DNA from: an uncultured Candidatus Saccharibacteria bacterium
GTDB taxonomy: Bacteria > Patescibacteriota > Saccharimonadia > Saccharimonadales > Saccharimonadaceae
NCBI GenBank assembly: GCA_946532885.1
Contig: CAMNBP010000002.1
Location: 1-41,511, forward strand
Reading direction: 5' to 3'
DNA length: 41,511 bases
In this document: positions 1 to 41,511 of the stretch, piece after piece
How the letters are laid out: the number at the start of each line of letters is the position of its first letter
Numbering within the stretch: the stretch's first letter is position 1
The notes under the pieces: model-generated
The model's input: the letters and a program-made list of their open reading frames with translations, nothing else
What the model was told of the DNA's origin: nothing
Database searches by the model: none
Translations under genes and position numbers: made by a program

Positions 1-47
1 GCCTTTTAAGCAGGGTGTCGTGAGTTCAAGTCTCACCGGACTCACCA
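1..47 (+). tRNA. tRNA-Lys(TTT), 3' part only (5' part lies outside the window)
   Basis: Anticodon loop CTTTTAA, T-arm GTGAG-TTCAAGT-CTCAC, acceptor CGGACTC-A-CCA ending at 47. Confidence 0.8.
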
Positions 48-270
48 TTTTTTTGCGAAGCAAAAAGTGAGGCCGGTCAGATTTGAACACTTGAAAATCG
101 AAGCCGGACTCACCATTTTTTTGCGAAGCAAAAAGTGAGGCCGGTCAGATTTGAACACTTGAAAATCGAAGCCGGACTCACCATTTTTTTGGAGAAAAAA
201 TGTGAGGCCGTGAGATTTGAACACTTGAAAATCGAAGCCGGACTCACCATTTTTTTGGAGAAAAGATTTG
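36..270. repeat. Tandem ~68-bp repeats derived from the tRNA 3' end
   Basis: CCGGACTCACCATTTTTTTG starts at 36, 104, 172 and 238 (periods 68, 68, 66). Units 1 and 2 are identical, unit 3 diverged, unit 4 truncated. Confidence 0.9.
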
Positions 271-289
271 AACAGTTTTATTGCTCAAC

Positions 290-319
290 AAAAAACTCCC
301 CTGTCGTGGGGAGTTTTTT
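290..319. terminator. Bidirectional hairpin terminator
   Basis: AAAAAACTCCCC-TGTCGT-GGGGAGTTTTTT. Confidence 0.85.
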
Positions 320-1063
320 CTAGTACTTACCTACTACCTGATTCCAATTGGCGTAATTTGTGCCAGTCAACAATTCTCGATGGAATCCACGCTTTGTTTC
401 TGCTGGTTTTGCATCCTCGACCGGGGCTTCTTCTGATTTTTCCTCCGTCTTCTCTTCCGGTTCCTTCATCTCTATTACGATTTCATTAACCGGCTCACCA
501 GTCTTCTCTTCCGCCGACTCATCATTCTTCGCCAAAATCTTCTCTGGTTCATGTACGTCCGGCTTCTCAAGCAGAATCGGCTCTTCATTTTCCGCAGCGA
601 CAACCTTCGGCTTCTCTTCGTTAATGCCAGTTTCACAACTTTGCAGCATTTCATCCACCCGCAAAATTCGCAACAAACCACCGGCCACCTCCGCATCACC
701 CTTATTCAACTCATAGGTCGTACCGTTTACTACTACATAGAAATAATCATATCGCCGGCGGTCAAAAACGCCTTTCTTGTAGTGATCCGCCGCACAGCGC
801 ATGTCTGGATCATCTTTTATGCGTGCCAAAATCCTCTCGAATTCTGAAACATCTTCCGCATTTAGTTCAAAATCTTTCGTTTGGCGCGCAATTCCGAACT
901 TGTTCGCCCCCTTCTCGTCGCGACCAAGATAGAAACGTTTCCTCGTCAGAACAGATACTTTATTGCCATCAATCAAATAATCTTCGATACTATTAAATAC
1001 CGTCCCCTCGCGAAAATGCCCGAGATAGTATCTTTGTTCGATTGTTACAGTATTTACGCCCAC
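320..1063 (-). CDS. Hypothetical protein with acidic Glu/Lys-rich C-terminal half
   Basis: 247-aa ORF ending at a terminator; no family recognised. Confidence 0.75.
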   Translation of the reverse strand: MGVNTVTIEQRYYLGHFREGTVFNSIEDYLIDGNKVSVLTRKRFYLGRDEKGANKFGIARQTKDFELNAEDVSEFERILARIKDDPDMRCAADHYKKGVFDRRRYDYFYVVVNGTTYELNKGDAEVAGGLLRILRVDEMLQSCETGINEEKPKVVAAENEEPILLEKPDVHEPEKILAKNDESAEEKTGEPVNEIVIEMKEPEEKTEEKSEEAPVEDAKPAETKRGFHRELLTGTNYANWNQVVGKY

Positions 1064-1073
1064 CTTTTTCTCC

Positions 1074-2000
1074 TTACTCCGCTTCCGCTGTTTCTTTTTT
1101 CGCTTTAGTACGCTTAATAATAATTACCGCCACAATAATCAATACAATTATGCCACCAATCACAGCTAACACCCACCAAGGACAATTAATAACAACCTGC
1201 GAGCGCACCGCCTCAATCATTTCACCTTCCGCGTTCACAAAAGTAATTTTCTGCTCAACCGTAAATAGGCCAAAACCTATCGCGTCGGCACTTTCGCTAT
1301 CCAGCTTCAACGTCGCACCCGGAACAGCCTCTTTCTCTTCATCGACTATCGTCGTCCAGTCTGCTGCACCGCTTAGGCCACTCTTAACCTGCACAAAGTT
1401 TCTGACCGAAAAACCAGACTTGCCAATATTTGCAACTTCGGCCGTCGCCTTCACTTTATCACCAAAACTAAATGGCGCCACACTACTACTCTTTAGCTCG
1501 CCAGCAACCTTAAAGTCATCGCCATAAACATCTAGGCGCACATTTACATACTTTTCTTCTTCGCCAGCTAATACCTTAATTCGGGCATATTGACTACCAA
1601 CTTCCGCATCAGACGGAATCGTTACGCGCACACGAATCGTCTTTTCTTCGCCAGCAGCCACCACTTGCTTTACGGCGCCACCCACAATCGCCAGCCAATC
1701 TGCACACTTCTTTGAACCTTCGCTCAACCCCTCAATATCACTCTCAGCAAAACTCAGTTCAATTTTGGCTTCTTTATCGCCATTATTCTTTATTTTAAAG
1801 CCGCTCGTGTAACTGACGCCCTTTTGTGTCAACTGACCAAAATTCAGCAAGGAATCAATCTCTAGATCTACCGGACTCACTACTTCTGTAGTTGCGGCCT
1901 CCGCTTCTTCCTCGGCCATCGCGATTTGCGCCCCGAAACCAGTCAAACAAAAACCTGCCAAGAATAATCCAAGCACGGCCACTAATGCTCTTTTCATCAT
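1074..2000 (-). CDS. Secreted membrane-anchored protein with DUF916/NEW3-like beta-sandwich domains
   Basis: Signal peptide, C-terminal TM helix (WWVLAVIGGIIVLIIVAVIIIKR). Start moved to the ATGATG preceded by GCGAGGAA. Confidence 0.7.
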   Translation of the reverse strand: MMKRALVAVLGLFLAGFCLTGFGAQIAMAEEEAEAATTEVVSPVDLEIDSLLNFGQLTQKGVSYTSGFKIKNNGDKEAKIELSFAESDIEGLSEGSKKCADWLAIVGGAVKQVVAAGEEKTIRVRVTIPSDAEVGSQYARIKVLAGEEEKYVNVRLDVYGDDFKVAGELKSSSVAPFSFGDKVKATAEVANIGKSGFSVRNFVQVKSGLSGAADWTTIVDEEKEAVPGATLKLDSESADAIGFGLFTVEQKITFVNAEGEMIEAVRSQVVINCPWWVLAVIGGIIVLIIVAVIIIKRTKAKKETAEAE

Positions 2001-2032
2001 TTCCTCGCTTAACTTATGCTTAAATGATAGCA

Positions 2033-2065
2033 CAAAAATCCCCCGGCTGTGAATAGCCGGGGGAT
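2033..2065 (-). terminator. Hairpin terminator for the 2073..2729 gene
   Basis: ATCCCCCGGCT-GTGAAT-AGCCGGGGGAT with a T-run on the minus strand. Confidence 0.85.
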
Positions 2066-2072
2066 CCCATTT

Positions 2073-2729
2073 TTAGTCACAATTGCCCGTCAAATCTTCC
2101 AGATCGAGCGTATTTTCGACTAGCGGCCAGCCATCCAGCTTTTTGCGCTCGCCGAACGCCTCCGCCAGTTTAATGAAATTCGCCTCACTCACGCGGAAGC
2201 TCACATCATTTCCGACATCGGACCATACCATGATTCTTTGCGGCGCATCGTCATTCGCTAGCTCTGCCTCATAGCTCACGCCATTCAACAGAACGTTTAA
2301 ACCACGCATCTTGCTGTCGACGTCCGTGCGCACCATCACTAAGCGTTTAATGCGGTAGCGTGCATTGCCGAAGTCGTCCGTTTCATCGAGTTCATATCCT
2401 TCAATGAAATAGTAATCAACGCCGTCGTCTCTCACTCCGGTTAGAACATTGCTCGTCATATCACGAGGCAGTCCATAATCCGCCATCATATCCGGCAAGT
2501 ACACCGTCAGTACTAACTTGCCTTCAACAATTTTGTAATTCATCAAACCTTCCATCTTATCCCCCTCCTTGGAACACTGCCCTCTATTCCAGGGCAAAAT
2601 CGCAATCAATACGACAGCTGCTATCACCAGCATCAGCGCACCAAACCAAGGCGCCACCTGACACATTACGATACCAGTCGCCACAAGCACCGTCGCCAGT
2701 ACAACGACTATTGTTTTGTTCAGCTTCAT
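2073..2729 (-). CDS. Hypothetical membrane protein with two N-terminal TM helices
   Basis: ORF restarted at MKLNKTIVVVLATV, preceded by GAGGAGGGGATAGT. Confidence 0.7.
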   Translation of the reverse strand: MKLNKTIVVVLATVLVATGIVMCQVAPWFGALMLVIAAVVLIAILPWNRGQCSKEGDKMEGLMNYKIVEGKLVLTVYLPDMMADYGLPRDMTSNVLTGVRDDGVDYYFIEGYELDETDDFGNARYRIKRLVMVRTDVDSKMRGLNVLLNGVSYEAELANDDAPQRIMVWSDVGNDVSFRVSEANFIKLAEAFGERKKLDGWPLVENTLDLEDLTGNCD

Positions 2730-2906
2730 ACTATCCCCTCCTCTCCGTGAAGCTGTGTGAAATGGGATTAAAAGCAACCAGAAATACTCCTCTTTTCAGA
2801 AGAGGTTCTATCTTTATATTATATCACAAAAAGCACAAAAAATCAATCGAACAAATTTTTTACCTTTTATTTCATCTATAAACCGTTTATTGTTATAATA
2901 ATAATT

Positions 2907-4814
2907 ATGCGTAAGCATATCGTAGGAATAGATACGTTGCGATGTTTGGCGATGGTGATGATAGTTGTCTATCATTGTTTCCCAAATTTTTATGCCGGCG
3001 GTTTCATTGCGGTTGAAACTTTTTTCGTTATTTCCGGTTATTTTATCTGCGATATGCTGCTCCGCGCCGCCAAGGACGAAGAACATTTTGGCAGCCTGCG
3101 CAGTTTTTGGTCTTTTCTTTGGAACCGTCTTAAGCGTTTCGTGCCAGTTCTATTCCTCTGCATTGTTCTAACTCTTTCAGTTGCCTTTTTTGCCGACCAA
3201 AACTTTCTTACCGGCTCCCGCGAAAACACTCTATTTGCCGCCACTTTCTCAACCAATATCGCCAATATAGTTCGTAACCTTTCATATGAGCAATCTATCG
3301 TGCCGAATTTATTCAATCATACTTGGTTCTTAGCGCTCGAACTTCAGATTTGTATCGTCTTTTATCTTTTAGTTGCCGCAATCTATCGCATTTTCTTTGG
3401 CAAGAAGACCGACAAATCCCATCGCCATTTCTGCGTCAGCTTTGGCGTTATAACTTTATTACTCGCCATTACGTCATATTTGCTCATGTATGCCTACGGT
3501 GGCTGGTTCACACTCCAAGATCGCGCTTATTTCGGCCCAGATTCTCACGCCGGCGCTTTCTTGCTTGGCGCGACGCTATCCAGCTTCATGTTGGCTACAA
3601 AGCAAAAGGAACTCAAGCGTATCGCTAAGATTATCTTAACTATCCCCGCCATCATCTTATTCGGCGGGATTATCGCCTACGGCTTCTTCGCCAACTACTC
3701 AGCCAGTTCCACCTATACTTATGTATTAGCTCTCACTGCATTTATCAGCGCCATCATCGTTTTTCTGATTATGCGCATCGGTGCCACCAAGAAATACAAA
3801 CTCATCGCACCGTTCGAATATCTTGGTCGCATCTCATTTGCGGTTTACCTACTACATTATCCATTCAATATTCTATTTCCAAGCATTTTTCAGGGCGTGC
3901 CACTCAATATTGTTCCGTATATCGCCATTGCCGCCAGTCTCATTGTCGCCGTCTTGCTCGACAAGGTCTTTGTGCCATTCAGCGCCAAGCATAAAATCAT
4001 TTTTAGCATCATCCTAGTTGCTAGCCTTGTTTTGCCAGTCTGGTCGCTAGTTAAAGCCCCCGCCAAGTCCACCATCGAAGAACAACTCGAACAAGAACTT
4101 GCACTCGCTGAAGGCCAGAATCCGGAAACCGAAATCGATATTAGCTCATTAGACTACAGTGGCGGCATCTCTTTCATCAAAAGCGTCGAAACTTCAATGA
4201 ATTATTTCGACGCCGCTAAGAGCTTTGCTAAACCACGCCCGGTCATCAAACAATACACAAAGCCGGGTAGCTATAATACTAGCGGTCGCGCACAATGGAA
4301 CACGCCAAACCTATCAAACATCTCCGCCCTCAGTAGCTCCCGCATACTCGTCATTGGCGACTCAGTTGTACTTGGTGCCCAAAGCGCCATAAAGTCCACT
4401 ATCGGCGGTTCTTATGTCGACGCGATGGGATCACGCAATATGGCCGATGCCATCAATCTTCTTGCAACTTATCGCTCCGCGAACGGTGGCAACTTGCCGC
4501 ACATTATCGTACTCGGCCTAGTCACTAACTATTACGCCTTCACTGCTGACACACTCCAAACTATCGTAAATACCGCCGGCGCCGACCATCAATTCATCTT
4601 TATGACTGGTTATTGCGGTAGCTATTCTCGCCAAACCCAAAACAACACCATCCGCGCTTTCGCACAGTCTCACGCTAATGTTCATGTCGGCGACTGGGAA
4701 AGCCTCATTAAAGGCAACCCTGACGCATATACCGGATCCGACCATATTCATCTCAACCCTAACGGCCGTACTGCCTATGCCAACCTAATAAAAGGAATCG
4801 TTGATAACCTATGA
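2907..4814 (+). CDS. Acyltransferase-3 (OafA/OatA-type) fused to a C-terminal SGNH hydrolase domain; probable envelope polymer O-acetyltransferase
   Basis: Multi-TM domain (LRCLAMVMIVVYHCFPNFYAGGFIAVETFFVISGYFI) plus GDSVVLGAQ and DHIHLNPNGR SGNH motifs. Confidence 0.9.
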   Translation: MRKHIVGIDTLRCLAMVMIVVYHCFPNFYAGGFIAVETFFVISGYFICDMLLRAAKDEEHFGSLRSFWSFLWNRLKRFVPVLFLCIVLTLSVAFFADQNFLTGSRENTLFAATFSTNIANIVRNLSYEQSIVPNLFNHTWFLALELQICIVFYLLVAAIYRIFFGKKTDKSHRHFCVSFGVITLLLAITSYLLMYAYGGWFTLQDRAYFGPDSHAGAFLLGATLSSFMLATKQKELKRIAKIILTIPAIILFGGIIAYGFFANYSASSTYTYVLALTAFISAIIVFLIMRIGATKKYKLIAPFEYLGRISFAVYLLHYPFNILFPSIFQGVPLNIVPYIAIAASLIVAVLLDKVFVPFSAKHKIIFSIILVASLVLPVWSLVKAPAKSTIEEQLEQELALAEGQNPETEIDISSLDYSGGISFIKSVETSMNYFDAAKSFAKPRPVIKQYTKPGSYNTSGRAQWNTPNLSNISALSSSRILVIGDSVVLGAQSAIKSTIGGSYVDAMGSRNMADAINLLATYRSANGGNLPHIIVLGLVTNYYAFTADTLQTIVNTAGADHQFIFMTGYCGSYSRQTQNNTIRAFAQSHANVHVGDWESLIKGNPDAYTGSDHIHLNPNGRTAYANLIKGIVDNL

Positions 4815-5545
4815 AAAAGTTTCTAAAAATCATTCCGAGAATTATCTTCTTAATCGTATTGCTTTCCGGCATTGCCGGTCTCACTTGGTACGAAATTAGT
4901 TCCATCAATCAAAAGGAACGCGACCGCCAATATATCATTTACAACGAAGCCAAAAAGGACCTCACCCTCAACCTCAACCTTGTCAAAGTTGCTATCCTCA
5001 CAAAAGACGCTAAGCTCTATGACCAAAGCATCAAAAACATTGATTCTAGCCTTCAAACAGTCAATAAATATTCCATCATTCGCGCCGAGCAAGCTACCAC
5101 TACTCAACGCGTTCTAGATTACAGCAATCTTCTCAAAAGCCGTCAAACTACTCTAACGGAAATGATTTCCATTAACGACGCCATCAATCTAGCCACGAAA
5201 ACCGTCGGCGAAAATTTTGGCGACGCTAATGCTCTTTCGCGCGACTCACTACGTAATGCCAGTGCAATTGTTTCCGGACTAAAGATTCCAACCGAGAACT
5301 ACAATACCAAAACTTCCCTTGCCGTTGCCGAAAAAGTCAATCAAATTCTCGCCAAGATGGAAGATTCCGCCAATAAACTCTCCGCCTGCATCGACACCTG
5401 TTATCAAGAGAATATTGTCGAAATCTCTAACGACATGTCCAACAGCCTCGGCGCAATGGTCCAGGGCTTTCCTGAACTAAATCAGGCCTTCATTGCCGAG
5501 TTTCAACTCGACCGTCTTTCCGAACTTATCAAATCACTCGAATAG
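4811..5545 (+). CDS. Single-pass membrane protein, unknown function, translationally coupled to the acyltransferase
   Basis: ATGA overlap at 4811-4814; N-terminal TM; helical extracytoplasmic region. Confidence 0.75.
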   Translation: MKKFLKIIPRIIFLIVLLSGIAGLTWYEISSINQKERDRQYIIYNEAKKDLTLNLNLVKVAILTKDAKLYDQSIKNIDSSLQTVNKYSIIRAEQATTTQRVLDYSNLLKSRQTTLTEMISINDAINLATKTVGENFGDANALSRDSLRNASAIVSGLKIPTENYNTKTSLAVAEKVNQILAKMEDSANKLSACIDTCYQENIVEISNDMSNSLGAMVQGFPELNQAFIAEFQLDRLSELIKSLE

Positions 5546-5550
5546 CAAGC

Positions 5551-5576
5551 ATAAAAAAATTGCCCACATGGGCAAT
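5551..5576 (-). terminator. Hairpin terminator downstream of tRNA-Leu
   Basis: ATTGCCCACATGGGCAAT with T-run on the minus strand. Confidence 0.7.
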
Positions 5577-5590
5577 CCTGATTCAAATAA

Positions 5591-5681
5591 TGGTGCACCC
5601 GACTAGACTCGAACTAGCACAGCCGTAAAAGTGGCCACTAGCACCTCAAGCTAGCGTGTCTACCAATTCCACCACGGGTGC
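5591..5681 (-). tRNA. tRNA-Leu(GAG)
   Basis: GCACCCG/CGGGTGC acceptor, encoded CCA, long variable arm, anticodon loop TTGAGGT. Confidence 0.93.
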
Positions 5682-5736
5682 AACACGCTATTATTGTAGC
5701 ATATTAAATCTAACTTGTAAATCTTAACCGCTGCAC

Positions 5737-7515
5737 TTATGGCGTCTGCATGACGTTGGCATGGCTTGTCGCCCAATACTCTACGTCGGAGAAACGATCC
5801 AAGGCATCGGTAAATTCCGCATCATCTGAAAAGATGCGAATATCGTCTTGATAATAATAATCCATCGCCGACTGATAAATACCGATTGCCGGCACTTCAT
5901 TCACCCAACGTTGCAAGAAAGCGTTCAACTTTACCGTTCGCAAATTTTCGTCCAAGGTAATTCTTGATGTTAACAAAGCGTCATCCGCCAAAGCGTTGCC
6001 GTAATTACTGAAATTCCAACCATTACTATTCGCTTGCGACGAACTGTAATATACAAACGGGTCAGCACTCACACCCAAATCTACTTCATAGAATAAGATA
6101 TCATAGTCGCGCGGACGTAATACTTGTGCAAAGAAATCCATGTTTGGCTGTGAATCATCAAATACATTCACAGTAACGGTGAAGCCTAATTCTTCGAGCT
6201 GCTCCGCAAAACGTTGCGCGACGCCTTGAATTGGCTCACGTTTACGTACTGCCAAATTTAGAGTCACTGGCATGCCCGTTTCATCCGTCAACTTGCCATT
6301 TTCGTCATAAATCAACTTCGCATTCCCAATCAACTTCTTTGCACTCTCAACGTCATATTCCGCTAATGCCGGATAAGTCAAAGCCTCTTCTTGGGTCTTA
6401 AGGAATGGGTAATCCAAATTGCGGACCTCATCAATCCCCTCGCGCACCTTTGTCATGTCGACGCCACGCTGAATCGCCTGGCGTAAGGCCAAAGACTTCA
6501 GTACTGCACTCTGCGTGTTAATGAAGGCATATACACCGCCATTTGTTAACTTTGTGCGATGGTTAATCTTTAAGCCATCCGCATTAATGTTTTCCGCTGT
6601 CGCTAGGGCCGTCGAATCACGCAACGCGTCTACAATCTTACCTACATTATCGTAGGTTCGCAAATTAAAGCTCGCTAACTTGGCTTTATTGCCATAGTAG
6701 TGGTCATTACGCTGTAAATAGACAACCTGCAGATAACGGTTTGTGCCACCGCCCGACTGCAAAGCTTTAAACATGAATGGACCAGATCCTACTGGATTAC
6801 TCGAGAAACTATCCTCATACACCAAAGCTGGACTCACATCCTTCAAAATGTGTGACGGCAGCAATGGGAATTCCAACGTGTCAGCAAAATCCAAATACAC
6901 CGAAGGTAGAGTAAACACCACTGTTTTTTCATCAGTCTTTTCGAGTTGGATATTCGAAAAATCTGCCGAAATCGTTGTTTTTGCTGAATTATCATTAATC
7001 AAACCAATTGTATAAATAATGTCGTCAGCCGTAATTTCTTCACCGTCCGACCACCTTAAATTATCGCGCAAAGTAACCGTCCAAACCTTACCAGTCTCAT
7101 CCATTGTCACACTCTTCGCCAAGTCCATACCAATATGTCCAGACACATCTGGGGAAGTTAAGTTCGCAAACAATAACTTTGCGAGAGTTTTTTCCGAGCT
7201 TGTCGTCGCATAAAGCGGGTTCATGCTCTTGATTTCGCCTAAACTTGCCTCGGTGTATTCACCACCTTCTGTAAAAGCGGTTGTTTCATAAGATGAGCTA
7301 TACCAAATAATTTGCACAATCGCGAGCAAAAACACCACGGTTACTAAAAGCACCCATTCAACCACCCACAAACGTACTTCGCGTACGTTTTTAAGGCGCT
7401 GAATAAACATGGTCGAAAAATGATCACTCGCCTTTTCGCCGAATTCATTGGCGCGCGTCAAAAAATCCTTGTTCCGCTCTCCAAGTTTGCCCACACTTTT
7501 ATTTCTTTTCTTCAT
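5737..7515 (-). CDS. ABC transporter substrate-binding protein, family 5 (oligopeptide type), N-terminally membrane anchored
   Basis: MNPLYATTSSEKTLAKLLFANL, LRDNLRWSDGEEITADDIIYT, ALRQAIQRGVD motifs. Confidence 0.9.
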   Translation of the reverse strand: MKKRNKSVGKLGERNKDFLTRANEFGEKASDHFSTMFIQRLKNVREVRLWVVEWVLLVTVVFLLAIVQIIWYSSSYETTAFTEGGEYTEASLGEIKSMNPLYATTSSEKTLAKLLFANLTSPDVSGHIGMDLAKSVTMDETGKVWTVTLRDNLRWSDGEEITADDIIYTIGLINDNSAKTTISADFSNIQLEKTDEKTVVFTLPSVYLDFADTLEFPLLPSHILKDVSPALVYEDSFSSNPVGSGPFMFKALQSGGGTNRYLQVVYLQRNDHYYGNKAKLASFNLRTYDNVGKIVDALRDSTALATAENINADGLKINHRTKLTNGGVYAFINTQSAVLKSLALRQAIQRGVDMTKVREGIDEVRNLDYPFLKTQEEALTYPALAEYDVESAKKLIGNAKLIYDENGKLTDETGMPVTLNLAVRKREPIQGVAQRFAEQLEELGFTVTVNVFDDSQPNMDFFAQVLRPRDYDILFYEVDLGVSADPFVYYSSSQANSNGWNFSNYGNALADDALLTSRITLDENLRTVKLNAFLQRWVNEVPAIGIYQSAMDYYYQDDIRIFSDDAEFTDALDRFSDVEYWATSHANVMQTP

Positions 7516-7518
7516 TCA

Positions 7519-7740
7519 CTATATGATTAGAATTGATAGAATCGACAAAACGAAAATAACAGCAATTACAATCGTTGCGTTATACATAGATTTCTCAAGG
7601 CCACGGCGCTCGGTATTAAGCTCACCTGAACCACCAAAGCCAGCACCTAATGAGGCGCCACGTTGTTGCAAGAGAACCAACAATACCAACAAAATCGCCG
7701 AAGCAAATACTACTATATTGAGAATCACACCTATATCCAT
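7519..7740 (-). CDS. secG: Preprotein translocase subunit SecG
   Basis: 73 aa; VLLVLLQQRGASLGAGFGGSGE. Confidence 0.9.
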   Translation of the reverse strand: MDIGVILNIVVFASAILLVLLVLLQQRGASLGAGFGGSGELNTERRGLEKSMYNATIVIAVIFVLSILSILII

Positions 7741-7745
7741 GTGTC

Positions 7746-8123
7746 TTATTTTACATCAGGAAGCACTAAATTGACAAGGTAGTTGAACAGCGAAATAACC
7801 AAGCATCCCCCAACTGCTCCCCAAAAGTCAATCGTTACGTTCGGAATAATCCAAATCGTCAACGCCACCATCGCCGCATTCAGAATCACCGTAAAAACAC
7901 CCAGCGTCACAAAAAGCACCGGCAATGCCAAAATCGTAGCTATCGGCTTCACGATTGAGTTCACAACTGCAAATAGCAGACCAGCCAGCACATACAACCA
8001 CCAAGTGCCACGTAGCCACTCGTATCCTTCCTTGAAGCCACAAAACCAGTTTATGCACAAAAACATAGCAAAAACCGACACAAACCAACGCAATAGGAAT
8101 GACATTATCTGTCTTTTTATCAT
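7746..8123 (-). CDS. Phage holin family 4/PF04020-type membrane protein
   Basis: Four TM helices with LLFAVVNSIVKPIATILALPVLFVTLGVFTVILNAAMVAL. Confidence 0.85.
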   Translation of the reverse strand: MIKRQIMSFLLRWFVSVFAMFLCINWFCGFKEGYEWLRGTWWLYVLAGLLFAVVNSIVKPIATILALPVLFVTLGVFTVILNAAMVALTIWIIPNVTIDFWGAVGGCLVISLFNYLVNLVLPDVK

Positions 8124-8130
8124 AGCTCTC

Positions 8131-9417
8131 CTATTTTATCGCATCCTTCCGTTTCAACAAAGTATGATACTGAATCGCAAACCGATGGCTCTCATCATCA
8201 ATTCGCGCAATTAATTTCGCCACATGGCTATCTTTCGAGAGCTCAACCATTTCATAGTCACTTTCACCGCGCGGAATCACAATTCGCACTCGTGCGTTTC
8301 GCGTATGGTCACCACTCTTATCGCGCCCAATCAAAGCTATTCCGGCCTCCGTCACGATTTTACGTACAGCCTCAAGCTGTCCTACTGAACCATCCAGCAC
8401 AATTAAATCCGGCGTACCCCAGTCATTTAGATGATGCATTCGACGCGTCAGAATTTCAAACATGCTTTCCGGGTCATTATTTTGTTGCTTACGCAGCTTA
8501 AAACGTCGATATTTCGTCCTATCTGCCGCACCATTAATAAAACACACCATTGAACCAGCCACATTCGTGCCAGACTGATGGCTAATATCATAACCTTCGA
8601 TTCGTACTGGAGTCTTTTTCAAGCCAAGCATATCCTGCAGGTCATGCAGCGCTTGATCGCTCGAGATGTCCAAAAATTCCTTATCCGAAAACACTATCTT
8701 GGTGTTTATCCCCTTCAGGCCAAAGAATTGATTACGTAGCGCTGCCGCCTTCTCGTAATCCCCTTTTGCTGCTGCCTCATACATTCGCTCTTCGATTTCA
8801 CGAATCAGTTTTTTACGATTCCCCTTCAGATAACTAATCATCTGTCGAAGATTCGCCTTATATTCTTTCGGCGTCATCTTCCCTACTTCAATACCAGGCG
8901 TTAAACCTAAGTCAGTATTAAGACTTTTTCGTCCAGTATATGGCTTGTCATAATATGGAAAGATCTTTCGCAAAATTCTCAATGCTCGCTGAATTGCCGT
9001 CTTGCCATAATATGGTCCAAGATATTCTGCTCCATCATCGTCTGGATTACGCGTCATCGACACATATGGTACTTCCGACTTCATATCAATTCGCACATAA
9101 CTCACAGTCTTATCGTCGCGCAACAAAATATTCCATTTCGGCATATAGCGCTTAATCATTTCAGATTCTAGGAACAATGCGTCCATCTCAGTATCGACTA
9201 CAATCCAATCCGTATAATCAATCTCCGCCACCAATGCACGCGTTTTCGCATCTTTACGCTCTGGCGACTGGAAATATTGGCGCACTCGATTCTTTAAAAT
9301 CGCCGCCTTACCCACATAAATCACCTCGCCTTCGCGATTCTTATGAAAATACACGCCTGGCTCCGCCGGCAACTCTTTCAAATGCGCTCTTTGTCGCTCT
9401 GTCATTGTGATTTTCAT
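8131..9417 (-). CDS. uvrC: Excinuclease ABC subunit C, lacking the C-terminal HhH region
   Basis: GIY-YIG domain (PGVYFHKNREGEVIYVGKA), UVR motif, UvrC catalytic domain (GYDISHQSGTNVAGSMV, DLIVLDGSVGQLEA). Confidence 0.93.
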   Translation of the reverse strand: MKITMTERQRAHLKELPAEPGVYFHKNREGEVIYVGKAAILKNRVRQYFQSPERKDAKTRALVAEIDYTDWIVVDTEMDALFLESEMIKRYMPKWNILLRDDKTVSYVRIDMKSEVPYVSMTRNPDDDGAEYLGPYYGKTAIQRALRILRKIFPYYDKPYTGRKSLNTDLGLTPGIEVGKMTPKEYKANLRQMISYLKGNRKKLIREIEERMYEAAAKGDYEKAAALRNQFFGLKGINTKIVFSDKEFLDISSDQALHDLQDMLGLKKTPVRIEGYDISHQSGTNVAGSMVCFINGAADRTKYRRFKLRKQQNNDPESMFEILTRRMHHLNDWGTPDLIVLDGSVGQLEAVRKIVTEAGIALIGRDKSGDHTRNARVRIVIPRGESDYEMVELSKDSHVAKLIARIDDESHRFAIQYHTLLKRKDAIK

Positions 9418-9440
9418 GCTTATCCTAATTATACCGCACA

Positions 9441-9472
9441 AAAAACACCCACCCAGTCGGGTGGATGTTTTT
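9441..9472. terminator. Bidirectional hairpin terminator
   Basis: AAAAACACCCACCC-AGTC-GGGTGGATGTTTTT. Confidence 0.75.
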
Positions 9473-9484
9473 CTTTAGATTACC

Positions 9485-11566
9485 TTAGAAATCTTCGTCG
9501 TCCCAGCTGAATTCCCAATCGTCATCATCTTCGATTTCGATACAATTCATACCGTCACAGTTGTCATATACATCATCTTTCGAGAAGAGATTCTCTTGAA
9601 TATATTCACTGAAGCTCTTATCTTTCATCGCATCAAACGATTCCTTGATGTCTTGCTCACAGTAAGACCTGAAATACGCCGACCCACCACCACATCGAGA
9701 TTCGATATAGGTGTCAAAGTTTTCGTCAATCGTCTTGATGTATTCTTTCCAAGCATCCTCAGCAATCTTGTCGATGCTCTTAGCATCACTTGGTGCGCTT
9801 ACTGAAATCTTTTCATAATCAAGATCAAAGTTTGCAACGAGTTTCGTGCTATCAGAGTTTACGACTACGATAACGTTTTTAACTTCATGTGACCAACTCT
9901 TAATACCAAAGTAATAGCGTGGCGTAACCTTTTTCTCTTCAGGGCTCTTATCCAACAAATCTACCGAAGTTAAACCAGTCGGATATTCTTCAGCAATCGA
10001 CTCAAAGCACTTCGTAATATCATTAGCCGTTTCAAGCTCGCTAACTGCTTTGGTGAATTTTTCGAAAGTTTCTTCGTTGATTTTGATTTCGTAATAGGTT
10101 AAACCGTCTTTGGCGCCCTCTACGTCATCAATTACTTCACCGAATTCAAGGAAGCTGTTATTCTGATAAGCTTCAAGAATCTTATCCTTGTTCTCTTTAG
10201 TGGCCTTTTCATAACCATCAGTGATACAGCTGTATTCATCATGATAGTTTTCGCTACCCAACAAGTTCTTGATAGCATCGTTCGAAATTTCAATCCATTG
10301 GTTGCTAATTCTCGATGTCAAGATATTCGAAAGCTTTTCTTCTAATTTGGCAACATCTGGATCTTCTTCATCTTCCTCTTCGTCGTCATATAGACTATGA
10401 TAGCTATACTCGCGGACTTGTTTCGAACCAGACAGTACATCGCCTAAACCTTCATAATCAGCAATCTCGCCAATCTTGAAGTAAATCTTGCCGCCAGCGA
10501 TATAAGCACCTTCGGCTTCCACCTTAGATTTGTCGCCATTATTGAAGGAACCTTCTAGGCCAAGCTTCACGCTTTCGCTCACGCCTTCAGATTTTGCGTC
10601 GAGCGAAATCTTCATTGACTCCAAATACGCATAGTAATCGTCGTCTTCGAATTTATCGACATCTTTTTTCGTGATCGTGACGTCACCAGAGATACTAGTA
10701 ACACCGAGACCGACATCTGAACTGGTTAACTTATCGTCGACCAATTTAGCATTGAATAGTTTCGACATTGCGTCACTGGCAACTTTTTCTTTCGATTCAT
10801 GCCAATTAACAAACAAAACAGCACCAATGCCACCGCCAATCAACAAAAGAACAAGAATTACAATTCCGATGATTAAACCGGTTTTCTTTTTCTTCTTAAC
10901 TGGCTCAGCTGCAACAACACTAGGATTCGTGTTGTCTACAACAGGCGTCGCGTTATCCATCACTGGATTTGCCGCTACAGCTTCCGCTACTGGGTTAGCC
11001 GCTGTTTCTGTTGCTGCAGATTCTTCTGCAACTGGTGTTGTGTTTTCTACAACACTATCTACGCTAGCTTCAGATGTTGTATTTTCTACAACATTACCAT
11101 CGCTATTTAGTAAATCGTCCATTTGGGAAGCTAGCTCAGTATTTTCAAGCTCTGGTTTTTCTTCAGGCTGCATACTCTCCCCTACATTAACTTTTATCGA
11201 CTCTTCAGCTGAAGGCAGATTTTCATCCTGCATTGGCGCCACTGCGTCAATATCGGACTGCAAATCTTGCAAATTGACGTTTGGCTCGCTGTTTAGAGTT
11301 TCTTCATTATTTATTGGGTCATTCGGAACGACCGTTTCTAGGCTACCCGAACCGACCGCACCCGGAATCTCCATGTCGGCATCCGTCAAAATCTCTTCTT
11401 CGGTTGCCACATCGTCATCCGCGACAAAAGGATTAAAAACTTTATCCTCTTCATCGTTCACAAAAGCTTCTTCAGCTTTTGCTTCTTCGTCAATATTAGC
11501 CTTTATTGGATCAGGCTGTGCGACGGAATTATCCGTCGCCTTCATGCCTAGATTGTCGTCATTCAT
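9485..11566 (-). CDS. Single-pass membrane protein: long acidic disordered N-terminus, TM, Cys-containing extracytoplasmic domain
   Basis: TM KKKKKTGLIIGIVILVLLLIGGGIGAVLFV; C-terminal paired cysteines (SRCGGGSAYFRSYCEQ, DNCDGMNC). Confidence 0.8.
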   Translation of the reverse strand: MNDDNLGMKATDNSVAQPDPIKANIDEEAKAEEAFVNDEEDKVFNPFVADDDVATEEEILTDADMEIPGAVGSGSLETVVPNDPINNEETLNSEPNVNLQDLQSDIDAVAPMQDENLPSAEESIKVNVGESMQPEEKPELENTELASQMDDLLNSDGNVVENTTSEASVDSVVENTTPVAEESAATETAANPVAEAVAANPVMDNATPVVDNTNPSVVAAEPVKKKKKTGLIIGIVILVLLLIGGGIGAVLFVNWHESKEKVASDAMSKLFNAKLVDDKLTSSDVGLGVTSISGDVTITKKDVDKFEDDDYYAYLESMKISLDAKSEGVSESVKLGLEGSFNNGDKSKVEAEGAYIAGGKIYFKIGEIADYEGLGDVLSGSKQVREYSYHSLYDDEEEDEEDPDVAKLEEKLSNILTSRISNQWIEISNDAIKNLLGSENYHDEYSCITDGYEKATKENKDKILEAYQNNSFLEFGEVIDDVEGAKDGLTYYEIKINEETFEKFTKAVSELETANDITKCFESIAEEYPTGLTSVDLLDKSPEEKKVTPRYYFGIKSWSHEVKNVIVVVNSDSTKLVANFDLDYEKISVSAPSDAKSIDKIAEDAWKEYIKTIDENFDTYIESRCGGGSAYFRSYCEQDIKESFDAMKDKSFSEYIQENLFSKDDVYDNCDGMNCIEIEDDDDWEFSWDDEDF

Positions 11567-11580
11567 TCGGAAAGCTCAAA

Positions 11581-11934
11581 TTATTGTTCGGTTTTTTCAG
11601 CATCAGCCGCAGCTTCTGCGCCGTCATCGGTAATATGAATTTCACAGGTTGCACCGTGAGTACGTGCGCAAGCTTCAATTGATTCATACTTGCTCAAAAC
11701 TTCGCTTGAGAAGATAAACAACCATACAGCCAAAGCAGCAAAGATAATGGTTGTTAATGCGAATAAGCAATAGAAGAATTTGTACTTACCAGTAGCCTGG
11801 TGTTCTTCTGGATACTTTTCATAGATTACGCCAACTGGGAGATTAGTTCTCTTAGCGGCTTTAGTAGTAGTTTTTTTCGCAACTGGCTTCTTTGCACTAG
11901 TTGCTTTTTTCTTAGTCGTGGCTTTTGTAGCCAT
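11581..11934 (-). CDS. Small membrane protein with Lys/Ala/Thr-rich basic N-terminus
   Basis: MATKATTKKKATSAKKPVAKKTTTKAAKR then a TM; AAGGAGGG Shine-Dalgarno upstream. Confidence 0.75.
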   Translation of the reverse strand: MATKATTKKKATSAKKPVAKKTTTKAAKRTNLPVGVIYEKYPEEHQATGKYKFFYCLFALTTIIFAALAVWLFIFSSEVLSKYESIEACARTHGATCEIHITDDGAEAAADAEKTEQ

Positions 11935-12093
11935 AGCTTTATGCCCTCCTTAAAAAAATTCGCTTTTGCTTAAAATATAACACAAATTAAATAAACATAA
12001 AAGTTTTTGAATAAATCCCGCTTATGTTTATTTATGCTATAATAATATGCAAATAGAGTTATACGCATTAAGGGAAGAAAGTAGAGGCATTCA

Positions 12094-13389
12094 ATGCAAA
12101 AAAATAACTGCACTATCAAGCTCATAAAGGCTCGCCAAATTCTCGACTCTCGCGGCAACCCAACCGTCGAGACCGATGTTGTTTTGGAAAGTGGCCACGC
12201 TGGCCGCGCCGCCGTACCATCTGGTGCATCAACCGGTGCTGGCGAAGCGCTAGAACTTCGCGACAACGACGACAGTCGTTTTGGTGGCAAAGGCGTCCTC
12301 AAGGCCGTCTGGAATGTTAATAGCAAAATAGCCGATGTACTGGTTGGCAACGACGCCAGCGATCAACGCAAGCTCGACCAGCTTATGCTCGATCTTGATG
12401 GCACCGAAAACAAATCAAATCTTGGCGCCAACGCCATCTTGTCAGTCTCTTTAGCTGCTGCTAAAGCCGTGGCGCACGCTAAGGGCCGCCGTTTCTATGA
12501 ATATGTTGCCGATATCGCCGGCACAACCGAAGAAATGCGCCTTCCGATGCCAATGATGAACGTCATGAACGGTGGCGCTCACGCCGATTGGTCGACCGAT
12601 TTTCAAGAATACATGATTATCCCAGTCAGCGCTACAACCATGCCAGATGCTGTTCGTATGGGCGCAGAGGTCTTCCATGCACTAAAGAAGATCCTTAAAG
12701 ACCGCAAATACGCTACAACCGTCGGCGACGAAGGTGGCTATGCTCCATTTGTTAAAGACGGCAACAACGAGCCACTCGAGCTCATTAAGCTCGCCGTCGA
12801 AGCTGCCGGCTACGAAATGGGCAAAGACATCGCCATCGCTATGGATATCGCCGCTTCCGAATTTGCCGAAGACGATCACTATAAACTCAAAACCAACGGC
12901 GATTGGAAGTCCAGCGAAGATCTCGCCAACTGGTATCAGTGGATTATCGATAATTACCCTGTCGTTTCTATTGAAGATGGTCTTGGCGAGAATGACTGGG
13001 GCGGCTGGAGTATGCTTACGAGTCGCTTCGGTGATCGTATCCAACTCGTCGGCGACGACCTCTTCGTTACCAACTCTAAACTACTGCAACGCGGCATCGA
13101 CGAACATGCCGGCAACGCAATCTTAATTAAGCCAAACCAAATCGGTACTCTCACCGAAACCATCGACGCTGTTCTGCTTGCCAAAAAGAATGGCTACAAC
13201 TGCGTCATGTCGCACCGTTCCGGTGAAACCGAAGATACCACTATCGCTCATTTGGCCGTCGGCCTTGGCACTGGTCAAATCAAGACCGGTTCTCTCAGCC
13301 GCTCAGAACGCATCGCTAAATACAACGAGCTCATGCGTATCGCGGAAGCCAACCGCAACCTTATCCTTGAAAACCCATTCAAGAAGTAA
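12094..13389 (+). CDS. eno: Enolase
   Basis: [54 protein letters not shown]. Confidence 0.98.
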
Positions 13390-13423
13390 CCCTTGGGGCC
13401 GCCTCCGCCCCACTTCCCGAACA

Positions 13424-13456
13424 AAAAATATCTCCCCTGGGCAGGGAGATATTTTT
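13424..13456. terminator. Bidirectional terminator between eno and pgi
   Basis: AAAAATATCTCCC...GGGAGATATTTTT. Confidence 0.85.
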
Positions 13457-13467
13457 ATTCACACAAA

Positions 13468-14727
13468 TTATTTTTCGTAACCAGGCTTGCCAAGAAGTTC
13501 AAACATCCGATTTTTATATGCCTCCACCCCAGGTTGGTTAAATGGATTCACGCCAAGCGTAAAGCCACTCAAGGCGCAACTCATTTCAAAGAAATAAATC
13601 AACGCGCCAAGCGAACGTTCATTCAACTCCGGCATCACAACTTCCAATACTGGCACACCACCAGCCAAATGGGCTTCACGCGTTGCCGCATTTGCCGTTT
13701 TACAGATATAGTCCAATTCCTTGCCCTCAAGATACTGCAATCCGTCAAGATTATCGTCCTGAGTTGGCACTTTTATTGCTTCGTAGTCTGCCGCAATCTC
13801 GACGAAGGTCTCAAACAAATTGCGTCGCCCCTCTTGAATATACTGCCCCATCGAATGCAAATCGGTCGAATCAATCACGCTGGCCGGATAAATGCCCTTA
13901 CCGTCTTTACCTTCACTTTCACCAAACAATTGTTTCCACCATTCATTAAACTGGGTAAATTGCGGCTCGAAGTTAGCTAAAATCTCGATATCGAAGCCTT
14001 GTTCCAATAACAAATTACGCACTGCCGCATATTCAGCCGCTTTTCCGCCATCTGAAATCAAAGCCGCACGTTCTTCTTCGGCGCCATCCATCAATAAGTC
14101 AATATCAATACCGGCTACTGCGATCGCCAATAAACCAACCGCCGTCAATACCGAATAGCGTCCGCCAATATTATCCGGAACCACAAACGTTTCATAACCT
14201 TTGGTAACTGCCTCTTCATGCAATGCGCCTTTGCGAGCATCAGTTGTCGCATAAATCCTCTTCGCCGCTCCATCCTCGCCATATTTCTTTATCAGCTTCT
14301 GCTTCAATACGCGAAATGCTACAGCCGGCTCCGTTGTAGTTCCAGATTTCGAAATTACATTAATTGAAAAATCCTTATCGCCAAGTTCGGAGAGTACTTT
14401 TTCCATCGCACGCGGACTTAATGAATTTCCAGCATATATAATCTTCGTATGACCGCGCTCGCCACCTAAAGCCTCTATTACAGCGCGGTGACCTAAATAG
14501 CTACCGCCAATACCAATGCATACAAGATAATCCGAATCGAGATTAATTCTCGCCGCCGCTTGTTTAATGCGCGCAAACTCTTCTTCATCAAAACGAACTG
14601 GGAGATCAACCCAACCGCCAAAATCATCCTGTTGAGCTTTTGCGACAAACTTCTGCGCCTCGACTACTTTTGCGTCAAAATCCTCAGTCTTCACAAAATC
14701 GCCAAGACTACATTTAAAGTCAATCAT
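13468..14727 (-). CDS. pgi: Glucose-6-phosphate isomerase
   Basis: CIGIGGSYLGHRAVIEAL, NVISKSGTTTEPAVAFR, NPFNQPGVEAYK. Confidence 0.96.
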   Translation of the reverse strand: MIDFKCSLGDFVKTEDFDAKVVEAQKFVAKAQQDDFGGWVDLPVRFDEEEFARIKQAAARINLDSDYLVCIGIGGSYLGHRAVIEALGGERGHTKIIYAGNSLSPRAMEKVLSELGDKDFSINVISKSGTTTEPAVAFRVLKQKLIKKYGEDGAAKRIYATTDARKGALHEEAVTKGYETFVVPDNIGGRYSVLTAVGLLAIAVAGIDIDLLMDGAEEERAALISDGGKAAEYAAVRNLLLEQGFDIEILANFEPQFTQFNEWWKQLFGESEGKDGKGIYPASVIDSTDLHSMGQYIQEGRRNLFETFVEIAADYEAIKVPTQDDNLDGLQYLEGKELDYICKTANAATREAHLAGGVPVLEVVMPELNERSLGALIYFFEMSCALSGFTLGVNPFNQPGVEAYKNRMFELLGKPGYEK

Positions 14728-14749
14728 ACTTCCTCCGTTTCTTTAAGGC

Positions 14750-15895
14750 TTATAAACTGACGGCAATATCGTGTAAATCGCTAGAATTAAGCTCTGCAGC
14801 TTCGCCGTCAACAATATAAAATACACCACCGTTTACCCAGGCCGCCTTAGAACCAGAAATATAAATTGTTAGGCCTTGCCCCTTAGCGACTGAATAATCT
14901 TCACCCCAATTCTTTTTGACATAGTTCGCCAAAACCGCAGCAGAATCCCAGCTCGACTTCTCTTCTACTAATGAAAAAGTTTTCCCTAAATCATTTTTGA
15001 AATTCATCGTAATCTTGCCGTTTTCCTCTTTCACTAAACCTTCTAACCGGTAGTTGCTCGGAACATAGCTCGGATAAACATTCGTGATACCAGTCTGCAT
15101 GGCGGCCACGCGTACCGACAAATCAGGCAAATTTAGACTCACAAGATACCCCAATAAGCCAATCGAAATAATTGCCATTGCCATCGCTACCGCAAAACGC
15201 TTCTTTTGCCAGAAATATTGTTTTTTGGCCTTAGCCTCGCCAAAATCTTCTTTCGTATTCTCGGCACTCTGCATCCGCTGCAAAGCTTGTTGAATCGCAA
15301 GATCCTTACGCTCTTGTGCAGTAATCATAACCGGCTGAGCTTCTGCCTGTTTTCGGCGAGCAGACATTCGCGCACGTGTTGCGCTCAATACTTTATGTTC
15401 TTGTGGTCCAATATCCTTACTATCCTGCTTAGCAACCTTCTGAGCTTGCGCCTTCTTCAAATCCGCCGCAGCTTGTTGGCGAATCTTCGCCAACTGTTGA
15501 ACATCAACACGACGTCCAACCTGTTGACCATTCTGCTTTTGTTGCTGCAAGCGCCTCTGTTGCTGCAAAAAAGCGGCGCTTGGTTGAATACGACCAGCTT
15601 TACTGCGCTGGATTAAATGCTGCTTAGTCGAATTTTGTTTTGTAGCGCCCGCCACAGCACGAACCGTTGCAACTTTTGGCTGAGTTGCCTGAACTTGCTG
15701 CCTAGCAACAACAGTCTGCTGCTGGGCCTTAGCTCCAACCTGCTGCCTAGCAACAGTTTGGCTCCTTGATGTAGAACCTGGCTTTCTAACAAAACGTCGA
15801 TTCAGAGTCGAGGATTTTTGGAGACGGCTATGATCAACTGAACTCGCATGGTTAGTTGTCACCCTATTTCTTGAAACTCTATTAACTCCGTCCAT
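14750..15895 (-). CDS. Membrane protein with basic Gln-rich disordered N-terminus and DUF4367-like extracytoplasmic domain
   Basis: Repeated VARQQV / QQQ segments, TM, then YPSYVPSNYRLEGL... Confidence 0.75.
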   Translation of the reverse strand: MDGVNRVSRNRVTTNHASSVDHSRLQKSSTLNRRFVRKPGSTSRSQTVARQQVGAKAQQQTVVARQQVQATQPKVATVRAVAGATKQNSTKQHLIQRSKAGRIQPSAAFLQQQRRLQQQKQNGQQVGRRVDVQQLAKIRQQAAADLKKAQAQKVAKQDSKDIGPQEHKVLSATRARMSARRKQAEAQPVMITAQERKDLAIQQALQRMQSAENTKEDFGEAKAKKQYFWQKKRFAVAMAMAIISIGLLGYLVSLNLPDLSVRVAAMQTGITNVYPSYVPSNYRLEGLVKEENGKITMNFKNDLGKTFSLVEEKSSWDSAAVLANYVKKNWGEDYSVAKGQGLTIYISGSKAAWVNGGVFYIVDGEAAELNSSDLHDIAVSL

Positions 15896-16042
15896 TTTAC
15901 CTCGCTTTATTCTGCTAATGTTATCTTAAAACATAAGCTCAGATAAATCAACAAGCAATTTTAAAAATTTTATTCAACCAAATTTCATTATTTAAACATA
16001 AGCATTTTCCTGAACAAATAATGCTATAATTATTAATAGTTT

Positions 16043-17644
16043 ATGGACAGACAAAGAGCTAAGAGAATCCGCTCCGCGCGGATAATCGCCACTAATATCT
16101 TCATGGGCATCGCAGTTGTAGCTATCGTTGCAGTACTTTTATTAATCGCCATGGGCTTTTCTTTTAATGAAAAGGGCGCCCTTGAACAATCCGGTTTACT
16201 ACAATTAACCTCTAAACCGAGTCGAGCTACCGTCGAGATCGATGGCAAGCAGCTCCTCTCGCTTACCGAAGTAAACAAGATGATTAGTAGTGGCGAACAT
16301 GATATTAAAATCAGTAAATCCGGTTACGACACCTGGACGAAGCATATCAATCTCGACGCTGGACTTTTGACGCGTATCGAATGGATTCGCCTCTTCCCAA
16401 TAGATCAAGAAATCACCACGACCGACACTTTTAATACGCTCCGTTTAATTTCGTACTCAAACGATAACAAACACTTACTCACTTCCGAAACTAACAGCAC
16501 TAGCATTCATTACATCAACCTTCAAGGCAACGAAACTAATCACAAAAAGCTCGATTTAGCCAAAATCCTCAATGTCCAAAAAGAGCTCACGCGCCAAGGT
16601 TCATTCACGGTCGAATCATGGAGCGAAAGCAATAATAAAGTAATCCTTCGCTGGATTCGTAACGACGATGTCAATTGGTACCTCGTCGATTTAAATGACG
16701 AAAGTAAAACCATCGATCTTACGACTCGTTTTGGTTTTAATTTTACCCAAATTAATGCCATTAATGATTCCGCTACTAAACTCTGGGCACTCGAAAACAA
16801 TAATCTTCACGTCATCGACACTAACGAGCTTAAAATCTCTAGCGCCCTAGCTAGCGGCATTGAATCCTTTGCCTATAACAATGACACTGCGGCCTATGTC
16901 ACCAATAACATTCCAGTAGCGACCACCGATCAAGACGTAGATGCGGAATCCGTAACCGAAGACGCCTTTAATGCCAACGACGTCACGAACGAGAACACTG
17001 CTCGCGCCCTTTATACCTATAAAGACGGCGAAGACGGCTCAGTAAAGATTTTTGACTTAAAAGCCGACGACTCTATCGTATTCTCCATGGGCACTTACTG
17101 GGGCGAGGAATGGCTTGCTTACGCGTTAAATAATAATATTTATCTCATGGCCGGCAAATACCCGACTTATCGTAAAAGTAATAGCTCCACCCTCAAACAA
17201 ATCGTTTCACATAAAGAATTAAACTATACGCCAACATCGGTCAGCGTTAATAACAGTCAACGCATCATCGTCTTCTGGTCCGGCAAAGATGTAGCTTCTA
17301 TCGATATCGAGACCCGTGATTACTTCGACTTCGAGCTCGATACCAGCAACACGATTAAGTGGCTCGACAATTATCTTCTCTGGGAAAGTACCGGCGATAA
17401 GATTATTATTCGCGATTTTGACGGCGACAATCGCCGCGAAATCATCAATCACGCCAAGAGCGCCGATCATGCAATTATCACGAGCAATAACGATTGGCTT
17501 TACTTCTTCGATCTCGTTGAAGTAAAACCAGAACCTAGCGAAGATGAGGCAGAGGCCACAGAATCTTCAGAAGCGACAGAGTCCACAGAAGAGGTCCAGC
17601 CAACCTATAATTACGTCCTCAAACGTCTCAAACTATCCGTTTAG
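16043..17644 (+). CDS. PEGA-domain membrane protein with C-terminal beta-propeller-like region
   Basis: N-terminal TM, then SKPSRATVEIDGKQL...SGEHDIKISKSGYDTW. Confidence 0.85.
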   Translation: MDRQRAKRIRSARIIATNIFMGIAVVAIVAVLLLIAMGFSFNEKGALEQSGLLQLTSKPSRATVEIDGKQLLSLTEVNKMISSGEHDIKISKSGYDTWTKHINLDAGLLTRIEWIRLFPIDQEITTTDTFNTLRLISYSNDNKHLLTSETNSTSIHYINLQGNETNHKKLDLAKILNVQKELTRQGSFTVESWSESNNKVILRWIRNDDVNWYLVDLNDESKTIDLTTRFGFNFTQINAINDSATKLWALENNNLHVIDTNELKISSALASGIESFAYNNDTAAYVTNNIPVATTDQDVDAESVTEDAFNANDVTNENTARALYTYKDGEDGSVKIFDLKADDSIVFSMGTYWGEEWLAYALNNNIYLMAGKYPTYRKSNSSTLKQIVSHKELNYTPTSVSVNNSQRIIVFWSGKDVASIDIETRDYFDFELDTSNTIKWLDNYLLWESTGDKIIIRDFDGDNRREIINHAKSADHAIITSNNDWLYFFDLVEVKPEPSEDEAEATESSEATESTEEVQPTYNYVLKRLKLSV

Positions 17645-17649
17645 TAACT

Positions 17650-17683
17650 AAAAAATATGCGATTAACTTTCGCATATTTTTTT
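17650..17683. terminator. Bidirectional hairpin terminator
   Basis: AAAAAATATGCGA...TCGCATATTTTTT. Confidence 0.85.
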
Positions 17684-17702
17684 GTATCCACGAACTTTAT
17701 TA

Positions 17703-18887
17703 TTAATTCTGCCCTGTTAGCCACTTCCAAAATTCTTCAAGCGGTGTGTCCTGATTGGCCGGCATCGATATATCACTATTTCCACCCTCTTCTTCGACTG
17801 GTGAAGGCGTAATCGCGCCCTCGTAGCTTGGATTAATTTGTTCGGCATAAACCAACAGACGATAGCGCGACGTGCCTAATGGCGTACAAGTAATTAACGT
17901 AATCATCGGAACACCATCATTATCTTTTGCAATATTTACCAAAGACTGCACGTCCGTTGGTTCAACCACCTTAGAGCCTTGGACTTTGTACGTATATCGC
18001 ACACCATTATAATCGACATAGATTTTATCGCCAGCTTCCATTCTAGTTAAACCAGAGAAAATGAACTTATAGTCACTCCTACCATAAACATTGCCTGCCG
18101 AATGTCCGGATACTACGAAATTGCCAACTTCGCCCGGTTTTGCCGATGCGCCACGTACCGAAAAGTTAGCTACACCATTCGCCATAGCTACATTCATTGA
18201 TTTAACATCCGTCGCCGAACCAAAAGTAATCGGAACTTCAATATTTAACTTCGGAATCATTAGTGTCGGCGTATCATGTACCGCTATCGCTACGGTTGGA
18301 TCGATTTCAGTAATTTCAGTAACCTCACTGTTGCCTGGCGAGATATATGCCATAATATTCGCCGCAATCACTTGGTTGTATTGAAGCAAAAAACCGCATA
18401 CCAAGAGCGTCAAACCAATCGTTAGCGGAACAAAATGCTTTGACCTACGGGTTTTTCTTGCACGCTCTTGTGCTTTTGCCTGAATACGCGAACGGAAGCT
18501 ATTTTGAACTTCTTGAGATTCTTCAGTTGCCGTATGAATAATATCTTGTGGAGCCTTTGGCGGATTTGCGGTAGGCATAGAGTCTTCTTGCTCTTTGCGC
18601 GCCTTATCTTCCATTTGACGTTCCAAGCGTAGACGTTCGCGCGCTACATAATCGCGCGCGGCCTTACCATAATATTCGCCATAGTATTTCTGATAATAAC
18701 TTTGCCAAGCTGAATGATATTTCTTCCAATCTTCCTGCCTGATTTGTGGTGCTGGCGAGTTTTCCGTTGGCGCACGATAATCCTGAGACTTATGCTGATA
18801 AGCCTCTAGAACTCTCTTACGTGCCAACTCAGTCGCCGTTTGCTGCTGACGACTAGCACTGCTCATCCCACCATCCTTATTATCCAT
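17703..18887 (-). CDS. Sortase with long cytoplasmic N-terminal extension
   Basis: Catalytic motifs VVSGHSAG, TLITCTPLG, RYRLLVYAE; single TM. Confidence 0.92.
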   Translation of the reverse strand: MDNKDGGMSSASRQQQTATELARKRVLEAYQHKSQDYRAPTENSPAPQIRQEDWKKYHSAWQSYYQKYYGEYYGKAARDYVARERLRLERQMEDKARKEQEDSMPTANPPKAPQDIIHTATEESQEVQNSFRSRIQAKAQERARKTRRSKHFVPLTIGLTLLVCGFLLQYNQVIAANIMAYISPGNSEVTEITEIDPTVAIAVHDTPTLMIPKLNIEVPITFGSATDVKSMNVAMANGVANFSVRGASAKPGEVGNFVVSGHSAGNVYGRSDYKFIFSGLTRMEAGDKIYVDYNGVRYTYKVQGSKVVEPTDVQSLVNIAKDNDGVPMITLITCTPLGTSRYRLLVYAEQINPSYEGAITPSPVEEEGGNSDISMPANQDTPLEEFWKWLTGQN

Positions 18888-18948
18888 TGTACTTATTCTA
18901 GCACAAACGGTGATTTCATGATAGAATCAGACTATCACTACCGCATTT

Positions 18949-19035
18949 GGGCGAGTGGTGAAATTGGTATACACGACAGACTCAAAATCTGTTGGCAGCA
19001 ATGCCGTGAGGGTTCAAGTCCCTCCTCGCCCACCA
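18949..19035 (+). tRNA. tRNA-Leu(CAA)
   Basis: GGGCGAG/CTCGCCC acceptor, anticodon loop CTCAAAA, long variable arm, encoded CCA. Confidence 0.93.
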
Positions 19036-19043
19036 GAATCACC

Positions 19044-19066
19044 AATAGCCTTTCGGCTATTTTTTT
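19044..19066 (+). terminator. Terminator after tRNA-Leu(CAA)
   Basis: AATAGCC-TTTC-GGCTATTTTTTT. Confidence 0.85.
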
Positions 19067-19090
19067 CGCTTTATGTTAATATATAAGCAT

Positions 19091-19513
19091 ATGCAGAATC
19101 AACCAACTATACAAACAAATCAACCTGCTCCTGCCCCGACTCCAGCGCAAACACTGGCAACTCAACCAACCCCTACGTCGACGCCAATTTCACCATCTTA
19201 CGACAACGAACCAAGCAAGAAAAACATTATCGTCTGCATCATCTTATCCGTAGTCTGTTTAATTTGTGTGGCGCTCACTATCCTTTCCTCCTTTGGCGCC
19301 TATTACGACTATCTCATCACTTTCATGACAATCAGTGTACTAGTACCACTTGCCCTATCCGGAATTACTGCCGCTCTGGGCGTCTTTCTGCTAATTTATG
19401 CCCTTGTCAAAAATGCCCCAAATCGTTTCTGTATCATAGCCGGCATTAGTATCGTAACTTCTATCGCAACACTCGTCATTTTCCGCTTCTTCCTACTTGG
19501 CCGCTACGCCTAG
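19091..19513 (+). CDS. Small Pro/Thr/Gln-rich membrane protein
   Basis: Start moved to MQNQPTIQTNQ; three predicted TM segments. Confidence 0.65.
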   Translation: MQNQPTIQTNQPAPAPTPAQTLATQPTPTSTPISPSYDNEPSKKNIIVCIILSVVCLICVALTILSSFGAYYDYLITFMTISVLVPLALSGITAALGVFLLIYALVKNAPNRFCIIAGISIVTSIATLVIFRFFLLGRYA

Positions 19514-19514
19514 A

Positions 19515-19543
19515 TTGACATAATTAGGTTTTAATTATATAAT
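19515..19543 (+). promoter_or_regulatory. Consensus sigma70-type promoter
   Basis: TTGACA - 17 bp - TATAAT. Confidence 0.85.
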
Positions 19544-19587
19544 TTGTGTAGATTTCGAGTTACTTTTTTGTGATTTGGAGTCGGTAT

Positions 19588-19620
19588 ATGGAATCCCATT
19601 GCACATTGAAAAGGAGATGA
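19588..19620 (+). CDS. Putative 10-aa upstream ORF (MESHCTLKRR) overlapping the RBS of the next gene
   Basis: GGAG 7 nt upstream of ATG; stop TGA inside AAAGGAGATGA. Confidence 0.4.
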   Translation: MESHCTLKRR

Positions 19621-19625
19621 TTTAA

Positions 19626-20690
19626 ATGATCAAAAAGATATTGGGTTACCTAGGGACGGCTATTGTGCAAATATCTGCTCCCGAGCTGATCGCTATCAGC
19701 CTCAACGTCGCCACTTTTGTTTTGTGTGACAATCTCATGCAAAGTGCGTATCTGTGGTCGATCGTATTCTGCTGCGATATTGCCGTTTTGTGCTCACATG
19801 GCGCATGGGTAAAGGCAGGCGGAGACAAAATCTACGGACCATGGCGCACGGCCGCACCGTATCTTGTTCGCTTTATCTGCTCTAGCATTTTGCTCATCAT
19901 GGCGGCAGAAAATAGCGTCGACACAGTTCTTAGTACCTATGTATGGTACATGATTGTGTTGGCTGCCATCTGCGGTGCATTTTACTGCATCCTGCTCACC
20001 ATGCATCAAAGCAATCATACCTGGCTAGAAGGCACTAATGGCCGTATTGGCGTACCGAACTGGATATCAATCACGCGCATTGCTCTATCCATTCTCGTGC
20101 CTCACCTTTACGCTGTTCAGCCATTTGGACAAATTAGCAGCACTATTGCTACCGCCATCTTGGCTCTCGCAATTGTTACCGATGCCGCTGACGGATATAT
20201 TGCTCGTCGTTTCGACCAAATGACCAAAGCCGGAAAAGCGCTTGACCCGTTGGGTGATAAGGTAATCTTCTATCCAACCGTAATCGCCTTTATTCTGGCG
20301 ACATCTGGCCAAGTATTTCTGGAAGCCAACTGGATGCGCATCGCATTTTACGTCGGACTCGGCATCATGTTCTCGCGCGATGTATTGTTCATCGTTTGGT
20401 TTTTTCTGTATTACACCAAGCTATCTGCGGGAATCGGCGCCGGCGTCATCGACAAGGTTCGTATGGCGACCATGTGCGTTTGGCTCAGTACCGCAGCGCT
20501 CGCTCTGACCATTCCGAGCATGCAGAGCCGTATGGCGCTAGCTAGCCTAGTCTGTATGGGTCTAATCGCAGCACTTAGCGTTGCTAGTGTATTTGACGAC
20601 TATGGCCGCGTTAAAAGCGTACTTAAGGCCACGAAATCGCCCACATCGCGACCAGATATCTATCCAGATGAATATAGCGATGATCACTAG
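19626..20690 (+). CDS. CDP-alcohol phosphatidyltransferase family protein (PgsA-like) with extra N-terminal membrane domain
   Basis: TDAADGYIARRFDQMTKAGKALDPLGDK matches DG-AR-G-D-D signature; AAAGGAG RBS. Confidence 0.9.
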   Translation: MIKKILGYLGTAIVQISAPELIAISLNVATFVLCDNLMQSAYLWSIVFCCDIAVLCSHGAWVKAGGDKIYGPWRTAAPYLVRFICSSILLIMAAENSVDTVLSTYVWYMIVLAAICGAFYCILLTMHQSNHTWLEGTNGRIGVPNWISITRIALSILVPHLYAVQPFGQISSTIATAILALAIVTDAADGYIARRFDQMTKAGKALDPLGDKVIFYPTVIAFILATSGQVFLEANWMRIAFYVGLGIMFSRDVLFIVWFFLYYTKLSAGIGAGVIDKVRMATMCVWLSTAALALTIPSMQSRMALASLVCMGLIAALSVASVFDDYGRVKSVLKATKSPTSRPDIYPDEYSDDH

Positions 20691-20700
20691 CTCCACGACA

Positions 20701-20727
20701 AAAAGCCGCCCCGGTGGGGCGGCTTTC
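20701..20727. terminator. Bidirectional hairpin terminator
   Basis: AAAGCCGCCCC-GGT-GGGGCGGCTTT. Confidence 0.8.
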
Positions 20728-20728
20728 G

Positions 20729-21535
20729 TCATTTCATCATCAGTGCGGAAGTAACGGTTTTTAAATCCGTTTTTTCTAAGTTCCAAATTCCCAACGTCGC
20801 CATTTTCACAATTAAACTGCCATTAAATAAACTAATTGGCGCATATCCCGTATCCTTAATCCCCATTGATATTATTTCGCCATTTTGCGCCACAATTAAT
20901 TGTTCGTTATGAAACGTCACAATCGTCATTTCATACGTCAAAGTAAATTTATGTAAGGTCTCTACCAACTGATTTGTTGGCATCGACAAGGTGATAACTT
21001 TCGGATAATACAGTGAACGCAATAGTTTCTGCAATTGTGGCAAACTTGCCAACAAGATAGTCCGGGCATCCCGCATTGACCAATTCGTCGCATCTGCCGT
21101 AACGGCATCGATTGCATCGCGTGTTAAATATATTGGCCTATCTACTCGGTTCAAAAATTCCGCCATCACAATTGATGTTTCGCCGTTTTTGCCCAAATCT
21201 CCAACTAAAATGATTGCATCCGCCCACTCAGCCTGACGCAACATTTCCGGCAAAGATTTTTGACCAAACGCACCTGATACCTCCGATTCAGCAAAATAAA
21301 TGTCCGGCGTCGATGGTACCATATTTTTTAAAGAATCTGGCATTACGGCACGACATTCGCCAACTCCTATTTTGCCAGCTTCTTGCATGGCATTCGCTAC
21401 CGTGAAAAACATCCCTTTATTTCCGCCAATCAACAACAATTTGCCAGCAAATCTTCGCTGCTCCGGACGCATCGTGTCGACTTCTGGGAATAACTTCTCT
21501 GCTCCCTGCCTTTGCCAATAATCAAAATCCGCCAT
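20729..21535 (-). CDS. NnrD-like (NAD(P)H-hydrate dehydratase/ribokinase fold) protein, divergent
   Basis: FAGKLLLIGGNKGMFFTVANAMQEAGKIGVGECRAVMPDSL; start moved to MADFDYW. Confidence 0.6.
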   Translation of the reverse strand: MADFDYWQRQGAEKLFPEVDTMRPEQRRFAGKLLLIGGNKGMFFTVANAMQEAGKIGVGECRAVMPDSLKNMVPSTPDIYFAESEVSGAFGQKSLPEMLRQAEWADAIILVGDLGKNGETSIVMAEFLNRVDRPIYLTRDAIDAVTADATNWSMRDARTILLASLPQLQKLLRSLYYPKVITLSMPTNQLVETLHKFTLTYEMTIVTFHNEQLIVAQNGEIISMGIKDTGYAPISLFNGSLIVKMATLGIWNLEKTDLKTVTSALMMK

Positions 21536-22329
21536 TATTTCAACTCCAACACGATTGGGCAATGATCGGACCCCATAATATCGCCACAAATATCTGCCGT
21601 GACGATCTTTTCACGTAAACGTTCAGATGCCAAGAAATAATCGATTCTCCAACCGACATTCTTTGCTCGTGCGCCGCCGCGATATGACCACCATGTGTAT
21701 CGAACCTCTTCTGGATGAAGCGTACGAAAAGTATCAATAAAGCCACTCGCTAAGTAATTTGTCATGCCTTGGCGCCCCTCCTTCGTGAAACCAGCATGTC
21801 CTTCATTTTGTTTTGGTCGTGCCAAATCGATTTCTTCATGAGCTACGTTAAAATCACCACACATAATTACCGGTTTTTTCTCGTCCAACTTTTTCATATA
21901 AGCCAATAAAGCCTTGTCCCAAACCAATTCACGATACTTCAATCGTCCTAAATCATCTTTTTCGTTCGGCACGTATGTATCAATCAGATAGAAATCCTCA
22001 TATTCTGCCGTCAGGACACGACCTTCTTTGCGCGCGTCGCCAAAAGTGTCTTCCCAGCCATCAATCGCCTGTTCAATTTCTGCCGGAAAATCATAAAACA
22101 CAGCAATTGGCTTCGTTTTCGTGAAAATCGCCGTGCCGGAATATCCTGCACGCTCAGCCGAATTCCATAACTCCTCATATTCAGCGAAATCTATTTCTGC
22201 CTGCCCCTGTTGTGCTTTCGTCTCCTGTAGACACAAAATGTCCGGCTGCTCTCTTGCTATCATTTCTTGCAGCGCGCCCTTTTTCAAAACCGCACGCAAG
22301 CCATTTACGTTCCATGAGTAAATCTTCAT
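21535..22329 (-). CDS. xthA: Exodeoxyribonuclease III
   Basis: MKIYSWNVNGLRAVL, LCLQETKAQ, GDFNVAHEEIDLARPK, GSDHCPIVLEL. Confidence 0.95.
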   Translation of the reverse strand: MKIYSWNVNGLRAVLKKGALQEMIAREQPDILCLQETKAQQGQAEIDFAEYEELWNSAERAGYSGTAIFTKTKPIAVFYDFPAEIEQAIDGWEDTFGDARKEGRVLTAEYEDFYLIDTYVPNEKDDLGRLKYRELVWDKALLAYMKKLDEKKPVIMCGDFNVAHEEIDLARPKQNEGHAGFTKEGRQGMTNYLASGFIDTFRTLHPEEVRYTWWSYRGGARAKNVGWRIDYFLASERLREKIVTADICGDIMGSDHCPIVLELK

Positions 22330-22409
22330 CTTATTTTCATTATACAAGAAACTTTCAGTCTATCGGATGGCCGAATACCGGTTTTCTAAAAACCATATAT
22401 AATATACAT

Positions 22410-23015
22410 ATGCGTTTACGAAATATATTTTCTATTAAAAATCTCATTAAATTAATCTGTAGTTTACCTGTTGTTCTCGTGGTGCTCTATTTTGTTCCGG
22501 TATTAGGCATCATCATGGTAATTGCACGTTATTTTCTCTACAGTGAGCGCCACTTCTATCGCATGCCAATTGCAATGATCATCGTCGGCTTAGTCGCCTT
22601 GTTGCCGCGCGGACTTGAACTTGCTATCACAAATTTCAATCTCAATCTTAGCATCCCATATCTAGATACCATTCTCGCGCATAATCTTTATCCGCACTTC
22701 ATGGATTATGGCAAATTTATCCTCATCGCCGGCATTATCATCCTAATCGTTTCGTATCTGCTAAAAAGCTTTATATCTAAACTCAGTAATAATATTCGTA
22801 CTATGGTCAGCCAATACACTTCCACAAAACAGGCTGAGGATATGGAAATCCGTAAAGAAAATGATCTAAAGATGCGCGAAAAAGAAATCACTTCTGCACA
22901 GCAAACCCCACACGCCGTCAAATGCCCACACTGTGGCAAGACAAACTCTATTATCGGCACCGTTGGTAAATGTAAATCTTGCCGTTCAGCCATCGAATGG
23001 CACGCTAAGAAGTAA
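22410..23015 (+). CDS. Membrane protein with C-terminal zinc ribbon
   Basis: Start MRLRNIFSIKN 6 nt after TATAAT; CPHCGKTNSIIGTVGKCKSC. Confidence 0.75.
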   Translation: MRLRNIFSIKNLIKLICSLPVVLVVLYFVPVLGIIMVIARYFLYSERHFYRMPIAMIIVGLVALLPRGLELAITNFNLNLSIPYLDTILAHNLYPHFMDYGKFILIAGIIILIVSYLLKSFISKLSNNIRTMVSQYTSTKQAEDMEIRKENDLKMREKEITSAQQTPHAVKCPHCGKTNSIIGTVGKCKSCRSAIEWHAKK

Positions 23016-23066
23016 TTAAAACTATTAGCTTTTTTCAATCTCACCATAAGATGTTATAATTTTGTT

Positions 23067-24632
23067 ATGACGAAACCTTCACCTCGATTGAAGCAAGCCA
23101 TAGAGGTCGCCACTAAGGCTCACGAAGGTCAACTTCGCAAAACCGGCGAACCCTATATTATTCATCCGCTTGCAGTTATGAAAATCCTCGAAGAATGGAA
23201 CATGGACGAGGATACAGTTATTGCCGGTGTCCTGCATGATACCGTCGAGGATACCCCTCTCACACTTCAAGAAATCGAAGATCAATTCGGCAAAGACGTC
23301 GCCTTTTTAGTTAACGGAGTCACAAAACTCAGTAAAGCTCGTTCTGGCATGAAAGACCTCAATGAGTATTTACCAAAAACCGGCGACAATCTTCTCAAAC
23401 TTCTCATTGCAACCGGCCAAGACATTCGCGTCTTAATCATTAAGCTCGCCGACCGCTTGCATAACTTACGCACCCTCGGCGCCCTTCCACCAGAAAAGCA
23501 GAAGAAAATTGCCCGCGAATCACTCGAGGTTTTCGCGCCACTTGCCGACCGTCTCCAAATGGGGCGTGTTCGCGTCGAAATCGAAGAGACTAGCTTCATG
23601 TACGTCAACCCTAAGCGCTACGAAGAACTAAAGAAACTCACTGCCGAACGTCTGAAAAAAGCCGATAAGAAGCTTAAAGCCGCCCAAGAGGCTGTCGAGC
23701 AAGCTCTCAAAAAGGAACATATCAAGTACAAATGCGATGGTCGCGTTAAATCTATCTATTCCCTCCACAAAAAGCTCGCTAAATACAATCAAAACATCGA
23801 CCGCATTTACGATATTATCGCCCTTCGTTTTATTGTCGAAGATACCACTACATGTTATCTCGTACTCGGTATTATTCATTCTCTCTTCAAGCCCATGGAT
23901 GGACGCGTAAAGGACTACATTGCTATGCCAAAACAAAACGGCTACCAATCTCTCCATACGACCGTCATTACTAACGATAAACAAATCGTAGAATTCCAGA
24001 TTCGCACCTTCGAAATGCACGATTATGCCGAACGCGGTCTTGCCGCTACCTTCTTCTATAACGAGCAGAAGCTCACTTCCGCCTACACTGAAGGCCGTGT
24101 TAGTAAATTACCGTCCAACCTTCTCTGGATCAAGGAATTACAGGAATCTGCCACCAAATTGGCATCTGGCGAGAAAATCGACGAAAAGAAGCTCAAACTC
24201 AATCTTTTTGCCGATAAAATCTTCGTCTACACACCAAAGGGTGACATTATTGATTTGCCAAAAGGCTCCATGCCGCTAGATTTCGCCTATCGTCTTCATA
24301 GTGAAATTGGTGCTCAGTGTACTGGTGCAATCGTAAACGGCAAAATGGTCGACCTTAAAACTAAACTCAAACAAGGCGACGTGGTTGAAATTCTCACCGC
24401 AAAGAATTCAAAACCCAATCCGGGTTGGCTTGATAAGGTTTTCAGTCGCCACGCTCGCCATAAACTTGTCAGCCAACTCCGATCCTTCTTGCCGGACTTC
24501 GCGCCAAAACCAGCCGAAGATAAAACCAAGAAGAACAAGAAATCACCCAAAGAGAAAGAACTCGAGGCAAAGAAGGCTTCTGCCGCTGCTTCTGCTTCAG
24601 AAAAGAAATCCGAGCACAAAAATAAAAAATAG
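23067..24632 (+). CDS. RelA/SpoT-family (p)ppGpp synthetase/hydrolase (HD + synthetase + TGS; no C-terminal ACT/zinc-finger region)
   Basis: GQLRKTGEPYIIHPLAV, HDTVEDT, RLHNLRTL, YDIIALRFIV, MPKQNGYQSLHTTV, TPKGDIIDLPKGSMPLDFAYRLHS. Confidence 0.95.
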   Translation: MTKPSPRLKQAIEVATKAHEGQLRKTGEPYIIHPLAVMKILEEWNMDEDTVIAGVLHDTVEDTPLTLQEIEDQFGKDVAFLVNGVTKLSKARSGMKDLNEYLPKTGDNLLKLLIATGQDIRVLIIKLADRLHNLRTLGALPPEKQKKIARESLEVFAPLADRLQMGRVRVEIEETSFMYVNPKRYEELKKLTAERLKKADKKLKAAQEAVEQALKKEHIKYKCDGRVKSIYSLHKKLAKYNQNIDRIYDIIALRFIVEDTTTCYLVLGIIHSLFKPMDGRVKDYIAMPKQNGYQSLHTTVITNDKQIVEFQIRTFEMHDYAERGLAATFFYNEQKLTSAYTEGRVSKLPSNLLWIKELQESATKLASGEKIDEKKLKLNLFADKIFVYTPKGDIIDLPKGSMPLDFAYRLHSEIGAQCTGAIVNGKMVDLKTKLKQGDVVEILTAKNSKPNPGWLDKVFSRHARHKLVSQLRSFLPDFAPKPAEDKTKKNKKSPKEKELEAKKASAAASASEKKSEHKNKK

Positions 24633-24655
24633 CCCCCACCAAGGGGTTATTTTTT
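24624..24655. terminator. Bidirectional hairpin terminator
   Basis: AAAAAATAGCCCC...GGGGTTATTTTTT. Confidence 0.8.
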
Positions 24656-25351
24656 AATACCACCGAATCGACGATCACGCTTCGTATATTCGACTATTGC
24701 CTGGTCAAAGTCCGCCTCATGAAAATCCGGGAAATAAGTCTTTGGAAAGTAAAACTCTGCATACGAATTTTGCCACAGCAAGAAATTACTCAATCGCAAC
24801 TCGCCACTGGTCCGAATCATTAAGTCTATATCTGGTAAATCTTGATACAGGTATTTTGCAAAATCTTTTTCTTCCCAATCCGAAACATCCACTCCACTCG
24901 CAACAATTTTCTTTACGGCATCCAAAATCTCCGCCCTGCCACCATAATTCATGCAGAAATTTATCGTACCACCAGTATTGCCCGCCGTCTCTCGCACAAG
25001 TTCATCTCTCGCCGCAATAACTTTCTGTGGCAACGGTTCGTCACGACCAGAAAACACAACTCGAATATTATTTTCATTAAACTCACGCAACTTACTCTTA
25101 TACATCAATACGAATAAATCCATCAGATGGTCGACTTCAGCCTTATCGCGCTTAAAGTTTTCAGTCGAGAATACATACAAACTTAATACTTTTACGCCTT
25201 TTGAGAGAATATATTTACTGAGTTTAATTAAGTTATCAAAACCAGCGTCATGCCCTTTTATGCGCGGCAAACCGCGCTCTTTGGCCCATCGACCATTACC
25301 ATCGACAATTATCGCAACATGATTCGGTACTTTTAATTCGCTATAGTCCAT
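24647..25351 (-). CDS. uppS: Isoprenyl transferase (undecaprenyl diphosphate synthase)
   Basis: HVAIIVDGNGRWAKERGLPRIKGHDAG, LSLYVFSTENFKR, DIDLMIRTSGELRLSNFLLWQNSYAEFYF. Confidence 0.96.
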   Translation of the reverse strand: MDYSELKVPNHVAIIVDGNGRWAKERGLPRIKGHDAGFDNLIKLSKYILSKGVKVLSLYVFSTENFKRDKAEVDHLMDLFVLMYKSKLREFNENNIRVVFSGRDEPLPQKVIAARDELVRETAGNTGGTINFCMNYGGRAEILDAVKKIVASGVDVSDWEEKDFAKYLYQDLPDIDLMIRTSGELRLSNFLLWQNSYAEFYFPKTYFPDFHEADFDQAIVEYTKRDRRFGGIKK

Positions 25352-25401
25352 ACCCTAATCTTAGCACAACCATTCCAATCGTCTTTTGCTATACTATCTT
25401 T

Positions 25402-26016
25402 ATGACAACAGGTAAAATATTCTTATCTGGCGGCGGCGATGAGCAAGCCACCAAACTTCTCGATCAATATTTCTTTAAAGAGGTCCCACTTAATAGCAAT
25501 ATCCTCTATATTGCCACCGGCTTCCGCGAAAACGAAAAATTCGCCAACGCCATGGAATGGATGCAGGATATGATTAATATGCACGGTCGTAGTGACGTTA
25601 ACTTTCATATGGTCGATGATTTAACCAACCTCAATCATCTAGGTGATTTCTCTGCGGTATATGTTGGCGGCGGCGACGTCGATACTTTAATGGATGAGTT
25701 TGACCGCACCGGCTTCGAGTTCGTTCTCAAAAGCTACAGCGAACACGGCGGCACTGTATATGGCGGCGGTGGTGGCTCAATCGTGCTCGGCAAGTTTATC
25801 GACACGCGTCGCGAAATTCGTCGTCATTACAAAACCGGCGTCGAATTACTTGGTAAATACTCCGTATTTCCAGGCTATCGCGACGAAAATATGGACGGCT
25901 GGGTTTCTAGTCACGATTCTCACCTCATTTGTGTTCCGGACGGTATCGGCGTCATCGTCAAAGACGGCAAAATTATTGGCGATGCTGGTAAAAGTTACAA
26001 AATTTACGATTTGTAA
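25402..26016 (+). CDS. Peptidase E (S51)-like protein, class I glutamine-amidotransferase fold
   Basis: VYVGGGDVDTLMDEFDRTG and GGTVYGGGGGSIVLGK. Confidence 0.75.
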   Translation: MTTGKIFLSGGGDEQATKLLDQYFFKEVPLNSNILYIATGFRENEKFANAMEWMQDMINMHGRSDVNFHMVDDLTNLNHLGDFSAVYVGGGDVDTLMDEFDRTGFEFVLKSYSEHGGTVYGGGGGSIVLGKFIDTRREIRRHYKTGVELLGKYSVFPGYRDENMDGWVSSHDSHLICVPDGIGVIVKDGKIIGDAGKSYKIYDL

Positions 26017-26021
26017 TCAAC

Positions 26022-26050
26022 AAAAATACCCCCGAATGGGGGTATTTTTT
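26022..26050. terminator. Bidirectional hairpin terminator
   Basis: AAAAATACCCCCGAATGGGGGTATTTTTT. Confidence 0.85.
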
Positions 26051-27365
26051 AAAGCTCTGCAATTTTGACGCGCACCTGTTCGGTCGTATCACGATCGCGC
26101 ACCGTCACGGTGTCATCTTCGAGCGTATCGAAGTCGATTACGATACATTTTGGTGTACCAATTTCGTCTTGTTTGCGGTAGCGTTTACCGATATTACCAG
26201 AATCATCCCAAGTTACATTGCCATACTTCTCACGTAGATTCTTATAGACCTCTTGGGCTTTTGCGACTAGCTCCGGCTTATTCTTCAAAAGCGGCGACAC
26301 ACAAAAACGATATGGCGCCAAATCTTCCGACAACTTCAAAAGCGTACGCTTTTCGCCATTAACTTCATCTTCGCAATAAGCCGTACACAAAACTGCCATC
26401 ACAAGACGCTCTACGCCCATTGAAGGCTCAATTACATGCGGAATAAAGCGCTTGCCGCCACCCTTCACGATATATTCCATATTCTTACCGCTCTCACGCT
26501 GAATATTGCTAAGGTCGAAATCCGTACGATAAGCAATCCCCATCAGCTCTTCGCAGCCAATTGGATAATCAAACTCTATATCAATCGTGCGCTTCGAATA
26601 ATGCGCGCGGTCCTCTGCTGGCACATCTAGCTCGTGAATATTTTCTTTGTTTAAGCCCATCTTATTCTCGAGAAAATCGTGGCAACCTGCCAAAAGTTTA
26701 TCGAAGTGCTCTTCCCACGTTTCTGGATCGACAAAATATTCAATCTCCATCTGATTAAACTCGCGTGAGCGGAAAATAAAATCACGCGGCGAAATTTCAT
26801 TACGAAAAGCCTTACCCTGCTGCGCAATACCAAATGGCAAATCAGGATAAATCGTATCGACAACGTTCTTGTAATTCGTAAAGATACCTTGCGCAGTCTC
26901 TGGGCGGAGATAGGCAATATTGTCAGGGTCGGTGCCGACATTAGTCTTAAACATACCATTAAACTGCTTAATGTCAGACCAGTTCGTCTTACCACAATTC
27001 GGGCACTTCAAGTTAAGAGCCTTGAACTCATCTGTCGTGACGTGTTCAGAAATCTCGTCCGACATTTTATCGGCACGAAAACGGTTGTGACACTCCTTAC
27101 ATTCCACCAGCGGATCATTAAATGTTTCCGTATGCCCAGACGCTTTCCAAACTTGCGGATTCATAATAATCGCCGCATCCACACCATACATATCTTCACG
27201 GTTTTCAACCCAGTATTGCCACCAGGCATCCATAATTTTCTTCTTCAAGGTCACGCCAAGCGGCCCAAAATCCCATGTTCCAGCCATGCCGCCATACACG
27301 TCTGATCCTTGCCAGATAAAACCACGGCGCTTGCAAAGGCTAACGATATCTTCCATTTTTGCCAT
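26049..27365 (-). CDS. glyQS: Glycyl-tRNA synthetase (class II, dimeric type)
   Basis: SLCKRRGFIWQGSDVYGGMAGTWDFGPLG, LRPETAQGIFTNYKNV, GIAQQGKAFRNEISPR, EPSMGVERL. Confidence 0.97.
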   Translation of the reverse strand: MAKMEDIVSLCKRRGFIWQGSDVYGGMAGTWDFGPLGVTLKKKIMDAWWQYWVENREDMYGVDAAIIMNPQVWKASGHTETFNDPLVECKECHNRFRADKMSDEISEHVTTDEFKALNLKCPNCGKTNWSDIKQFNGMFKTNVGTDPDNIAYLRPETAQGIFTNYKNVVDTIYPDLPFGIAQQGKAFRNEISPRDFIFRSREFNQMEIEYFVDPETWEEHFDKLLAGCHDFLENKMGLNKENIHELDVPAEDRAHYSKRTIDIEFDYPIGCEELMGIAYRTDFDLSNIQRESGKNMEYIVKGGGKRFIPHVIEPSMGVERLVMAVLCTAYCEDEVNGEKRTLLKLSEDLAPYRFCVSPLLKNKPELVAKAQEVYKNLREKYGNVTWDDSGNIGKRYRKQDEIGTPKCIVIDFDTLEDDTVTVRDRDTTEQVRVKIAEL

Positions 27366-27427
27366 ATTTTTCTCCTTTCAAAATGCTATCAATCCCCCTA
27401 AGTTCTGCTCTAAGAGTCACAAGAATA

Positions 27428-27481
27428 CTAGGCCCGAAGGCCACCTTTAAAACCACCGATGAAGTATTTGTACTCGTTCAT
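27428..27481 (-). CDS. Putative glycine-rich leader peptide MNEYKYFIGGFKGGLRA upstream of glyQS
   Basis: ATG AAC GAG TAC AAA TAC TTC ATC GGT GGT TTT AAA GGT GGC CTT CGG GCC TAG; ATG 6 nt from TGATATAAT. Confidence 0.6.
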   Translation of the reverse strand: MNEYKYFIGGFKGGLRA

Positions 27482-27487
27482 GTTTTA

Positions 27488-27496
27488 ATTATATCA
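27488..27496 (-). promoter_or_regulatory. Extended -10 promoter of the glyQS leader
   Basis: TGATATAAT on the minus strand. Confidence 0.7.
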
Positions 27497-27560
27497 CTTT
27501 TCAAGATATAATCATCCTACGCACCTTAATAGGTAGATTTTCGAAAAGGAGTGATTCTCT

Positions 27561-28253
27561 ATGGTTTTTCTTGATCAGCTTCACGATCGCATCATTCATG
27601 ATCCGGAATGGCAAGAGTGGGCTAAAATGGTAGGCCAATATAACGCCGATACAGAGATTAAATTCGGCTGTGATCACAGTAAACCGCATTGGCTCCGCGT
27701 TGCTGCGGTCGCCAAGGATTTCGTCCGTCGCGCCGGAGGCAATCATTACGAAATGCTTCTCGCCGACATCGCCGGACTCATCCATGACTGCGGACTTATT
27801 TGCGGCGACGCTAATCATGCCACCAATGGCGCCCGTATTGCCGAAGCTTATCTCAAATCACGCTGGGGAAATGGTCGTCCACTCAAAGATAGTGACATCG
27901 CCATCATTATCCATGCCATTGCACATCATAGCAGTTGTGACGATATTCAAAATCTAGTCGACGCTGCTTTAATTTTCGCCGACAAAACTGACCTCGACCA
28001 TCGTCGCGCCCTGCAAACCGTCAACCATACTCAGCAAGAAATTACTAAGATAAAACAAATCCAGTTCAAAATCACTAAGACGACTCTTGCCTTAAACTAC
28101 GAAGTTGCAGACGACTTTAATCTCGACAATTTTCATTGGAAGAAGGCTTTTGATGCACCTGCTGCCGTCGCCGTATTTCTTAGCAAAGAGTTCCGTTTTT
28201 ATATCAACGGACGCCCAGTTCGCCTGTCTACCTCACAAACCCCCACCGTTTAA
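27561..28253 (+). CDS. HD-domain metal-dependent phosphohydrolase-like protein
   Basis: HSKPHWLRV...AGLIHDCGL...HAIAHHS...DAALIFADKTD; AAAAGGAG RBS. Confidence 0.8.
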   Translation: MVFLDQLHDRIIHDPEWQEWAKMVGQYNADTEIKFGCDHSKPHWLRVAAVAKDFVRRAGGNHYEMLLADIAGLIHDCGLICGDANHATNGARIAEAYLKSRWGNGRPLKDSDIAIIIHAIAHHSSCDDIQNLVDAALIFADKTDLDHRRALQTVNHTQQEITKIKQIQFKITKTTLALNYEVADDFNLDNFHWKKAFDAPAAVAVFLSKEFRFYINGRPVRLSTSQTPTV

Positions 28254-28266
28254 CGGCGGGGGTTTA
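28236..28266 (+). terminator. Hairpin terminator overlapping the stop codon of the HD-domain gene
   Basis: AACCCCCACCGTTTAACGGCGGGGGTTT. Confidence 0.7.
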
Positions 28267-28325
28267 TTGATGTCTAGAATTAAAAACGCTTATTCATAAC
28301 TTCATTTTTATATATAATAAGGAAT

Positions 28326-28724
28326 ATGGACAAACAAGAGCTCTCAGATTTCTTAGAGGAAAAAGACCTATCAGAGCAAACCCCAAAAGAAGAACAAGAC
28401 AAAATATTCAAGGAAGCTCTTGCGAAGATTGACGACAGTTATGAAAAATACTCTAAACAAACTATCACCGCGTCAATAGTAATCATCGTCATCATAATCG
28501 CACTCCTTGTCGCGACCATCATTACCGACAAGATAATATACGTTTGTATTTCGGAGGTAGTTGCTCTATCTTTGTTTGAACAAGGCTCCGCTTTAATTAT
28601 CCGTTCCAGACACCTCAGCAACAGTGCACGTTACACAATAATCGGCATCATCATTGGCATTTTCCCGATAGTATATTTCTTTTTAACTAATCTCGTCTAT
28701 CATTTCATCAATTGGCCCTTTTAA
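28326..28724 (+). CDS. Small membrane protein, unknown function
   Basis: 132 aa, charged N-terminus and several TM helices; TATAAT 7 nt upstream of ATG. Confidence 0.65.
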   Translation: MDKQELSDFLEEKDLSEQTPKEEQDKIFKEALAKIDDSYEKYSKQTITASIVIIVIIIALLVATIITDKIIYVCISEVVALSLFEQGSALIIRSRHLSNSARYTIIGIIIGIFPIVYFFLTNLVYHFINWPF

Positions 28725-28795
28725 ACCATTGGCAAAAATCAAAAAGCTTGAACTAGCAATCGAAAAAATAGGGCTTTTTGCGTCATAGCTTTTAT

Positions 28796-29500
28796 TCAGC
28801 TTTTTGCGCGCTCAACACACTTCGCGACATAGATCACTTCGTCGATTAGCGCATCAATCCCCTGCACCTTCAACGTCACCTCAATTGGCGTCGCGACCAT
28901 TACACGCATCAACTTGATATGGTCTGCACTAATTTGCCCGCTCGGATGCTTTGCTAAAGCTACACTTTCCTGATCCCAATGATAGCGTTCGTCTACCGAT
29001 AGTTTCTCGCCGGTATTATCAAATCGTAAATTTACTTCTTCGCCCGCAACTCGCGCCAGATTTAAACTCCACCATGCACGCAGCACATCGCGCCAGCACC
29101 AATCTTCGGCGTAATGCGCCTGCATTGCGCGTAGCGCCTGATGCAATAAATCGAAAAATTCTGGCGAGTCCACCTGCTCGGCTCGTTGATTAACTTCTTT
29201 CAACATCACCCCCGCCCTTTCAATTAAATCTAAATCCGACACTAGTGCATCAAAATGTTCAGTTAGTCGCGCACTTGTCAGAATTCCCAGCTCTCCCCGC
29301 CCCTCATGAATCGTCACATCTGATACCGAAAAAAGTTCAATTCCACCCGCCAGCTTCGACTTTTCTTTGCGTACCCCCTTTGCAATTACGCTCTTTTTGC
29401 CCTCCGGCGTCAAAAGCTGTAGAATTCTATCCGCTTCGCCATAGTTCGTACGGCGCAACACAATCGCCTGCGTTCGCCTATCCCGCAAATTATTTGCCAT
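28796..29500 (-). CDS. recO: DNA repair protein RecO
   Basis: RRTQAIVLRRTNYGEADRILQLLTPEGKKSVIAKGVRKEKSKLAG. Confidence 0.93.
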   Translation of the reverse strand: MANNLRDRRTQAIVLRRTNYGEADRILQLLTPEGKKSVIAKGVRKEKSKLAGGIELFSVSDVTIHEGRGELGILTSARLTEHFDALVSDLDLIERAGVMLKEVNQRAEQVDSPEFFDLLHQALRAMQAHYAEDWCWRDVLRAWWSLNLARVAGEEVNLRFDNTGEKLSVDERYHWDQESVALAKHPSGQISADHIKLMRVMVATPIEVTLKVQGIDALIDEVIYVAKCVERAKS

Positions 29501-29855
29501 TCCTAGCCCCTTCTAAGGCCGCCTGGACGCTTTTTAGTAAATCTTGCGGCATCATATCACCTTTATCAAAAACGGCCCGCACGCCGTATTTTGCTAGCTC
29601 ATCTTCCGACATCGCCACACTACTTACCACAATCACTGGCACTTTTGCGAGTTCCGGGTAGCTCTGCATTTCATTTAATACCGCAAAACCAGTCGGACCA
29701 GTCAACAAGATATCCAAAATTACCAAGTCTGGCACCGTTTTATCCATCCATTGCACCGCAGCTAGGCCATCATGAAAACATTTCAGATCATAATCCGCCA
29801 AAAGTTGCTGGTAGTAATCTTCCCACCCTTTATCGTCTTCAATTATTGCAATCAT
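29490..29855 (-). CDS. Stand-alone response regulator receiver (REC) protein
   Basis: IAIIEDDKGW, PDLVILDILLTGPTGF, VPVIVVSS, FDKGD. Confidence 0.92.
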   Translation of the reverse strand: MIAIIEDDKGWEDYYQQLLADYDLKCFHDGLAAVQWMDKTVPDLVILDILLTGPTGFAVLNEMQSYPELAKVPVIVVSSVAMSEDELAKYGVRAVFDKGDMMPQDLLKSVQAALEGARNGK

Positions 29856-30556
29856 TACACTAAACTCAACTGTCCGCTTACTGGCAAATCAATGTAAAAA
29901 CTCGTCCCATCACGGTGGCGAATCAAACCAAAATCACCTTGCATATAATTCGTAAACTTTGCGGCGATGTATAGCCCCAAACCGGACGAACCTGGTCGCA
30001 TTGCGATATCGACCGGCTGCTTCACGAAACCGTCTTTTATTTCGCGCCAAATTTTTGTCGGAATTGCTGGGCCAAAATCTCGTACCGCAATCCGAATTTT
30101 TGTGCCATATTTGTCGCTAATTGACACAATACTCGGCAGTTCTTCACCGCCATAATTCATCGCATTTAAACAAAAGTTATAGACCACCGAATACAGCAAC
30201 TGTCGATTCCCTACCACGAGTCGCTTTTTGTTTCGATATTCTAGCCGCAGTTCGCGATGATTAAATCTAAACAAACGCCACAATTCATTCACGACATCAT
30301 CGCACACCATCCGCGGATTTACCGGCTCCATTTCGAATAATGCCTCATCCAAACGCGCAATTTTCGTCAAATCATTCACTTGCCGAATTGCCCGATCGCT
30401 TGTTACTACAATCTTTTCACTAATCTGATGCGCCCGATCAATATCGCGCTCAAGTTCCAAAGATAAGGCCAATTGACGCATGAGGCTTAAAGGCGCTTTT
30501 AACTCATGAGCGACCACAACTGTGCTCGAATTTGCACTAAAAACCTCACTCTCCAT
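29855..30556 (-). CDS. Sensor-less histidine kinase (HisKA + HATPase)
   Basis: VVVAHELKAPLSLMRQLALS, NFCLNAMNYGG, RDFGPAIP, GSSGLGLYIA; TAATG overlap with the REC gene. Confidence 0.92.
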   Translation of the reverse strand: MESEVFSANSSTVVVAHELKAPLSLMRQLALSLELERDIDRAHQISEKIVVTSDRAIRQVNDLTKIARLDEALFEMEPVNPRMVCDDVVNELWRLFRFNHRELRLEYRNKKRLVVGNRQLLYSVVYNFCLNAMNYGGEELPSIVSISDKYGTKIRIAVRDFGPAIPTKIWREIKDGFVKQPVDIAMRPGSSGLGLYIAAKFTNYMQGDFGLIRHRDGTSFYIDLPVSGQLSLV

Positions 30557-30607
30557 GACTTCATTTTACATCAGTCGAGAGTGAGGCGCAAAGCAACAGC
30601 GCTTTAA

Positions 30608-31501
30608 TTAATTGCCACGACGTAGCGTGCCAAGAATCTTATTGAAATCATCGGTATATACCGCCGAAGAATCAGTACGCAAAATCAAAGTTTTATCATT
30701 CACTTTAGCGATAATCATGATACCTTCGATGCCTTCTTCGAGTGTACCTTCATAACGTGTACCAGTAATCTTGCCGCTGTCTGCCTGGAAACCGTCAGCC
30801 GTTAGTTCTCCTTCTTGAACTGCCGAAGAATAGTTATTTGCCACATCTTCATAAGCCTGGTTTACAATTTGGAAACGAATTGCATAACGAGCAGACTCAT
30901 CATTGAGTGAAGGCACTGGAGCTGGCGCAAAGTAGGCAGAATAATCACTGTTATTCAAGCCATCCTGAGCCTCATAAACGCTCCAAATCTTTGGATAATA
31001 GAAATTGATTCGACCAAAATCGTCTGGACCAGTAAACTGAACGGTTTCGCGCTTCATCATTTCATTCAACGTAGCATCGTCAGCTTCACGCTGCTCTCTC
31101 TGAGCCTCAGCTACGGCACGATCTTTTTCGGCCGTATAATTGGTATTCAAATCATTCCAGCGCATGAAGAAAAGCACAGCCACAACAATTGCGACCGCCG
31201 CAATAATACAAACAATTACCAAAATAATCGTCTCTACAAGCGTACTCTTAGACTTATTATCTACAGATGGATATGGCGCAGGAGCTGCCGCTGGCGCCAT
31301 CGTTGGTGCCGGCATTTGACCAGCCATCATTGGCTGAGGTGCCATCTGAGCCATTTGTGGCTGAACAGGCTGCATTTGCGGTTGATTCATTGCAGGCGTT
31401 GGGTCCATATTGCCACCACCATAACCATTAAAACCACCTTCTTGTGGCACTGGTTCCTGGCCCTGCATTGGCGGAAATCCACCCATAGAATTCTGATCCA
31501 T
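30608..31501 (-). CDS. Single-pass membrane protein with Pro/Met/Gln-rich cytoplasmic tail
   Basis: PQMQPVQPQMAQMAPQPMMAGQMPAP, then TM and extracytoplasmic domain. Confidence 0.8.
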   Translation of the reverse strand: MDQNSMGGFPPMQGQEPVPQEGGFNGYGGGNMDPTPAMNQPQMQPVQPQMAQMAPQPMMAGQMPAPTMAPAAAPAPYPSVDNKSKSTLVETIILVIVCIIAAVAIVVAVLFFMRWNDLNTNYTAEKDRAVAEAQREQREADDATLNEMMKRETVQFTGPDDFGRINFYYPKIWSVYEAQDGLNNSDYSAYFAPAPVPSLNDESARYAIRFQIVNQAYEDVANNYSSAVQEGELTADGFQADSGKITGTRYEGTLEEGIEGIMIIAKVNDKTLILRTDSSAVYTDDFNKILGTLRRGN

Positions 31502-31538
31502 AAGAAAATTATATTTTAGCGTTAGCTTTTTCGCAAGA

Positions 31539-31730
31539 TTATTTGCTAAAGTCCTCGTCTATGACCTTAATCTCGTTCTTGAGGTTATCGAGATCTTGTT
31601 CAATTTCTTTTGCTAGCACAGTTAAAGCTTTGTATCGCTCACTAGCATCTTCAAGTTTAAAGTCTTCCGAATAGAACCAATCAACCCCTTCTTTCAATTC
31701 GGAAATCTTATCGCTAATACTTTTTGCCAT
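31539..31730 (-). CDS. xseB: Exodeoxyribonuclease VII small subunit
   Basis: 63 aa helical protein directly after xseA, ATG/TAA overlap. Confidence 0.85.
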   Translation of the reverse strand: MAKSISDKISELKEGVDWFYSEDFKLEDASERYKALTVLAKEIEQDLDNLKNEIKVIDEDFSK

Positions 31731-32824
31731 TATTTTCGCTCCTTTACTTCCTTAATGTCGGCTTTCGCAATTTGATTTTTTGTCACAATTTCAATTTCGG
31801 CGCCTTTTTCAATCTTTCCCCTCGTTAACGCATAGCCACGTGCTAAGACTTTTTCTGGATTCAATTCTTCCAAAGTTCGAACAAGCCCCGCCAACTCCGT
31901 CTCTTGTGTTGTAATCTTTACAACGATTTCGCGTCCGACTTTCGTGATTTCACCCCTGTTTTGCGCGATCAATTCATCAACTTTAGAATTGAACAAATTT
32001 CTTGTTCGCTCTATGTCGCTTAGTACTTCTACTTTAATTTGGCGCTTATCTTTTGTCAGCATTTGTGCTGCATTTGATGGCGTCGACGCTACTACGTCCG
32101 CAGCTAAATCGCACAAACTTTCATCGACTTCATGCCCAATCCCCGTAATTACTGGAATCTTCGAAGCCGCCACCGCGCGCACTAGGGCTTCATCATTGAA
32201 AACCGCCAAATCATCCGCACTGCCACCACCACGAATAATCGCAATCACATCAACTTCGCCACGCTCATTAAAATAATTCAGTGCCTTAATAATCTGATCG
32301 GCCGCCACCATGCCTTGTACCTGCGTGTGTGCCGTCAAAACTTCTAGACCACCCCAACGTTCATTCAAAATCTTGCAGAAATCCGCATATCCTGCCGCTT
32401 GCGTGCTGGAAATAACACCAATCTTCACAATCTTTACCGGCAACGGTCGCTTCTTTTCTACGGCAAACAAGCCCTCTTCAGTCAGCTTCTTTTTTAACAG
32501 TTCGAAACTCTTCTTCAAACTCCCCTCGCCTACTGGCATAATTGCCTGCACGGTCAGAGAAAACTTACCCCAGTTCGTTAGTTTCGGAATCGCTCGTACC
32601 CGCACTTTCATACCGTCCTCTAACGGAAAACGCAACGCAAATTTCATCATGAAACAGCTAACACTCGATTGTTCGTCTTTCAAATCAAAGAATACAAACT
32701 TCCCCTGGTTTATCTTGAAGCTCGCTACTTCGCCTTCGATAATTACACCAGAAAAAGCGGTCTCCATAATCTGATTACAGACCGCCTGAAAATCCGATAC
32801 ACTATAAACTTGTTCTACCTGCAT
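31730..32824 (-). CDS. xseA: Exodeoxyribonuclease VII large subunit
   Basis: OB-fold GVIIEGEVASFKINQGKFVFFDLKDEQSSVSCFMM; DVIAIIRGGGSADDLAVFNDE; VITGIGHEVDESLCDLAADVVASTPSNAA. Confidence 0.97.
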   Translation of the reverse strand: MQVEQVYSVSDFQAVCNQIMETAFSGVIIEGEVASFKINQGKFVFFDLKDEQSSVSCFMMKFALRFPLEDGMKVRVRAIPKLTNWGKFSLTVQAIMPVGEGSLKKSFELLKKKLTEEGLFAVEKKRPLPVKIVKIGVISSTQAAGYADFCKILNERWGGLEVLTAHTQVQGMVAADQIIKALNYFNERGEVDVIAIIRGGGSADDLAVFNDEALVRAVAASKIPVITGIGHEVDESLCDLAADVVASTPSNAAQMLTKDKRQIKVEVLSDIERTRNLFNSKVDELIAQNRGEITKVGREIVVKITTQETELAGLVRTLEELNPEKVLARGYALTRGKIEKGAEIEIVTKNQIAKADIKEVKERK

Positions 32825-33897
32825 TATTCTGTTGGTGCCTGGAATTTATCTTCACGTGACATTAGGGCGTGCTGATAGAAGCCCCAACCGCTCACGATTG
32901 TACCTACTAACACAAAGATACGCGTTACTACCACTGTAATTGTCGCTGTCTGCAAGTCTACACCAGTTGCCACCAAGGCCGCCACAAAGGCACCCTCGTA
33001 GCCACCCATACCGCCAGGTGTTACCATAACCGTGCCGACTACGCTCGCAATACCTTCTGCAATCATAATCTGCGGCAATATTTCCGGATGCCCCAAAGCA
33101 CACGCAATCACCCAGTACGTCGCCAATTCGAGGAAAGAATAAAATAGACCCCAAGCCATTGGCTTCCATAAAATCCTGCGGTTCTTCTTTAGATTTAAGT
33201 AATCTTCACGCAAATCGCCGAAAAACTTCACCACATTTTCTTCGCTCAAAATCTTGCGCTTTTTACCGCGCGATAATCTGCGCACTACTTTATTGATGAA
33301 CTTTGTAGCTGTCGCAGATAGCCAATCAATATTCTTTTGTTTTCGTACGATTAACCAGCAAACAATAATCAAACCAATAATACCACCCGCCACACAAGCC
33401 GCCAGCCAAAGTGCCCAATACCCCCTAACCTGACCAGTTGCCAATACGATAATAATTGCCACCAAAGTCTGCAATGCATTACCAATCGCACAAATACCAT
33501 AGCGCAAAATATGAATAAAACTAATCTGTCCCGCCGAAATATTAAAGTCTTTCAGGCGCCAAATCAAATACGCCAAACCACTTGCACCACCAGACGGTAA
33601 AGCATGGTTCACAAAGTTGATCTCAAGCGAAATTCGCGTCAATCTAGCTTGCGAAATCTTGAAATTTTTACGCTGGCGCAGAAATGCGAAATAAATCTGC
33701 CCCGCTGCGTAATACATCAATATTTGCTCCGGAATGATTAAGAGTACAATCCAAATATTGATCCGCTGCAAAGAGTACCAAGTCGCCTCCAGCATTGTCA
33801 TGGTCTGACCATCAATTTCCACCTCGCCACTGAAAGCCTTATATGCAATTAGAGCCACCAACAACAAGGTAACCACGCTCAGAATTTTCTTAAACAT
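32824..33897 (-). CDS. Lysylphosphatidylglycerol synthetase TM region/UPF0104 flippase-like membrane protein
   Basis: Multi-TM, FVNHALPSGGASGLAYLIWRL, VTPGGMGGYEGAFVAAL. Confidence 0.88.
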   Translation of the reverse strand: MFKKILSVVTLLLVALIAYKAFSGEVEIDGQTMTMLEATWYSLQRINIWIVLLIIPEQILMYYAAGQIYFAFLRQRKNFKISQARLTRISLEINFVNHALPSGGASGLAYLIWRLKDFNISAGQISFIHILRYGICAIGNALQTLVAIIIVLATGQVRGYWALWLAACVAGGIIGLIIVCWLIVRKQKNIDWLSATATKFINKVVRRLSRGKKRKILSEENVVKFFGDLREDYLNLKKNRRILWKPMAWGLFYSFLELATYWVIACALGHPEILPQIMIAEGIASVVGTVMVTPGGMGGYEGAFVAALVATGVDLQTATITVVVTRIFVLVGTIVSGWGFYQHALMSREDKFQAPTE

Positions 33898-33918
33898 ATG
33901 CTAGAATTATAGCATATG
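33895..33918. promoter_or_regulatory. Palindromic divergent promoter containing both start codons
   Basis: CATATGCTAGAATTATAGCATATG; minus TGCTATAAT and plus TGCTAGAAT overlap. Confidence 0.7.
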
Positions 33919-35046
33919 AATTATCTATTGGTACTGGGCCGTGAACCAAAGATTTCCCTCGCCGAGCTCGAGGCGCTTTTTTCGAGTAGCAAAGTCAAAC
34001 AAATCGCGCCAAATCTGGCCATCGTTACTGCGCACTCCGTTTCAATCGATCGTCTTGGCGGTAGTGTTAAAGCTGGCCTAATTCTCGATACTCCGATTCA
34101 AGATTATCTTTCAAATCTGCCAGAAGGCAAAATCACACTCGGCATTTCGGACTATTCGACCCATGCCAACCCGCGTAAAACTTGGGAGCTTGCTCTCAAA
34201 TATAAAAATCTCTTAAAGCGCCACGGTCGCAATGTGCGTCTAGTTCCAAACAGCAAAAGCCCAATTCTCTCTTCAGCCACCTCACACCACAATCAACTCG
34301 GCGAAAAGACCAATCACATCGAAATACTTAAATACGGCAAATATACCGCAGTTTCTATTGGTACCCAAAACATCACAGCCTATGCCAAACGCGACCAAGC
34401 CCGCCCCGCTCGCGATGCTTTCGTTGGTATGCTGCCACCGAAACTCGCCCAAATTCTGATTAATCTCGCTACCGAAGGCGCTAAGTCCGGTACCGTGCTT
34501 GATCCGTTCTGTGGCACCGGCGTCGTTTTACAAGAAGCCGCCCTGCTTGGCTATTCGGTTTACGGCACAGATCTGTCCGAAAAAATGATCGATTATTCTC
34601 GCAAAAACCTCGATTGGCTCTTCGATAAAACCCCTAAACTACAGAAGACTCAAGCCCCACAAGTCCAACTTGAAGTTGGTGATGCCACCAAACATCAATG
34701 GCAGTCAGCGCCAGATTATGTCGCGAGTGAAATATACCTTGGTCACCCGCTTTCTGCTCCACCAGCCGACATCAAACTCAAGCAACTCAAGCAAGACGCC
34801 AAGACTCTACTTTCCGATTTTTTGCGCAACCTCGGCAAACAAATCCCAGCCGGGACCCAGCTCGCCTTGGCCACCCCAGCCTGGAAGCGTCCGGACGGCT
34901 CTTATTCAGGGGTAAATATCCTTGACGAATTGGATAAATTGGGCTATAATGCCATAAAGTATCGTTATGCGTCTTACGATGACCTCTTATATTACCGAGA
35001 GGATCAAATCGTTGCGCGTCAAATAATAGTATTAAGGAAAAAGTAG
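33916..35046 (+). CDS. TRM11/TrmG10-like SAM-dependent RNA methyltransferase
   Basis: GTVLDPFCGTGVVLQEAALLGYSVYGTDLSEKMID; motif IV region SEIYLGHPL. Confidence 0.8.
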   Translation: MNYLLVLGREPKISLAELEALFSSSKVKQIAPNLAIVTAHSVSIDRLGGSVKAGLILDTPIQDYLSNLPEGKITLGISDYSTHANPRKTWELALKYKNLLKRHGRNVRLVPNSKSPILSSATSHHNQLGEKTNHIEILKYGKYTAVSIGTQNITAYAKRDQARPARDAFVGMLPPKLAQILINLATEGAKSGTVLDPFCGTGVVLQEAALLGYSVYGTDLSEKMIDYSRKNLDWLFDKTPKLQKTQAPQVQLEVGDATKHQWQSAPDYVASEIYLGHPLSAPPADIKLKQLKQDAKTLLSDFLRNLGKQIPAGTQLALATPAWKRPDGSYSGVNILDELDKLGYNAIKYRYASYDDLLYYREDQIVARQIIVLRKK

Positions 35047-35050
35047 TAAT

Positions 35051-35329
35051 ATGTCACATGTCAAAGCTGGCGGTACCAGCAAAAACCTACACAACAATGC
35101 CGGCCAACGACTTGGCGTCAAGCGTTTCGGTGGCCAACAAGTCAAGACTGGTGAAGTTCTCGTCCGCCAAACTGGCGCTACGAAGATTGCCGGCCCTGGC
35201 ACTTTCATGAGCCGCAACTTTACGATTCACGCTGCCATCGATGGCAAGGTCGTCTTCGTAAAGACCAAAAAGACTCACTTCTCTGGTAGAAGCCTTCCAC
35301 GCACTCGCGTCGAAGTCCACGCTAACTAA
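35051..35329 (+). CDS. rpmA: 50S ribosomal protein L27
   Basis: RLGVKRFGGQQVKTGEVLVRQTGATKIAGPG. Confidence 0.95.
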   Translation: MSHVKAGGTSKNLHNNAGQRLGVKRFGGQQVKTGEVLVRQTGATKIAGPGTFMSRNFTIHAAIDGKVVFVKTKKTHFSGRSLPRTRVEVHAN

Positions 35330-35342
35330 TTAAGCAATTATT

Positions 35343-35376
35343 AAAAATATCTCCGAGTAGGTCGGAGATATTTTTT
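35343..35376. terminator. Bidirectional hairpin terminator
   Basis: AAAAATATCTCCGA...TCGGAGATATTTTTT. Confidence 0.85.
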
Positions 35377-36001
35377 ATTTCACCATCGCGATTTGTGCCA
35401 AAGCCTTCTTCACTAAAGCCCAGCCATCCAAACCAGTCGACTTCATTTCGGTATCGACTGTCGCCAGTATTTTTATAATTTCTGGAGCTTTATGATCACG
35501 TTTTTCAAGTGCCGTAAATGCTTTCGACGCAAACGCGCCTAGAGTAGAATATGGGTCCCGATTTTTATCTGACTCAAGCGTTTTACAAGTCGCCAATGCC
35601 TTCTTTAAATTACCTTTTACCGCGTCGTCATACATATTAAAAGCCGCAAAAGTTTCTTCCTTCGATACTACGCGCTCGAAACCCTTAATCTCAACACGTT
35701 TATCCGACGATAATGTCTTGCCGGGTTCTCCCCTTTTATCGGGCGCCTTTTCATTCCAAATCACAACTTTATGCGGCGTATCGAGATATTTCAATAGTTC
35801 GTTCCAGCACTCCTTATTCTCATCTAGACTTTTAACCAAAATCTTTCGTTCGTCATCAAATAAGGTCGTTCCTAAAAATATCGACGGCATATCGCTCGCC
35901 GTCAAACCATCTGCCTCAACCACTTCATAGTCAACGCCAAGCAATTTTTCTATTGCGACCTGCGCTTGCGCTCGTTCTGTGCCATAAAAAATCTTAAGCA
36001 T
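35375..36001 (-). CDS. DNA polymerase III delta subunit-like (HolA-like) short protein
   Basis: 208 aa; MLKIFYGTERAQAQ..., STLGAFASKAFTALEKRD, GLDGWALVKKALAQIA. Confidence 0.55.
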   Translation of the reverse strand: MLKIFYGTERAQAQVAIEKLLGVDYEVVEADGLTASDMPSIFLGTTLFDDERKILVKSLDENKECWNELLKYLDTPHKVVIWNEKAPDKRGEPGKTLSSDKRVEIKGFERVVSKEETFAAFNMYDDAVKGNLKKALATCKTLESDKNRDPYSTLGAFASKAFTALEKRDHKAPEIIKILATVDTEMKSTGLDGWALVKKALAQIAMVK

Positions 36002-36863
36002 CGGCCTTCCCCTTCGGCTGACAATGTGGACAATAATGTGTTCCTCGCCCCGCTACGCGCGTTTTCAGAATCTCGCCACCACATTTATGACAAGCCTCAC
36101 CGTCTCGTCGAAAAACTTGCGCAAATTTTTCCAAGTAGCTGCCTTTTGTGCCATCCGCCCGCACATAGTCTTTCATCGTGGAACCACCGCTATCAATCGA
36201 ACGCTGCATCACTTCACGCAAACCATGCAATAATGCATCGGCCGTCTCGCGCGATACCGTACTCACGCGTGTCCCCGGATATAATCCAGCAATAAAACAC
36301 CCCTCATCAGCATAAATATTACCAACGCCGGCTATTATGTGCTGATCAAGAATAACCGCTTTAATTAAAGAATTACGGTGCTTCTGCAGACGCTCCCAGA
36401 ATTCATCCTCACTCATATCCCACGGCTCCGGTGCAAGTTTCTTCAAGAACTCATCTTCCGTCAATCCCAATTCATCAAGAGCCTTAATAAAACCAAACTT
36501 CCGCTGGTCATTAAAATATAAATGCGTTCCGTCCGCAAAATCAAAATAAATCCGCGTATGTCGTCCGGGCATTTCCTCAGTAAAACCGCCATCAGGATGC
36601 CCAGCCGCAAAACGTTCGTTGCCCACAAAAATCATCTGTCCCGTCATCCGCAAATGCGTCATCAGCCACAATCCATTTTCAAGTTGCATCAATAACGCTT
36701 TGCCGCGTCGATCCAACTTGATAACTTTTTGCCCCTCAACTAACGACTTGTCGAGTCCACGCCAACTTTTTTCGCACAAAACAGTCACGCGCTCAATGCG
36801 TTTACCTAGAATGTATTTATCAAGCCCACGCCGAATCGTCTCAACTTCCGGAAGTTCTGGCAT
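35994..36863 (-). CDS. mutM: Formamidopyrimidine-DNA glycosylase
   Basis: MPELPEVETIRRGLDKYILG, HLRMTGQM, GVGNIYADEGCF, C-terminal CHKCGG...HYCPHCQ. Confidence 0.97.
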   Translation of the reverse strand: MPELPEVETIRRGLDKYILGKRIERVTVLCEKSWRGLDKSLVEGQKVIKLDRRGKALLMQLENGLWLMTHLRMTGQMIFVGNERFAAGHPDGGFTEEMPGRHTRIYFDFADGTHLYFNDQRKFGFIKALDELGLTEDEFLKKLAPEPWDMSEDEFWERLQKHRNSLIKAVILDQHIIAGVGNIYADEGCFIAGLYPGTRVSTVSRETADALLHGLREVMQRSIDSGGSTMKDYVRADGTKGSYLEKFAQVFRRDGEACHKCGGEILKTRVAGRGTHYCPHCQPKGKADA

Positions 36864-36878
36864 ATCTCTTTAAGTATA

Positions 36879-37742
36879 CTATAAACCGAGCACAAACAGG
36901 CCGTAGAAGGCGATCGCATTACGGATAATATGCACTAAAATGCCGCCATAAATCGTACCCGTCAACTCACGAATCAGACAGTTAGCCACGCTCATACAAA
37001 AAACCACTACACCAACATTCCACTGTCCATGTACGAAACCAAACAATAACGACACAAGCAAAATCGCCGGTAATGCGGAAATTCTTGCTCGCAATTTACC
37101 ATATAACCAACCGCGGAAGATTAACTCCTCGCAAATTGGAGCTATCACGACTAAAGCCACAAAGGCCATTATCATATCGCCAGAAGTTAAGATCGAATGA
37201 AAACCAACTTCCTGTGACTGCCCCCAGTTAATACCAGGAAGCATTGCCTGACCAATTAATAGCAATAAGCCACCGATTAAAGTAGAGACAATATAACCAA
37301 CAATCGACAACAAGATATCCGTCCAGGTCGGCAGGCCGCGTAAACCCATCTCATTGCGATTCGTTTTTGCGACCGGACTAAATTTCTTCAAAACGCACCA
37401 TGGCAAGAAAATCGTCACCAAAAGTGCGGCCAGATAAACAACCGCCTCCAGAACAAGCTCAAGCAGAGTCTGATTTGCGTTCTTGAATAAAGTCATAATC
37501 GGCGTATACGTCAAAACCAGCCGCGCAATCAGAATACAGAGATTTAATGCCGCCCAAACCCAAAGCGTTACGCCAATCGCAAAAAGGCTAACAGAAATTA
37601 TGCCGCCAGTTCGTTTGCGTTTATCTTCATCCATCACTCCGATTTTCTTTAACAACTTATCAACGAATGAATAACTTTTGTATTCAATTTTTTCACGCTT
37701 TTTCACGCTTTTCTTATCTGTTTTCTCTACTTTTTTATCCAT
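36879..37742 (-). CDS. CPBP (CAAX/Abi) family intramembrane metalloprotease
   Basis: EELIFRGWLYGKLRAR, FGFVHGQWNVGVVVF. Confidence 0.9.
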   Translation of the reverse strand: MDKKVEKTDKKSVKKREKIEYKSYSFVDKLLKKIGVMDEDKRKRTGGIISVSLFAIGVTLWVWAALNLCILIARLVLTYTPIMTLFKNANQTLLELVLEAVVYLAALLVTIFLPWCVLKKFSPVAKTNRNEMGLRGLPTWTDILLSIVGYIVSTLIGGLLLLIGQAMLPGINWGQSQEVGFHSILTSGDMIMAFVALVVIAPICEELIFRGWLYGKLRARISALPAILLVSLLFGFVHGQWNVGVVVFCMSVANCLIRELTGTIYGGILVHIIRNAIAFYGLFVLGL

Positions 37743-37747
37743 TTTAC

Positions 37748-38962
37748 CTATCCTATTAACCTAAATATATCAAGGATTGTTACAATTAGCGCCAATACTA
37801 TAATTGCAATAAACGATCGCCCCACAATCTTTTCTTCGGTCTTTTTGGATAGGCGTTTCTTACGCAAACGTGCGATTGAAATCATCAACCAACGACCGCC
37901 ATCCAATGCTGGAATTGGCAAAACATTCATACAGGCCAACGATACGGATATCAATGCCACCAAGAAGAATAAATTACGTGGACCACTAGATGTAAAGGCC
38001 GGGAAAAGAATTCCTAATATACCTACCGGACCACTAACTGAATCTCCCGCCGCCTGCAGCTCTTCTGCGCCCTTCTGGCGTGTTTCTTCATTTCCGCTAA
38101 TCTGCTTTGCTGCACCATCTATCAAGTTCCAAATCATCATGCCTATACCCTTAAAGGTCTCTCCGGTCAATTGCAGCGTCGTCCCCAACCCAACGATCGG
38201 CGCGCTCCAGGTGCTTCGATAAATTGCTGATCCAGTAATTCCTGCGCCAAGCAAATATTCGCTTTCACTTGAATTCAATCGTACAGCCAAAGTAGACACT
38301 TCGCCACCGCGCACAATCGTCATAAAAATCTCTTCCCCAGCATGACGTTCATTAAAGCTCAATAAATCATCCGTCGAAAGAATTGCGGTTCTGTCTTCAC
38401 CTTCTGCCGTCTGCAATTGCGTAACAATGTCATCCTCCTTTAACAGCGCCACCGCGGCAGGACTATTGTCCATAATCGAACTGATCGTCACTGGCGTCTG
38501 CGGAATCTTCTCGACATCATTTTCCAGCACGAACTGATTACTCAAGAAATGCGGCATCCCCATGAATGCTAAGACCGTAAAAATCAAAAAAGCTACCAGC
38601 CAGTTCATCGCCACGCCACCAAATAGAATCTTTGTCTTCTGCCAGTAATTAGCTTTGCCAAACGTGCCCTTACGACTATCGTCATCGCTCTCACCGTGCA
38701 TCTGACAGAAACCACCAATCGGTAACCAGTTCAGGGAAATAATAAGTCCTTCGCCAGGCGCCTTATCCCACTCTTTGCGAGTCAGCTTACGCCATTTCTT
38801 ACCGACTTTTCGCCAAGCAATCGCGCGTGGCGGAAAACCAATACCGAACTCCTCAACATCAACCCCGTTGCGGCGTGCGGCAATAAAGTGCCCAAACTCA
38901 TGCGCCACCACCAAGAGCATTAACATTAATAACCCCACTAGTACTCCAACAAAAATCTCCAT
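37748..38962 (-). CDS. rseP: RIP metalloprotease (site-2 protease, RseP-like)
   Basis: VVAHEFGHFIAARRNGVDVEEFGIGFPPR, PDZ region, NVLPIPALDGGRWL; start moved to MEIFVGVLVG. Confidence 0.93.
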   Translation of the reverse strand: MEIFVGVLVGLLMLMLLVVAHEFGHFIAARRNGVDVEEFGIGFPPRAIAWRKVGKKWRKLTRKEWDKAPGEGLIISLNWLPIGGFCQMHGESDDDSRKGTFGKANYWQKTKILFGGVAMNWLVAFLIFTVLAFMGMPHFLSNQFVLENDVEKIPQTPVTISSIMDNSPAAVALLKEDDIVTQLQTAEGEDRTAILSTDDLLSFNERHAGEEIFMTIVRGGEVSTLAVRLNSSESEYLLGAGITGSAIYRSTWSAPIVGLGTTLQLTGETFKGIGMMIWNLIDGAAKQISGNEETRQKGAEELQAAGDSVSGPVGILGILFPAFTSSGPRNLFFLVALISVSLACMNVLPIPALDGGRWLMISIARLRKKRLSKKTEEKIVGRSFIAIIVLALIVTILDIFRLIG

Positions 38963-39002
38963 TACTATATATAATAGCACAGCCACAAGCATTTTACGGA
39001 CG

Positions 39003-39031
39003 AAAAAATATCCGCCGAAGCGGATATTTTT
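39003..39031. terminator. Hairpin terminator after rplU (minus strand)
   Basis: AAAAAATATCCGCCGAAGCGGATATTTTT. Confidence 0.85.
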
Positions 39032-39038
39032 AAGCTAT

Positions 39039-39350
39039 TTATTTGCCAATGCTCTCGATTTCGATCACACTGTATTTTTGGCGATGGCCGATTTCTTTGT
39101 GAACACGTTTCTTTGCTTTGTAGCGGATAACGCGGAGCTTTTCGCCAGCGACTTTTTCTTCTACGACCTTAGCCTTGACTTTCACTCCCTTAACCGTTGG
39201 CTCACCGACAGACGTCTTATCGCCATCAATTACGAGTAAAGCGTCCAAAGCGAGATCTTTAGTTCCTTCCGGGAGGAGGTCCACACGGAGGGTCTCTTTC
39301 TCAGCGACAACATATTGCTTGCCACCGATCTTTACGACTGCTTTCTTCAT
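39039..39350 (-). CDS. rplU: 50S ribosomal protein L21
   Basis: AVVKIGGKQYVVAEKETLRVDLL...YKAKKRVHKEIGHRQKYSVIEI. Confidence 0.95.
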   Translation of the reverse strand: MKKAVVKIGGKQYVVAEKETLRVDLLPEGTKDLALDALLVIDGDKTSVGEPTVKGVKVKAKVVEEKVAGEKLRVIRYKAKKRVHKEIGHRQKYSVIEIESIGK

Positions 39351-39428
39351 ATAATTCCTTTATTAGTCTTGCGTTATTTTATCAAAAAATCCCAGATAAA
39401 TCAAGCCCCCAACACTTTCACTACCAAG

Positions 39429-39466
39429 AAAAAGACTCCGCGATACCCAATTCGGAGTCTTTTTTG
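39429..39466. terminator. Hairpin terminator
   Basis: AAAAAGACTCCG...CGGAGTCTTTTTT. Confidence 0.8.
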
Positions 39467-39493
39467 TTCACAAGGAGTAAATATTATGAACGT

Positions 39494-40834
39494 TTATTTT
39501 TTGTTTTTATGAGTGGTTTTCTTATGTGAGGTACCAGCAGCTGCCTGTGCTTCTTCAAGTGCCTTTTGGCTATGGTACCAATAGGTTGTACCGACTACTA
39601 CTGCAATAATTGCCGTCACCGCTAACGCAATCTCTGCAGGACCTGTATGTGGCAACTCTTCCGGAGTTGTACAACCAGGTTCACCTGGCTGACATTCTGG
39701 TTCTGGTTCAGGCTCTTCTTCTTCCTGACAGCCAGTCTTTTCAACTTCAAATGTCGCATCATCACTGATTTCGCCTTCATTATAATCGGCATACATTCTA
39801 TTTGAATATTGGTGCGTGCCACATGTTTCATTCACAAGGATGTCGTCATTCACGCGCACCTGATAGGTTAATGTAATGCTTACACCTTCGCCATAATTAC
39901 CGAAGTTATAACCATTTTGCCCAATCAAATCAGACAATTTTTGCTTATTGCCAACACTATCTTCGTAATATGACGTACCTTCAATCAATGTAACGCCATT
40001 TGGCAACTTGTCATGCAATGTCACATTATTCAAAGTTGTCGTGCCGTTATTTGTAAAGACCACTTTATAAGTAAGCGTTTCGCCAGGTTGTGCGCTAACT
40101 TTATCAAAGAAATTTGTGCCATCTTTTGAAACACTCTTTACGATTTTTGCACCAACTTGCTCTGCGCGCACACGATAAATAATGTGGCCAGAGAATTCAC
40201 TACAGGCCGGCAACACGCCATCGAGCTTGTTATAGCCAAGGAATACACCATCACCAAACAAACCATCAGGCAAAACCGTACCAGCAGCGCCAAAACCGAA
40301 GTTGTTATAGATCTTTGCCGAAGCCGTAATATAGCGCAATGCTACATCTGCTTGCGAATCGGTCGTAAAGTATGCTTCATCCCACACTTGAGAAGGCGTA
40401 GCATTTGGCGAAGAAATAATAGCACTCACCTTGCCCTTACTCTTCGAATTTACCGTTTCGGAAAATTGGCTAGTCGCTACTGTCCCAGTTGCAATGCCAA
40501 CACCGCTCGCATTCAAGCTAGATTTAGCATTGTTGTGGAAGTAAATATATACCTCATATTCCTTGCCCGGAACTACTTTTACCTCATCACCAAACAGCAT
40601 ATCGCTATCCGCCTCACGCACACGTACGAAGTTGCGCTCATCACCAATCGCCGTGTTGTTAGTGATTGAGTTTAAGGTAATGTAGTCTGCCGGGTTTTCC
40701 ATCGTAAACGTTATACGATCCGGCCCCCATGCCCAGGTCGAAGCCGATGGCACTAATACCGTCGCGACTACCGCCGCTACCGCCCCGACCACTAATGGCC
40801 ATTTTTTAAATTTTGTATTTTTTTGTTTTTGCAT
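39494..40834 (-). CDS. Cell-surface protein with DUF11-like repeat domain and LPHTG sortase signal
   Basis: Signal peptide; AQPGETLTYKVVFTNNGTTTLNNVTLHDKLPNGV; EELPHTGPAEIALAVTAIIAVVVGTTYWYHSQ; AAGGAG RBS. Confidence 0.88.
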   Translation of the reverse strand: MQKQKNTKFKKWPLVVGAVAAVVATVLVPSASTWAWGPDRITFTMENPADYITLNSITNNTAIGDERNFVRVREADSDMLFGDEVKVVPGKEYEVYIYFHNNAKSSLNASGVGIATGTVATSQFSETVNSKSKGKVSAIISSPNATPSQVWDEAYFTTDSQADVALRYITASAKIYNNFGFGAAGTVLPDGLFGDGVFLGYNKLDGVLPACSEFSGHIIYRVRAEQVGAKIVKSVSKDGTNFFDKVSAQPGETLTYKVVFTNNGTTTLNNVTLHDKLPNGVTLIEGTSYYEDSVGNKQKLSDLIGQNGYNFGNYGEGVSITLTYQVRVNDDILVNETCGTHQYSNRMYADYNEGEISDDATFEVEKTGCQEEEEPEPEPECQPGEPGCTTPEELPHTGPAEIALAVTAIIAVVVGTTYWYHSQKALEEAQAAAGTSHKKTTHKNKK

Positions 40835-40873
40835 TTTTACTCCTTTTTATGGAACGAAATTAATGTTTTGCCG

Positions 40874-41511
40874 CTAGTTGCCCGGCTCGCTCGTTTCGGT
40901 AGTATCAGATTCACCGTTAGTACCATTCAAGAAAGCATTTAATTCAGCCGCCGCATCACTCTGTGGCTTAGACGGAGTTGCTTCGCCTGGATTACTTGGT
41001 GGCGTTGCGTTATCATTGTTCTCTGTAGCAGCTCGCGCTTCGGCAGGAGTCGTGTAATCATAGCTTCCGCTTTCTGCTATTTGTTCAGCAAGATCCGCAG
41101 CTCTTTTATTTGCCTCATCCACTTGTCTCTGTCTTTCTGCTTCAGCTCTTTCCGCTTCCTCAGAATTTACAATACCGTCAGAGCCACTTTCGGGTTTAAA
41201 ATTAGTGTCGCCATTATCGATAGAAGCCTGATTAGTCGGTGTTTCGCCAATTGCTTGCTGGCCGCCCAAACCATCTTCATCAATATCGATGATCTGGCCT
41301 GGCTCAGACTCCGCCGCCTTCGGCGCTGTAGGTGCAACCTCTGGGGCTTCGCCATTTGTGACACCCAAAATCTGATGATGATCGCCGACTGCCGCGGTTG
41401 TCGGATCCGTCTTATGTTCGTCTGGTCCAGGTTGATCTGGTCCAGGTCCTGGTTGGTCTGGTCCAGGTCCTGGTTGGTCTGGTCCAGGTCCTGGTTGGTC
41501 TGGTCCAGGTC
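40874..41511 (-). CDS. Partial CDS (5' end beyond window): secreted/disordered protein with DQPGPGP repeats
   Basis: The listed 164-aa ORF begins at TTG; the frame stays open through the PGPDQ repeat to the window edge. Confidence 0.75.
   Translation of the reverse strand, partial: PGPDQPGPGPDQPGPGPDQPGPGPDQPGPDEHKTDPTTAAVGDHHQILGVTNGEAPEVAPTAPKAAESEPGQIIDIDEDGLGGQQAIGETPTNQASIDNGDTNFKPESGSDGIVNSEEAERAEAERQRQVDEANKRAADLAEQIAESGSYDYTTPAEARAATENNDNATPPSNPGEATPSKPQSDAAAELNAFLNGTNGESDTTETSEPGN
41421..41511. repeat. 21-bp tandem repeat encoding DQPGPGP
   Basis: TGGTCCAGGTCCTGGTTGGTC repeated and running off the window. Confidence 0.92.

What the first reader, a model, noticed from the sequence alone, without database searches (positions are those of the whole stretch)
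27366..27496. Candidate glycine-sensing leader peptide upstream of glycyl-tRNA synthetase
On the minus strand, 6 nt after an extended -10 box (TGATATAAT), there is a 17-codon ORF MNEYKYFIGGFKGGLRA* with two Gly-Gly pairs (GGT GGT, GGT GGC). It stops 62 nt before glyQS. The last Gly pair runs directly into GGCC-TTCG-GGCC, a UUCG hairpin that ends right at the stop codon. The CC bases of that hairpin plus TAG (27432..27428) could alternatively pair with CTTAGG (27402..27397). A CTCTT in the spacer could also pair with the AAAGGAG RBS. There is no T-box consensus (AGGGTGGNACC). The arrangement resembles ribosome-mediated attenuation of amino-acid operons, but here on a glycyl-tRNA synthetase gene in a CPR-like genome and apparently starting from a leaderless mRNA. 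The coding content and promoter spacing are direct observations; regulation is inference.
Basis: partly seen in the sequence, partly recalled or inferred. Interest (0 to 1): 0.82.

Follow-up and report, generated by a model that had tools for sequence, protein, structure and literature searches.

The report
Conserved leader ORF before glycyl-tRNA synthetase
In one genus of tiny parasitic bacteria (Saccharibacteria), the gene for the enzyme that loads glycine onto tRNA is preceded by a short translated reading frame that runs into an almost unchanging 37-base RNA signal, probably a control switch, although the proposed glycine sensing is not shown.

Summary
A 17-codon ORF (window 27481..27428, minus strand) starts 6 nt after an extended -10 box and stops 62 nt before a single-subunit, dimeric-type GlyRS gene (not glyQS). 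The same layout recurs in 16 distinct leaders from 16 genomes of the genus. All have an ATG 6-7 nt after TATAAT, an open frame of 16-26 codons differing by whole codons, and the same last codons G-(L/P)-R-A-stop. A nearly invariant 37-nt core, GGCCUUCGGGCCUAR-NN-UUCUUGUGACUC-NN-AGAGYA, spans the last codons, the stop and the next 22 nt. It is absent from Rfam and found only before GlyRS. Substitution patterns support translation of the ORF.

Gly-Gly pairs are not conserved (one leader keeps a single Gly codon). The proposed alternative pairing and Shine-Dalgarno sequestration are not conserved, and there is no terminator. Gly codons are moderately enriched overall. I favour ribosome-dependent leader control in which the ribosome's position at the fixed stop or core sets glyS translation; glycine supply is a plausible but untested signal.

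In passing: other genera of the family carry a covarying tRNA-Gly anticodon-arm mimic at the GlyRS Shine-Dalgarno, like E. coli thrS.

The parts
27488..27496 (-). Extended -10 promoter box TGATATAAT
   Evidence: Read directly. TGN-TATAAT followed 6-7 nt later by the leader ATG in all 16 distinct leaders.
27428..27481 (-). Leader ORF MNEYKYFIGGFKGGLRA*, apparently read from a leaderless mRNA
   Evidence: Open in 16/16 homologous leaders, 16-26 codons; codon-position variability 24/10/30; pN/pS mostly < 1.
27431..27442 (-). Hairpin GGCC-UUCG-GGCC (codons Gly-Leu-Arg-Ala)
   Evidence: Stem invariant in 16/16; one loop change, CTT>CCT, in L039. Never varies, so no covariation evidence.
27406..27442 (-). 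Invariant 37-nt core: hairpin, stop codon, TTCTTGTGACTC-NN-AGAGCA
   Evidence: 30 of 37 columns invariant across 16 leaders. Exact TTCTTGTGACTCNNAGAG only upstream of GlyRS in genus g1. CM R1 gives 78-81 bits for members and at most 20 bits elsewhere.
27406..27419 (-). Possible bulged hairpin UG-A-CUC-UUA-GAG-CA after the stop
   Evidence: All pairs standard in 15/15 rows, one G-C to G-U change (L045), no compensatory change: plausible, not shown.
27394..27398 (-). G-run GGGGG (4-5 G in all homologs)
   Evidence: Conserved run. The only core segment with a widely kept complement is CCUUC of the hairpin (14/16, two G-U allowed).
27372..27378 (-). Shine-Dalgarno AAAGGAG of glyS
   Evidence: Read directly. 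Relatives without the leader mostly have leaderless glyS instead.
26049..27365 (-). glyS, single-subunit dimeric-type glycyl-tRNA synthetase, 438 aa
   Evidence: NCBIfam NF003211 and TIGR00389, Pfam HGTP_anticodon and tRNA-synt_2b.

Best explanation
This is a cis-acting leader of glyS found in one genus. An apparently leaderless transcript is translated from its 5' end through a 16-26-codon ORF that always stops at the same place inside an invariant 37-nt RNA core. The fixed register of stop codon and core suggests that a ribosome finishing, or held up on, the last codons (including the one invariant Gly codon GGC) controls how the core behaves, and so how well glyS is translated from its own SD 57-66 nt downstream. 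The most likely input is the supply of Gly-tRNA(Gly), giving feedback on GlyRS. Shown computationally: conservation, coding signature, register and gene specificity. Inferred: leaderless start, ribosome dependence, control at the translation level, glycine as signal.
For: 16/16 distinct leaders keep TATAAT-N6/7-ATG, an open frame and the same C-terminal G-L/P-R-A-stop register, while lengths vary by whole codons. Coding signature: second codon positions least variable (24/10/30 variable columns, p = 0.007) and pN/pS mostly < 1. The core is invariant although GlyRS proteins have diverged to about 75% identity, and third codon positions in the GLRA codons never change, so RNA is constrained as well as peptide. 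Upstream neighbours differ between genomes, so the leader belongs to glyS. The element is found only at glyS. Gly codons are enriched in lineage representatives, 15/103 (p = 0.004).
Against: No consistent SD sequestration under any modelled ribosome position. No terminator. No excess folding (z +1.3). No covariation, because the core does not vary. Gly codons fall to one in L095. The leader has been lost several times within the genus (4-5 changes on the GlyRS tree), so it is dispensable. No expression data exist.
Confidence: 0.5

Rival explanations
1. The core is a binding site for a trans factor (GlyRS itself, uncharged tRNA-Gly, or a small ligand). Autoregulation is RNA- or protein-mediated and the ORF is secondary.
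For: The invariant 20 nt after the stop are more than a spacer needs. Related genera independently use a tRNA-Gly anticodon-arm mimic at the GlyRS SD, so GlyRS feedback probably exists nearby in the family.
Against: The core holds no anticodon-like loop with U-NCC and no T-box or Rfam match. The ORF is conserved in frame with the core in 16/16.
Confidence: 0.2
2. Nascent-peptide arrest: the peptide end ...G-L-R-A stalls the ribosome at the stop codon, in the manner of SecM/RAPP or TnaC, and the stall controls glyS.
For: The R-A-stop end is invariant in 16/16. Known arrest motifs include R-A-G-P and R-A-P-P, and some uORF arrest peptides stall with the stop codon in the A-site (PMC10987492).
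Against: The same nucleotides form the GC hairpin, so the residues may be fixed by RNA. L039 has G-P-R-A. N-terminal residues, which tune known arrests, are poorly conserved. The leader lacks the Pro of RAPP-type motifs.
Confidence: 0.12
3. The leader raises glyS translation constitutively: a strong leaderless start loads ribosomes that reinitiate at glyS.
For: Leader-gene reinitiation has been proposed as common in bacteria (PMC4833913). Leaderless-type starts are common in this genome (84 of 315 ORFs).
Against: Proposed reinitiation distances peak near 10-11 bp; here the gap is 57-66 nt. An enhancer would not need an invariant core.
Confidence: 0.1
4. Classical transcription attenuation on tandem Gly codons with terminator and antiterminator hairpins.
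For: A Gly-rich leader peptide and a GC hairpin followed by a U-rich stretch.
Against: The stem is only 4 bp and no terminator is found by the consensus scan. There are no conserved alternative hairpins. Tandem Gly is absent in several homologs.
Confidence: 0.05
5. Chance ORF next to an unrelated conserved element.
For: Short ORFs are common.
Against: Fixed register, coding signature and whole-codon length changes.
Confidence: 0.03

Closest known systems
Ribosome-mediated attenuation of aminoacyl-tRNA synthetase genes (E. coli pheST, from memory; predicted for Streptomyces trpS and leuS, PMC1262725)
   Same: Short leader ORF with codons for the cognate amino acid ahead of a synthetase gene.
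   Different: No terminator/antiterminator pair, cognate codons not consistently tandem, apparently leaderless ORF, invariant RNA core beyond the stop.
Actinobacterial LEU element upstream of leuA (PMC1262725)
   Same: Leader ORF rich in the cognate codon combined with a conserved RNA element that is not a classical attenuator.
   Different: LEU is a pseudoknot with predicted pairing to the SD; none was found here; different gene and phylum.
T-box riboswitch of Firmicutes glyQS
   Same: Leader control of glycyl-tRNA synthetase.
   Different: No T-box sequence or Rfam match; the gene here is single-subunit GlyRS, not glyQS.
E. coli thrS operator (tRNA anticodon-arm mimicry; PMC6542539 summarises it)
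   Same: Synthetase mRNA leader likely serving feedback.
   Different: The window leader has no anticodon-like hairpin; the sister genera in passing do.
SecM / RAPP-type and stop-codon arrest peptides (PMC10987492)
   Same: uORF ending in R-A, fixed stop position, regulated downstream gene.
   Different: No Pro, short ORF, residues possibly fixed by the RNA hairpin, arrest untested.

Membership tests
Leader-peptide transcription attenuator | Translated short leader ORF | tested here: met
   (comparative evidence only).
Leader-peptide transcription attenuator | Tandem cognate (Gly) codons conserved | tested here: not met
   Gly count 1-5; L095 has only the core GGC; overall enrichment p = 0.004.
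Leader-peptide transcription attenuator | Intrinsic terminator and competing antiterminator | tested here: not met
   Consensus scan finds none; no conserved alternative helices.
Leader-peptide transcription attenuator | Response to amino-acid supply | not testable with these tools
   Needs a reporter.
T-box riboswitch | T-box sequence and Rfam T-box match | tested here: not met
   No match at gathering score or E <= 5.
tRNA-mimic operator (thrS type) | 7-nt loop mimicking the cognate anticodon loop next to the SD | tested here: not met
   Not in the window's genus (R2 search); met in genera g30, g33, g38.
Translation arrest peptide | C-terminal motif that stalls the ribosome | not testable with these tools
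   G-L/P-R-A-stop conserved but confounded with the RNA hairpin; needs toeprinting.
Leaderless mRNA | Transcript starts at or 1-2 nt before the ATG | tested here: inconclusive
   TATAAT-N6/7-ATG in 16/16; no transcription start data.

The most novel reading that the evidence does not exclude
A new class of ribosome-coupled RNA regulator in Patescibacteria: a mini-ORF read from a leaderless mRNA delivers a ribosome to a fixed stop inside an invariant RNA core that senses glycyl-tRNA supply and sets GlyRS translation, with neither terminator nor SD sequestration of the known kinds.
Probability: 0.25. Interest if true: 0.8.

Novelty: new variant of a known kind. Interest (0 to 1): 0.58.

Why it matters
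I found no paper describing post-transcriptional control of GlyRS in Saccharibacteria in the library searched. A leader ORF on a leaderless transcript, locked to an invariant RNA core absent from Rfam, would be a new way of controlling a tRNA synthetase. Together with the tRNA-Gly anticodon mimic in sister genera, it suggests that this family gained GlyRS control more than once from an unregulated leaderless gene. That makes control of translation in obligate epibionts directly testable.

Tried and rejected
Rfam at gathering score and at E <= 5: no match.

Exact core in viral contigs: one hit, L113, with no leader around it, taken as chance.

CM R1 over 200 order genomes: nothing above 20.1 bits outside the genus. 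Pattern hits with 1-2 mismatches outside the GlyRS leaders are at control level.

Long-range pairing of ORF codons 3-7 with the region before the SD: clear in L037 and L038, weak in L039, not in the others. Pairing of ORF GAATAC with post-stop GTATTC: only in some lineages.

SD sequestration under four ribosome positions: inconsistent.

Pairing or mimicry of the core with the genome's 27 tRNAs: nothing specific to tRNA-Gly; the shared TAGAGC(A) resembles many D-arms.

The two 1-mismatch hits of the 12-mer in the own genome are not in Rfam RNAs.

A pattern search for the anticodon mimic used wrong spacing and was uninformative; it was replaced by model R2.

Full report
Observation. The minus strand of the window carries TGATATAAT, 6 nt, then ATG AAC GAG TAC AAA TAC TTC ATC GGT GGT TTT AAA GGT GGC CTT CGG GCC TAG (27481..27428), a 62-nt spacer and the GlyRS start at 27365. 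The gene is single-subunit GlyRS, not glyQS. The description of the sequence is otherwise accurate. In 324 kb of the same genome no second short ORF of this kind stands ahead of an SD-type gene with a good -10 box. About a quarter of the 315 ORFs examined (84) have leaderless-type starts, so the promoter spacing itself is ordinary in this organism.

Homologs. GlyRS genes were collected from genus, family and order. Within the genus, 16 of 45 genomes have the exact motif TTCTTGTGACTCNNAGAG, at 17 sites. All the exact sites read lie just upstream of GlyRS (L090's gene runs off its contig, but its N-terminus is that of GlyRS). None of the 397 order genomes searched has an exact match outside the genus. 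Of about 75 GlyRS upstream regions read from other genera of the family, none has the element and most have glyS itself directly after TATAAT, i.e. leaderless. On the GlyRS tree the leader occurs in both halves of the genus and needs 4-5 changes, which fits presence in the genus ancestor with repeated loss. One close relative (L005/L035, 93% GlyRS identity) has lost it.

Anatomy. The 16 distinct leaders share TGN-TATAAT, ATG 6-7 nt later, an open frame of 16, 17, 19 or 26 codons, and an end reading G-L-R-A-stop (G-P-R-A in L039). The variable part shows a coding signature: variable columns at codon positions 1/2/3 are 24/10/30 of 69 each, p = 0.007, and pN/pS is mostly 0.2-0.7. From the GGCC hairpin to AGAGYA, 30 of 37 columns are invariant, including 16 of 18 positions of TTCTTGTGACTC-NN-AGAG past the stop; a run of 4-5 G follows. 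Third codon positions in the GLRA codons never vary. This points to constraint on the RNA as well as on the frame. The stop codon always lies at the same place in the core.

Mechanism tests. Classical attenuation needs a terminator and alternative hairpins. SD accessibility, computed free and with the ribosome at the stop, at the Gly codon or at initiation, does not shift in a common direction. A screen for conserved complements found only CCUUC of the hairpin against the G-run (14 of 16, allowing two G-U), which reflects the G-run itself. The hairpin and a second bulged hairpin after the stop are compatible with all sequences but lack covariation because the core is invariant.

Glycine. Outside the fixed GLRA block, Gly makes up 15 of 103 codons in lineage representatives against 6.75% in the genome (p = 0.004, not fully independent). 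All Gly codons are GGT or GGC except two GGA; in the genome 84% are GGT or GGC. But L095 has only the core GGC, and the Gly-Gly pair is absent in the C-L-V/I type leaders. Glycine sensing is therefore possible but not a conserved, obvious feature.

Interpretation. The evidence best fits a ribosome-dependent leader in which a ribosome arriving at the fixed stop acts on the core. The conceptual precedents are leader ORFs combined with a non-attenuator RNA element, such as the actinobacterial LEU element (PMC1262725), and uORFs that stall at their stop codons (PMC10987492). What the core does, and whether glycine supply is the signal, cannot be settled from sequence.

In passing. In genera g30, g33 and g38 of the same family, GlyRS has a different leader: a 5-bp hairpin with loop UUGCCAA directly before AGAAAGG. 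The loop is identical to the anticodon loop of tRNA-Gly(GCC) of the window's genome, and in L246 it becomes UUUCCAA, the loop for anticodon UCC. Four of five stem pairs show compensatory changes. A model search of 298 order genomes gives 8 hits above 28 bits: five lie at GlyRS upstream regions already read, and the other three were checked and precede a GlyRS-like gene. This looks like thrS-type operator mimicry and deserves its own study.

Noticed in passing
L147, L151, L165, L168, L172, L241, L243, L244, L246, L283, L287, L288 (upstream of GlyRS, genera g30/g33/g38 of the same family): GlyRS leader with a covarying 5-bp hairpin and 7-nt loop UUGCCAA (UUUCCAA in L246) abutting the SD: an apparent tRNA-Gly anticodon-arm mimic suggesting thrS-like autoregulation. 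Model hits above 28 bits in 298 genomes all precede GlyRS.
   Followed up: partly
Own genome G000 and GlyRS upstream regions across the family: Leaderless-type starts (TATAAT-N4-8-ATG) are common, about a quarter of ORFs in the window genome, and are the default for glyS in this family.
   Followed up: partly
L037 and L041 (G010, MAG CAMZJD01): Two GlyRS genes (92% and 91% identity to the window's) on two contigs of one MAG, each with its own version of the leader; duplication or a mixed bin (6% contamination).
   Followed up: no
L037, L038, L039 leaders: Leader codons 3-7 (TGCTTAGTTA) can pair with TAATTAAGCAT just before the SD (p < 0.01 in L037, 0.01 in L038, 0.06 in L039). Lineage-specific, possible additional layer of control.
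   Followed up: partly
window 27561..28253 (+): Divergent HD-domain protein gene shares the intergenic region; it is not kept next to the leader in all relatives (Pfam HD).
   Followed up: no
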